Shown here in pieces: positions 1 to 64,000 of a DNA stretch of 64,000 nt (positions within the stretch are counted from its first letter, which is position 1; each line of letters begins with the position of its first letter). The stretch comes from Aspidiotus rigidus. Lineage: Eukaryota; Arthropoda; Insecta; Hemiptera; Diaspididae. A model generated the notes under the pieces. It did not search any database and had not been told where the DNA came from. It saw only the letters and a list, made by a program, of their open reading frames with translations. Location: contig JAVHKY010000013.1 in assembly GCA_035079385.1 (NCBI GenBank), forward strand, positions 5,950,001-6,014,000, read 5' to 3'. A program made the translations under genes and the position numbers.

Positions 1-1
1 C

Positions 2-1201
2 AATATTCCTCATAACGAGTCACAAGAATTTTTTAACCTTCTTAATGTGTGCTGGTCACCTAACTTTTGTACGTTCAATGGGAAATTTTACGAGTTTCCT
101 GAGGAGGTAGGCATCCCCATCGGCTCTCCTTTGGGCTCTCTCGTTTCCGAGATATTCATGTCCAGACTTGAGGTTGACTTGTTTTGCTCGGGCCAAGTGC
201 TACTGAGTCACATCTATTACTGGCACCGATATGTGGACGATACATTATGTGCGTGGACCGGTCCTCGAGAACTTCTTGGTGAGTTTCTCAAACATCTGAA
301 TGAAGTGTATCCCTCCATAAAGTTCACTATAGAAATGGGAGGTTCTTCCATAAACTTTCTGGATCTCACTATCTCTGAAAGAGATGGGAACCATGATTTT
401 GCTATATTCAGAAAGGATACTTCGACCGATACAGTTGTCCACGGATCGTCCTTCTGTCCATTTTCTCGTAAAATCGCTGCCTTTAATAGTTATATTCATC
501 GATTGACCAGCATTGCGCTGAGTCAGCCAGCTTTCCAAAAGGAGCTTGCGACGATTAAGCACTTGGCCGCTGTGAATGAGGTTAACTTGGACATTGACCA
601 TATGGTCCGTAAAGAGCTTACGAGGAAGGGCCTTGATTCCACCTCCTCCCTCCCCCGCGATCTGAGCTGTAATAATGATGATAAAAAACTACGTTGGATC
701 AAGCTCCCGTTTTTGGGTGAATTTTCATCCAAGCTGACTCGTGTCCTTCGCTCCTTTAGCTTCAGTTCTGCCTTCTATAACCTCACTACGGTGAAGGGTT
801 TGTTTGTTAGGCTAAAGGACCCCATCCCGTGGCGGGAGAGGAGTAAGGTGTACAGATTGGAGTGCAAGGACTGTAACGGCGTTTACATAGGTGAGACAGG
901 TCGCCAGCTTGGAATTCGAGTAAAGGAACACCTTAGGGCCTGGAGAAAAGGAAATTTAGGTGATTCGGCCTTTGCGGACCACCTTATCTCCAGTGGTCAT
1001 GGTTTCAAGGAAGGGTCAGCTACCCTCCTCCACAAAGAGAGCTCTTACTGTAAGCGTATTGCGCTGGAAAATATCGAAATAGTGCGTCATCTGAACAGTG
1101 ACGATGTTACCGTACTCAACAGGTATTTTCCCGACGAAGGTTTGGTTGAATTGGTCTATGAGCTTGAGTCGCCATGCGAAGGCTCGCTCGTTCAATCTTG
1201 A
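2..1201 (+). CDS. Penelope-like element (family A, copy 1) reverse transcriptase C-terminus plus GIY-YIG endonuclease, 5' end off window
   Basis: The frame is open from base 2, so the protein enters from outside the window. Numbered from base 47, it shows the RT box GIPIGSPLG (residues 22-30), the catalytic YVDD (62-65) and NFLDLTI (103-109). A connecting region follows, then a CxxC (273-276) and the GIY-YIG-type signature VYIGETGR (279-286) with a downstream IRVKEH helix. This order, RT then GIY-YIG nuclease in one frame, is diagnostic of Penelope-like elements, which copy RNA into nicked target DNA in the nucleus. There is no stop or frameshift over 400 codons, unlike the second family-A copy at 24.8-28.3 kb, so this is the better-preserved copy. 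It ends at a TGA at about 1199-1201. Whether the N-terminus is intact cannot be seen. Confidence 0.93.
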   Translation, partial: NIPHNESQEFFNLLNVCWSPNFCTFNGKFYEFPEEVGIPIGSPLGSLVSEIFMSRLEVDLFCSGQVLLSHIYYWHRYVDDTLCAWTGPRELLGEFLKHLNEVYPSIKFTIEMGGSSINFLDLTISERDGNHDFAIFRKDTSTDTVVHGSSFCPFSRKIAAFNSYIHRLTSIALSQPAFQKELATIKHLAAVNEVNLDIDHMVRKELTRKGLDSTSSLPRDLSCNNDDKKLRWIKLPFLGEFSSKLTRVLRSFSFSSAFYNLTTVKGLFVRLKDPIPWRERSKVYRLECKDCNGVYIGETGRQLGIRVKEHLRAWRKGNLGDSAFADHLISSGHGFKEGSATLLHKESSYCKRIALENIEIVRHLNSDDVTVLNRYFPDEGLVELVYELESPCEGSLVQS

Positions 1202-1360
1202 TCTCGTTGTTTTACGAGTCGCATCTGGGTTAGTATAGCGTTCTAACTTTGCCCGATGATGGTTTTTTAACCTAAAGATCTCGCATCTTTTTCTGTTTAT
1301 CTCTGCGGTCATTGCAGTCAGTCTTTTTGATTACTCTTTGAGTATTCTGTAATCACATTT
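1202..1360 (+). mobile_element. 3' untranslated tail of PLE family A copy 1
   Basis: Directly follows the PLE stop codon. It can be lined up, loosely, with the tail after the second family-A copy (28260-28450): both hold a short hairpin followed by a T-rich stretch with TTACTC..TTTG..GTAT. The exact 3' boundary is not visible. Confidence 0.6.
1252..1277 (+). ncRNA. Hammerhead-like ribozyme core, degenerate (PLE tail)
   Basis: CCGATGA is followed by a GGTT/AACC hairpin and TAAAG. The hammerhead core is CUGANGA, helix II, GAAA; here two core positions differ (U to C and GAAA to TAAA). PLEs as a group are known to carry hammerhead motifs in their terminal regions. Catalytic activity of this copy is unlikely. 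Confidence 0.35.
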
Positions 1361-1961
1361 TCTTCGTTTCCTTTTACTTATATTGGCTAGGACTATGACT
1401 GTCTCAAATTCTACTCGTTTATTCAATTGGTACGTTCCACTTCACTGTTGTATCTTTCAAAATTACAATTCGTTATCGCCATTGGTTTTAGATTTCTTGG
1501 GTCTTGTCGCTGAACTTTTCCAGTTTTCCTGATAAAAACCTTCTAAATAGCCTTCATCTAGATTAAGGATTTGAAGTTTCGAGCTTGGGATTCCAAAATT
1601 TACATTGAACATGGTGTGTATGATTAGAGATAACATTTTTCGGTTATTCTCTCATAGAGCGATCAATTCATATTATTCATTCATGTTGAGCGTCCTTCTG
1701 CATACCGGTGTTTATCGATTTAGAGTTTAGTTGGCATGTAAATAAGTGATTTTGTGTCACTTCCCGAGTTTTTTAATAGCGGTGTAGGAACTAGAGAAGA
1801 GGTGGCTAACTTGAATTCGTACTTGACAGCGACAGAGTCGCTGGTGGTGGTAGTAATGTATAGAAGCTTGGCCGAAGGCGGTGATCGTGATATTTCTCAT
1901 AGCAAAAACGGATGTTTTCAAACTCATAAGAAATTCAGGATCGCGATACTACCGAGCCTAT
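1361..1961. other. No recognisable gene
   Basis: AT-rich sequence with only short frames. No coding motif or clear repeat seen. Confidence 0.5.
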
Positions 1962-2174
1962 AGGGCTTTTCCATGTCGGTGTATAGCATACGTATTCTCG
2001 TACGTGTTATCGAGTTGGTAGTATTTCTAACATTGCTCTTATGGGTATTGCTGGATTGCATACTCATTTTTATTATGGATTAGTCTGTTTGCCATAAGAG
2101 CAATGTTAGAAATACTACCAACTCGATAACACGTAGGAGAATACATATACAAGGCGCCGACATGGAAAAGCCCT
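1962..2174. mobile_element. Foldback element with 83-bp inverted arms
   Basis: Arms 1962-2044 and 2092-2174 are near-perfect inverted copies (for example AGGGCTTTTCCATGTCGG against CCGACATGGAAAAGCCCT), separated by a 47-bp loop. No protein is encoded. The shape is that of a small foldback or MITE. No target duplication could be settled by eye. Confidence 0.85.
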
Positions 2175-2450
2175 ATCAAGATGTCTTCTGGTAGCTTTCA
2201 GCTACAAGGAAGAACAATCCTCAAGCTTTTTCAGAATTTATAACTCAAGTTATTGGTCATTTTATTTAATTCATTTCCCACGTCCAATATATGTAACCAA
2301 ATTGCATGTTCACCTTCTTGATATACAACTACTAACCTGCCATTTGCTGAAAATTTTAATGGAGGCTTACTACAGGAGTTGAATATTTCTCCTATGATAG
2401 AAACAAGTTCGTTTGAGGAATCTCTGAGTCTTACATGAATATTAACAGGG
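2175..2450. other. No recognisable gene
   Basis: AT-rich spacer between the foldback element and the minisatellite-bearing repeat. Nothing recognisable. Confidence 0.45.
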
Positions 2451-2451
2451 A

Positions 2452-2920
2452 ACCTGTTTTATGGGGGGCTATTTGAGAAATCTGCCGTCCGCCGTCCGCC
2501 GTGCGTCGTGCGCCGTCCAGCGAAAAACTTAGAAAAATTTCGACCCTCGAGCCATATATGATAGGAGAGGGACTTAGAAAAATTTCGACTCTCGAGCCAT
2601 ATATGATAGGAGGGGGACTTAGAAAAATTTCGACTCTCGAGCTATATATGATAGAAGGGGGACTTAGAAAAATATCGACTCTCGAGCCATATATGATAGA
2701 AGGGGGACTTGGAAAAATTTCGACTCTCGAGCCATATATGATAGGAGAGGGACTTAGAAAAATTTCGACTGTCGAGCTATATATGATCTAGGCTTCCTTT
2801 AATTTTCAATACCAAATCTCATTCGAATCATAAAACAGGTTCCCTGCGTTCCTCGTTTAACTTCGTTAAGGAAGCCGTAGTTTTTTCAATTGTTCCAAGG
2901 TCTCTTATTTGACCCATATT
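2452..2920. mobile_element. Dispersed repeat 'CAGGGAACCTG', long copy with internal minisatellite
   Basis: The left edge CAGGGAACCTGTTTTATG is inverted at 2832-2850 as CATAAAACAGGTTCCCTG, and the interior is a 45-bp tandem array. The right part (CGTTCCTCGTTTAACTTCGT and following) recurs at about 6150 and 10300. Relatives lie near 5950-6190, 8776, 10216, 12505, 20959 and 41771. A left-flank TTAA precedes CAGG here and at 12505 and 41771, and follows CCTG at 20979. It encodes no protein, so it is probably a non-autonomous element. Confidence 0.7.
2516..2791 (+). repeat. 45-bp tandem minisatellite, about six units
   Basis: The unit begins GGACTTAGAAAAATTTCGAC and runs through CTCGAGCCATATATGATAG to a G/A-rich end. 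Because 45 is a multiple of three the array stays open as a 15-residue peptide repeat, but I regard this as chance: single diverged units of the same sequence occur elsewhere without an open frame. Confidence 0.88.
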
Positions 2921-5900
2921 TTTGTCGTTTGTAATTTCAAAAAAATTTCCAGTCCTGAGTATTTTTTTTCCTAAAATGTTGTGCGGACGGACATTAAACT
3001 TTGGATTTTTCCTTTTCGTCATCAAAATCTTTTGAGAATCTTACTTCTTAACTTCTTCAAACCCCTGCGAAGAGACGACAATATTCCTAGATTATTGTTG
3101 TCTGTGGAAAATTGTAGAAGTTTTAATTTCCCGTTTTCTCATTATATTTTATTCATTTTTTAGCTAGGGTAGGTGAAATGACTTTTGCGATGTACTCCAA
3201 TTCGCTACGACCTACTGTGAGAACATTTTTATTAAAACGAATAGTTATTAAGACTTCTCTCAATAAGCCACATATTTCTAAATAAAAGAACAAGAGGATT
3301 ACGTGTCTATCCTTACCTTTCGCCTGCTGTTTGTTACTACCATAGAGCGTCAAAATAAGAAATGAAGACATCATCTAGAATTGAATTTTTAACCCGAAGA
3401 TGACGAACGAGTTTCCTCTATTGTATTTGAATGCGAGAAAACAATGGATGAGAAGAAGAAAAAGTAAAGTTCTATTCGTTTCAAACAGGTGGTTAAGACA
3501 TAATTTGGTGTTGGTGCCGGCACTAGAGGAGCCTCGTGAAGTTTCAATGCCAGTCTTACGTGATTATCAAACGATCCTTACAGCGTGAATCAGCGTTTGC
3601 TGTTGTTTGTCAGAAAAATGTTATACCCTTTTACGTAATGTTTGTTGTAATCTTGTGAGAGGAATTTTGAATACCTCGAAAAGAACGACGAGTACAAAAC
3701 CACAGTATACCGTCTTCATCGCTTGAATGTTTTCGCGCATCAAAGGTAATATATGGGTGCTCGTAAGTTCACCGGAAAATTATTTTCCTCGTTGGTATTT
3801 TTTTTTCTGTATAAATATAATAATAATCTCAATATTCGAGTGCTCAGTCACCTTTGCTGCGTACTTTCTCTCCACACTCTGTTACTGCTAATCTAAAAAG
3901 CAATTTATTCCTCTATCCATAAACTGACTCCGAAGTGTTCTCGATATACCGAAGCTATTAACTATTAATATCTCGTTAAGTTTATAAAAAATGTAATAAG
4001 ATCTTATTCGGCAACTTAGATGATGATTAAGAAAAAAGGAGAAGAAAAAAGAGGGAGAGAGAAAAGAAAGAAGGAAGGTGGCGTGCTTTGCGTTACAACG
4101 AACAGCGGCGGTCGTTGATAATGTTGTCAAGGTATATGTTTATGTTCCAGCTCACGATACCTGAGGCATTTTCTAGACAAGTCCCTCCGTGGCTGATTAA
4201 AGAGCATGACTCGGCGATCCATTAATTATAATGCCTTATTTCAGTTTGGAAAAAACGAAGGATGAGAATAAGCTGGAGCAGTGTTAACTAACATGGGAAT
4301 GTTTGAATAAACGCGGACAGGAAATAAATTGTGAAAGCGTTTGTTTGTTGCTCGCCTCTCTTCTGTACTATCATCATGAGGAGGTATAGTACGCTCTGAG
4401 GTACTTCACTTCGAAGAGATGAGGGTAGGGTACGACGCGGACCGCGCCGCAGCGTAACGCTCTGCGCCGTGATTCTTCGCTCGCCTTAATGCCGAACCAT
4501 TTATTTAGATTGAGATGTTTATAATTGCTGGTAATGATGTATCGTACACGGAACAATATCTTCGGCTTCATAATAGCGTAGTATTTCACGGCTCTCCTCC
4601 TCCCTATTGCTGTACGAAATAGCATATCGTATAGGCCTAGATTATTTTTACTACGCGAGTTCTCGATCGTCGGTCATCGATCTAAGTCAACGATACAATT
4701 ACGTCATTTAAAGAAAAATACACACGTTCGTCAGAGAGCATCGATTTCTGGTTTTTATTAACTTGTCGGCGGCGATCCGAACGCAGTAATTACAACACAA
4801 ATGTCAGCAGTTGAAATAACGATTCACTCGGCTCGTGCTTATTTTTTCTCTTTCATTCCCGATAAGGAGTGTATAACGAGTACCTACTCGTTAGTAGGAC
4901 TTTATCTTAAATTTTAATTCGCTATCTTATTTAAGAAAGCTCTGGAATGAAGGAACAAAAATATCAAGTATCGACTCTCATCTTTTATCTGGTACGAACT
5001 CAACAACCAGTTCGAGTGTATATGAATTGACCATTGGTCATTTCCCTGTCGCTGTCGTGTTCTAATACACGAGCAAAATCATAACTACAAAATATCTGTG
5101 ATTTAGGGGTAGGCAAGGTAGGCAGCTGCCTAAACCAACAAATTTTCCCCAATCCCTTCTTTTTTCATTGTGAGAAAAATGAAAAACGGAGATTTCGCCG
5201 CCTACAATGTAATTATTTATCGCGATAATTTCGATTTTTAGAAGAAAACGCTGGAAGTGGCGCTGAATATGCAAACTGCTTAGCTAAACACGAGGGCAGA
5301 ATACGTGTAAGAGAGCGCAAATTTCTGATGGTGGTGAAATATCCCCGATCTCTTGGAGAAGATACAAAATAAAGCGGCAGGTTTCAAACAGCCTACTGCG
5401 GCTGGAAAAGTAAATCCGCACCTGGTGAAGTATTACGAGTTAATGTTTTCAGACTTTGGACGCATTTTCAGAAAACTGAAGGTTGCAAAGCTTTAAAATG
5501 CTCGAAGGTGATTTCATAATGTTGATGCAAAACAGTAGCTTTTTAAATGTACTAAGAGACAATCAATTTTATTATCTGACAATGACGCTGGTGCTTGGCT
5601 GGAAAATTCGGCCCGCTAAATTCTTCGACTGACTTTCGGCATATACATAGTTTGACCTCATTCAAAACGGGTTCGGCTGAATATCCCCAGTAGCACTGTC
5701 CGAATATTTGATTACATTAAGAGAATTCTGTAATACGAATCAATATTACTTGTTCAACGAGAGGGTTCCAATAGTATCTTCAGCCGTACAATCAAATTAC
5801 CAATAAAATCACACAAAAAAAACTGATACGGTTTTTTAGGGTCGGCTACAGTCCTCGAGTCATTGATTATCTTCACGATGAGATGGCTTAAATTCCGAGA

Positions 5901-5930
5901 CTTGAACGTAAATTCGAGAAAGTTTCGGAG
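2921..5930. other. Long stretch without recognisable genes
   Basis: About 3 kb of AT-rich DNA with only short, motif-free frames. It contains a purine-rich run at 4028-4078 (GA/AG/AAG) and nothing else I can support. It may be intron or intergenic DNA. Confidence 0.5.
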
Positions 5931-6380
5931 CTGGGTGGATCAAAAATAAGGATACTTGAAAAAAAAATTAGAGACCTTTGCAAACTTGGCCATGGAAGCG
6001 GGGAGCCCGCAAACTTCACGGCCCCGTGTAAAACAGCTTACCCTCTCCTACTATAATATATAGCTCCAAAGTTCGTGCCAGTGACGTCACAATTTGATGA
6101 CATCATGAGAACACATTTTTTAGATCCCGCACGTTCTCCATAAAGAGGTTCCCTACCACCCCTCGTTTAACTCCATTAAAGAACTCGTGAGTTTTTTCTA
6201 TTCTCCAAGACCACTCATTCCGCTCGTAAGCGACGTTATGAATGCTGGTGACGTCACAGGCAACTATCATGGATGGTTATGACGTCACGAACTAATGATG
6301 TCATCAGCTTGGGCTCCCTCTCTCCCTTACTCTCTTTTATTCTCGAGATCACTTACCCGGCTCGTAAGCCTCCCACCAGT
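5931..6380. repeat. Diverged copies of the dispersed repeat with TGACGTCA-type octamers
   Basis: Contains an inverted, diverged minisatellite unit at about 6035-6062, a right-end block at 6143-6215 (AGGTTCCCTACC..CCTCGTTTAACTCC), and three TGACGTCA octamers near 6083, 6247 and 6291 with further TGATGTCATCA variants. No coding sequence. Confidence 0.5.
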
Positions 6381-6591
6381 TTCCATTAGTAATACTGCTT
6401 GAATCTCCCGTATACTCACACCTCCGGTCCGCTCTGATGGCATCATACTTGCAGATTTCAGATTTGCGGTAGTACTTTTCAGTCTCCATTATACTGGGCT
6501 TTACGTATACTAAACTATACCAGGCCTGCTATTACCCTTCATGAAACTAGGCCTAACAGGCAGCAGTATAAGAGCCTATATTAAACTATTT

Positions 6592-6723
6592 ATTTTATAA
6601 GTTTTTTATTAAGCGGCAATTTCTTGACCCCGAAGAAGATAGTCGTAACTATCGAAACGTCGGTCATTTTTCGTTTAACCATTATATCGACGGCAGTGCC
6701 GCTTAATAAAAAACTTATAAAAT
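6592..6723. mobile_element. Foldback element with perfect 27-bp arms around a hammerhead-like hairpin
   Basis: Arms 6592-6618 and 6697-6723 are perfect inverted copies (TTTTTTATTAAGCGGCA against TGCCGCTTAATAAAAAA). The 78-bp centre contains CCGAAGA, a GATAGT/ACTATC hairpin and CGAAACGTC. The centre resembles the ends of invertebrate PLE-type elements, so this may be a short PLE-derived terminal fragment rather than a DNA transposon. Confidence 0.75.
6628..6661 (+). ncRNA. Hammerhead-like core inside the foldback
   Basis: CCGAAGA, then GATAGT-CGTA-ACTATC, then GAAAC-GTC. All core positions of CUGANGA..GAAA fit except U4, which is C. There is no obvious helix III loop. A PLE-tail origin is likely; self-cleavage is doubtful. 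Confidence 0.4.
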
Positions 6724-6933
6724 AATTTTTCCCGTCGTGCCGATTCATTTCATTCGTTCATAAACTATTTATAGACAACAAAGATGGGGGGAGGTGTTGT
6801 GATTTGTATCTCGCGGTGTGCCGTGGATCGTACGAGATTTGAAGACTTGACCTAGCAGGGGAATCACAACAAGTTTTAGGGAGTTTAAGAAAGAAAATCG
6901 GTTTTAGGTCAACAAATATTAATTTAATTGACA

Positions 6934-7892
6934 TAATCTAATCTAATATATAAAGTAGAATGTTTGTCTGTCTGTATGTATGTTCGTCTATAACTTTCGA
7001 ACGCCTTCACCTATCGACCTGGAATTTTTTTTGAAAAATTTCGTTTTTTCTGGGTCAGGTTCTTAAATACATTTCGATGTTTTGACTCCCTGAAGGTGGA
7101 GTAGGGGGCGACAAAATTAGGAAAAACGGGCATTATCGAGTACTGAAACTGCTTTGCGCTGTACGTTAGACCTACGCGCGTTGAGTGGCGCAGTTTCGAA
7201 AATTGAATTATTGTGATAACTCGAGTATAACTCATTTTTATGAAAAATTGAAGAGAACAAAAATTGTAGCCACTGTAATTTCCTTTCAAATGAGCCCGGT
7301 TCCAGATTTTTAGGAGGAAATTTTGTGACTAGGTACAGTATTCGCTGTACTTCCATACTAAGTAAGTTATTTTATTCACAGTTTTAAAAACACCTACATA
7401 AAGGATTTTACATCCGGTATCTCATACAAGAACCAATGTCTAGACACGGTGCGCACTGCGTATGGGCTAGCGGAAATGACCCTTTTTTTTACCTGTTGTC
7501 CGTGTGTTTTCTTAGGGACTGGCAAAATGTCAATGGATTTGTCTGTATTCTGCTGCGATACAGGCTTCACGCGTTAAGTCAGCTCTCAAGTGAATTAGTG
7601 TGTAAAAAATTCAATTTGGTGATTTTATTTTTGTGCGACTCGGAACTTTGATATTTTATAAGTACAGTCGCAGTTTTTGGTGTCTATTTTCTTATTTTTG
7701 AACTGAATAGTTGTGAATTTTGCAAAACTCTTTCCACTGTTTCTTTTTTAAAAATTCATCTGAATTCCAAGATACCTACAAAACACACATACCTACAAGA
7801 TACAGATACCTATAAAACACAGATATCTACTCAACACGCAGCTAGCGGTCAGGCGCGCCGGAGGCGCGTCGCCAACCGCTAGTTAATTATAA
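6934..7892 (+). mobile_element. Helentron/Helitron-like non-autonomous element
   Basis: The left part starts with an AT-rich block (TAATCTAATCTAATATATAAAG) followed by a GTCTGTCTGTATGTATG run, a combination frequent in Helitron-like elements. The right end has a hairpin, CTAGCGGT (7842-7849) against ACCGCTAG (7875-7882) around a GC-rich core, followed by TTAATTATAAATC. A short CCTACAAAACACA-type tandem array lies just before it (7770-7835). No Rep/helicase is encoded. The ends are estimates. Confidence 0.6.
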
Positions 7893-8775
7893 ATCTAAAT
7901 CTTTACAACGAATTAATTTTGTTAAAACTATGCGCGATGCAGTGTCAATAACTCCGCAACGTTTATCTTGAAGTTCCTAACGGACAGAAAACAAAAGCAG
8001 TCCGTCAGTCTACGTCTGGCAGAGTAAATACTAATTCAGAGAGACCTTAACGTAATCTAAAGATGGTTACTAAAGAAAAGTCAGAGGCGTTTAGTGGAGG
8101 TTGCTTCCAAATAGATTCAATCTCGACTTGACCAAAGCTGTCCTCAACGAAGACGAAAGTTGTCTGAGTCGTATTTGAAGGATGTAAATTTAGAGGTACA
8201 CGACAATGATCTCGTAGAAGTCTTTTAGAGTTGGTAAGAATTCGGTACGTTTACAAAAGGATCAGAAATCAGTACGTTTACAAAAGCGATTGCTTCCTCT
8301 AGTGTGACAACGGAGATTTCTTCTGATTCCATAATTTTGTCCAATTACTATTTCGCCGGATATCTGAATTACGCGCTTTGCAAATTCGGTATCTTCAAGT
8401 GATATTGAGAGTCAGTAGCGCCGTAATGATATCGATAATAAATTGCTTAGGAATAATTTGTGTTGAGATGCCAATTATTTCAGTGGAAAGGAGGTCGAGA
8501 AAGAAATGATTTAGCCTATTTAGGCTAAGTCGAATAATCGATGATGTAAATAATCAAGGATTTCGACAGGAGGTGGATTGAACTCGCAAATTTTAGAATC
8601 AGGCTCGGGGCGTGGTTGATGTCGTCATGGTCTGAGGGGGACTCCAGGTCACGGCTGATGACGGCACCAGTTGATGACATCATGGTTTATTATAAAGGAA
8701 ATGATACAGTGTCCAGGATCATTCGGGTATGGGGAGGAGAACTTGTGGGGATGGTGTAGATTCGAAAATTTTATC
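7893..8775. other. No recognisable gene
   Basis: AT-rich sequence with TGATGACGTC-like words near 8600-8690. No motif-bearing frame. Confidence 0.45.
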
Positions 8776-8930
8776 AGGGACCTGTTCACCGGGTTTTTTT
8801 GTTTTTGAAAATTTTGGTATGCGCCGTCCGGCTAAAAACTTACATAAATTTCGACTCTCGAACTACATTTGATGGGAGTGCGACTTGGAAAAATGTTGAC
8901 TTTCGAGCTACTGTATTCGGGGATTTGGAT
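8776..8930 (+). repeat. Partial copy of the dispersed 'CAGGGAACCTG' repeat
   Basis: Left end CAGGGACCTGTTCACCGGG, then GCGCCGTCCGGCTAAAAACTT and about two diverged minisatellite units, as in the 2.5-kb copy. The right end is missing, and the repeat stops close to the terminal exon of the gene at 8988. Confidence 0.6.
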
Positions 8931-8987
8931 GCCTTTTTAAATGACACACAGGAGTCGCTCGACGTACTTTTCAACGAGGATAAATCC

Positions 8988-9957
8988 TCATCGTTGACCA
9001 ATTTCAAGCCACGAACTAATACCATCCAACGTCTTCGTTACATGTTCGTCCGAATCAACCTGCAACAATTCTGCAACTCCTTCTAAATCCAGATATTTTA
9101 CTTCCTTTGGCAGAGGTACCGCGTGAGCGCCACGATCCGAGAAATCTCCGTTGATAATCCCAACGGCCTCGCAAAATTCTTCTATCTTCAAGTCAGCACC
9201 CCCTACTCTTTTCCTGAGATCGTTCAGTAAGCGGTGACGACCGTGGTCAAATATTGCCAGCCAGGTTTCTTCCCTGTTGCATTTTTTACCACCCAAACCA
9301 GCCTGGGCCAAACAGTCATTCGCTTTAAATATTTTTTGTAGTCGTTCTATCCTGCTACGGCATCCAAGTAAGAGTCGGTATTTCTTCTCTTCAGCCTGCA
9401 AAAACCAATAAACATGTTAATTATCGTCTTTCAAAGATCAAATAGTTTCGTTTTCGAGTTTTAAATGTCTATTATTACTCGAAGAGAAGCCAGGAATATC
9501 TGTTTCGAACATTATTCTAGCTTGTGTTTAAACTCAGATGTCTCGCGCTCATACTAGATCATTTTACCATTTCTTCAATGACAAGATGTTTATCGAAACG
9601 AACTCGGAAGAGAAGCCACGAATACCTATTCCGAACGCTATCCTAGCTTGTGTCTCGTGCTCATACTAGAGCATTTGCTGATTAGTTAAAAATTAGTCAA
9701 TAAACAAGCGCTATAGCTAGAGCGTTCGGTAAGACTCAACTACGTATGTATACGTCGTTCATCGAAACGAAACCGTCGTATAGCAATCACGAGTCAGTTA
9801 CGAGTGTACTCACCAAATCTTTTAGTGTGCTCACAAGAATTCCTATTCCTGTTCGCTTGGCTTTTTCAAATCCAGCCATAACTGCCGCTTTGAAGGCATG
9901 GTCATCTCCGTACGGTTCTAGGACCTCAGCCATCGCTTTCTTAAATTTTTCTTCGAG
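8988..9957 (-). CDS. Two exons of an unrecognised host-type gene (3' part)
   Basis: Exon 9957-9814 (144 nt) begins after a CTTCCAG acceptor and ends ...AAAGATTTG before a GTGAGT donor. Intron 9813-9396 (418 nt) ends TTTTTGCAG. The last exon, 9395-8988, carries the stop. Both exons are phase 0 and join in frame to 183 residues. The first is helical and charged (LEEKFKKAMAEVLEPYGDD...), the second continues AEEKKYRLLLGCRSRIERLQ, has a lone CNREETW stretch and ends SSWLEIGQR. I do not recognise the family. The open frames bounded by good splice sites argue for a real gene; upstream exons would lie at higher coordinates, but none is evident before 12 kb, so this could also be a gene fragment. Confidence 0.6.
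9480..9675. repeat. Diverged direct repeat inside the intron
   Basis: Two roughly 75-bp blocks share CGAAGAGAAGCC..GAATA, AGCTTGTGT and CTCATACTAGA, at about 9480-9560 and 9605-9675. They look like a local intronic duplication. Confidence 0.5.
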
Positions 9958-10215
9958 CTGGAAGCATTAACAACAAGAAATCATTATCACGTTGAATGTA
10001 GTCCTAATAAGAAATAGTTAATACACTTTCGTCTCAGGAATCTCGGTACGATACTGAAGATTAAAAAAACAATTGATCAAATACGCGCAAATAAGATATC
10101 TTCAATATTGTACTTTCTCTCATATTTTCATGTTAGAACGAGAAGCGATCGATTAATGCTTGAAATAACTGTGCGTTAGCAATTCAAATATGTATATATG
10201 ATATTTCTACGTCTC

Positions 10216-10345
10216 CTCCTATTATAATTGTATAGCTTGGAGGTCGAAATTTTTCCAAGTCCCCTCTTATCATATGACAATTTGACTGATGGAACAGGTT
10301 TCCTGCGTTCCTCGTTCAGCTTCGTTAAGGAAGCCGTAGGGATAA
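10216..10345 (-). repeat. Copy of the dispersed repeat with inverted interior
   Basis: The minisatellite unit reads in reverse (AGGTCGAAATTTTTCCAAGT) while the right end (GGAACAGGTTTCCTGCGTTC ..AGGAAGCCGTAG) has the same orientation as at 2840. The interior is therefore flipped relative to the end in this copy. Confidence 0.6.
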
Positions 10346-12480
10346 GAATTTAGGAACTTCAAGAAGGACATGTATTTTGAGGAGGGCAACCCGCGGGAGT
10401 TCTATAAACTTACGAATTTTAGAATCAGGGGCTAGGATTCGGGAAACTTCAGGAAAAAACTTGAAAAATGTGAAAAATTATGACTGCACTAATATCACCC
10501 TCTTCCATCTAAGACAGGTGAAACTATACTTGCCAAGTCGGGTAAGTGGACTAATAGCGTGCTACTGTATGTTAAGTTATAAAACGTACCGCAGCCCTTT
10601 AAGTAGCCACAGCGAAACTTTTTACCAGTCCCTGAGTAAGTTTCAATCTTGTCCTGGAAATTCGTGAGATACAAACTTTCGACCGACTCCCAACCAAAAG
10701 ACGTATTCGTATAAAAAAACTAGAGGTCGAATTGAGTGCTACTTCGTTGGAATAATCTGAGTTCCTTCTCGAAATTCATTCGTGGATTCGCTTCTGTACG
10801 ATGCTTCACATCCTTAACGTAAACGATTCCATTAATTTTTTCGCGAACGTCCTCTGAATCTCCAGATTGGATCGTGTATGTCTACAACCTCTCTTCTCGA
10901 AGAGAGAGGCTAGCACAAACGAAGAATAACTCTTGATAGATGGATCGATTCGTAGCCTGTCACATGTTATAACAGGCTACAAATTACATTTTTTAAATAA
11001 TAATGCAATCTGTACGCATAACTCGAGAAAGGTGGTGCTCTCCAGGGGCTCCCGAAAAATAATTTTAAAGCTTTAGTGGAATGGAGACGTTATGAAATGG
11101 GCTATTTTAGGATAGCTAAATTTGAATGCTCGCCCAGATCGAAAAAATTTCCAAGGGTGTTTCTAATCATAGAATGTAGAGCTCGAAAAGAATAGGCACA
11201 GACATTGTTCGCGACAATTTTCCATTTTTTTGGCCAAACCTGGTGTGAAGAGCCCTAGCCTCCGCTGTCAATCAAATATTCGGCACCAATAATAAAGAAA
11301 AAAAAAACCGACGATTTATCCATCATCAGTGGCTAAACTTGAATTTCAACCAGGTCTAGTGTACTGCAGTCTCAACGTTTAGCAACTCGTTAGTCGAAAA
11401 CATGTTCATCCTCATTTAGACAAGAGCATCCAAGGGGTGAGAGAAAGAGTGAGGAGAACATATCTATCTATCTACATAATATAGTGTATTTATTTATTAG
11501 AAGCTCTAACGCGGCGTGCTATAACGGACGCGATAACCTGCGAGTGATAGCAACAGCCCTATTATTATGTCCTGGGCTGGGAGAAACTACCTGTTAGCGC
11601 TACGCCGCAGCCGCATCTCGTGATAATATGTCCTGTATAGTGTTTTAGCCCCCAGGGTGTGTTACTTCTATCGGTGCGTTTAACAAACACGAATATATCG
11701 TATTTTTCCCTCTTCGCGTTCTCGCGGGCCTTCATCATGACGATGATGATGATGACGATAGGAAAAGAAAAAAAAAAGAACGGACCGACGCAAGAAACGC
11801 GCGGACGAAAGACTTTTATAACATCCGAAATAATGTACGTGGATAAGCGGACAAATTTTTCTGGGAATGCGGCGTTTCCCAGAAATTAAGTTATTAAAGC
11901 CTTTATACTACTGTGTACCTCAACATGGGACGTTAATTCCGGTAAGTCGCTGATTTACATCGGTGAGTCATATAATAACTTAATCGAATGGATTATGTGA
12001 AACGAATAAGCGAAAAGGAAAATAATATTATTACGTATACAAGAAAGTAGCCTTAAGAATTGGTCGTTTATTAGATGCGTAGTTAGGTGAGGAAAACGAG
12101 ATAGTGATGCTGTATAGGTAAACCGTTGATGTTACAGCCTCGTTTACCTATTTAAAAAGAATTACGTGGGCATATAATGCCGAGAAGATTAGAAAGAAAA
12201 AAAAAAAAAATCTGTGAAATTGGTTCAAATGTATGAGGAAGTGTCTCGTAAATTATGAAGCTTGTCATCAGAAAATGTTGTCTCGATTCTGTACGAGTTC
12301 GAAGATTTGAAATCCATTTAAATTCCGGAAAGCTTTCGTTCGTGAAGCTATTTGAAAAGTAAATTATGTCCATCTTTACTTTTTTGAACGCCATGCAATC
12401 AGTATATCATATTATGGAATTGTAGGAAATTGAAATGAATCGACGCAAAACGTGTTCCACAGCTGAGAATTTGGATCAGA
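10346..12480. other. No recognisable gene
   Basis: About 2.1 kb of AT-rich DNA. Short frames lack motifs. A CGATGATGATGATGAC run is at about 11739-11758 and an A-rich run at 11765. A repeat end CAGGAAACCTG follows TTAA at 12503. Confidence 0.45.
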
Positions 12481-12935
12481 GGGGACAGTATGTCAGTTTA
12501 TTAACAGGAAACCTGTAAATAAGTCTCGCCCTGAGCAATATTATAATCATACAAATAAGTTGTTTTGTTTGAGCAAAACTAGATTGGTCTCAAATCTCGA
12601 ATATTTATTATTTTACCAAGGAGACACTCCAGCAAATTTTTTTATCGCTCTTCTATTTGAGGCAATTCGCATCACTTTCGAGAAAATCTATAGGATAATT
12701 GTCAGGAAAAGATAAACAAGTATAAGTCATTCAGAATAAATGTGCAGGTAGTGACTCTGTGTGCTGAGGGTAGGAACTTCAATTGTCGTTCTTTAGGGGA
12801 AACACTTCAATAAAGCTGTAGAATTACGAATATGAGATACATAATTGGGTATCAAGAAATATTAAATTCATTGCCAGACGAATTGAATTCTACTCGTTAT
12901 CGCGCTCTCGTATACGCCACACTGCCCCCTCATTA
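12480..12935 (-). mobile_element. Possible LTR next to the Gypsy fragment
   Basis: Read on the minus strand, the purine tract GAGGGGGCAG (about 12943-12934) is followed by TGTGGCGTATACGAGAGCG. A polypurine tract followed by TG is the usual junction of internal region and 3' LTR. The far end of the LTR is not clear; the left coordinate is a guess. Confidence 0.4.
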
Positions 12936-13475
12936 GTTCTGAACGTCCCGTTCAGAATCACCCAGCCAGGTAGCCAACCGATTCCGATGGACAACTTTTA
13001 GTTTTGTTCTATGTTTAATCTGTACACCTCATTTTCTTTTCTCCACTGTGCATGGACCTTCCCATTTTTTTCAAGTTTTGGGCTTCTTCTTTTCTTCCTC
13101 TGTGGGTTGTATAACCAGACTTTATCACCGTGCTCAGAAACTTCTTCTATAGCGCCAATATCATTGTTTCACTGGAGATCTCTAAGTTGTTTCAGACTAG
13201 CTTACGGACCTTCTGAAGTTGCTCCCTGATGAGTTGTATTCAATACTCTTGGACATCCTGTGGTTTGTGAGGAGGCGCTTCAAATTCCAGGTCACATGGT
13301 AAACGTAGCTCGCGTCCAAACATAATCTTTGCTGGAGTTTCCTTCGTAGACCAATGCACTGATCACCGATATGCTAGGAGAAAATGTGGTATCCATGTAT
13401 CCCAGTCCTTTTGTCCTTCATCGATGATTTTGGCTAGAAGTGTGGCGTACTCGTATACGAGAGCGTGATGAAGTC
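12901..13475. repeat. Inverted 30-bp sequence flanking the Gypsy fragment
   Basis: CGCTCTCGTATACGCCACACT at 12911-12931 is inverted at 13443-13471 as TGTGGCGTACTCGTATACGAGAGCG, with a 4-bp insertion. Similarity stops after about 30 bp. It may be two LTR starts in opposite orientation. Confidence 0.55.
13008..13443 (-). pseudogene. Gypsy-type retrotransposon integrase C-terminus (pseudogene)
   Basis: The minus-strand translation carries the distal integrase of Ty3/Gypsy Pol: WDTWIPHFLLAYR, then a broken HxST region, ETPAKIMFGRELRLPCDLEF, and further on a basic C-terminal region resembling the GDKVWLYNP type in another frame. There are several stops and at least one frameshift. The protein would insert LTR-element cDNA into the chromosome. 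It lies just upstream of the polypurine tract described above, as expected for the end of pol. Confidence 0.75.
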
Positions 13476-14130
13476 AACAGGGTAATGCATAACGATCAGT
13501 ATTGAATTAGAAATTGTTGTGATTACTGTGGTCTCGCATTAACTATGATTGCATACGGTGTTCGCGTGTTTTTACGATAGCATAGAAAAATAATATAATA
13601 CACACATCACGGTTTTCAAATCTATTTTATTTGACTCTTTATCTCTCGTGAGTAGTAACATTTTTTCGTCTTTATCCTTAATTATCAGTCTTTATCCTTC
13701 ATTATTAATTAGAATAGGCTCAACAGGATAAAAACGTTTTCCCATAAAAAGTAATTTATACCATGGTACGAATACCGGTTCCACTGGGTCTAATTTTTTT
13801 TTAAGTTTGGACGATGCATATCTCATAAGCCAGAGGCGTGGCCTTGAATTATAAATACTAGTAGACAAGAAAGATGATGATCTTTATTTATGCCAGAAAA
13901 TCTCTGTTTTCAACTTTGAGTAAGCATAGCTTTTGAGTTCTTCTCAGTAAACCCTTCACCTGTACGTCCCTGACAATCTCTCATGATGTTGTTGATAAGT
14001 TACAGAGTAATACTTAATCATGTTACTAATCTACGTAGAACCACCTCTGTCCATTGCATATCGTAGGATTCTTGAAACTTGATAAAGAATACTGCTGAGT
14101 GAGGTATAACCTCGCTGTAGTATCTGCTCA
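13476..14130. other. No recognisable gene
   Basis: AT-rich sequence without a motif-bearing frame on either strand. Confidence 0.45.
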
Positions 14131-14149
14131 TCTTCCATCGCGGCCAGCT

Positions 14150-14430
14150 CTTATTCGTTCTTTCTTATTTTCCTACAATTGTATGGTGATATATTTCTGA
14201 GGTTGGCTACTTTTTCTTCTTTATTAATATCTAGTGTTGGAGGTTGTCTCTCGACGTACAATCTGCAGGTTATAAATACATGCTCTGGAGTTTCACAGTC
14301 TGCTTTCAATCGCATTTTGGGCAAGTACGACGGCATTCACCAACAGATCCTCCTGATTCATCATCTCGAGTACGACGAGATACATGACCGGTGACGAGCC
14401 GCGACGCTACGAGCTTCTCTGAGGACAACG
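14150..14430 (-). pseudogene. LINE (non-LTR retrotransposon) C-terminal zinc-knuckle fragment
   Basis: Minus-strand translation gives LVTGHVSRR, then CRRTCPKCD, with a shift of frame to ADCETPEHVFITCRLYV. The order TGHG-like, CxxC, ETxEHVLxxC is the C-terminal signature of many insect LINE reverse transcriptases. One or two frameshifts and an early end show it is dead. Only about 90 codons remain. Confidence 0.65.
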
Positions 14431-15157
14431 ACATAGCCTGGAGGGAAAGAAAAGAAGAACTAATCACTTATGAAGAAGTCGGAACACGTACAGAAGGGGT
14501 TATCAACACCACTCGAACTCACCGATTCAATCTCTAGGAGCAACGCGCTCTGTCCTTTGGCCTCATTGATGCCAACACTCTACAAAGGACAAGCGCTGGG
14601 TCCTCCGGTGGTGGTTGTATATGAGATGGGGGAGGAAAATCGTCCTGGTCCATCGATTCAATCGTTACTGGAGAAAGAGAAGGTGGGCGGATATCAGGCG
14701 GTCCAGGTCAACCCTTGGCCTGATGTTTTGTCCGTTCTCCTCGGATTCGTCACAAAGTTCCGAATGAGTCCTAGTTGTAGAACTCATTTGGGAAGTATGC
14801 CACACTTGGTGCTCGACCTCCACCAAAGTTCCGTGGCTGTTTTCAAAAGTCAACGGTGCATGAAGAAGTGTCCTTCCCCAGGCCCACGCGCGTTAATGTT
14901 CGTGTTTGCGATCGTCTTTTGTAGTTGTTGTACATGACGGTGGCGAATGAACTAGTGTTCTTCTCTCGTACGTCTCACTCCGAAGGTCATCGTTATAGGT
15001 GAGACCGGTTGACGTCTCTCCCACATCTACAAGAAGTCCAGTCCTCATATCCTTGGGTGCCTCACGCGCGTTAATGTTCGCGTATGCGAAAGGAGCACCT
15101 ACATGTCCGCCTGGTCTTTTGTAGTGGTTGTACTTGGTGGCGGCGGTGAATGAACTA
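14431..15157. repeat. Locally duplicated sequence, left flank of the DNA transposon
   Basis: Contains a tandem duplication: the block 14888-15060 is repeated at 15061-15157 and continues at 20653-20750 beyond the transposon. Both copies share CGCGCGTTAATGTTCG, GTCTTTTGTAGT, GAATGAACTAG, TGTTCTTCTCTCGTACGTCT and GAGACCGGTTGACGTCTC. Open frames cross it on both strands, but none resembles a known protein. Confidence 0.7.
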
Positions 15158-15187
15158 GACCCTGTAAAATGGAAACCACGTAAGTCG
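15158..15187 (+). repeat. Left terminal inverted repeat
   Basis: Begins GACCCTGTAAAATGG and ends ACGTAAGTCG. It matches the reverse complement of 20623-20652 except for one G/A difference. Confidence 0.9.
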
Positions 15188-15351
15188 TGAAATGGTAATT
15201 TTTCAGGAGACAAAAAAAAACGTTTTAAAAATTCAGTTCTATATTTTTTGAGGTGTAGTGTTCACTAAAATATTTTAGAGAGGCTCGCAGACTATTTTAA
15301 ACTTTATTTTGACCGATATACTCCAATAGTGATGTGGAATTCAAGTTTAAA

Positions 15352-15540
15352 GTGACTTACGTGGTTTTCATAGTTATGTCAGGCGACTTACGTGGTTTTC
15401 ATCTCAATGATCAGGCGACTTACCTGGTTTTCATTTCTATGATCAGGCGACTTACGTGGTTTTCATTCTTCATTTAGGGATTTGAGTGGTTTTTATTTAC
15501 ATGTTAGGAGAATCATGGACAGACTTGAGTGGTTTTTATT
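15352..15540 (+). repeat. Subterminal tandem repeats, about 32 bp
   Basis: Four good units carry GACTTACGTGGTTTTCAT at 15354, 15385, 15417 and 15449, spaced 31-32 bp, followed by two decayed units (TTGAGTGGTTTTTATTT). Each unit contains the TIR core, a pattern expected of transposase binding sites. Confidence 0.85.
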
Positions 15541-15974
15541 TCTAAATCAAGGGCATCGGTTGGAATGATCAAGAAAAAATAAAGTAGTTTCTCAAAGAAA
15601 TTAACATTTTTTGTTTGTATTACAATTTTTTCTGAGGAGAAAAGTAGGCGATGCGCCTCTTATCTACATAATGATCATTTTTCTTAATTTCCTATTAATT
15701 TCTGCAGCGAAGTTATGAAAATAAACTTAGTATCCAGTACTTAATTAGCATTGAGAGACTTGGGTATAACAACAAGAAGTGGAAGAAAATGAGAAAAGTA
15801 TTGTATTAGATTGTAATATTATTTCAACGGATTCACCGGGTATTATTCCAAAATAATCAAAGTAAAAAAGTTAGTAAAACAGAGTTTTCAAATTAATGCT
15901 AATAATAGAAATGAACAGAAGGCATGCATTTAAAGTAATTCTTGTAACAAAATATACCAAGGTGACCTTCCTGG

Positions 15975-16203
15975 AGAAACACGCTTCTAGTCAAATTGAC
16001 TAGAAATCCCTCTACAAATGTGATAGAAGGCTTATTTTTTCAGGTAACGTGACGGTATGATTCTGACAATTGAAAATCGAGAATAATTGACTGTTGAACA
16101 GATGATTAAAAATTACATTGTAATTCTGTCTAAAGGAATAAGCCTTCCATCAAATTGGCTTTGGGGTTTTTTGCCAATTTGACCAGAAGCGTGTTCCTCT
16201 AAC
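15975..16203. mobile_element. Small imperfect foldback element nested in the transposon
   Basis: Arms around 15975-16042 and 16136-16203 are inverted: ACACGCTTCTAGTCAAATTG ... GAAGGCTTATT against AATAAGCCTTCCATCAAATTGG ... AGAAGCGTGTT. No coding capacity. It lies between the 3' end of the gene and the left TIR. Confidence 0.7.
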
Positions 16204-16549
16204 TAGGGTCATAAGTATTATTGAGAAAAACGAGTACCCTAAACAATAGTCAAAGAAGAGAATTAAAATTAATGATTATCAATAATGAACAAAAATAACA
16301 ACTATAATAGGTAAGATTCATTTTGAGATGACTGAATTCAAATTGGAAGAAAAACTAGAATTTAAACAAGGAAAATATTATTGATAAGAATGGATGAAAA
16401 TGATAATTATTTAGAGACACAGTCCAATCTACAACAACTTGCCGGTCAAAAGAGGGAAAGGAAAGTCAAAACAGGAACTTGAATAATTATGATCTTCCCT
16501 TGTCCTGTTCTGTCACCATTTTTACATCACTTCAGTGCGGCAAGTTGTC

Positions 16550-17677
16550 TCAGAAATGATGCGTATCAGAAGGAAGGACGTGTTTCAAAGCTTGAATGTG
16601 GTTAAATTTTGATTTTTCAACACGCAATCGCTGCTTGAAAAGTTGTGGCGCTGATTTTGGCTTCAATGGACACTTTGTTCGATGCAGCATTGCAGTCCAT
16701 TCATCTTCTGAATGTCTCAACTTGTAATACAACTCACCATGTGGTTGATAATACAATGCGCGGAGGTCGACAACAACTGCATCTCCAGTTTTTGACCCTG
16801 GACGGATTGATGAATAGAAGTTGAAGAACTTGGCAGAGTAGTCCCGAAATTCATTGAATTGCCAGTACTTGACGTTATATGGTTTTGGATGAATCCTTGC
16901 AGCTTGACAGGATGAAATGTACATACTTGGTTGGTAAATTTCTTTTTTTGCAAATTTTCTTTTTATGGTCGAATGCATAGAGTCGCACTCCATTTGAGTG
17001 TGACCCTTTTCTAAGTACTTCTGAACAATTGAAATTTTCTTTTCCATAGCAAGATTAATCAAGGCATTGGCTACCACAACATTCCTGTTCTGATAACAAC
17101 AACCGTCACTCCAAATGATGATCTCATCTCCTGGGACAAAAGGTATGTTTTCATTGATAAATGTAGTTATCATCGTTGCGAATACATTCGAGGACAAATC
17201 ACCCTGAGATTCATCCCACAAGTAGCAAAATCCTTCCTTAGAACGAGCATCATAAAAAGTAAAATTGTGCACTGCTAATTTAGTTTTATAGTACGATGCT
17301 GAAGCTTTTAAGACAGGGCAAACCATTACTGCTTGCACGTCCATGGAATAAACAAATTTCTTCTTTGGGTCAGCCAAGTCCTTCTCTTTTTCTTTCTGTG
17401 CTTCGTTTTTTTTTTCAATATGAGAATGATAAATCTCCTCCGTGATGTCAGGATTCTTAATACGATGCCCAACACAGACATCACATTGGTCTTTCCTCGG
17501 CTCAAAAATACTGATTTTATCTTCTGCGATAACGTCCAAGAAACAAATTCGTGAGATTGGTTTCACTTCTTTCTTCTGACAGTATTTGCAAAATTCTCGA
17601 TATAAGTGTGACTGACTGTCCCATACTGGCTCTAGAAACAATCTGTCAATTTTTTCTCGAATATAATGGGATGGCAT
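16550..17677 (-). CDS. Intact 375-codon 3' frame of the DUF7869-type gene (putative catalytic core)
   Basis: This is the uninterrupted part of the gene above. It begins at an internal methionine (MPSHYIREKIDRL), but the same frame continues upstream through a TAG, so the ATG is probably not the true start. Residues 90-106 are a Lys/Glu-rich helix, followed by the strand FVYSMDVQ. Spacing between the candidate acids is 77 residues (D113 to D191) and 38 residues (D191 to E230). The C-terminus ends SDTHHF. If translated alone it would keep the whole putative catalytic region while losing the N-terminal DNA-binding candidate. Confidence 0.7.
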   Translation of the reverse strand: MPSHYIREKIDRLFLEPVWDSQSHLYREFCKYCQKKEVKPISRICFLDVIAEDKISIFEPRKDQCDVCVGHRIKNPDITEEIYHSHIEKKNEAQKEKEKDLADPKKKFVYSMDVQAVMVCPVLKASASYYKTKLAVHNFTFYDARSKEGFCYLWDESQGDLSSNVFATMITTFINENIPFVPGDEIIIWSDGCCYQNRNVVVANALINLAMEKKISIVQKYLEKGHTQMECDSMHSTIKRKFAKKEIYQPSMYISSCQAARIHPKPYNVKYWQFNEFRDYSAKFFNFYSSIRPGSKTGDAVVVDLRALYYQPHGELYYKLRHSEDEWTAMLHRTKCPLKPKSAPQLFKQRLRVEKSKFNHIQALKHVLPSDTHHF

Positions 17678-19422
17678 TTTTGGAAGTTCAGCCAGAAACT
17701 CATGGGCAACCGCTCTGGCTTTCAGGTTATTTATCAGCCTTTTATTCTAGTCCACTGGTTTTTGATAGGTCTTGCCAGTAACCCAATCCAAAACTGCGGT
17801 TTCCCGCAGACCTAATGTACTTAAAAACATTTTTTTACATACCCTAATCATTTGAGAACTTTCGCCGTTAGTCTTCAGGTGGAAACGCAAGGTGTTTTTG
17901 CTTTTGATTCTATGCTTGTCTGATGATGTCTACGATCATTTGGTAAGCTTTTCAAGACCAATGTTTGCACCATACATTTCTTCGCTTCCCAGCCCAGTTT
18001 CCAAAATTGTTGGAAACATTCACGTCGTTCTTCATCCAATATTTGACCACATTGAATCAGCTTAGCATTCCGACTCATCTTACAATTGCAAGGCGGACCC
18101 ATTTGTCGCGCTGGTCGAACGGCCCTGGATAGTTTGCCTGTAGGTAGTTTTTTGTGACCATAATACTGCAATCCTGTGGGACAGGCAAATTATTACTGCA
18201 ATTATTCTAATGTACAGAGAAAGTTTACAGGCGATTTCTCATTACTTTACCATGTTCTCGTAGTTTTCTGTTTCGATTTAGGGACCATTCCTTCCTTTCA
18301 GCATGACCTTTGCGGGCCTTCTTCTTCTTCAAAGGTGAAGTTGTATCTTTGTCATTCAAACTGCCATTATTTTCATCTACTTTGGAGAAATATAGTTTTT
18401 TATGACTATCAATGAGCCCTTCAATACCATGTGGAAGCATTTTGCTTCAATATTCACCTGAATGTATGGAGTCATCTTCCATATTGGCTATTTCAGCTTC
18501 ATCATCTGTGTCTGGTACATAAGATACATCGTCACTTGCATCGACCGATACATCGTCAGGTACATCATCATCTGTTTCATTCACCAGTACATCAAGTACG
18601 TTGTAATCCTCTTCATCAATATCAATTGGTTCATGGGATAAAACTTGTTCTTCGGCAGGAGTAATTTCATTTACTATTCATTGCAACAACATTTTATTGT
18701 TTTAATCCCTCATCCAGCTATTTCTAGACAACTGACCACTACTAATTTTTTTTTACCTGTGTAGACGAGCACGTGATTATTCTCCCTTGGTGGATGTGCT
18801 TTATCATAACATTTATCATTAGTATCTATACAAATAGAGTAAATTGTTACTCTTCAAAATATGAATTACATAGGTACAACTACAGACTTGCATTTCTACG
18901 TACTATCATCTTTTATTTCTATGTTTGCAGGCTCTTTTTCACAACTGGTACTACTTTCTTCCGCAGCATGATGTGACACCAGACTCTGAATCCAACAAAA
19001 TGTGCGCATTTCTGTTTGTAACTCGAGATCGTCAGCATACATGTCCCCCACATTCCGAGGAGCACTTGACGCATCCACACTTTCTGCATCTACAATTATT
19101 TATCAACTTTATTCATCAGTTCCGTCCATAATCTGCCATTGGTATCATGGAAGGATTCATTCAATCGCAATGATCAACTGTAGTTTCTTCCCTTACCTTT
19201 CGCGCTATGCTGTGAAACCAGGGCAACCGGATCATCAACTTTTGTGGACGTGTCAACTATTTCGGCTTCTAGAATATTATTTGAACTTTCCCTTAGTTCT
19301 GCTATTCTAGGCCATCATCTTTATCATAAGCAAAAATAATCATATTTTTCCTTACCTTTTGCGTGACGTTGTAGGGCCAACTGTAATAATCGATTTGAAC
19401 GTAATTTATTTGCCCGCACCAT
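16550..19422 (-). pseudogene. DUF7869-type, probable DDE transposase gene, six exons, two lesions
   Basis: My exon model (minus) is 19422-19356, 19301-19197, 19089-18904, 18673-18458, 18379-18251 and 18173-16550. All introns are GT-AG and phase 1 (54, 107, 230, 78 and 77 nt). Exons 1-4 give an N-terminus rich in acidic residues (DDDVPDDVSVDASDDV). Exons 5-6 give a basic stretch, then a CNCKMSRNAK Cys-rich segment and VCKKMFLSTL. In the last 375 codons (from the ATG at 17677) stand CDVC (65-68), SMDVQ with D113, IIIWSDGCCYQNRN with D191, and GHTQMECDSMH with E230: candidate D, D, E acids of an RNase H-like fold. I recall this motif set from arthropod proteins annotated DUF7869. Lesions: a frameshift near 17935 and an in-frame TAG at 17749-17747. 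The 1128-nt terminal frame is intact. Confidence 0.75.
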
Positions 19423-19454
19423 CATCAGTTGTACGCAGCTTCATACGAGTAGCA

Positions 19455-19835
19455 TGTAGAATAAAATTCTAGTATCAACCGGCAAATGCATTCGATAAAA
19501 TTTATATGCCGCGATAATACTATTTCAACAACACCGAGTTATTGAAAAGGTGTAGTTACTGTTTCGCTGAACGCAGTGGAATTTAAGAATGAAAGAAGAT
19601 TTCTACACTCACGAAGACAGACCTTTTATATTAATAACGGATATAAACGAATTACAGTTTTGTAAACTTTTACATACGGAACTTAGAACTTTCACGTAGA
19701 CGTAAAACATTACAACACGAAGTACAGAGAAAAGAGTAGTAAAGTTGAACACACACGTCTGATCAGATTGTGTCTAACAGTTCCGGTTCGGAACGGAACG
19801 TAACCGAGAGCGAGTTGAATCCGAAGGCTTTAACA
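19455..19835 (-). mobile_element. LTR of a nested LTR retrotransposon
   Basis: On the minus strand the purine tract CCGGAGGGGAG is followed by TGTTAAAGCC at 19835, the classical polypurine tract and LTR start. The far end proposed is ...TTCTACA at 19455, giving a 381-bp TG..CA LTR. A TATA-like TAATATAAAAGG lies inside at about 19636-19622. The first 87 bases recur at 20304-20218. No 5-bp target duplication could be matched. Confidence 0.6.
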
Positions 19836-20019
19836 CTCCCCTCCGGATTAAGCGAGCTCTTTACAATTGCACGAAGCATATAAATACAAATTAAGTAATA
19901 GTATGCACGAAGCTTCAAAACATAGAGAATTATTTCGTAAGTAAGGTCCGACTTAAATTAATATTACAACAACGCATAAATTAATACACATGCCATGCAA
20001 GATAAAAACAATGTTATAA
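19836..20019 (-). mobile_element. Remnant of the internal region next to the LTR
   Basis: AT-rich, non-coding 184 bp between the polypurine tract and the palindrome. If the LTR reading is correct, almost all of gag-pol has been lost. Confidence 0.45.
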
Positions 20020-20217
20020 ACGAATACAAACGCGTTTGATTTAAAATACTGTAACGAATGACAAAATTTTCTTTTATTAATTTTTTCTTTTTTTTCTTGT
20101 ACCGGTACACAATTTTTTATAAAATTGTGTACCGGTACAAGAAAAAAAAGAAAAAATTAATAAAAGAAAATTTTGTCATTCGTTACAGTATTTTAAATCA
20201 AACGCGTTTGTATTCGT
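20020..20217. repeat. Perfect 198-bp palindrome
   Basis: The arms, 20020-20116 and 20121-20217, are perfectly complementary (97 bp) with a 4-base loop, TTAT, between them. The centre reads TTGTACCGGTACACAATTTT and its complement. It is exactly bounded on the right by the partial LTR copy. It could be a palindromic MITE, a replication-fork or template-switch product, or an assembly artefact. Confidence 0.9.
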
Positions 20218-20304
20218 ACACACACGTCTGATCAGATTGTGTCTAACAGTTCCGGTTCGGAACGGAACGTAACCGAGAGCGAGTTGAATCCGAAGGCTTT
20301 AACA
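20218..20304 (-). mobile_element. Truncated second LTR copy (87 bp)
   Basis: Identical by eye to 19749-19835, beginning at the same TGTTAAAGCC end when read on the minus strand and breaking off exactly at the palindrome edge. It is interpretable as the start of the 5' LTR, truncated by the rearrangement. Confidence 0.75.
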
Positions 20305-20334
20305 GTTATTATCTTCTGCCGATGTGAAACGCGA

Positions 20335-20652
20335 TAAACGCGTAAGTCGAACGCTGATAACATCAGGTTGACTACCAAAACCCCGTATGTCCGACTTACG
20401 CGGTAATTCGGGTGTTTTTGTAACATCAAGTTTGCAACAGATATCACGTATGTCCGACTTACACGGTATTTCAAAGTTAATTGTAAGATACGCGGTTTTA
20501 TTCGTATTTTGAAACGTTTATAGGAGGGGTACAATGCATTTTCGACGTACGTGGTTTTCATATTCAGATTCCTCATTTTTTTTACATCAAGAAACCACTT
20601 AAACCCCATTTTTGAAAAATTTCGACTTACGTGGTTTCCATTTTATAGGGTC
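20335..20652 (+). repeat. Right subterminal repeats and terminal inverted repeat
   Basis: CCGACTTACGCGG (about 20389), CCGACTTACACGG (20453), CGACGTACGTGGTTTTCAT (20544) and the TIR itself at 20623-20652, with one inverted copy near 20340. They mirror the array at the left end. Confidence 0.75.
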
Positions 20653-20990
20653 GTAAAGTGTTCTTCTCTCGTACGTCTCACAGGTGAGACCGGTTGACGT
20701 CTCTCCCACATCTACAAAAGGCCCAGTCCTCACATCCTTGGTTACCTCTTCGACTGTCCCCACATCTTCGGGTTCCCTCCTACACGTGAGTGAGTTGCGG
20801 CAGTTGGTCGTGGACTAGAGTAACTGGTGCCGAGAACCGTTCTGGAAGGCAATATTTGGACGGATTTCCAGCAATAGAACGTTGACTGCTGGAAAAAAAG
20901 TTTCAACTTCATAAAAATCATCTAATCATGCATACTAGCGCCACACAAATTACCGTCCCATAAAACAGGTTCCCTGTTAAAAGTTTTGAA
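20653..20990. repeat. Right flank of the transposon: continuation of the duplicated unit plus a dispersed-repeat end
   Basis: 20658-20750 continues the tandem duplicate seen at 14956-15060. At 20959-20981 the sequence CATAAAACAGGTTCCCTGTTAA is the exact reverse complement of the left end of the repeat at 2448. Confidence 0.65.
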
Positions 20991-22250
20991 TTGTCAGGAG
21001 AAAAGACAGACATACATCCATAATTGAATTTTCTTCCCGGAAGAGGAAATCTGTAGTATTTTTTTCCCGATTATTAACACCTCATAATCTTAGTACTTGG
21101 GTTGAAGACTGATCTAAATGGTGTGGTAATATTTTCTTCAACTTCTAATGTTCGTTTCTCTCTGCGCCAGTACGTTTATCTTCCTTAAACGTCCAGAAAA
21201 TACACCGAATACCTTCGGTGTTGGGAGATTTGATTGAAGTCCGCGCAGAAGTAAAATTAATACTAATTCGTTGACCCATTTCGAAGTTTGATGTACCTCT
21301 CACCTCGCCACGGGCTCCAATTAGTGATAAAAATATAAATTCTAGCCTTTTACTGTATCTCTATTCCGCGGAAAGAAGAAGAGATTCGTAGTGAAGGGGG
21401 ATTGATATCATCTCTATTTAGATACGCGGTATCTCCTTAAAATTTATTATGACTTAACAGATTGTTCGGAGTTCAGACCCAATCTACGAGTATACACAGC
21501 TCGCGTTAAAGGACGAAACACGTTGTTGAATGACAAAGATCTGCCAAGGTTATTTATTCGTTTCGTTAACGAGAACACGTTAACTCCTACTGTTTCGAAT
21601 GGAAAAAGGAGGGAGAGAGAGCGAGAGAGACTGCGCATCCCAGCTCAGATTTTTATATTCCTGTCAAAGTCGGACCTTTTCTGTTGTACCTCGTCTGCTG
21701 TTGGCTTGTCCGTTGTGTTTTCACCTTCTGTATAAAGCGTTTCTAAATTCTTATATGTTATATACTTTTATTGACAGGACCTATCGCTTTATAATGTTAC
21801 GGTGCAGAAATGGAAGAAAAAACTCTCGTGACGGAGGTACTTCGTGGAATCAAAACAGCGGTTACGTAAAAATTGGACTGAAAATCGTTCTTGATGGGCG
21901 ATAGTGACAGGTCGCTCTTAAATGCCGCACGCTGATAACACATCACGATTAAGAAGGCGGACGTCTCATCGCAATTTCGTCGCTTCGAATAAATCTGCAC
22001 TTACATTCTTTTACAGTTCCTATATGAGACTAGGTATAATTTTTTGTACTTTCGATGGCAAAATCGATATTTTGATTTACTCAGAGGAGTTTGATCTTAT
22101 TAGTTCTTACCTCCTTTATCTTCTCTCAGGATCAACGAACCTTAATCACGATTTTGGTATTAAAAGAGAAAGAAAAGACTGTTCTTACTCCATGATTCTA
22201 ATGAAGAATCTCGGTGATGCTTCGTTTTGTAATGCAAGGAAAATTATTTC
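20991..22250. other. No recognisable gene
   Basis: AT-rich, with a GAGAGAGAGCGAGAGAGA run at 21613. Short frames only. Confidence 0.45.
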
Positions 22251-22254
22251 CGAT

Positions 22255-22440
22255 CAGGTCTTATGATTTCTCGCTCATAAGTGCGTCTTATGCTCTCAAC
22301 ATAACCGGGCTTTAGATATGTTTAAACCCTTTTCTTCATATGAGTCCGGTAATTTCCACATCTCGTTGTGAGTTTCAATTTGTCGTAAGATTTTCGTTCT
22401 TGCGAATTAATAAGAACGTTGAACGCTTGCGGATCAATGG
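22255..22440 (+). repeat. Direct repeat, left copy, flanking a PLE-B fragment
   Basis: Diverged copy of 23178-23372. Shared blocks include TTTCCGATCA, CTCGCTCATAAG, CTCAACA, GGGCTTT, TTTCCACGTCTC-like and GTGAGTTTCAATTTGT. Identity looks like 75-85%. Confidence 0.7.
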
Positions 22441-22451
22441 ATAAATCTTAT

Positions 22452-23160
22452 TATTGGAACTCATATTGAGTGAGTGACGTGTAAATAGTGCACTAAAGTT
22501 GAACAATTTTCTACTTTATTAGTTGCTTTTCCAAGAGTACTTTCGGGTGTCACCTCATCATCAGTTGTGCCATAACTGGAGAACAAGGCCTTAAACATGA
22601 GTTCTTATAGTATAACATTTTTATCTTTGTTGGCTAAAACAATGCTGTGTTGTGATTGGTTCCCTCTTTGGCCTAAATACTGCGTTTGTATTGGCTACCT
22701 GGTCAGTTTTGTTCTTCTTCTCTCATCCAATCACCAGGCCGAACAATTTTTCGCTGTCAAATTTGATTACATTGTTTAAAAGGATGGCTTTCTTCCTCTT
22801 TGCTTTTGCAATCTCCATTTGTTCCCAGAGTTTTCTTCTTTTTGTGCGATTCTCTACGTGTATGACTTCAAATATTCCCTCTCTAGTTTCTATTGTGGTG
22901 TTCTTCATTTACAGTGTTTCCCGAACAGTGACTTGCCATCTTCTTTCTCCCTTGACTTTTCACGCTCCTTGTTTCTGATCTCGAGCTTTCTCCCAGTCTA
23001 GCCAATGTAGATGGCTGCGTACTGCTACACTCCGCTCAAGCTTTCCTTGCCCTTTCCTTTGGTCTGTTCATTGCTGACTCTCTTCACCATGGGGTTATTA
23101 TGAATACCTACATCTACATCGTAGCCATTGACACCTTTATCACCTTATTTGTGTACTTTC
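22452..23160 (-). mobile_element. PLE family B copy 1, 3' fragment with GIY-YIG remnant
   Basis: On the minus strand the nuclease region reads IYIG, a TAG (23000-22998), TGRKLEIR, then after frameshifts GIFEVIHVENRTKRRKLWEQ and KRKKAILLNNVIKFDSEKLF up to 22723. A 3' UTR and hammerhead-like hairpin follow. Beyond the 3' end, at 22470-22452, lies ATGAGTTCCAATAATA, which equals the ORF start of the other family-B copy at 35.03 kb. A 3' end joined to a 5' start is the tandem, pseudo-LTR arrangement known for PLEs. Confidence 0.75.
22541..22564 (-). ncRNA. Hammerhead-like core with canonical CUGAUGA and GAAA
   Basis: On the minus strand: CTGATGA, a short GGTG/CACC-type helix, then CGAAAGTAC. This is the only copy in the window where both conserved boxes of the hammerhead core are intact. 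It lies in the PLE-B tail, upstream of the next copy's start. Helices I and III were not resolved. Confidence 0.5.
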
Positions 23161-23177
23161 CTAAGTATGGCATCAAT

Positions 23178-23372
23178 ATTTCCGATCAAGTCTTGTGACT
23201 TCTCGCTCATAAGCGCATCTTATGTTCTCAACACGACCACATTTGGATAACTGGGCTTTGGATACGTTTAAATCTTTTTCTTCACGAATATAAACCACAA
23301 TTTCCACGTCTCCTCGTGAGTTTCAATTTGTTGTAAGATTCTCGTTCTTGGGGGGATCAATAAGCACGTTAA
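23178..23372 (+). repeat. Direct repeat, right copy, flanking a PLE-B fragment
   Basis: Partner of 22255-22440. The copy contains an extra ACCACATTTGGATAA-like stretch. Too diverged to be a fresh target duplication. Confidence 0.7.
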
Positions 23373-24786
23373 AGGCTTGCTGAATTAAAAGGGCTGAATA
23401 TCCAATTTTCATCGGTGGTTATAAGCGCGCCCGTTTTGATTAATTGATTTAATTCTGTAACCACCGAGATCCGACTGTAGTATCAAAACGGTGCTACCTC
23501 TTGATTTGTACCCGATCGCTTTGTTCTCGAATGCTAACGCCTACTCCGGTAGATTTTGATTACAACGAATTTCGGATGACCGATGATCATCTTGCTATTC
23601 TCTAAGACAGCCGCAACGCGGACGATATCCTTCGCACTTCTATATTCCTGTATTTAGAATGAAGGGGAGGAACAAAAAACTGTGTTCGCTAAGCAGTAAG
23701 AGAAAGATAGAAGGAATTTTGAAGAATGTGACAACGCGTTAAAGGTCGTAAATAATTGGTTTCTATAGGTCCTGCTTCGTGAGTGTCCATGGAATCGATT
23801 GTGAATGCTATTTTAGTATCACTTGTACGTATACGGGCCCGTGGCGTAAGCGACCTCATGGGGATTTTAGGAGATGACGTTTATTTTCACAAAAGAGGTA
23901 CGAAGGCTAGAATATACGCGATGTATGCGTATGTGATTATGTGTACATGTATGCGGCGACTTAGTCGCCTTTTGAAATGTTTATTATTGTAGGCCTTTTA
24001 TAAGTCATTTCTTCTCGATGCGGATGTCGGACAGAAGTGTGAATCAATGTAGGTATGAAGATATATTCTGTGTCGCATCAATGATTCCTAAATATTAGCC
24101 AGGTGGTTTATGGGATTAAGATCAATTTTAGAGTAAATTCGTGCGATTAAGTAACATCCTTTTTAAACGCAAAAACGTATTTAGTGTTCATTTATCCATA
24201 CCCATCCATATCTACTGATAGAAAGAATCTTGTTTGTCGCGGATTTAAAATGTTGTTTGCGAAAAGATGGGGAGGCTTGTACGGACAGGGTGTGGAATTA
24301 ATAGCGGTGTGTTTACTGTCATATTCTGGTTCATAATGAAGTCGCAGTAGTATGCAAGATGGGGAGTAAAAAGCTAATCCAATCAGATTTTCTTGACAAG
24401 CGTACAACAAGTGACGCATACGTATCAATCGGAAGCGCTTTTGAACATGCTTACTTCATGATGGTTTAGTGGGAAGTTTTGAAGAAATGAAGTTAGTGAA
24501 CCAAAGATAAATTTGTGGATGCTGCAGACGAAGAATCCTTTTTTTGATTGATCTCAAGAAAGACAAATATGATTTCATCAAGATGAAAACACTTAATTTA
24601 TCCATTTAGTGGAGGCGATAAGCGACTGGACCCCGCACTCTTTGGTAAAATCATGAAATTTTGTATACTTCTCTATCTCACTGTCAATAAAATCAAATTC
24701 GATCGGGAAACAGGACCTCCTCAGAGGGGGGGGGGGAGGCAGCTTTCCCAAAAACATTATATTTTTTCAAACTATTGGACAAAATA
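23373..24786. other. No recognisable gene
   Basis: AT-rich intergenic DNA with a G run at 24727-24737. No motif-bearing frame. Confidence 0.45.
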
Positions 24787-26374
24787 ACACAGGTACCTTA
24801 ACGTTACCACGAGGCTCAACCTTCTGGTTGACTCCCGGCTTTCTGATCTGCTTCATCATGGTGATTTCGATCCACTTATTCGCACCGTTAATAATGCTTG
24901 CCGCACTTTGGAGCTTAAGTTAAGGAATAGGAAGAATTGTCAACTTGCCTCCCTCCTCAATTCTAAAGCTTTGGCTAGTGAAAAAGATCGTATCGGTGAT
25001 GGTACCATTCAGCAATTGCAGCAACGTATCATAAATTATAGTGGAACTGAATTCAATGTTGACGAATTGTCCCTCCTGGAGAAGAGTCTGAAGTTTGGGT
25101 TACCCCCTCCTAAAAATCAGGAGACTTTGGCTAACGTTATGGCTGATCTCACAGTAAAATTGGCCCTGGTGTTAATATCCAAATGGTCCGGAAGACCCCG
25201 CTTACCAGCGTGAGTAATGCTGGAAGTGAATTGAGTAAGGGCCTGAGGAGGAAGATTAGGGAGGCTGGGTCAATTGTCACGAAAGCTGACAAAGGGAATG
25301 CCGTGGTGGTCATGGAGAAGTCCTCTTACACTTCCAGGGTCCACGATATGCTCAACCAATGCGGAGCTCAGGAGAATGCCCAGTTCAACTTTCCTAATTT
25401 TGTAAAAGAGGTTAGGTTTCTCGTTAACAATAGTAAATTTAACCAAAAAAGCCATTTTGGAACCTAACCCCGTCCCTCCTCTCCTTTACGGGCTACCAAA
25501 AATTCATAAGGAAGGAGTACCTATGCGACCCGTGGTTTCATTTGTCGCCTCGGCGACCTACCTTGCAAAATTTCTTGATCGCTGGTTTAAATCTAGAGTA
25601 GAGTTCGAGTCTCCCCATTCTGTATTGAATTCGTGTACCCTCGCCAACAATCTGAAGGATGTTTCCCTCCCTCTGGGTTCAACTTTATGCTCCTTTGATG
25701 TGATGGGGCTATTTCCCAACATCCCAAAGGCTGTTACTATGCAGCGGATGGGCGAGTTACTTGTAAAATTTGGTGTCCCTCATGAGGAAATGGGCGAAAT
25801 TTTTGACCTATTAAGGGTCTGTTGGTTCCCGACTTTTGGTAAATTTAATGGTAAATTCTACGAGCTCCCTGAAGAAGTGGGGATCCCTATTGGATCTCCT
25901 CTGGGTTCTTTCATTTCAGAAGTTTTCATGTCTAAATTTGAGGGCGACCTGTTCTCTTCAGGCCGGGTGTTTGTGAGTCATATACACTATTGGCACAAGT
26001 ACGTTGACGACGTTTTGTGTGCGTGGACCGGTCCAACAGAACTCCTTGGTGAGTTTCTTGATTATTTAAACAGCTTTTACTCTTCCATAAAATTTAAACT
26101 GGAAGTTGGTGGCTCCGTTATAAACTTTTTGGACTTGTCGAATGTCCATTTCCGTCGCTGACGGCGTCCATCTATTTGGTATTTACAGAAAAAATACCTC
26201 GACCGATATTACCGTCCACGGGTCGTCATTTGTACTTGTTGCCCACAAAGTTGCTACTGTTGATAGCCTGATACATCGCTTGATTCATATCCCATTGAGT
26301 CAAGCCGCTTTCCAGAAAGAATTAATGACTATAAAACAGAATCAATGCGTTTTTTAATTTTACGGTCATCCATC

Positions 26375-26488
26375 ATAGAGAAATATACTCACAGAGAGTA
26401 ACAAAACAAATACAAGAACCGCACAATAATATAAACAAACCGAGCGCTTTCGACTAAACAGTCATTCTCACGGTATAGAAAGCGACTC
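26375..26488 (-). repeat. Left 114-bp inverted arm of the insertion
   Basis: Exact reverse complement of 27511-27624. Contains CCGAGCGCTTTCGACTAAAC, which is the hammerhead-like hairpin on the minus strand (26471-26447). It abuts the poly(T) tract. Confidence 0.9.
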
Positions 26489-26526
26489 TTTTTTTTTTTT
26501 TTTTTTTTTTTCGTAAATCTTTTATT
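26489..26526 (-). terminator. Poly(A) signal and templated poly(A) tract
   Basis: Minus strand: AATAAA (26526-26521), nine bases, then A23 (26511-26489) ending at the PLE-type arm. Signal plus tail at this spacing marks the 3' end of a processed transcript. Confidence 0.7.
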
Positions 26527-26982
26527 TTCCTTTCGAATTCATAACACTACTAAAATTCTAAATTTCTTCAAAATTTTACTTAATTTATTTTTATCTTAAT
26601 ACAGTACCGTTACTTATTACATTTTTCGTAAAAAAAAAAAAAAAAAAAAGAAGGGGAAGAAAATATTCATGAACCCTGCAAATATTGTAAACGAGTAAAA
26701 CACACGCAGTCCGGACAAATAAATTACAGTAATAAAAAAATTATTACAAGCTTTCTTGCAATTGTCAGAGGGTATCAAAGTAAACGATTTTCAAAACACT
26801 CCTTCATAGAAGAGAAAAAAAATAATGGTAAATAGAAGCGCGTGGTCCAACGAAATTTATATATAATATAGTTATCTTAAATAATTAGAAATCCTACATA
26901 TCATTATGGGTATTTACGAATCAACCGAGAAATATATAATCCACGATTACGAATCGAATGAAGAAAAAACGATAAAATAGAA

Positions 26983-27492
26983 TTATTTTTCAGAAGCCGC
27001 ATTTGCACTCAGCCTAAATGCGGCTGAATGCCTCCAAAAATACGGCTTCATCATTAACACAGTATCGAAATCTGGACATTTAGAATAAGGAGCTAATCGT
27101 TTCGACTTATCTTCAAATCGTTGGCAAATTTTTTGTTCGTCATTTCGTAAGTTTTTCATCGACCCCTCCATTTTGTCATATACTTTTCGAAGCACATCTA
27201 CTGGTGAATGTTGGGCATCATGGTCAAGGCCATGTCTGACGTCCTTTGCATTTTCGAGGAATTCATCAAATTCTTGCTGTCGCGGTGGATGATGACGAGT
27301 TTCATACTTGAAATCATCCGCATTGATGAACTCACCAAGTTGAGGTCTGTTGAGCATGGCATTGGGTGTTTTCCTAGTTAATGGCGCTTTTCTTTTATTA
27401 GGGGATTTATTTTCGTTCGAAATGCCTTTTCTTTTTCCAGAATAGCAATCTAGAATTGCGCACGCTGCCTCCCCGATATAAGTATACCCCAT
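26983..27492 (-). CDS. 169-residue protein of unknown function in a probable retrocopy
   Basis: Uninterrupted frame beginning MGYTYIGEAACAIL and ending LSANAASEK. It has a Lys/Arg-rich segment at about residues 19-43 (possible nuclear localisation), a middle part with FEDKSKRL and QEFDEFLENA helices, and a PYSKCPDFDTV stretch near the C-terminus. I do not recognise a family. The start codon lies 18 bp inside the right arm boundary. No intron is visible and a poly(A) tract ends the unit, consistent with a processed copy of a host mRNA. An intact frame suggests a recent event or maintained function. It could instead be a gene native to a non-autonomous element. Confidence 0.55.
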   Translation of the reverse strand: MGYTYIGEAACAILDCYSGKRKGISNENKSPNKRKAPLTRKTPNAMLNRPQLGEFINADDFKYETRHHPPRQQEFDEFLENAKDVRHGLDHDAQHSPVDVLRKVYDKMEGSMKNLRNDEQKICQRFEDKSKRLAPYSKCPDFDTVLMMKPYFWRHSAAFRLSANAASEK

Positions 27493-27510
27493 TTCTACGT
27501 TGCAAAGGTC

Positions 27511-27624
27511 GAGTCGCTTTCTATACCGTGAGAATGACTGTTTAGTCGAAAGCGCTCGGTTTGTTTATATTATTGTGCGGTTCTTGTATTTGTTTTGTTA
27601 CTCTCTGTGAGTATATTTCTCTAT
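27511..27624 (+). repeat. Right 114-bp inverted arm, PLE-A tail-like
   Basis: Reads GAGTCGCTTTCTATACCGTG ... CGAAAGCGCTCGG ... TTACTCTCTGTGAGTA. The tail after the PLE stop at 28310 reads CAGTCGCTTTCCACACTTCG ... CGAAAGCGCTCG ... TTACTCCTTTGGGTA, so the two are homologous. Confidence 0.85.
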
Positions 27625-28260
27625 GACTATAAAACACCTGGCTAGAGTCAATCAGGTCAGGATCGATGTCGACCTTATGGTTCGTAGGAGGCTCACAAGG
27701 AAATGCCTTGACTCTACGACCTCCCTTCCCCGGGATTTACACCAAGATGGTAGAAAACGGTGGATTAAGCTCCAGTTTCTGGGCAAGTTTTCATCGCAGT
27801 TGGGCCGTATCCTCCGCCCCGTCGTTTTTCGGCTAGCCTTTTATAATGTCAACACTGCGAAGAGCCTTTTCGTCGAATTAAAGGACCCTATCTATCCCAG
27901 TGACTGAGAGGGGAGCAGTTTATAGGGTGGTTTGTGGAGATTGCCCTAGCGTATATATAGGGATGACCAGCCGTCAACTACAAATTAGAGTTGACAAACA
28001 CAAAAAAGCTTGGAGGAAAAAGAAAGTAGGGGAGTCAGCCTTTGCTGATCATTTCATCGAAAGTGGTCACAATTTTAAAGAGGGGTCCAAAGTCCTCCTT
28101 TATAGGGAAAACTACTTCAAACGTCTGGCCCTTGAGGAAATAGAAATCCTCCGACATCGGAATAATACGTAGTAGTGTTACCATTCTAAACAGGTACATT
28201 CCTGAAGAAGGATTGATCGAATTAGTCTACGGGAATGATTCACATTTCGATGACTCGTAG

Positions 28261-28450
28261 CTTCGATCATGATTTCGTTTGATGTCGCTTGTTCTTGTTG
28301 GTGTTGGGTTCAGTCGCTTTCCACACTTCGAGAATGGCTGATTAGCCGAAAGCGCTCGTATTTTCAATTTTCGTACGGTCTTTTGCATCTTTCTTTCGTG
28401 TTACTCCTTTGGGTATCCTCGTCATTATGGATGACTGTAATTTCATACAA
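28261..28450 (+). mobile_element. 3' tail of PLE family A copy 2 with hammerhead-like hairpin
   Basis: Follows the reconstructed PLE stop. At 28328-28352 it holds TCGAGAA, a GGCT-GATT-AGCC hairpin and GAAAG. The core is degenerate relative to CUGANGA. The likely end is near ATTATGGATGACTG (about 28435). Confidence 0.7.
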
Positions 28451-30747
28451 AAACGTATCGATTCAATAAATTTTATCTTCAAATAATTCAAATTATCTTG
28501 ATATAAATATTAGGATTGAAAAGGAACCAAACGATTTTAGCGATCGTAATCGATATATCGAATTCTATGGTAAAACATCGACTAGTTGATATATTGACTC
28601 TCATATCATTACATTGATTTTTTAAAATCAATATGGAATTCAATAAGGGAACTCAGTAGAATGTTGTCTCCTGATCAATAAGGATACTATTGCTCAATAG
28701 TATGACGCCCTGCTCCTCTATTTACCAGCCTAAAATACGTATTTAGAGCGTGGTATAGTAGAGGTCATTAGCCTGTGCACGCATTGAAAGAAAACAGCTT
28801 GAAAATTTTGCGAGCTCCAAGGTAGGTCAAGGTCACAAGGTCACTCATTGAGTCACTAGCTGAAACAAGTTTCCTCTTGAAAACAGAACCCGACTGGTAA
28901 ACATGATAGCTCGTTGGAGTTCGTCAATGTATTCATGCCATTGATCGAAAGAGAGGGGAGAAAGCGGGAGGGAGTAGTTATTTCGAGCTCACTTACACCC
29001 ACCTTTCCTTATTGATAACATGGATGAAGATGGATGACGTCAAAGGCAAACTGATAAAAGTTGTCGAATTAGCAGAGTATATTTGTAGCGACTATTTTGT
29101 AGTTTAATGAATTGATGAACTGTTGAGAAGAGGAGGCGTCATAATAAGGAGAATTAATAGTTGATGAGGATTTTAACCAGTAGCGCTATCAAATGAAGGA
29201 AAATATTTAGATGGAGCATTAAATTTTCTTTTCAAACTCGAAGGTTGCTCGTTTATTTTAGAATAACTGCAAAGCCAAATCCAAAATTGAATTATGAATC
29301 ACCGGAGAGGTACATTAAGTCTCTCAAACAAGCATCTAATGTTTCGTAAAATGTGACGCTCCCCTAGCACAAATTAAAACTTAGAATATAACCTGTGTAT
29401 CACTTGTTGCTCTTTTTCTACCTTACAAATCTGGAGACGACACGAAGTTATTTTGTTCATTACCGATCCTACATGGTTCGTAAAGTATCAAATAACCAGC
29501 GCGGTCCATAAATATTATCAATAGGCCTACTGGTAAAAGCGCGCAAATTTATGTAGTAAACAAACCATACAGCATTCTTTCGCTATAAAGACTACGCGAC
29601 GCGGCGACGAGTCTTAATAGTGCGTACGCCAAATTCAATCTTAACGCAAGCTGCTGAGAAGGAAAAAGCGAGAAAAAGAAAAGAAAGAGCAGAAAAATGT
29701 ATAACGTATCACTTTTCTCGACATTAGCATATGTTGTATTAGCTATTGTATAGGGTATGAGTATGTCAATAAAACGTGTTAAGTAAATCGGAATGCGAGT
29801 AAATATAAAAGAGATGGTACGGGACTATACGTATACGTATAGAGAACCTTTACAGACGCAGCAGTTTATAAAGTAAATAATTACATTCGAGCGATGCTGT
29901 AAGAATAAATAAAGAGTCGATGCGCGAGTTAGCTGCAATTATAAATCCGGTCCGCTATATCCATCCGCCAACCGCCATACCCGACTATGTCTTTGACTTC
30001 TGTCCAACACGCCATCCGCCAGTTCATCTTACCTCTTATTTACATAGCAGCGCGATAAGCGCGTGTCTTTCCGGCTACCGTACTGAGTAAATTACTCCTA
30101 TATACAGTATATTTACTTATATTTTTTTCTCTTACTTTCCTCCTTTCGTTTATTTCTTTATTTCTCCGTGGCAGACATTGTGCAAAAAGAGACATCAAGA
30201 CAATGCCGGAAAAAAACCTAATGTAGATCACGTACACACTATTCATGATGATGGATACTGTTACATTCGCCACGAAAATTCCATCTTTTGTTTGCCTTTC
30301 ACATATATTTAGCGTATACCTACGTATCATCTAGGGCTTCCAAAATTTGACATTTTAAAGATGAATCGGCGCTTTTGAAAACCTTAATACAAATAGTTGA
30401 CATGACGTGGGATTCTAATAAATGTTGTAGGTGTTGTGAAGATACAACGACTCCATGTACAAGAGGAAAGTGCGTGGAATTGAGTTCTCATGCGGTCCAA
30501 TTTCACCATATTATACCGCGTATAAGCACGAAACCCGTTTTTTTGTGCATATTTTATGGAAACCATAACCTTTGATTCCTAGCGACATGAAGTGATTTTG
30601 AGTTTTCAGCCTAGAAAACAAATTGGAGAGTAGTAAAACTTCATGGATTCTAACCAGAATCACTGATGAATTATACCAAACCCTATTCATCTCATGATGT
30701 GATCAAAGAAAAACTTCTAGTAAGGTCTACGAGCCCATCAATTTGAA
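28451..30747. other. No recognisable gene
   Basis: 2.3 kb of AT-rich DNA. There is an ATACTATTGCTCAATAGTAT palindrome near 28684. Frames are short and motif-free. Confidence 0.45.
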
Positions 30748-30756
30748 ATCCCCAAA

Positions 30757-31995
30757 GGGATACATTTATCGGCACGACGAAAAAAAGGGAAAGCACGACC
30801 ACCAATAGGCACGACGAGAAAATAGAAAATCAAGACGACAGTTTTTGCTTGGACGGGACGAAAATGAATCCAACACGACCAAAAAAAAATAGTCACGACT
30901 GTAAAATTTAATTGACGACACTAAAGGACATACATTTGAAAAAATTCGAAAAATTTTCGGCGAATAATACAGTTTTAAAAAACATTTGGAATCCACAATA
31001 CATTTGTATCAAACGACAAAATCAACGAAAAAAATAATATTTCTGTATCTACCAAATTAAAAGCAACGTTACTGTGTTAATAGAGCGCGTTTAGCCTTGG
31101 ACGGTCGCCCCCGTCGTCGTTTGCATCCCAGGGGTACGCTGCGCGCTTCAGCAGGTACGTTGACCAGTTTTTCTCGAATTTTCAATCCGAGGGTGTGTTT
31201 GCATTGCTCCTGTTTCATAAAATACGGACACCTGCACTTGGATTCTTGTAAATTATCGACTTCGATTGTAACTTGCCAAATTCCGTGATTCTGTCGTTTA
31301 AATTCATCAAATGACGTCCACTTTCCTCGTACCTTGAGGAATTTTTCCAACATAGACTTATTGATGGGCTTCTTCATTTTGGATGACGCTACAAAATACT
31401 CCGTGCAAGTAGTATCACAGGAACGTTGCAACACTTCCCAATGGTAAGCCTTCGTCCAGAGTTCAAGCGACATATTGGGCTCCTCAGCAAACGGTGAATA
31501 ATTAACATTGTCAGGATCTCTATTTGTCGCCCACTTGACGAGCAGATTTACCACATTATTTAAAAACTGGCATGTTTCCTCTTGATCCACGCGTTAGTAC
31601 CTTCTATCCCATTGTTCGTTGAGGGGTAGCCAAGACCAGCACCTTCAGTGACGTTATGCAGTAATTAGTCAGCCGTTGCACATAATATAATACTTGAAAA
31701 TTCATGCTCCAAGTTAGATACGATGATATTATGGTTTAGATTGAAAACATAATAATCATTATCTCGTACAACAGATAAATCGACGTTTCGTTATTCTAAG
31801 CGTAGATGAACGTCCAATTTATTGAAATGATTGTTCATTCTGGGAGATTCGTCGTGAAAACTTAGAAATACTGTCGTTCATTGAAATGGTCGTTAATTGC
31901 AGGGGGTTCGTCGTGCAAAGTTAAAAATGGTGTCGTTCATGATTTTAACCTCGTCGGGCAATTCATTTTTTTCGTCGTTCAATTTTATATTTCCC
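30757..31995 (-). mobile_element. Mutator-like element with perfect 9-bp target duplication
   Basis: ATCCCCAAA flanks the element at 30748-30756 and 31996-32004. The ends start GGGATACATTTATCGG and, on the other strand, GGGAAATATAAAATTG, both followed by CACGACGAAAAAAA/AACGACGAAAAAAA, so the TIRs are diverged but alignable. ACGAC motifs recur through both subterminal regions. A 9-bp duplication together with a SWIM-domain protein inside is characteristic of Mutator-like elements. Confidence 0.88.
31069..31590 (-). CDS. Mutator-like transposase C-terminus with SWIM zinc finger (partial)
   Basis: 173 codons. Residues about 107-138 read VTIEVDNLQESKCRCPYFMK then EQCKHTLGLKI, matching the SWIM pattern CxC..CxH found at the C-terminus of Mutator-like transposases, where it helps bind DNA. 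The tail KRRRGRPSKAKRAL is a typical basic end. The catalytic DDE domain is absent: only about 400 bp separate the start from the right terminus, so this copy is internally deleted and needs a transposase in trans. Confidence 0.8.
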   Translation of the reverse strand: MDQEETCQFLNNVVNLLVKWATNRDPDNVNYSPFAEEPNMSLELWTKAYHWEVLQRSCDTTCTEYFVASSKMKKPINKSMLEKFLKVRGKWTSFDEFKRQNHGIWQVTIEVDNLQESKCRCPYFMKQEQCKHTLGLKIREKLVNVPAEARSVPLGCKRRRGRPSKAKRALLTQ

Positions 31996-32004
31996 ATCCC
32001 CAAA

Positions 32005-32445
32005 TAGTTGAAATTTTATGGAATAAGTGTCCAATTTTTAACAAAAACCTTATTTGTGGCCCCATTTCCGTCATTAGTGCTGAATGTTAGTCACAAAAAA
32101 CATGCTCAATGCTGTAAAACTTGTTATGGTAGTTGCTTTTACTTCTCAAAATATTGTGGAAAGATTTGCAGAAAGAAATATTCCTCAAGTAGGGTGGGTA
32201 ACTATAATAGCACCACAGAGTACATTTTTTTTTTAGTAAGGGGAGAACATTTGAAATGAGACACTATCACTATGCTGGGAAGTGAGATTGAACTCAAATC
32301 TTTAAATAGGATAAGATTACAGACATTGGTGTACTTGTATCATTTTTCTATACTTTGATGACGTCATCACCATGTGATGACGTAATTCTGCGCTAAATAC
32401 ACAGAACTTGGATATTGAAAAGGGGTTTTCCAAATGTACAAATCT
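32005..32445. other. No recognisable gene
   Basis: AT-rich; TGATGACGTCATCACCATGTGATGACG at about 32356 contains CRE-like words. Confidence 0.45.
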
Positions 32446-32472
32446 ACTTTATTAGTTGCTTTTACAAGAGTA

Positions 32473-32497
32473 CTTTCGGGTATTATCCCATTATCAG
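32473..32497 (-). ncRNA. Hammerhead-like core, one core base changed
   Basis: CTGATAA, a GGG-ATAATA-CCC hairpin and GAAAG on the minus strand. It equals the PLE-B copy-1 motif except that G8 of CUGAUGA is A, which should abolish cleavage. Confidence 0.45.
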
Positions 32498-32814
32498 TTG
32501 TGTCGCAACTAGAGAAGGAGAACAAGGCCTTAAACATGAGTTTTTATAGGTGATCTTATTGGCTATAACAATGCTGTGTTGTGAATAATTCACTTCTTAG
32601 AAACTTATTCTTACAATAATATGACATTGTGTTCTTATTGGCTAGAACATAGTGCTTAGTGATTGGTTCAATCTGTTGTTTTAAATGCTGCGTTTCTATT
32701 GGCTACCTGGTTTTCTGCCGTCTCACTATTGGTTGGTTCTGTTCTTCGTCTCTCGTCCAATCACCAGGCCGAATAATTTTTCGCTGTCAAACGTGATTAC
32801 ATTGTTCAAGAGGA

Positions 32815-35043
32815 GCCTTTCTTCCTCTTAGCTTTTGAAATCTCCATTTGTTCCCAGTTTTCTTCTCTTTGTGCGATTCTCTACATGTACGACTTCAAAT
32901 ATTCTCTCTCCATCGTGGTGTTCTTCGTTAAAGTGTTTCCCGAACAGTGACTTGCCATCTTCTTTCTCCCTTGACTTTTCACACTCCCTTTTCCTGATCT
33001 CGAACTTTCTCCCAGTCTAGCCAATGTAGATGCCTGTTCACAACTGAGCTTGTATACTCCGCTCAAGCTTTCCTTGTCCTTTTCTTCCGTCTGATCATTG
33101 CTGATTCTCTTCACCATGGGTTGGTTATTCTGGATACCCACATTTACATCGTAGCCATTGAACGCCTTTATCACCTTGTTTGTGTACTAGCGATCCGGAG
33201 TACTTTCTCACTATGCCATCATGGGTTCCTGTCTTCGTTTCCATTTTCCTGAAGACTCCATCCACCTAGCCTCTACAGTAGCCATTGTCTTCTGCGATCT
33301 GCTTTACTATCTCGATCTCTTTCCTCTTCTCTTCGTTGTTCTTGAAGATAGAAATTGCTCGATAGCAGTAGTTCTGGATTTCCTCTAACTTGTGCCTGGG
33401 GTGATAGTAGGAGTCATCTGGGATATTGGTGTCAGTATGCGTCGGCTTCCTGTAGATTTTGTATTCTATCCTATTGTTCTCCAATGTGAGTGTAAGACCC
33501 AAATAGTCGATGGTCTCATTGCCTTTTTCCACTGTGCATTTGATGTTCTCATTCATCGCGTTCATTTCTGAAAGGAATAGATCCACCTGTCTATCAGTGC
33601 CTGACCAGTGTCTTGCTGTCCTTCAATATCTTTTTTCCCATATCATTCATGAATATCTCCGCCAGTATTGGTGACAGCGGTGATCCCATCGCAACTCCCT
33701 TTTCCTGACTATAGAACCCGTTATTAAAGCGACAGTAGTTCTGAATTCAATATCTCTTCCACTGTGTTGGCGTACTTCGGCCCATTAGGTTTCCCATGGT
33801 ATCTGTTGTTCTTGAGCAGAGTGAGAAGTTCCTCCTTCGGTATGGTACCACACATGATTGCCACATCAAAGGATATCAGCTTGCCGTTACTCTTGATTTC
33901 CAACTTGTCCAGTTGCTCGATCGACTCTCCGTTGTTTCTGAAACTTCGTCTGGTTGCAAACTGGTAGTTTTCTTTTAGGAATGTGGCTACGATCTTCGCT
34001 ATCTTGTAGTATGGTGATTGAATGCTGTTGACCAGGGGTCTCATCGGATGGTTCGCTTTGTGGAGTTTTACGAGCCCCTTGAGTTTTGGTGCAACCGGAT
34101 TCATCTCAAGCGTCCTTCCATTGCCGGGTACATTGTTCCGTTTCAACACAGCTTTCAGGTCCTCTTGGTATTTCTGTGTTGGGTCCTTTGTCAGCTCTTG
34201 GTATCCATTCACTGCGATGTTCGATTCCACTTTTTGGGTGTAGTCCTCCTTCTCCATTACCACTACTGTGTTGCCTTTGTCCGCCTTTGTCAAAATCAGG
34301 TTGTTCCGTCGGATCTTATTTCGTAGATTTATGACCTTCCTCTGCATTACTTGCGTTCTGTCATTGGTTCGGCACATTTTCTCTTTGATGTCCAACAGCA
34401 CTTTCCCAATTTTGGTCCGGGCTTCCGGTCTCACGTCGTGTTCCATGGTTTGGATTACTTGTTCGCAGCTAATGGCCATACTTTCAAGCTTACACTGGTT
34501 CAGCCTCTCTGGCTGCACGTACTTGATGCCTTTGTCCAGCAGTTTTCTTTCTTCTTCTGTGAAGATGACGCTTTGATAGGTTCTAGGTTCTGGGAGCAAA
34601 GTTGTGCTCAGCTCTCGCTGTCTCTTCCTTTCTTTCTTCTTTCTTCCGGGTCAGTTCGGCAAGCTTCTTCTTGATCTGTTTTGTCTTCCACTCGTTTTTC
34701 CACATAGTCCTCTCCTTTCTTCCCCTCTCCTCCTTTTTCGAAAATAATTTCTTCAAATTCTAGCGGGTGGAGTAATCTGCACAGATAGAAATATTGATCA
34801 TACAGTAGACCATCCAGCCTGGTGATTTTCTTGTAGAGTTCATTAATTTCGTTCTTCACTCCCAATCTTTCGACTTGCATCTTGGTGCGTTTCACTGCTG
34901 CGCTGTTTCTTGGTAGCTCGATGGATAATGCCTCGTCTCAAGCATTCGTTATTGAACCAAATCTTCACATGTGTCACTCTTAACTTGAAAACCTCGTTAA
35001 CCATGTCTGGTGTGCTATTATTGGAACTCATTATGAGTTCCAA
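32815..35043 (-). pseudogene. PLE family B protein, multiply broken (RT lacking YxDD, GIY-YIG with stop)
   Basis: 35043-34843 N-terminus (MSSNNSTPDMVNEVF), 34895-34608 lysine/glutamate-rich linker, 34599-33724 RT with ILTKADKGNTVVVMEKEDY, MRPLVNS and LISFDVAIMCGTIPKEE, then after a shift FYSQEKGVAMGSPLSPILAE near 33700-33640. The reading jumps from SKTLVRH directly to GTDRQVDLFLSEMN at 33586, so the segment that should hold YxDD is deleted. The 33586-33266 part has DYLGLTLTLE and YRKPTHTDTN. The nuclease (33060-32825) reads GVYKLSCE, IYIG, TAG at 33019-33017, TGRKFEIR and HVENRTKRRKL. It cannot be catalytically active. Confidence 0.9.
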
Positions 35044-35050
35044 TAATTGA

Positions 35051-37585
35051 ATAACTAAATCTCAAGCACGATGTTTTCTAATTACAAAAACCTTCAACGA
35101 CATAATCAGAAATTGTTTAGTCAGTGGCAGTGCTATATTTTGGGAAGATGAAGAGCAAAAACCCAATTCTGGGTACGACCACTCTGCTCGATTCAAACGT
35201 TGTTCCTTGATAAGGATTTTGACACAGATCTGGTAGAATAGCGTTACTGGAAAATGTGTGACCGCCATATAGCTACCTAGATTATAGAACCTCTTCTCTT
35301 CCAAAAAAAAACACTGCCAATGAGAACCTAGTCTTAATGTTTCTAAGTCTTTAAAGATAGCCACTGTAAGCAATATCTTTCAACTTGTTGTGGCATTGAC
35401 GTCGACGATGATGGACGTTGTTGAGACGTTTATATCAGCTAAAATTTCGTACATACGTCCCGAGCGTCATTCATTCGAATATAAAAATTTGTTTTTCCTT
35501 CCATCTCCTTCGATTATAGACACGTGTAAACAAGTCTATAAATCATTCTACCATCTTAAACTTTCCTTCCAAGTCAGCCTTCCTACGGCCGCGTAATCGC
35601 GTCAGTAACGAATTTCTAATCAGCGTGAGACTTCGTTTATTGTCTGCAGGTGCAATAAACTTTTAAAAAATATGACGATTCATTATAAAACTAAATCAGC
35701 AATATAAGAGTACTAAAAAAAAAGAAACAGATTTTTGAATCAAACGGTACCGTAAGTATAAATAAGATCAAGTTTAATTTCAAAAGTAGTGAAGTCTACG
35801 CGTATTATTTTATTATTACGGATTTTTTTTTCTCTTTGTTTTTAACAGACTCAAAGTAAAATTGATGTTCGCGCGAAGGAAATGCAGCCAACGGTTAGCT
35901 ATTAGAGTAATAAAAGTGACCGGCTCGCCCTTTCTGCAAACTGCCTAGGATTTGAGCAAGGTCGTATAATGCTTCAATTTGAAGTAATCGACAATGCTCT
36001 CAATATAAATGTTTAATCGAAACACATTATGTAAATTAGCTTGTTATATGCGAGATAGTAAAAACGCCTAGCCTACGCTTCGCTGTCCTCGTCCCGTTCC
36101 TATCCCTGCATCCCCAATGAATCGCAATCATGGTATTTGCAAATGCAACTCTACCTATAGATCTAACATGGTATTATCTGTTAAACTTTTCGATAAAGGC
36201 GCACAGCGACCTGCATTACCTGCGATACACTCAACTGTAGAGAGTTCAGTTTTATTTATTTATTTTTTCTTTTTTTCTGTAAAGAAACGTGCATTTACAA
36301 TGCAACTCGCGACGGTTGCGAGTATTATTTTGCGCTGCATAAGAAGACATCTTTCATTTTCGAACCGAACGTAGACTAATTTATTACTTAGCGGAATATG
36401 CATAAAAGGTGTCCGGTGAGAATTTATCATTCGATTTATCGCAACGCTTGTTTGGAAAACGGTGGAGACGGGAACACGAATTAGAATAAGCTTACGAATT
36501 TATCAAGGATTAAATGGTATCGCGGAGCACTGTACAGGTATGGTATTTATACAAGCAATTAAATAAATAAGGAAGGAAAGCAAAAAAAAAGAGAACTTTT
36601 GTATAACAGCGTATGAAAAGTGCTTTAGTGCCCACCGAATGCACTCAGACGTTTCATTAATGATGTGACAATATTGGGCGTTAGAGGATGGAATTTCGAT
36701 ACGTTTTGTACACTTGAAAATGAGTCAATTTTCAAGAATTTGAAGCATAACTACCTTTAAATTTAAATACTCGTATCGTGACCATTAAATTATTAACGAG
36801 AAGTCGATAATGATAGAGAGTAGTAAATTTTCTGATCGAGAAAGGATGTGTATGGTCTCACAGGAAACGTCATCGACACCCAACGAAGGATTCCGAAATT
36901 TCCTGACCGTGATGACAACCGTGTACAAGTTCTTAGCACGCCATTCATTTCATTACTTTGTTTTTTCACAATTTTTTCTGTGCTGAAAAATAAGCTGTAG
37001 GGGAGATAAATAATGGCGGAATTTTGAAAAAAAAAAATACGAATTGGAAATGATGTAAAAATTCTTCCGTGGGGTTTGAGAATAGAGACGAGGTGCGGTG
37101 ATATATGAGTCTTGAGTATACCTCCAGATATATTGCTCATCTCATGTAAATTTTAATGAATGGTAATTTGGTCTCGCATAAATTTATCTACATAGTAATT
37201 TGAAGATGTTCAAGTTTAGTTGGCAAATAATTTTCACTATATATGAGAACGTAGAGTTGTCATTTTTTTTTTAAATTTCTCGTTGTACATTTTTGCGTAG
37301 GGACAAGAAAGAAGAGACTCTCGGAATTAGACTGGATCAAATATTTTATGAGAATTGGTGAAACACTGAAACACAGTGTCAAAGGTGGCGTAGGTTTTTT
37401 CAGTGAGAGACGTATTTTACAAATTTGTTTCTGAATCGTCAAATTTCTGGCCATCTTCCCCTGTCTCAAAACTATCTACAGCCTCCCCCCCCCCCCTTTC
37501 AAATTACCTGTCATTGAAATATTTCTTTCATTTTTCATAACCAGGTACATGTGTAATCATGATTCGCATTTGTCGCAAATTCAGC
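35051..37585. other. No recognisable gene
   Basis: 2.5 kb of AT-rich DNA with A and T runs and a C run at 37485. Nothing supported. Confidence 0.45.
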
Positions 37586-37587
37586 GC

Positions 37588-38885
37588 CGCCCTTCCTCCA
37601 CGGTGGAGTGAGTGCGGGTTGCGTATGCGTTAATTTAGTTTCCTCCAACACCGGAATCAATCCTTTCGGATAGCTTCAGTGTTGAAAGAATCTCCTCAGT
37701 GAACCCCTAACCACCAAGCTACAGTGTTTCCAAGCACGCAAAACTTGAGAACACACAACACCAACAACACCACATCAGATAAAGGAAGATTGCTCTTGGA
37801 GTCTGTTCATATTTTTCTTCAGGCTCGTTTGATCTTCCTCTTCTTCCTGAACATATGTATGTGAATAATACACGGGTGTCGAGTAGGCCACAGCCTAGCT
37901 CTGCATTTGCCTATTCTATCCCAGATCCATGATTGTGGCTGCAAATGCAGGTATCTGGTTCCCTGCTCCTTTGTAATTTGACATGGTGGCTACCAGGCTA
38001 CTCGGAGCAAGCGTTCCATCTACCCCAATCTCATAAAGAGACCGACTAAGCTCATCCCGCGTACATCTCCATGCCTCAGAGTCGAGTAAGGTTTGCTGTT
38101 GTCCATCCTCCTATCCTTGGTGGGAGTGCAAACAGGTCGCCTGCTCAAATTTCCTTGACTTCGCGTGAAGGTACTTGTTGAAGCAACCATGGCCGCTTCG
38201 TACGTGCGTCAGGTCAAAGTTCAACTGACCAAGGTGCCGGTTCATCGACGCATCAAGCGCGCTTATCAACACATCAGCTCACGCTGAGCAACTCTTGCTT
38301 TCAATCTCTCAATCAAAGAGCGCCTGGCCTCCTGCTTCTCATGGTCCTTGTCTTCTTTTTTGCTGTGAACACCACCGCTCTCTCCTCATCGAGAAGCTCG
38401 AGTGGTGGTGAACGTTCTAATACGCAAAGAGCCTCAGTCGAGACAACGCGGAAGGCACTACGAAACCTTTGCGCAGCTCTTTGTTGATACTTTATCATCT
38501 TCTTCATTGAGTCGGTCCAGAGGATGGACAAGACGGTGCTCACCATAGTCCTTCTTCTTGCTTCTCTCGGCCCTCCTAGATTTGTTATTAGGTGGCTTAG
38601 GTAAGTAAGTACCCTGCCCGCCTTCTCCGTTGTCATCACGAAATGGTGCCTGATGCTCAGCTTTAAGTCAAACCAGATGTCCAGGTCCTTCATCATCTTA
38701 TAGGTCTCGATTTCCACCCCTCAGAGCAGGCGAATGGTGGGTGGACAAAACTTTTGACGAGTCTTGAATAAAATGGCCCCCGTCTCACCTGTACGGTAAG
38801 TTCTAGACTGGTAGAGTCAACCCGACGCGTCGTTGGAGCCTCATGAGATGGACAATCTGTACAGTTTGAATCCTTCTACGCGCTA
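37588..38885 (-). pseudogene. R1-like LINE, 5'-truncated copy 1
   Basis: Minus strand: a TGAILFKTRQKFCPPTIRLL block, a stop, then ETYKMMKDLDIWFD, TTEKAGRVLTYLSHL and TNLGGPREARRR, a small deletion, and QQRAAQRFRSAFRVVSTEAL. This is the post-palm part of an R1-like reverse transcriptase. The 3' UTR (about 38000-37590) matches copy 2 at 46.0-45.78 kb. Upstream RT and endonuclease are missing, as expected for target-primed insertion that stopped early. Confidence 0.82.
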
Positions 38886-40660
38886 TAATTGATGAGAGCA
38901 TTTCTAATTTGAAGTGTATTTTTCATGTCCCCGTGAAAATAAAACAGAAAAACTTCGTTCTCGTATATCTATGGGGTACAGGTATATTTTTTATTACGCT
39001 TCATATATTTCCTCATCCTGCTCAATTAAAGTTATAAAAAAAAGACTCTCGAAATAAAATTCAATCTGAAGAAAATCAGTGGCGTCTGAATTACCATTAG
39101 ATAAACCCTAATCTAACTAGAGGAAGTAGTAGCCTCCGTAATAAACGTCACCTACCGATTTAGTCTACAATATTTTTATGACTTAATTAGGCAATAACGA
39201 TTCGGAAACAAACTTGATACCGAATAATTTTTTTTTCTCTACTTTGAGTGTATCGTAGAAGATGGCCAGAATAGTAGAGAGCTAATTTCAAGCAGTGCGC
39301 TCGCTGCTTTAGAGTCCTATCCAACAGCGACAAAACGTCTAATTTGATGATATTTTATGGTTTGAAGTTGTTCATATTATACGTCGAAGAGTTGAGAAGA
39401 AATGAAAAAAACTAGCGAACAGAGCTCTGCCACATCATAAAGAAAGCGTTTCTCCCGTTTGCTGTCGTCCCCTCCCCATTTTCTTTTTCGAAAAAATGAT
39501 AATCGTGTCCGTAATAAATTCAAATTGCTTCTACACGATAATAAACTCGTTACAGCGTTTATCACTTAGGTCTCATTTTTGTCCCCCTCTTTTAATTTAT
39601 CGTCATTTTCCAAGTGAGAAGAACTTGAACGCGCCGTAAAGGTAGTGCTTTTTCTTTATAATTTGTCGTCGTTTCTGGGTGCGAGATGAAATTTCGTCTC
39701 TCTTAATTCAACTCGACCATAATTTATGGTCCGAGGTATAATGAGCGGACTCGAACAGAGGACTTTACTCTTAATTTTTACAAAAATCGAAGACATTTAA
39801 CCGGTTTTTCTAAATCGAACATCTGGTCCAGCGTTAATATAACCTTCGATGGGTTTTAGTTCGCTATACTTACAAAGGTGTAAGAGTGAATGGTCTTCAT
39901 TTCCCATTCGCGCTTCCAGATTATATTGAGAGTCGTTTTGTTTTTGACATTTTTGTAGCCTGTCTATATTACGCTATTGAAAACAGCTACGGTAATTTGT
40001 GCGCAGTTTACGTCTCCATTTCGAGGCGATGCGGTGTTTGAATAATTTACCACGCGACAGTCAAAGGAATGATATTATGTAGACCGATAGTTCGCGCGGT
40101 TCTCTTTCCTAAACGACCGACGAGTTCGTTAATTTCACGCACGGTATCCTTCAAGGCTACTACTTATTTCGGGTGTCTGTCGTAATTTTGCGAAGTAAAA
40201 ATAAGGAGAAGAGAGGTTGTACGTTTTTTTTTTTTTTTTTCATCTTTACAGGGTTGTCTAGGTCGACAATAGATCAGTTTTCTCCTTTGTTGAGACAGGC
40301 GCCATAAATGCAGACATGGAAGCTCCCTAATCTATAATATGATACATCGCATTCAGAAAATTTCGGGGGATAACTTTGTCCTCCAATATTTAGTGCTATA
40401 TTCTGTGAAGATTTAGAAAATGTCACGCCGAAGGCCGAATGAACTTTCCAAGAAAGTTTTTAGCTTCTCTTATTAGTGTAATGAAGCTTTCATTCTTCAT
40501 GTAAAAGAGGAAAATTGTCTGTTATATCTATTTATTATTTACGTGTGGTTAAAAATTTTTCCTCCTCCCTTATCTCTAATTTCCAAATCACCAAGGGTGG
40601 AAGTAACATTTCATCGTAACCTCTTCTGATTTGTACCCTAGTTCGCCCGAACTTATCCGT
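38886..40660. other. No recognisable gene
   Basis: AT-rich, with a T run at 40227-40241. No gene or repeat I can support. Confidence 0.45.
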
Positions 40661-40665
40661 TGATT

Positions 40666-41029
40666 ACACAACTCAACAAAGTAAAATTTTTGAAAAAGGT
40701 CAAGAACGAGAATATCCAAGTCGGAAAGTATTTTTCACGCTTAATTCGATGCCGTTATTCGTTTTTTGTGATTCCCTTGGTTTCTTCTGCAATCTTGATG
40801 TTTAGTTACCGCGGCTCGTTGCGAAGCGCGACTCACCTTTTTGTAATACTACCCTTCAATGGTTGATGGGCTTCGCAACGCGCCGCGGTAACTAAACATC
40901 AAGATTGCAGAAGAAACCGAGGATTACAAAAAACGAACAACGCCATCGAATTCAGCGTGAAAAATACTCTCAGAGTCGGATATTCTCGTTCTTGACCTCT
41001 GCAAATTTTTTTTTTTTTTGAGTTGTGTT
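40666..41029. mobile_element. Foldback element A, arms about 160 bp
   Basis: Arms 40666-40827 and 40870-41029 are inverted with small differences (TGTTTAGTTACCGCGG against CCGCGGTAACTAAACA; TATTCTCGTTCTTGACCT against its complement). A 42-bp loop separates them. No coding potential. Confidence 0.88.
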
Positions 41030-41031
41030 GA

Positions 41032-41392
41032 ACGGCGTAAAAATTTTTTGGTTATGCTCTGACATTTCAAAAAAATTATAATTTCTAGAAGTATTTTGAA
41101 CGCTGAAAACGACGCTGTTTTCCATTTTTCGATCCGTCGTCTCAATCTCTAGCAATGACCTCGCTTACTCATCGGGGATCATAGCGGAACGCATCAACGA
41201 TTGCAGTATCATAAATACTACAACGTGCGATAGATTCCGCAACGATCCGCGGCGACTAAACTCTCCATAACACGAGATTGGGAAGACGGATCAAAAAATG
41301 GAAAACAACGTCGTTTTCAGCGTTCAAAATACTTGTAAAATCAAAAAAATTTTTGGAAATGCCAGAGTTTGACCAAAAAATTGTCACGCCGT
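41032..41392. mobile_element. Foldback element B, arms about 118 bp, abutting element A
   Basis: Arms 41032-41149 and 41274-41392: ACGGCGTAAAAATTTTTTGG against its diverged inverse, and AACGCTGAAAACGACGCTGT against ACGTCGTTTTCAGCGTT. The loop is 124 bp. It starts two bases after element A ends, so the two may be parts of one compound element. Confidence 0.85.
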
Positions 41393-41770
41393 ATTAGTCA
41401 ATTTCATATATTTAAAGTCCATGTACATGGAGTTTTCGAGGGCTGTCAAGAGCCAACCTGTATCCGTGAGAAAATCGACCAATCTATAAAAGTTATGCAT
41501 GTTTATCTCACGAATGTGGACCATCCAAGGGAGCACGGATGCGGAAGAAGGATAGCCCACCCTCTCTCAGATAGTAACACAAGTTGTACTTTATCCATGA
41601 GATCCATGATTACCTTTGTAACTAGCGCGATCTAGTCTTGGTCACGCCACCTACTACTTCGGACTCACTAAGGAATTTCTTATTTTTTCCCCGACTTTTA
41701 TTAGAAAAACGAGTATTTGTTTTACATTTGGAACGTTGAGCGCTTCTATCCTCTCTACCCAGAGCTTTTT
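41393..41770. other. No recognisable gene
   Basis: Short frames only; nothing supported. Confidence 0.4.
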
Positions 41771-41955
41771 AACAGGGATCCTGTTCCATGGTTTTCTTTT
41801 GAAAAATTTGCTGTGGGTCTTCCAACCAAAAACTTTGAAAAGTTTTGACTCCCGAACAATATATGTATTATGATAGAAAGGGAACTTGGAAAAATTCTGA
41901 CTCTCGAGATTGGAACAGGTTCCCCGCGTTGCTTGTCTTACTGTGCTCCCCATAG
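41771..41955 (+). mobile_element. Short copy of the dispersed 'CAGGGAACCTG' repeat
   Basis: TTAA then CAGGGATCCTGTTCCATGG at the left and GGAACAGGTTCCCCGCGTTG at the right, with about two diverged 45-bp-type units between. This is the smallest copy in the window with both edges. Confidence 0.65.
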
Positions 41956-42590
41956 AGATAGTCTGGTTAATTTTTTGATTGATAGGGAACTGTACACTGT
42001 TTGCTTTCCTTGAAGTAGACCCTAAAGTTTTGTGGTGGTTCGGTATCAGACTTGTCCAGATATTGGGTAATGCTTTCATTAAGCGCTTAAATTTTTTTTT
42101 CTCGTTTCAACTCCGTCATTGAAATGGGTTGGCCGACCTACGTAAAAAATGAGCAATTGGAAAGAAAGGAAAAGAAAAAATTAAAGACTGAATTATGGTG
42201 CCATCCATTCTAGAAACTTATTAGTTGTATTATTCAAGGTGAGGCTATTTATTTATATCGTCTAAAAGGGCTGAGAACAAATTACAAATTGATGAATGAC
42301 GACCAATAAATTGAAAATAATTTAGTCCGTCCCCCATTGTGGATTCGACAGTTCCTGCGCTGGTAAAGTAGTATTGGGATTCTGAACAGCCTTCGGTTTA
42401 TGATTATGGCTGTACGCATTGTATCTGCGAGTAGCAAAGTCACCAAACAGACAGAATGCCGCAGGAGAGTAACTCGAAATCACCTCCAGATCGACGTCGA
42501 TTTGAGGTCGGAATTTGAAGGTAGTGCTCAGTCACCGTAACCTTCTAAAGAATCACAAATTGACCGTTGATTGACATGGCGTCAGCCCAG

Positions 42591-43545
42591 AAGGGTTTGC
42601 AAATAGCGGCCCAATCTTTAGTCGAATAGCGGCCCTTGCGGCAGCCCTAGAAAGTTGTATGAAAATTGCGTCCGGAGTGTAAATGCTCATACTGCGGCCG
42701 TACACAAATTGCGTCCCAGTTTATTTAGCGTTATCCAGGATGTACTACGTGGAGGCGAACTGAATTACATCCCAAAAAATTAATTGTTTTAGTTGTCCCC
42801 CGCTTCATCAGTGTAGTTGGACGGGTACATTCTTGTACGAAAGGGTATTCACCAGTTGCGTGTACGCTTACTCTTATAGCGTTCAATTTGTTCAGCAATG
42901 AATTCCTGCTTCGTTCGCGTGGTCTTTTTAAATTGTTTTGGTGCTGCCACTGAGTTTAGTAATATTCTGGTATCCGTCTGCGTGTGTTGGAGTACTTGAA
43001 GAAATATGAAAATGTTCGGGTGCGGCGACTGAAAATTAACATTAAAGTTGGAGTGAAAAGATTCGCACGCGTTCGTGGTTCTCGTCATACTGGCACTCAC
43101 TTCGCTCCACAATGTTGGCGGAAATCGCGCATCTTCTTTAATGTACGTATCGTCCAATTTGCGCACTTCTGGCCTGTTGGAAGGAGCGTAAGTGACGACG
43201 TTTGCGAATAAGTAATGTTCCATCATGTCCGGCTCTAAGAACGACAGCCCAAACAAATGTGTGAGGAAGGCAGACAAATCTGGTGGTGTCGCATCTTCAT
43301 GTTTTGCCTTATATTCCGCAGTCAAACCCAGTTGTTGGATTTTCCGCCACCCCAACAGTCCCAAATGGAACATTTAGAAACGGGTATAGATAAGGACCAA
43401 TTGTCACGAGTACGCAATCGGTGTAAGGCCGCAGAAGGGGATCAGCATTTACACTCCGGACGCAATTTGTTTATGGCCGCAGTATGAGCATTTCGACGGT
43501 TTTCCATCTAGGCCGCTGTTTGACGGCCGCAATTTGTATTTCTCC
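42591..43545 (-). mobile_element. Second Mutator-like element with 8-bp target duplication
   Basis: CAGCCCAG occurs at 42583-42590 and 43546-43553. The ends AAGGGTTTGCAAATAGCGGC and, inverted, GGAGAAATACAAATTGCGGC are alignable TIRs. Subterminal motifs GCGGCC and AAATTGCGTCCGGAGTGTAA occur near both ends. The 174-codon transposase fragment inside supports the class. Confidence 0.78.
42849..43373 (-). CDS. Mutator-like transposase, C-terminal fragment
   Basis: 174 codons. The diagnostic part is FPPTLWSEVSASMTRTTNAC, then ESFHSNFN and HPNIFIFLQVLQ: the (T)TNxxEsxHxxLN..HPxIWxFL pattern common in insect proteins related to Mutator transposases. The upstream catalytic region is missing. There are no internal stops. 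Confidence 0.72.
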   Translation of the reverse strand: MFHLGLLGWRKIQQLGLTAEYKAKHEDATPPDLSAFLTHLFGLSFLEPDMMEHYLFANVVTYAPSNRPEVRKLDDTYIKEDARFPPTLWSEVSASMTRTTNACESFHSNFNVNFQSPHPNIFIFLQVLQHTQTDTRILLNSVAAPKQFKKTTRTKQEFIAEQIERYKSKRTRNW

Positions 43546-43553
43546 CAGCCCAG

Positions 43554-44900
43554 TCGATTTTTGGTCGACAAAAACCTTGATAAGTTGATATTCAACGTCA
43601 GTTCAAAGTCGATCAATGTAGATCGACTCTTGAACGACGCAAACAAACGTAGTCTATTTTAGGATGTCTTGAAATGACTTATGGATAGCAAAATAATTTG
43701 AATTGATTGAAGAGAAAGAGCAATAAAAGAGTGGCCTCGAATCAGAAATTATGTCTACAGTTTGTAAAGATTTCGAATTCGAACGAGTCGAATAAAAAGA
43801 GACTTCGAGCTATTGTGAAGGAAGATTGGAGGTAACTTGATGGATTTTATTGGACCGCGGGCGGGGTATGCAACCAAAGAGACTTCTAAAATTCCTTATA
43901 ATTTAGGCTCTTTCTGGAAATGGACTTGAATCCATGGAAATAGCTTACATTGAAAAATTCTAGCAACATTATAAACAATGAAAATAATTAACTGTATAAT
44001 GTTTGAAAAATCACTTTTGATAACATGTTCAAACAGTCAATTTCTATCGCAGCAGAATATTCTTGCCTCAACTCCAGTATTTTATTGTCAAAAAAGTTGC
44101 CATTTTGCGCAACCTCGTTTCTCTAATCTGATTTCCTTTGTAACCTCGAAGAAGGGAAGTTCGTATAAGACGTTCTGGACAATATATCGAATGCCCGTCA
44201 GTCCTCCTAACACTCGACGCCTACAACGTTCCCAACTTGTTTAGGCTATATAATATACAATTTCGAAAGCGATTTCTTAAAAGGGAGTCGAGAGGAAATT
44301 ATTACCCTAAATCATTCTAGTTGAGCGATTTCCAATGCCTCACGGTACTACTACATATGTACTACTTCGCGTTTTTAAAAATATACAACCTGCAACATTC
44401 CTCCGTACCAGCGTGCCTAACTTCGTGGCGCGGCTATCAGATTATTACAACGTACTCGAATTTATTCAGTTTCAGGATGCAGCCTGTTATTCCAAACATG
44501 AACCACTCGAAGCATAAAAACGCCTGCCAGTTTGACTATATACCTATTATCTTTACTTTGCGTGTCAAAATAGCTCGTTAACGATACTTTTCGTAGCGTT
44601 TACTGCACACCTATCTTACGTGTAATGTCAAAAAAATACCAATCGCCTAAGCAAGGAGCCGCGTATGATGGAGACCTCTAATTAACGAACGTTGACAGCT
44701 CATTTGATTCATCCGCGGCGAAGCTAACCAAGGTAAGATCTTACCTATACGGAAAATGATGAATTTTTTCTCCCTTTCTCTATGTATAGACTGCAAACGT
44801 CTGCCGCGCGACTCGTAGCGACGAATGTATGTGTACAGTATCAATAATCTCCGCGATTAATCACTCAGATTGCTTTCCATGACCAGTATCACGTTTATTC
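43554..44900. other. No recognisable gene
   Basis: AT-rich intergenic DNA without supported features. Confidence 0.4.
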
Positions 44901-44929
44901 TATATCGTTTATGGAAACCTGTCTGCGGC

Positions 44930-45765
44930 TCTTGGGCAAACATACCGAGTACGCGTTCGCATGGGGGAAGAAGACTATGGAGGAAAACTCATTTCCAATA
45001 GGTCGAACTATCCGAGTACGGTTTGCGATTCGTGTTCGTATTGTTAACAAGGTATATATCTCTTAAATTACACCTTCATACCGACTGGAAGACCACAGAA
45101 ATGGGTGAAAGCTTCGCGCGCAAACCTGTCGCACTTTGAAGAATGAGCGACTCGTACAAATTGCTAATTTTTCTCCTCTTTAGGAGGATCGTATATATAC
45201 GATGTATAAATGCTTCGTTTCGCTCACAAAATCGGGTTTGTTTAGGTTCGGACTAATTGTGATTAGTTCTTTGTATAAGTCTTTATTTGTTTTTTTATTT
45301 ATATTTTTAATCAATCACTGGTATTCTGCGAAGTTTTAGCGTGTTTTAATGTGCTCGGACAAATTCCTTTTTGCGATAGTTTGGAAGATCGTATCAACGT
45401 TATACTTCTATTCAAATGTCGAGAGGTGCACTCGGAATCCAAACTATAGGTCTGCGGACTTCAAGTCGACATATTATATAATATGATCCAATGCTAATGG
45501 ATATAAGAGTTAGGGCTTCATCCATGAAGATTATCAAGGCTTTTCTCTATACGGGTACGACACATGGACCTTCAAGAGGTACGGGGTATAATAGTACTCT
45601 CATGATGAAAAAGTTTATGGAATCAAGAGTAGGTGTTTCCTCAAATATAAAATGATGGACCAACTTGGCTACTTGTCGAAGTCTCGAGATACTCCTAGAG
45701 GGGATGTCTAATGTATTGGTATCAACTTTGAACGTTGAAAAAAGTTTCTTGCTGTATCGTTCCTA
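44930..45765 (+). repeat. Dispersed non-coding repeat, modules A (44930-45215) and B (45405-45765)
   Basis: Module A shares ACAGAAATGGGTGAAAG, TTGTTAACRAG and ATTTTTCTCCTC with 50975-51245. Module B shares CTATTCAARTGTCGAGAG, GGTATCAACTTTGAA and GAAAGAAGTTTCTT-like blocks with 50655-50975. The module order is A-B here and B-A at 51 kb, as if the repeat were tandem or circularly permuted. Confidence 0.55.
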
Positions 45766-45774
45766 AAGACAGCT

Positions 45775-47380
45775 GCAGAGCCGCCCATCCTCCATGGTGG
45801 AATGGATACGTTTTGCGTATGCATTAATTTCATTTCCTCCAACACCTGAATCGAACCTTTCAGGTAAAATTTTAATGTTGAAAGAATCTCGGTTGGCAAC
45901 CACCCAGCTGCAGTGCGCTCAGCCGCGTAAAACTTTGGAACACCCTACAAGAACACCACCTTAGATATTGTAGATTGCACTTGCAGTCTGTTCTTCTTCT
46001 TTCATTGATCTTCCTCTTCTTCCTTCATATCTGTATGTAGATGCTAAACAGGTGTCAAGTAAGCCGTGGCGTGGTTCTGCATTTATCTATTCCATTGAAG
46101 GTCCATCTTCTTCTTCGTGACTGTGATTGCAAATGCAGATGGTTTCTCCGGAACCTAGCATGGTGGTTACTCGGAGCAAGTGCTTCATCAACTCCAATCG
46201 CTTGAAGAGACCGACTAAGCTTACCCGATTTACACCTCCACGCCTCACACTCAAATAAGGTGTGCTGTGGTCCCATTACCCCGTCCTCGGTTGCAGTGCG
46301 AACGCGTTATCTGCTCAAATTTCGTCAACTTCTCATGAAGGCACTTGTTGAAGCAGCCATGGCCGCTCAATATCTGCGTCAGGGGAAAATTAAGCTGACC
46401 ATGATCTCGGTTCATCCGCTCATCAAGGTCGTATATCAACACACGAGTCGTCCATTTAGCCAGCTCATTCTGAGAAATTCTAGCTTCCCATTACTGAAGC
46501 AAGGAGCGCCTAGCCTCCTGCTGGACCCGTGAAATTTCTTAATCGGTCGTTGTCCTCTCTCTTGCCTTGAACACCACCGCCCAGAAAGAAGCTCGATTGG
46601 CAGTGAACATACTAATATACAGAAAGCCTCCGTCGAGACGGTCCGGTTGGCACTAAAACTCCTCAGCGCTGCTCTTTGTTGAATTTTTACCATCTCTCTC
46701 CTTGTGTATGGTGTCTTTATTGAGTCGGCCCATACTGGAACACTATATAAGAGGGTCGACAAGGTGGTACTCATCATGATTCTTCTTCTTGCTTCTCTCG
46801 GCCCTCCTAGGTTTGTCATCAGGAGGCTCTGGTAAGTAAGTACTTTGCCCGCCTTTTCCGCTGTCATCAGGAAATGGTGCCTAATATGCTCGGATTTCAA
46901 TCAAACCAGATGCATGCGTACTTCAATACCTTCTTGGTCTTGACGTCCAGCCCTTACATCAGACGAAAGGTGGGTAGACTGAACTTTCGACGGGGCTTGA
47001 ATAAAATGGTCTCCGTCTTACCTGTACTGCAAGTTCTAGTCTGGTTGATTTAACCCGACGCGTTGTTGCCTCTACGGCCCGGGTTACCCTGCTCTCCGTT
47101 GCTGCAGTTGTTCCGGCCATGCATACTACCAGTGTGTCATCGGCATAGCAGATAAGCTTAATATCTTGTGGCAGCTTTACCTTAATGATCCTTCAAATGC
47201 GGAATACCACAAAAGCGCCCTAGGACCAACCACAGCGGCACCCCAAAAGTAATGGGGTATTTGAGCAGGTATGCAGGCACTTCTACGTCCATGAGGGCTT
47301 TTAATATCCTCTCTCATAGAATCGAGTTGAACGCATTCCTTATGCAGAACTTACGCGTAACTATTGCTGCAGTGGCGTAG
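45775..47380 (-). pseudogene. R1-like LINE, 5'-truncated copy 2 with RT palm
   Basis: Minus strand from 47380: NAFNSIL and LMDVEVPAYLLKY, a degraded GVPxGS region, KLPQDIKLICYADDTLVVCM with YADD at 47147-47136, KTETILFKPRRKFSLPTFRL, TAEKAGKVLTYQSLLMTNLG, VWADSIK, IQQRAALRS, then a GQLNFPLTQILSGHGCFNK block and QHTLFECEAWR, followed by a 3' UTR ending near 45775. There are several stops and shifts. The protein would reverse-transcribe its own RNA at a nicked target. The 3' UTR is shared with copy 1 and with a tail-only fragment at 48.97 kb. Confidence 0.88.
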
Positions 47381-47830
47381 CAAGGGGTGGTTAAATGTTT
47401 GTACCACTCCACCTCACCCTCCAAAATCCACGAAATATCACATTTTATTCTAAATAATTTTTCCAACATATTTTATAACATTTATTTTTTCCAACTATTT
47501 TCTGTTTACGCGAGTATATCACTGACTCGACCATCCTCTTCAGTCTGACTCCAGAATCTGATGTGCAGGGTCCAGTTTGAAAACTGTACTGGCTACTTCG
47601 GCGCATTAAACAATGACCTCAATGGTCCGGATTTTCGATGTTAAAAATATTTAAAAATAAATAGATTACAGTATTCTGCTTGTAGAGTCTGCCTGAAAAG
47701 CGGAGTGAAAGAAAATTTTTCAGAAATAGCTCCTCGATACACAAGACGTGTTCCACATCAAAAATGAATAAGAAAAATGCAAAAACTTGCTGAATCTTTC
47801 CAAATGCGTACCTGTGTAGATACTGTAGAT
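47381..47830. other. No recognisable gene
   Basis: AT-rich spacer between the LINE truncation point and a short minus-strand frame. Confidence 0.4.
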
Positions 47831-48184
47831 TTAATCAATAGTTATCGTTTCAATCATTTCTGAAGAGACCTTAGGTTTTACAGTTACTAACATTCTACCA
47901 TTTCTCATTTCTGTGAACTTCAGATCTGGGTTTCTTGTTTGAAGACGTTCTACTGTGATTTTGAGCTCAGATCGCCATTTGGAAAAATTAGTATAACATC
48001 TTTCATACCGACTCTTGGACTTTGGTGGAAGCAGCTCTAATTCCACCGCTTTTACGTCTTCAATTATATTTGGTGGAGTAGTATTCATGACATCATCTTC
48101 AACGTATTCATCGCCGTATTCATCAACGTATTCTTCGCTTGAATCCATTTTCGCAAATAAATTTTCGCAAATAATTGACCACAA
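47831..48184 (-). CDS. 117-codon hypothetical protein with acidic N-terminus
   Basis: The likely start is MDSSEEYVDEYGDEYVEDD (48148), downstream of the first ATG. Residues after it read LLPPKSKSRYERCYTNFSKW, which recalls the N-terminal helix of insect tyrosine-recombinase-like or site-specific-integrase-like proteins (KSxxxYxxxYxxFxxW). The rest (TVKPKVSSEMIETITID) is unfamiliar. There is no intron evidence. It may be a first exon or a small transposon-derived gene. Confidence 0.4.
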   Translation of the reverse strand: MWSIICENLFAKMDSSEEYVDEYGDEYVEDDVMNTTPPNIIEDVKAVELELLPPKSKSRYERCYTNFSKWRSELKITVERLQTRNPDLKFTEMRNGRMLVTVKPKVSSEMIETITID

Positions 48185-48965
48185 ATAGACTGAAACTATT
48201 TACCTCCTAAAACGTGATGATAGCAACGTACCAGAAGAATGAACTGTCAGAATGTCAGAGTTACCAATTCACAACGTATGAAAACGCGTAATTTCCAATC
48301 GCCTTGCATTAAACCATCGTACGTATCAGTGTTGGGAATCGGTTACTTTCCGCCACTGATACGTAATATACTATTTTCCCATAAGAGCCCATGTTAAATT
48401 CGTGTTTTTCAAAGAAAGATTTCTGAAAAACGGCTCGGTGGATTTTTTTACAAAGCCCCTTGTTGGAAAGGAAATTTTATGGAAAATTGACGATCTTCTC
48501 TCCGATTTTTCTCTAGAAGCATCTTTTTTCGAGTTATCGATTAATAAATGGAGTGCGTTTTTTTGTCCGACTGGTCAAATCAAAAATATCTATCGAGCCG
48601 ATCTCGAGATCCTTCATTGAAAATCACGAATTTATTTAAATTTAACATTGGTTCTTATGGACGTTATTTTTGTGTTTACATTTTCTGCAATCAAGATGAC
48701 GGTCCATTGTACCTACATCATATAGCGCCTTAATTTTGTTTTAGTGTTGTTAGCGCTCCTACCTCTTTAGCAGGTTGTCCGGCCCGAATCAAACTTGAAA
48801 AAGGGAAGTTGAACAACTTTGAATCTCTATACAACTTTACTCCAGATTTGGCTGGTTTCTTTATTTTTCTCTGGAAATGAACTTTTGAGAAGAAAAAGAA
48901 TGATTTTATTCAATTTTTCAACTGTTGTATATCCTTGAAATTTTTAGTCTTGTCAGTATATGGAA
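48185..48965. other. No recognisable gene
   Basis: AT-rich; short frames without motifs. Confidence 0.4.
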
Positions 48966-48969
48966 TATT

Positions 48970-49165
48970 TTGACAGGGATGCGGTTGATGTATGCGCACA
49001 CAGATTAACTATAAGGTGCGTTTAATTTTATATCCTCCAACCTGGAATCGACCCTTTCGGGTATAACTTCAGTGTTGGAAGAATCTCCTAGGCGAACCCC
49101 CTCTTCTTCTTGGCAACTGCCAAGTTACATTGGCAACCGCCAAGCTGCAGTGCCCCCAGGCACAC
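48970..49165 (-). repeat. R1-like LINE 3' UTR fragment (copy 3)
   Basis: Shares with 37590-37730 and 45775-45920 the order GTATGCG, TTTCCTCCAACACC-like, CGACCCTTTCGG, TTCAGTGTTG.AAGAATCTC, and CAACCGCCAAGCTGCAGTGC. It contains a small internal duplication (TTGGCAACTGCCAAG / TTGGCAACCGCCAAG). No coding part. Confidence 0.65.
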
Positions 49166-49169
49166 GATT

Positions 49170-50242
49170 ATATCAGTAGTAATGTGCCCCGTTTGGTACA
49201 CCTTTTGATTTGGTAGACCTTGTACCAAAGTTCAGATGTTTTAGTAATACAAAAGAAATTTTTGAATAACTTTTTATTTCTGTTCAAAGAAGTTGCTGAA
49301 TCTTTGTGATACTCATTCTTCATTGTCAATCAGCATTTTTCTATTACCTGACTATTGGCTAAGAGACAATAAAAAAATTTCTTATAAACTTATTACAATC
49401 TACTTTTTTATAAAGTCTGCAGCCTAGATAGAATCTATGATGATTCTACAAGTTCTTAATTTTCTTATCACACCTGCATAAAGTTTGTAAGCTTCAATCC
49501 ATTGGTCAAAATTGGTCATTTTTGGTCAATTCTAGTCAATTTTGGTGGTTAAAGTTGGTTGTTTTTAGTCAATATTGGACATTTTTGATCAAAATTAATC
49601 ATTTTTAGTTTCTTTTGGTCAAAATTGGTTGTTTTTTGGTGATCCTAATTTGTTATTTTTAGTTGATTCTGATTGAATTTGGTCATTTTTTGATTGACCA
49701 GAATTGACCAATTTTGACCATCAAAATTGACCAAAAACAATATTTTAACCAATGGATTGAAACTCACAAACTTTATGAAGGTGTGATAGAAAATTTAAAA
49801 CTTATAGAGCATAAATTCATAGATTCTATCTGGGTTGCAGATTTCATAAAAAAGTGGAAAAAACCGTTGAAATATGTTTTCAATAAACTAATAACTTGAA
49901 CAAAAAAATTCATAAAATGAAATTTTCTTACTAATTTTTGTATTAATTTAAAATTTTTATCATTTAAATTTTTAATAAATTAAATTATTGTAATAAGTTC
50001 TTGAAATTCATTTTACTGTCTCTTAGCCATTGGTTGGGTAATAGAAAAATGCTGTTTGACAATGAAAAATGCGTATCACACAGATTGAGCAAAAATTATT
50101 GTATCTCCTTATCAAATCTTCTTTGAACAGAAATAAAAAAAGTTATTCAAAAATTTCTTTCGTGTTACTGAAAGATCTGAACTTCGGTACCAGGTGTACC
50201 AAGTCACAAAGTGTATCAAATGGAGGACATTACTACTGATAT
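49170..50242. mobile_element. 1.07-kb foldback element with minisatellite centre
   Basis: The two halves are imperfect inverted copies over almost their whole length. Outer ends: ATATCAGTAGTAATGT against ACATTACTACTGATAT. Inner matches: GCATTTTTCTATTACC, TTTGAATAACTTTTT and CATAAAGTTTGTAAGCTTCA-like blocks. The centre (49500-49740) is an array of TTGGTCAAAATTGGTCATTT units that turns to TTGACCAAAA on the right side. No protein of note. Confidence 0.85.
49500..49745. repeat. Minisatellite of TTGGTCAAAATTGGTCA-type units
   Basis: Irregular 10-30-bp units built from TTGGTCAA and TTTTTAGTC words, at the axis of the foldback. Confidence 0.8.
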
Positions 50243-50599
50243 CTCTTCTCTTCAGATAGCTCTCGACAGGGGTGGCGATCCATTTTTGCCCCATGTGGTG
50301 CTCATTTTTTTTCAAAACTGAAGAGTCGTTCATCATTGTTCCAAATTTTTAGTTGTAGGCAAATTTTAATTTTTCATTTTTCATGTGGTGCTCAGGCTCG
50401 AAAGCACCTATATATGATCGCCACCACTGGCTCTCGAGTCGATTAGCTAAGTGGTCTTTAGGAGTTTGCCCGCGTTGTCTTGCCGGCAAAGTAGATGATA
50501 AGAGGATGGCAGGCCAGGTGGTTTATCCTTCTTATCGAGCAATGCTAGCCTGGCTTCCTTCACTACACAGGGAACAGTCCCCCGGCAACTGATCAACAA

Positions 50600-51245
50600 G
50601 CAGTGCCGGGCCAACTGAATGTATTGGCGTTCAGAACGAGATTCAGGATCTCATTTGGTTCTGTTCTATTCAAGTGTCGAGAGCTGCTTTTGGAAACCCA
50701 ACTCGGTCCGTGGGAATCATTGACAACTCCAAGTCGACTCTCAGGGGTAAGAGAGATAGGTCTTTCACTGTTTGGTTCTTCCAACAAAATATTCTTGGCT
50801 TCTTTCTGCACAGCTAGGAAATGGACTTTGAAGACAAGTTTAGCATTGGGAGTAGGTGTTTTTTGAACTGTAAGAATATGGATCAACTCAGCTTCTCATG
50901 AGTATCAACTTTGAAAGTTCCGTAGAAATGTTATGTTGAAAGAAGTTTCTTTCAGTATATCGTTTACAAAGACTGTTCACGGCTCTTGCATGAGCAAATA
51001 AATATAGAGTACGCGTACATTGCAGAAAAATGTATTTCCAATAGAGAAAACAATCTTGGTATCTAATGTAGAATGTAATTCATGTCTACATTGTTAACGA
51101 GATTATCAGTAAATTAATTCTGAACTACAGAAATGGGTGAAAGTTTTACGCGCACGACCCTTTCGTACTACACAAGGAGTGGCCACTTTTCCAAATAACT
51201 CATTTTTCTCCTCCTCGAGAGGACTGAATAGACGTATAATAACTT
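50600..51245 (+). repeat. Second copy of the dispersed repeat, modules B then A
   Basis: See 44930-45765. Here B runs directly into A (TATCGTTTACAAAGACTGTT then CACGGCTCTTGCATGAGCAA). At 45.77 kb the corresponding junction is where LINE copy 2 begins. Confidence 0.55.
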
Positions 51246-53575
51246 CGCGTGGCTCAAAAACTCGAACCTGTTTTGGTGAATTCGATTTTTTTTTTGGACG
51301 AATGGTAATTAATAAAAACGTACCTATAAAGCCTGCGTCCGTTCGTACGTATTATATTGAATGCAGCGCGCATAGACGATAAATCGAATCGGCGCAGTTC
51401 GGTCGAGAAAAACTGGATATTTAATGACGAAGCAGCTCTTTCAAACGTTATAGGCAATACACCGGACTTAAACAGAGAGCTGAGAGTTGTTGAAGATGTT
51501 CCTGACTTGTTGAGATACAACGAATAAGAAGCTTTAAAAAAGAATTGAACGCAGCCGCCAGTCGAGAGCAAAGCTGAGCCGGCTAATGTCGGAGGAATTC
51601 GCATGATTGACAGAAGGACGTGATTTATAATGTTGTTTCATGATTTAAAACTCATACCCATTTATAATTTAACCTTTGTGGAATAATCTTCGGCAAGGCA
51701 AACCTAATAAGGAAGTTTTTTTTTTTTTTTTTTCCTCCCCTCTCTTTACTCTCTGTTTGTTCTACATCTTCGAGCCTAAGGTTACGCGAATGCTTGTACA
51801 CGCGAGATCATTAAGCTCGTATATATTGGTACACGAAAAAATCACATCGTCGAGTTCAAAATGATGCAAAATTGAAATTAACGGAGAGGTTTTTCGATAC
51901 ATACTTTCTGTCTGGTTGTTGTTATAGAAGGCATGTCTTATTTCTCGCCACTTTGATAAGCTTCGCCCAAATACCGAATAAGGACGTGATTTTTTGCGTT
52001 TGTGACAGAAATTCATTCGAAGAGTAGGAGTGAATATCTGTAGAGTTGAAAAATTTACGTTTCTGCGAATGAGTTCATCGTACGACCTGCACTCGTTATA
52101 ACAAATCTAATCGTCTATTTTACTGAAACGATTTTCGTACGTACTAATTTCCTTTACGTGACAACCATAAGGTCGTACACCTCGGAAGCTCGTCAAGTGA
52201 TACCATATCGAATGTATCGGATTGCTACGACTAGCATGCATTGCTTTTTACAAATATGTAGCTGGAGGTAGTGATTCTACATGTCTTCAAATGAAAGGAT
52301 GATTTCACATTCTCCATCTTCCATGTCCATTTGTCCGCCCGCATCGCTATAAAGTATGCCCTTTCCTAATTGATGACTTCGCGTAAGATAGAGGGAGTTT
52401 CCTCCAGAATGACTGATTGAAATTGACTCGCTAGTGAAGCTTTGATGTAGAAAAACAACGAACATATGTGGGAAATACCCCCACAATCATGCTCCTCGAG
52501 TCTCCTGAACTTTTTTGGGTTCCCTAGTCCGGACGGACTCAGTGGGGCGAATTTATTCCGTGTATCACTATTCGAACGTTATATTGTTGTAAGATTAGTA
52601 TCTTTATTAATACAAACATAACTTACTGTATTCTTCCTTATTGATTGGTTCAATTATTTTTTTGAATGCTACTTTAACATTCGGCTGATATGCCTGTTTT
52701 CGAAAATATTTTTTCCCAGTTCGTTCTTCAATACAATTGGTCGAGGATTTTTTTTGTAATAAGACACTTTTAGAAATTAGCCCTTGCAGGGAGGTCGGTC
52801 TCTGCAAAGGATTTTCATCTTATATGTTATTTATATATAGGTGCTTCCATACTCATCGGTCGCCCGCAGAGACTTATCGAGTTGTTCTGTGCACTGAACA
52901 GATCTTCATATCGCACTTTGGCTATTAGTAATCTTCTCAGCTGCTCTGAATTGGTCTAGATAGTGACCTCAGGGACAGCTGAAAAGAGAAAAATGTTTAG
53001 TGGGTATAATGACCAGGGGGGAGGGGTTCCTCTGCTATTATCCCTAGACAGTGGGAAGTGGAGGGGTATGTTAATTGTAGTACTTGGTGTTCATTACAAC
53101 AAAATACATATTATAATACTTATATGATCTCTTACTCTTATGCTGAAAAAGAAGGAAAAGAATTGATCCGCAGCGGTTGCCCAGTACTCCACTTCTGGCC
53201 CGTGGTTACAGGAAAATAGCCGCCTCCCCCAGTAGTAGCGAGACCGGATGCGTTGTGTGGGTGATTGTGAACAGTATACATATATGTGTATAGGTGTATT
53301 TTAACATTTTTACGCTGAAACAGTGATTTCTGCTGTCGCGTACATCTAACTCTCCTCTTATCGCCCATGGTTACCGGAGATACCTACAATCCCAGCAATT
53401 AGGCGCTTCATCACGGTATCGTGAGAGTGAGTAGTACAAACTATTGCTAGGTACTATCTAAGACCCGCGACGATCCTTGGTGTTGTTTGGTCAGCTCCTG
53501 ATGATATTCTACTGCGGCCCGATGGCATCTTGATATTTGGTGTAAATTCCCTGCCTAGTTGTATGAAGAGGTTAT
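51246..53575. other. No recognisable gene
   Basis: 2.3 kb of AT-rich DNA with a T run at 51717-51733. Frames are short. Confidence 0.45.
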
Positions 53576-53582
53576 TCACCAA

Positions 53583-54063
53583 CTAGGAGCGGTTGTTCGA
53601 GAACACGGATAGCCCGCCAACATACTGAGGACTTACATCCGTCTCAGGGTTCTCCGTCTTCCACAACTTCAGCATCACTTCATGGAAGTATGATAGCTGG
53701 TGATCCTTGAGTCTGTCCCAGTCTATTGGACGGCCGACTGTGAATCGGAGACATTCTGTCAGTGCGTGTTCGGCTGCTGGGCAGAGTTCAAAGTTCTGTG
53801 GCGCATTTGGCATCACTCGCTTTAGGTACGACTTGAGGCAGACGTAGTCCGATAAAGCCTGTGAAGACCGAAATGTTGGCGGGGTCTTGATCCACAGTCG
53901 GTCTGGGAACATTTGCTGGGGCCACTTTTCTGACGTTATGCTCTCCCAAGCTTTGTTTCATTCCTCCAGGGTGGCTGCTTTGAAGGCTTTGGCTACTTCG
54001 GTATGGCAGACTGGAGTTTCCTGAACCTAGAAGATTTCGTGTTCGTTGAGTGGTGTTGTTCAA
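53583..54063 (-). pseudogene. LINE C-terminal fragment
   Basis: Two overlapping frames give VAKAFKAATLEE, W(P)QQMFPDRLWIKT, FRSSQALSDYVCLKSYLKR, then CPAAEHALTECLRF and RLKDHQLSYFHEVMLKLW. The QxLxGxGxxxxYLxR ... AEHxLxxCxRF arrangement is that of R1/I-type LINE reverse transcriptase tails. One frameshift near 53930 and the absence of upstream RT mark it as a relic. Confidence 0.6.
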
Positions 54064-56320
54064 GGAGACCTCTCCGTATCACGAGTACTTAGAAATTTGA
54101 GTGATTCAGAAATTGAGAATGGAATCGTAGCCTTAGGCTTATGAACCTTATTTTGATGACGTCATGTAGGCGTATGCTATGAATAACGCATTTGAAAGTA
54201 GTTTTGTAACATGAATATGCTTCTATTTTGGTCCATTAGAATCTCAACATATTATGGATAGCCGTAACTTGAAGGAACGGATTCGTTTAAGGATCCCTTA
54301 AATTGGTGGATCGATACTAGCGAAAATCATAATTCACAGAATATTTTCTTTGCCCTTCGGTGTCGCTATCGTGAAATCGTCTCTGCAAACTACGAGTTCT
54401 TCTAATGTATCCTAGTACAAAATCTCGTATTGAGTAACTTTCTTGCTAAAAGACCTTAAAATTCCTCAAATTCGTCATTTCTTCCACCCCTTCGTTCGTT
54501 TTTATCGAAATTGTTCAATCGAGTTTCGTTATGGAACCATCTTCAGCTATAATGATGAATAACTGTACATTGTACAATATCCCATTCAGGAAGTTCGTAA
54601 AAATTTGGTATTCAGTACCCAAAATACGAGTATTGAATAAAAAAAAGAGAGGCATCGGTTGTGTTGATCTCAGGCGACTAATAATATTTTTATATACGAA
54701 TATCATATACGTCGAACATTATTATCAATCAATTCATTCCTTTAACCATCGAATCAAAAAATTTAGGTTGATGTGTGTGTAAGCTATACGTTTCAAATTA
54801 AGCATACTTGAAAGAACCCCGAATAACCGAATCGTCGACGTGAATATTCTTTCACTTGTAGTTATTCGTTAAAAAACGCTTCTTTTTAGTTTCCACTTTA
54901 TTTGACACGAGGTACCCGAGTATAGCGTAGAGATTTAAGACTTCCTTCATTCCAGTCAACTGCACATATCCTCGACAGACCACGAAATTCTCGTATCGGG
55001 TTCGTAGTAAAAAATCCCTGTATAACCTCCTACGATATAGTGCAGTATTTTCGAAATGATCAAAAGATGAGGAAATATCGGTCGGCGCTGGTTGCTTTTG
55101 TATAATGGTGTTGGTATCGTTTTAAAAAAGGTGTTTTGTTCCTGCGTACTTATAGTAGAATATGGAATAGTTAAGCGATCAAACCCTGAGATCGAGAATT
55201 TTTCTTCATATTAGCCATTCTTATGAGCACAAACATATTTCCCAAAGTATAACATTCTTAAGGAAAGCCACGGTATCGGAGAGAACCTATCTGGTTGGCG
55301 TAATGATACTTTGTTTTTTTCTTTCCGGGAAGAGGATATTTTCTTCTGTTTTTTCTTCAACAAAACATTAAAATCTGATAGTTTTCATTATTGGATTGAA
55401 GGTGCAAGGAAATGGTTGTCCAGTCGCTTTCCGCCTCCCCTCTATTTATAACTATCTCATATTTTGTTACAACATTCACTCCTCACTTCTAATGAGATAT
55501 TGATATAAACGTGATCACTCAGTATTGACTATGATATCCCCAGTTGAGGCATTTGTTAAGATCTTCGAGTACCACCATTTCAATTAGCTACGATATCTCG
55601 ACTTTTTTTTTTAAATTCCGAAAAAAACAGTTTTTACGAAAAACATTTCTACATTTGATTGAACATGATATATTTATTATCATTATGTTATATGAGAAAA
55701 GAAAATACCCTATTAGCGACTGGAACATACGAGGCTTGTGAGCTGGAAATAATATCAATTAATCTAGACAGACAGTTACAGATTGTGACGTGTTAGCTGT
55801 GTTGGGAGGCGATCCTTGATCATCGGGTGATCCTTGATCATCGAGCCGAGGCCGTTTCTCTAAATACAGTATCAATGTTATCTTTTCATGCCTCTTCACA
55901 CGAATTGAATGAATGCCCTGGATCTAATCAAAGAGAGAAAAAAGTATTCAAACCATCTCCTGTGAGCCTTTGAAGGTGTATTAAGTAATGAATCTTAACG
56001 CATAAGACATTCTAAAAGAACGTCCTGAGAATCGGAAACAAAATCTGGGAGAGCTTCGAGCTCGTCCTTATAAATCTGACACTATTTGGTCAGATCACCA
56101 TAGGTTGATCGAAATTTTTCACAGCATCGTCATAACCATCCTTTATATTTGATTCGTTATCTTTATTATCGGTATTTGAAGAAACAGAATAGACCTTTCT
56201 TTTGGGGGACGCTGTGTAGCCTGAAACTAGGGCTAATGGTCCATGTTTTAGAAAAGATAAGAGACACAAGTATCTCTCTTGGTTAGTGTATTAGTTTAAA
56301 ACTTTCCCAGAAAAAACGAA
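54064..56320. other. No recognisable gene
   Basis: 2.2 kb of AT-rich DNA; a TGATGACGTCATG word near 54158. Nothing else supported. Confidence 0.45.
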
Positions 56321-56322
56321 AG

Positions 56323-56682
56323 TCACGTGGATTTCCAGAGAAGATGGGAGGAACGATGTTCTTGACTTTCATGATTGACGTCGATTGTTTTTTTCGGATT
56401 CTTTTCTTCAAATTTGGAAGAAGACGTAATAAAATGTTGCGAAGCAACGAGGAAATGATTCGCGGTACGGCGAGAAGCTACTATACGCTTAAGAAATTTT
56501 TCCTTTTGGTGGGAATCCTCGTCTTCAAAATTGAAATTTTTAACTTTGGGACGAAGGCTTGCAGCTTCGCACAAGATGGTGCTGCAATATTCAGTTAGTT
56601 TGTCAGAGGTTTTAGCGACCCCTTCCAAAAGCTTGGTTTTAGTCATAAAGAGCTCTACAGCTTCTTGAAGCTGCTGAATATC
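56323..56682 (-). CDS. Possible terminal exon of an unrecognised host gene
   Basis: A phase-0 exon of 120 codons including the stop. It opens directly after a TTTCCTTTAG acceptor with DIQQLQEAVELFMTKTKLL, is rich in coiled-coil-like heptads, then LTEYCSTILCEAASLRPKVK and a polar tail ending HRSSHLLWKST. There are no internal stops. I do not recognise it. Upstream exons would lie beyond the BEL/Pao fragment at 56.8-57.6 kb, which reads the other way and would then sit in an intron. Confidence 0.42.
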   Translation of the reverse strand, partial: DIQQLQEAVELFMTKTKLLEGVAKTSDKLTEYCSTILCEAASLRPKVKNFNFEDEDSHQKEKFLKRIVASRRTANHFLVASQHFITSSSKFEEKNPKKTIDVNHESQEHRSSHLLWKST

Positions 56683-56769
56683 CTAAAGGAAATTTTCGAT
56701 TAGCAAGTTTTTTTTTTTTAAATTTGTACTTGTATAATGTAACTAGTGCGCATTAGAAATAGTGAGAGG

Positions 56770-57560
56770 GTCGCCCTCATCTTCTCTAGACCTTTTCTTA
56801 TCTAAAGATGGATTAATTAGATGCAGAAGTCGTCTTCAATGCGCCTCTCTCAAATGGGGTGCGGTTCACCCCATCCTTATGCCTAGGAAAGACTGAGTCA
56901 CCAAAAAGAAGTGCCTTCTGGCTTTAGCTTTGGTTTTAAGTGACTCTATTCATAGAAAGAGCCACCACTGCGGAATCTTTCAGACTCTACCTACCCTACG
57001 CAAAAAAAATTGGATCGTAAAAGCTCGACCACACGTTAAAGAAATCATTGCCAACTGCGCTGTTTGTAGACGTTGGATTGAATACCAACTACCTCCAATG
57101 CCTCCTCTACCAAAAGTTCATCTTGCAAATGTCTACATACTGGGGTCGATTGTTTTGGTCGCACTTATATAAGACAAGATGCTCAACTCCTGCCTATGAA
57201 AACTTTTGTTGTTTTTTTTACGTGCCTAGTAACACACGGGTACACCTAGAACTCTTGCAAAATATTTCGGGAGATAAATTTCTCCTTGCCCTGGTACGTC
57301 AAAGATTACCAAATTTTATGATATCGGACAATGGTACCAATTTTACTTTTGTACAATCCTTTGTTGGCAGAAAGGTAAAATTGACGCACCCTAACATCGA
57401 CAACTTCTTCTCTTCAAATCAAATAGAGTGGAATCTTATTCCCGCTCTTTCTCCCTGGTAGGGAAGAGCATATGAGAGCACGGTGAAAGTTACCGAAACA
57501 TCTCTCCAGAAAGCACTAAGTGTATATTCCACACAGATTTACTTTCAAAACGATAAAGCT
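56770..57560 (+). pseudogene. BEL/Pao retrotransposon integrase fragment
   Basis: Plus strand: KDGLIRCRSRLQCASL and HPILMPRKD, then HHCGIFQTLPTLRKKNWIVK and NCAVCRR (the HHCC zinc domain), PPMPPLP, then after a frame change TRVHLELLQNISGDKFLLAL and MISDNGTNF (second catalytic Asp of the integrase core) and QIEWNLIPALSPW. The order fits BEL/Pao pol. There are stops near 56895 and 57460 and frameshifts near 57100. No LTR is seen, so it is an isolated relic. Confidence 0.85.
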
Positions 57561-59795
57561 TGTTTTCTTCATCTCCTTCAGCAAAATTCAACATTTTAGC
57601 CAAAACCTTGTCAACTTCATCTTCTTCTGAGTTTAGCATCTCAGGCTTTCTCGTACATATCATTTGTTGTTTTAAGATGTGTCAAAAATACCACCGGGAG
57701 CGAGATCAAAAGTGGCACAATTACCCGCTTTTGATGGTTGTATATCATTTTTCAGGAGAATTTTCTTCATGCATGTTCGAAATTGACTGGCTGTTATTAC
57801 ATCCAAGCCGTAATTGTACAGCCGCAAAAAAAGCTCCAAAAAGTTTTGAGAAAAATACAATCAATTACTCTAAATGAGTTGTTTGTAACCCAACTTATTG
57901 TCTACACACGACATACCTAGAAAGGCGTCTGAAGCAGTCTACGACTGACAGCAAGCACCAACTTCAAGGAAGTAGCTAACCCAAAGACAAATGTTCTCCT
58001 CTGAGTAAGATGAAGCGGAACGCCTTTGCCATCGTTCAAGAAATTCAAATAGTCACTCCATTCGACAACTTTTCTCTCATAATATGGTGTCTTGTATAAG
58101 TGAGTCTTTTATAGCCCTTATCACGCATGGATTTCGGCTATTCAGAGAATCGAATATACAATCCAGTGTCCATGACACTCAAAAAAATATCATTTAGGCA
58201 GTCTTGATAAATCAGGGGGTAGTCAGCAACATCAAGTATGCATACATCCAAGGTTTGCTGTCAACTTGAGTTTCAACTGAGTAGCATTGATCACGTGGCA
58301 TACGTATTTTTAAGAATATACTTTCGAGAAACTTAGAAGGGTCACTGAAAATGAGATGCAACCTTGTGGCCCACACGACGAGTTATAATCGAAATATAAG
58401 AAAGCGATATTTTAATGTGAACCAAAAGAACTAGCCAAAAAATGATACGTCTCAAATTAAATGACCAGAGTGTATGTAACACTTGGCAACAGTTAGGCTC
58501 AATACTTAACCGTAGCTACGGATACAATCCTCCTCATGAGAAGCGATACTGCCTTCCCACACGGTCAAGATCTTAAATCGACTCCATCTGATATTATATA
58601 AAAGAGAGTTAAAAATTAGATCCTGTTAAAAATTTTTTGAAACACGAATATTTGGAAGTCCGAAATACTAGAATGATATCTTCATGCGGTTTACCAGCAG
58701 CATTGAGAATATATCGTGTGTATGTTCTGTAACGACCCCTACTGTTATATTAATCAAGAAATGGAAAATACGAGTATGCACAGTATGCAGTGCGTATGTA
58801 GTCGTACGATAAACACATAAGCTGGATGACTAAAAAGCAATCGGTCGGCGAAGCTGTTTTCTTCTGTGTTGATACCGCGCGTTCACGCGTTCATGCCCAG
58901 CTTGTACAAGTACATCTAGAGAAAAAAAAAGAAATCATTTTGAAACTTAGCACCATTGCTCTGCTGTTATTCTGTCACACCTCTTATACATACAAAATAT
59001 TATATTTATTATCATTTCCAAATTAAATTACGGTGTATGTAAATGTTTTCTACGTGAAGCTTACCTAGCGGTATAATGCCAGCTACAAAAGGAAGATAAG
59101 GACTTCTGGAAGCATTGCCAAATCATTTATTCGATTCGATATAACATTCATGACCCCGCCCCTCTCGCCCGCATAAAATTCTACTATCTCGAGGAAAACG
59201 TCTAAAGCGCTTCTATCACCTGACTACTCACGGATACCATTATTGTGCTTTTGGTCAAACCTACTTCTACAAGACTATTTTCAGTATTTTAAATAGCATT
59301 CTTGTTCTGTTCAATAATACGAGTTTGGCTACCCTTCCAATATATTGATCTCGTGAGTGTTTGTTGCTCGATTGGGACACCTTTTCATTCTAGCGGAGTC
59401 TTTCGTAAAATCATCTTAGAAACAATGTCCGATTACCAAGGAGAATGAGAAAGAGATTCAGAATATTTGAAAGTACCTCATTGATGGCCGGGACAAATTC
59501 CTCTCTAAATATGCCACATGCTCTCGAAGTATCCGCTGTAGTAGTGAAAAGAACAATGGAAAACAGGTATTTCCTGAAGACTTTGGAGGAAGTAATTTTC
59601 GCGTCACGTTTGAACTTGATCTACTTTGAGGATTTGAAAAATTTTGACGTGTGCTATCCTTAGCCTTCACTTATTCTTATTACTACATTTGTATGTCTAC
59701 GGGTACCAATTTGAACAGCTCCATTGTTTATAAAACATAGAAATAATCAATAGTCAATAGACGTGAACGTGGTTTTTATATTGACGTCAAGTCTC
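57561..59795. other. No recognisable gene
   Basis: AT-rich DNA with short frames. The first 300 bp may be further decayed pol sequence, but no motif supports it. Confidence 0.4.
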
Positions 59796-59834
59796 TTCAG
59801 CCATTCCACCACTTGCTCTGATAGTGTCACTATG

Positions 59835-60600
59835 TCACTTCAGCCTCCCTCCAGGGCCCGTTTTTTCTGGATGTGTTCCATCGTTTGTGTATAAAGTACT
59901 TCGTCTATAATTCTTTGCATCGTTCCTGCTCTGTTCGAAATCTGCTGAATCTCGTCCAGATTTTCCTTGGGAGATTGCAGCCTTCTGGTTCGGTGAGTGG
60001 TTCGTGGATAACTCCTCTTTTGTCTGGTGTTTCCTTGGAAGATTTTTGTCTCCAGGCTTGGTTACCATTGAACTTCTGAGAAATCAACTCCCTTGCTGGT
60101 TTATACGCCGGTTTTCTTGATTTTACCCTCGCTTCCTTTGCGGTTCACTGTATATTGGTAGGACTTCGTTGTCCTCATATTTCGACGATTCCCCTTCTTT
60201 CCTTCTCACCGCGGGTGACATGATACTTGGTACCAGCGGCCAAGGTACCAGAGTGACTCTTATGATCGCATCCAGTTCGACATTGATTTTCTTCGTGTGT
60301 GCGCTATTGATCCACATTGGGGCTGCATATTCTGCTACCGAGTATATCAGTGCAAGGGATGTCGTCTGTAAGGTTCTGTCTGGCGCCCCCCATGTTGTTC
60401 CAGCCAATTTATATAAGATGTTTGTTCTTGCGCGGACTTTTGCAGCTTTTCTTCTGTGATCCGTATTTTATTACGTCGTGTTGCTAAAGCCATGTCAACG
60501 GCATGTATAAATTTGCGCGATTCTGTTGGTGATGTATCTGTGGTGTTCAGATTAAATAGTGTAGGGAAGGGCACCGACCCTTGGAGGAGACCGTTGTTTA
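59835..60600 (-). pseudogene. Jockey/CR1-like LINE, RT tail fragment
   Basis: Minus strand: RKFIHAVDMALATRRNK (equivalent to the YADDxALA box, catalytic residues altered), EKLQKSAQEQTSYINWLEQH, AGTTWGAPDRTLQTTSLALI, YSVAEYAAPMWINSAHTKKI, then a degraded stretch and LPRKIWTRFSRFRTEQERC. These blocks, in this order, are typical of Jockey- or CR1-type LINEs. The catalytic FADD/YADD is replaced by AVDM and frames shift at about 60400 and 60100. Confidence 0.8.
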
Positions 60601-61309
60601 GAGTTCTTCTACGGTTTTACTTTCTTGCCAGGGTAACTGTGAATTTTAGATTGTAGATCATCTTATTTAAAAGTCTGTATAGGGTTTTGCATTGCATCAT
60701 CTCTAAGAATTTGGTGAGTAATCTAGTGCGCCATCATATAGCTACATAGTAACATACAGTAAGTATTCTCGATTTATTCTATATAGGCTGAGAATGGTGT
60801 TAGAAAAGGGAGGCGAACGAGCTCAGAGCGAATAGCTGATCATTAGCCTTACATTAGTATTCTGGGCCTTGGCCTACTTTGGAAATGGTAAACTTTCGAG
60901 CTAAATTTCCTATATTTTACTAGTATGCATATTATGTAAAGATTGAAGGAGCTCCTCTAGGAATACACAAGCTAGACGGGTGACGTCATAAGGTGGGCGT
61001 GGTCTTGACCAATTTGAGAGACACCATAAAATAGATGTGACCTTGATCTAGTCTTACAACCAAAGAATAGTTGATATCATGTTTAGAATTCTGTTATTTT
61101 TCACTCCCAAATAGGAAATGATTCCCCCCCCCCCTCTTTGTTGCTGTGATTGCTTTTTGCTCTTTAAGCTTTTTCTAGTGGACCAATAAATTATCGTTTG
61201 TCATCTCAACAGATTTTCCTCAACAAACGACTACCGCCGCCGTTCGCGGTCTTTCATCAAGATATTGCGTCAGAGATACATTTTTCTTTTGTATGTCTCA
61301 TGAGATGGC
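60601..61309. other. No recognisable gene; repeat scraps
   Basis: Contains a GTAAACTTTCGAGCTAAATT word at 60887 like the 45-bp minisatellite unit, TGACGTCATAAGGTGGGCGT at 60981, and a C run at 61120. Confidence 0.4.
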
Positions 61310-61317
61310 TTAAGGCT

Positions 61318-62060
61318 TCATGGCTGAAATCCTGGAGATCTTTTAACCAGTCTACAGTTCAACCAGACTTCATCATCTTGGTGAGCGAAATCTCTTCTTC
61401 GTCTGACCTCCCTGTGGAGGTGGATCCATGTCTCATCTTCTCGTGTGTGCACGCATGTGACAATGGGTCCGATCCGTGACGTTATGGTTCGTACGCACAT
61501 ATCGCATTGGTAGGATTGAGTTTCGGTAAGCGAGAGCTGCGCTTGGGGAATAGACCGGCGTTGTTGCTGATCGTGGTGCGCCAGTTGAAACGGTCCTGAC
61601 AAACGGTCTCTCATTCTTTCTCTATTTTTGCCAGTTTCAGTGTTGCATGGGAGACATCTTTACACTGCTTGCGCTGGTCCCCCTTGCGCCTAGTAACGTA
61701 CCTCTAGGGTGAGTCTGTCAGCACTCATTCTTGCTACATGTCCAAGCCAGCGTAGCTTACAGCATGTCACCATATATTCAATGGATTCGCATGTAGTACG
61801 CTCAAGGATGCGAGCGTTTGACATGAAGTCAGTCCATGATGCCTAATATTCGCTGTAATTGCTACCGATGGAATCTTTCCAGCGATTTGAGCTGCCATCT
61901 ATAAACTTCCAATTATCACAACCGTTCCAATTCTTAGTTCCGCATTGTTGAAGACTCTGTCGCCAAGCCTGGACATGGCCAATGAGGCCTTACGCAGTCG
62001 TTGGTTGCTCTCGGCTGTCGCAGAGCCGTATCGTGTGGCGAATTTTCCCTAGAGCACGAG
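61318..62060 (-). pseudogene. LINE C-terminal fragment with LRWLGHVARM motif
   Basis: Minus strand: MSRLGDRVFNNAELRIGT, LKSLERFHR, a stop, LQRILGI, then TDFMSNARILERTTCESIEY, LRWLGHVARMSADRL, a stop, QDRFNWRTTI and CDMCVRTITSRIGPI. The order LE-R-H, LRILGI, RWxGHVxRM, DRxxWR, CxxCxRxxxSRIG is a widespread LINE tail. It is broken by at least three stops or shifts. It ends near 61318. Confidence 0.8.
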
Positions 62061-63810
62061 GATCTCTAGGTTACAAAAAAGTCCCCAGACAATGTGAACA
62101 AATTGGCTGTGCATAGTGGGTAGTCTGGTGAGTAGGTATTTGCAGAGATCAATCCTTTGCTTGTTGGCGATTTTCATGGTCCATAACTGAACTTGGAACA
62201 GAAAAATTTAGCTAATTCGACAAGCCTCTTTCGGAAAAAGCGTTTTGCTTAATTATTCACGCGGTGAATCTCTCTATGACAGATTTTGGAAATATATACT
62301 ACTCGTACGTTCTAGAAAACTTTCGTCGAGCTTGTTGTTTGAATCAGATGGTATCTTCTAGATATCGAGTGTCATAATGTTGGAGCCCAAAGAAATCTAT
62401 AGCATATTTCAAACAACTCCCTATCGGCGAGCTTGAAATATCGTACACTAATCGAATAATTCTCGGTATAGGAGGAGGAGTGTGAAGCCAAAGTTGTTCA
62501 AAAGACTTCGTAAATTTAACCGCGTCGCCACCATATATATTTCTATTAGGACTTCCTATCAGTTAAGAGGCTATTTCGATATCATTATTACATTATTATA
62601 ATAAATAACGTACCCCTTTTCGTGCGCGTCTAAAAGAGTGGTTCTACCAGCATAAATAGCGGGGTCTCCATGCTGAGAAAATTCATAAAAAAAAGTACGT
62701 GAACACGACGTAGACAATATTTTCTGATACAAATGCCCATTTCGGTCTGCGTATAATGTTTTGAATGTAACTTACTCGTAGGATATTGTAAATGTTGTAC
62801 AACCAGTTCATGAAACAAAACTTTGTGTTTGTGAAAATACATAATAAACTCCGAGCCTTTCGTACCGTGCGTACACAGTCATGAGTCGTAGATAAACCGC
62901 CGTATTTTAAATCCAGTTATGTTATGGATATCGGCCCCATAAGGCATTATAGATATTGTATGCAGAGAATAGATGTACGAAAAAAAAAACCTCCTATTTT
63001 AGAAACCACCGATATGTGTACCATCAACGCGTTTAGTTTAGTATTACACGATAGGAATAACCTGTTATCTGCGTCTACGGCTATTGCTGAGAATTTAACA
63101 ACTTAATAAAACATTTTTAACCGATAAATTACTTCATCTGGTACTCAATACCCTATACGTATAAGATATTTTCCTTTTTGCTTCTTCTTCTTCTCTGTTT
63201 TGTTTTCATTCCTTTTTTTTTCTTCTCAATCTAGCTAGCCAAAGTGTATTTTTTCGAGTAGTGTAGGATGGTTTTCAATTAGGACAGATGGGCAAATGAT
63301 ATACTCGTACAACATACTCCTCCTTTATCATAGGGTGGATTGTATGATATTGATGAGTCAGTAGCTCTTGAAAAAATTCAGCTACCCAATCTGAAGAGAA
63401 ATTTTCGAATTTCTTCGATCCAGAGCCCGATACTGCAAGAAAGGTAAGGAACTTGGAAAAGCCATTTACGATTACTTGTGTTTAACGCGGTGTGAATTTC
63501 AACCATTCAAGTGTACAAAATACTAATGCTGTTCGAGGCTAGAACATTTCTCCAGTCTCCAGTTCACGCGTTATCATTCTATATTTTTTAGAATTCTCAA
63601 AAATTAGTATTGTACGGTTATCCCGGGAATTCTTTTAATAATAATTTATGAAAAACGGGCGAATAAAGCAGCGTACGAAGGTACACACAACAGTCTTTTC
63701 AACGAAGTTCTCCTGGCTACACTTAATGGTTGATTAGATAAATTTATAATAACTTTATTTTGACAGCATATACCTATATACTACCTATTGTTGATCGATT
63801 TCACACGCAG
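62061..63810. other. No recognisable gene
   Basis: AT-rich DNA with pyrimidine runs at 63175-63230. Nothing supported. Confidence 0.4.
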
Positions 63811-63885
63811 GAAAGGAAGCGTGAAGAATTCGAAAAAGAGATCGAAAGAGCGGCGATAGTTTTAAGCCTCCAAGAAGAATTGAAG
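63811..63885 (+). CDS. Possible 25-codon internal exon
   Basis: A pyrimidine-rich stretch ending TTTCACACGCAG precedes GAAAGGAAGCGTGAAGAATT, and the stretch ends AATTGAAG before GTGTGG. It is phase 0 at both ends and encodes a highly charged helix, ERKREEFEKEIERAAIVLSL then QEELK. The donor is weak. It could be one exon of a host gene continuing beyond the window. Confidence 0.3.
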
Positions 63886-64000
63886 GTGTGGAAGTTTGAA
63901 TTTCTTCTTTCTTTTTCGGGTTTTGCGCGTTCGAGTCGTTATGTTGTTGAGAAAAATCACCGAGGCTTGATATAAGGTACGATATTGTTGAAATTGAAAA

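Follow-up and report, generated by a model that had tools for sequence, protein, structure and literature searches.

Within the 64-kb window (the whole stretch of DNA that was analysed) lies a frame-damaged Penelope-like element (PLE), on the plus strand at 24790–28465, with its left boundary placed approximately and by eye. This outer element comprises a reverse transcriptase segment (RVT_1 match at 25457–26158, E = 1.4e-7), a later segment which aligns to the metagenomic PLE proteins P0001 and P0003 and which we take from its motif to be GIY-YIG-like, and a 3' pLTR with its tail (28312–28465). Its coding sequence is interrupted by an insert of 1284 bp (26339–27622) lying between two exact 14-bp direct repeats of sequence ATGACTATAAAACA (26325–26338 and 27623–27636). 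The 64 kb hold no other exact pair of 14-mers spaced 1200–1400 bp apart, in a scan confined to words using more than two different letters. Once the flanks are joined at a single copy of the repeat, a gap-free match runs across the site to each of the three metagenomic PLE proteins tried, out of 120 listed (63.6% identity over 151 aa for P0001, 148–298; 63.6% over 151 aa for P0002; 63.9% over 158 aa for P0003), and with the insert left in place each of these alignments breaks in two at the site. Both the target-site duplication and the match across the joined flanks are read directly from the DNA. The outer PLE is damaged elsewhere too, the alignments changing frame on either side of the site, near 140 and 595 in joined-sequence coordinates, and is older than the insert that it received. 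A search for its own target duplication found no match of at least 7 bp in the stretch scanned.

On the minus strand the insert reads as an inverted pLTR, 1022 nt (26489–27510) containing a 169-codon frame, AATAAA and an A23 tract, a direct pLTR, and a tail. The pLTRs in inverted orientation at the two ends, the tail of 34–38 nt on one side only and the 14-bp duplication are features of Penelope-mediated insertion, the one-sided tail being an optional one, and the poly(A) tract with its upstream AATAAA is a feature of processed retrocopies. There is no reverse transcriptase and GIY-YIG endonuclease ORF inside the insert, whose sole frame encodes 169 aa without a significant Pfam family. The initial annotation had proposed a 1284-bp insert with a 14-bp target duplication, perfect 114-bp arms homologous to the PLE end, and a 169-codon frame followed by AATAAA and A23. 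The limits of the insert were reproduced exactly, as were the frame and its polyadenylation features at the coordinates given below, the homology of the arms was confirmed, and the arms proved perfect over 116 bp, the earlier value lying within the ambiguity of a 4-bp overlap with the duplication.

Inverted pLTR arms and a one-sided tail

The two arms, the direct pLTR (26373–26488, minus strand; the 3' arm, sense to the cDNA) and the inverted pLTR (27511–27626, of which 27511–27622, plus strand, forms the 5' arm of the insert), are complementary at 116 of 116 positions, and no longer perfect inverted repeat is listed in the window (seed 24). Strictly within the insert lie 112 bp of the inverted arm; the remaining 4 bp at its outer end (ATGA) overlap the target duplication. 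Such perfect agreement suggests a single recent event. Compared with the 3' end of the outer PLE (28312–28464), the direct arm with its tail is 72.6% identical over 157 columns and the right arm 74.1% identical over 108 columns. Because of the 72.6% identity, the ends of the insert derive, on sequence comparison, from a PLE subfamily related to, but different from, that of the outer element. A 29-base pLTR pattern occurs at three places in the window, all of them at the insert and outer-PLE locus, and a 27-base pattern has no match in viral_contigs.

The inward ends of both arms fall on the same base, in the sequence GAGTCGC, and on one side the A23 tract adjoins it. Such coincidence is expected if a template RNA ended at this base, and on the strength of the two arms and one homologue the base is presumably the RNA 5' end. 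Immediately before AGTCGC both arms carry G (26488 and 27511) and the outer PLE has C; the G could be a copied cap nucleotide or merely the sequence of the family. A stem that reads GGCT/AGCC in the outer PLE reads GACT/AGTC in the insert, with one compensatory difference. The predicted folds of the pLTR RNAs are not more stable than those of shuffled sequences (z = −0.40 and −0.76), so we claim no RNA structure. Hammerhead ribozymes are reported in other PLEs and are not a required feature of them. A hammerhead in the arms was considered and rejected: 26300–28700 yielded no Rfam match at the gathering score nor at E up to 10, and the CTGANGA and GAAAC motifs are absent from the pLTRs.

The tail (26339–26376, minus strand) forms the 3' end of the direct pLTR and is found on this left arm only. 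It is 38 nt long, or 34 nt if the ATGA overlap is assigned to the arm, is homologous to the tail of the outer PLE, and ends at the same ...GATTC base. The insert tail can be read as MDDRKIKKRID and the outer one as MDDCNFIQKRIDS; the tail would be the start of a PLE ORF. Similar arrangements are described in the excerpted text of two reports: in Adineta vaga Pen2a the first ORF codons lie in the pLTR and are continued by the tail (PMC3846280), and in the Poseidon element of Anolis the tail is the stretch between two adjacent reverse transcription start sites inside the start of the ORF (PMC11167929). By this analogy, the outer ends of the insert, which are 34–38 nt apart on the template, fit two start sites used on two target strands. 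Loose scans for the tail motif among the 120 PLE relatives listed, many of which are fragments, returned one internal match (P0028) and three unrelated N-termini, but no tail-like N-terminus.

The polyadenylated payload

The 169-codon ORF (26983–27492, minus strand, stop included) begins with an ATG at 27492 and its stop ends at 26983. It is followed by AATAAA at 26521–26526, 9 nt before the A tract, and by the A23 tract itself at 26489–26511, the longest homopolymer in the window, which directly abuts the first base of the pLTR. When the inner 1022 nt were simulated 2000 times with an order-1 Markov model, a single sequence had an ORF of at least 169 aa, and simulating the 528-nt ORF region alone likewise gave one in 2000. 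The GC content is 41% in the frame and 25% in the long AT-rich 3' part, and within the frame it is highest at the first codon position (0.50, 0.38 and 0.35). Judged on sequence, the payload has the marks of an mRNA in its rarely simulated frame, GC pattern, AATAAA and A23, and it would be a cellular one, from a host gene or perhaps from another transposon. Between the inverted pLTR and the ATG lie 18 nt (27493–27510, minus strand), either 5' UTR or truncated coding sequence. The frame is open across this junction and stays open upstream of the ATG up to a stop codon that lies within the arm; the cDNA may thus lack part of its 5' end, and the protein is possibly longer.

No name could be given to the 169-aa protein, as no significant relative was found in Pfam (E up to 10; only an insignificant repeat match, E = 0.085), in the PDB (best match E = 2.2) or in the protein database, where none of 20 candidates matched at E up to 10 and none of the 49 in a second search, run with a longer query frame admitting proteins of about 261–831 aa, was confirmed. 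One pattern match in viral_contigs and 17 in genome_contigs were likewise not confirmed, the latter result saying little because genome_contigs holds bacteria and archaea. A single-sequence AlphaFold model, made without an alignment, had a mean pLDDT of 44 and was too poor for a structure search.

Formation of the insert

We consider it probable, with some reserve, that the locus records a single chimeric insertion by a Penelope-like reverse transcriptase/endonuclease which switched onto a polyadenylated mRNA. The enzyme would have made staggered cuts, 14 nt apart, in the two strands of an AT-rich site within the older PLE copy, and each free 3' end would then have primed reverse transcription inside the first part of a PLE RNA, the one at a distal site, so that the tail was kept, and the other at a proximal site about 34–38 nt away, giving an arm without a tail. 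The 4-nt ATGA match between target and template could have helped the cDNA of one side. If the pLTR is taken as the 5' leader of the PLE, both cDNAs would have run through it to their common 5' end at GAGTCGC. There, one of the two would have moved to a new template, the poly(A) 3' end of another, polyadenylated mRNA, and continued along it as far as its 5' end or close to it, such that the order of first-strand synthesis would be tail, pLTR, poly(A) and mRNA body. Joining of the tail-less cDNA to the far end would have produced the target duplication together with the inverted arm. Read directly, as is the duplication, are the pair of arms, the tail on one side only, the end point common to both tails and the junction of poly(A) with pLTR; the identity of the enzyme, the order of events and the cellular origin of the mRNA are our reconstruction. 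If synthesis passes from a PLE RNA, at its 5' end, to an mRNA, at its 3' end, the product must have the order mRNA, A23, pLTR, tail. Template switching had been suggested in the initial annotation; what stands of that reading as observation is the polyadenylated cDNA between Penelope ends with a duplication, and the switch is the best explanation that we infer for it.

Ligation of the two RNAs before insertion could have taken the place of a template switch, as it would yield the same sequence; for LINE-1 chimeras, the excerpted text of PMC13174262 discusses both routes. The insert could otherwise belong to a normal non-autonomous Penelope family which full PLEs mobilise in trans and whose fixed payload includes the ORF and the A-tract, such that the chimera arose once, long ago, and the present copy is one of many. 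The ends of the insert have the standard Penelope structure, which was concluded to be cis-acting for mobilisation in trans (PMC3846280, as excerpted), but the inner 1022 nt have no second copy elsewhere in the 64-kb window, and the homogeneous A23 and intact frame suggest a young copy. These points weigh gently against such a family, which we think unlikely.

A history in two DNA-level steps, with an mRNA retrocopy of LINE type landing beside a PLE pLTR and later being carried along by a read-through PLE transcript, is decidedly improbable. For rotifer Penelopes it has been proposed that host DNA is captured between pLTRs and that inserts stem from read-through transcripts (PMC3846280, as excerpted), but here the A-tract ends exactly where the other arm ends, and chance insertion at that base is unlikely. 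An earlier, independent retrocopy is further disfavoured because the inner 1022 nt are not bordered by any direct repeat; the longest direct repeat within 60 nt of the ends of that segment is a 7-mer of the pLTR hairpin, which does not abut it. Misassembly is a known risk at long perfect inverted repeats, but an assembly or library artefact fusing a cDNA or repeat with PLE ends is very hard to credit, since it would not be expected to yield an exact 14-bp duplication, an unbroken match to the outer PLE across the joined flanks and a one-sided tail fitting known enzymology.

If the insert did form by a template switch, end-to-end switching, in which the enzyme leaves a PLE RNA at its 5' end and resumes at the 3' end of another RNA, may even be a normal step of Penelope replication, a suggestion that we make tentatively and with more doubt than conviction. 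Switching would be needed since synthesis begins within the first codons, where only the leader can be copied, and a cellular mRNA would be caught, poly(A) tail included, when it replaced the second PLE RNA.

Relation to known captures and chimeras

The initial annotation held that no element with such a layout had been described, which the literature does not bear out. In the excerpts of a 2013 study (PMC3846280), inverted pLTRs with a one-sided tail are part of the typical Penelope structure, and Pen3a pLTRs, with an 8-bp duplication, enclose an intron-containing NRPS gene of Adineta vaga; the same study also reports that a few further, unrelated sequences were captured between pLTRs and show duplications. 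Capture between pLTRs is consequently a known kind of event. As in the A. vaga case, the insert consists of a foreign sequence framed by pLTRs, one of them inverted, with a target duplication; neither contains PLE internal sequence, and mobilisation in trans was inferred for the rotifer capture (PMC3846280). The NRPS gene has, however, kept its introns and lies between two direct pLTRs, with an additional inverted one (PMC3846280), whereas the insert has a single direct pLTR and a single inverted pLTR, on either side of a cDNA whose AATAAA and A23 are joined to the pLTR 5' end. Inverted junctions with palindromes were read in the same excerpts as self-priming, possibly on an antisense template (PMC3846280); our proposal for the inverted arm differs from this and leaves the A. 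vaga palindromes unexplained.

The closest biochemical parallel to the ends of the insert is provided by the Anolis carolinensis Poseidon element in vitro, which according to the excerpted text of PMC11167929 cleaves and extends both target strands at AT-rich targets, with two adjacent internal start sites that bound a tail of 30–40 nt. The sequence of the insert would fit the same behaviour. The main start site lies 111–118 bp into the ORF in Poseidon versus about 33–36 nt after the putative ATG here, Poseidon has a hammerhead whereas none was detected in the pLTRs of the insert, and the excerpts report no switch of Poseidon onto a second mRNA (PMC11167929). Fusions of a second RNA to an element are known among LINEs, both as U6/L1, Alu/L1 and mRNA/L1 chimeras formed by template switching or RNA ligation (PMC13174262) and as MGL/WEIRD/Mg-SINE chimeras of the same kind in Magnaporthe (PMC2104539). 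These resemble the insert in having the second RNA upstream of the element part, mostly in sense orientation, and in their target duplications, but they are products of LINE enzymes, and the excerpts of both papers mention no inverted terminal copy at the opposite end (PMC13174262, PMC2104539).

What is apparently new is the signature of a mature mRNA, its poly(A), fused exactly to the 5' end of a pLTR, gene capture itself being already known. The titles and abstract openings among the literature matches listed contain no description of a poly(A)–pLTR fusion, a weak negative. If the payload is an mRNA, this junction would be genomic evidence of a polyadenylated sense RNA serving as template; it would extend Penelope gene capture to mature mRNAs and hint that PLEs build complete copies by moving from RNA to RNA. 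Should end-to-end switching be normal, Penelopes would be a source of pLTR-framed, polyadenylated retrogenes. The interest of the insert is that of a readable product from a poorly known replication cycle.

Elsewhere in the window, a second PLE-type frame at 47–1201, 71% identical to the metagenomic proteins P0001 and P0002, is found in the first PLE copy (1–1201). This copy shows only weak similarity to the pLTR after its stop and has no recognisable tail, and its protein has no relative in viral_contigs. Downstream of it lie an 85-bp inverted repeat (1960–2176; 92%) and a run of tandemly repeated 45-bp units (2482–2832). A perfect inverted repeat of 97 bp, its arms 4 nt apart, occurs at 20020–20217, beside a 125-aa minus-strand frame, and a 375-aa frame on the minus strand at 16550–17677, which has a weak DUF7869 match (E = 5.7e-6), probably comes from another mobile element.
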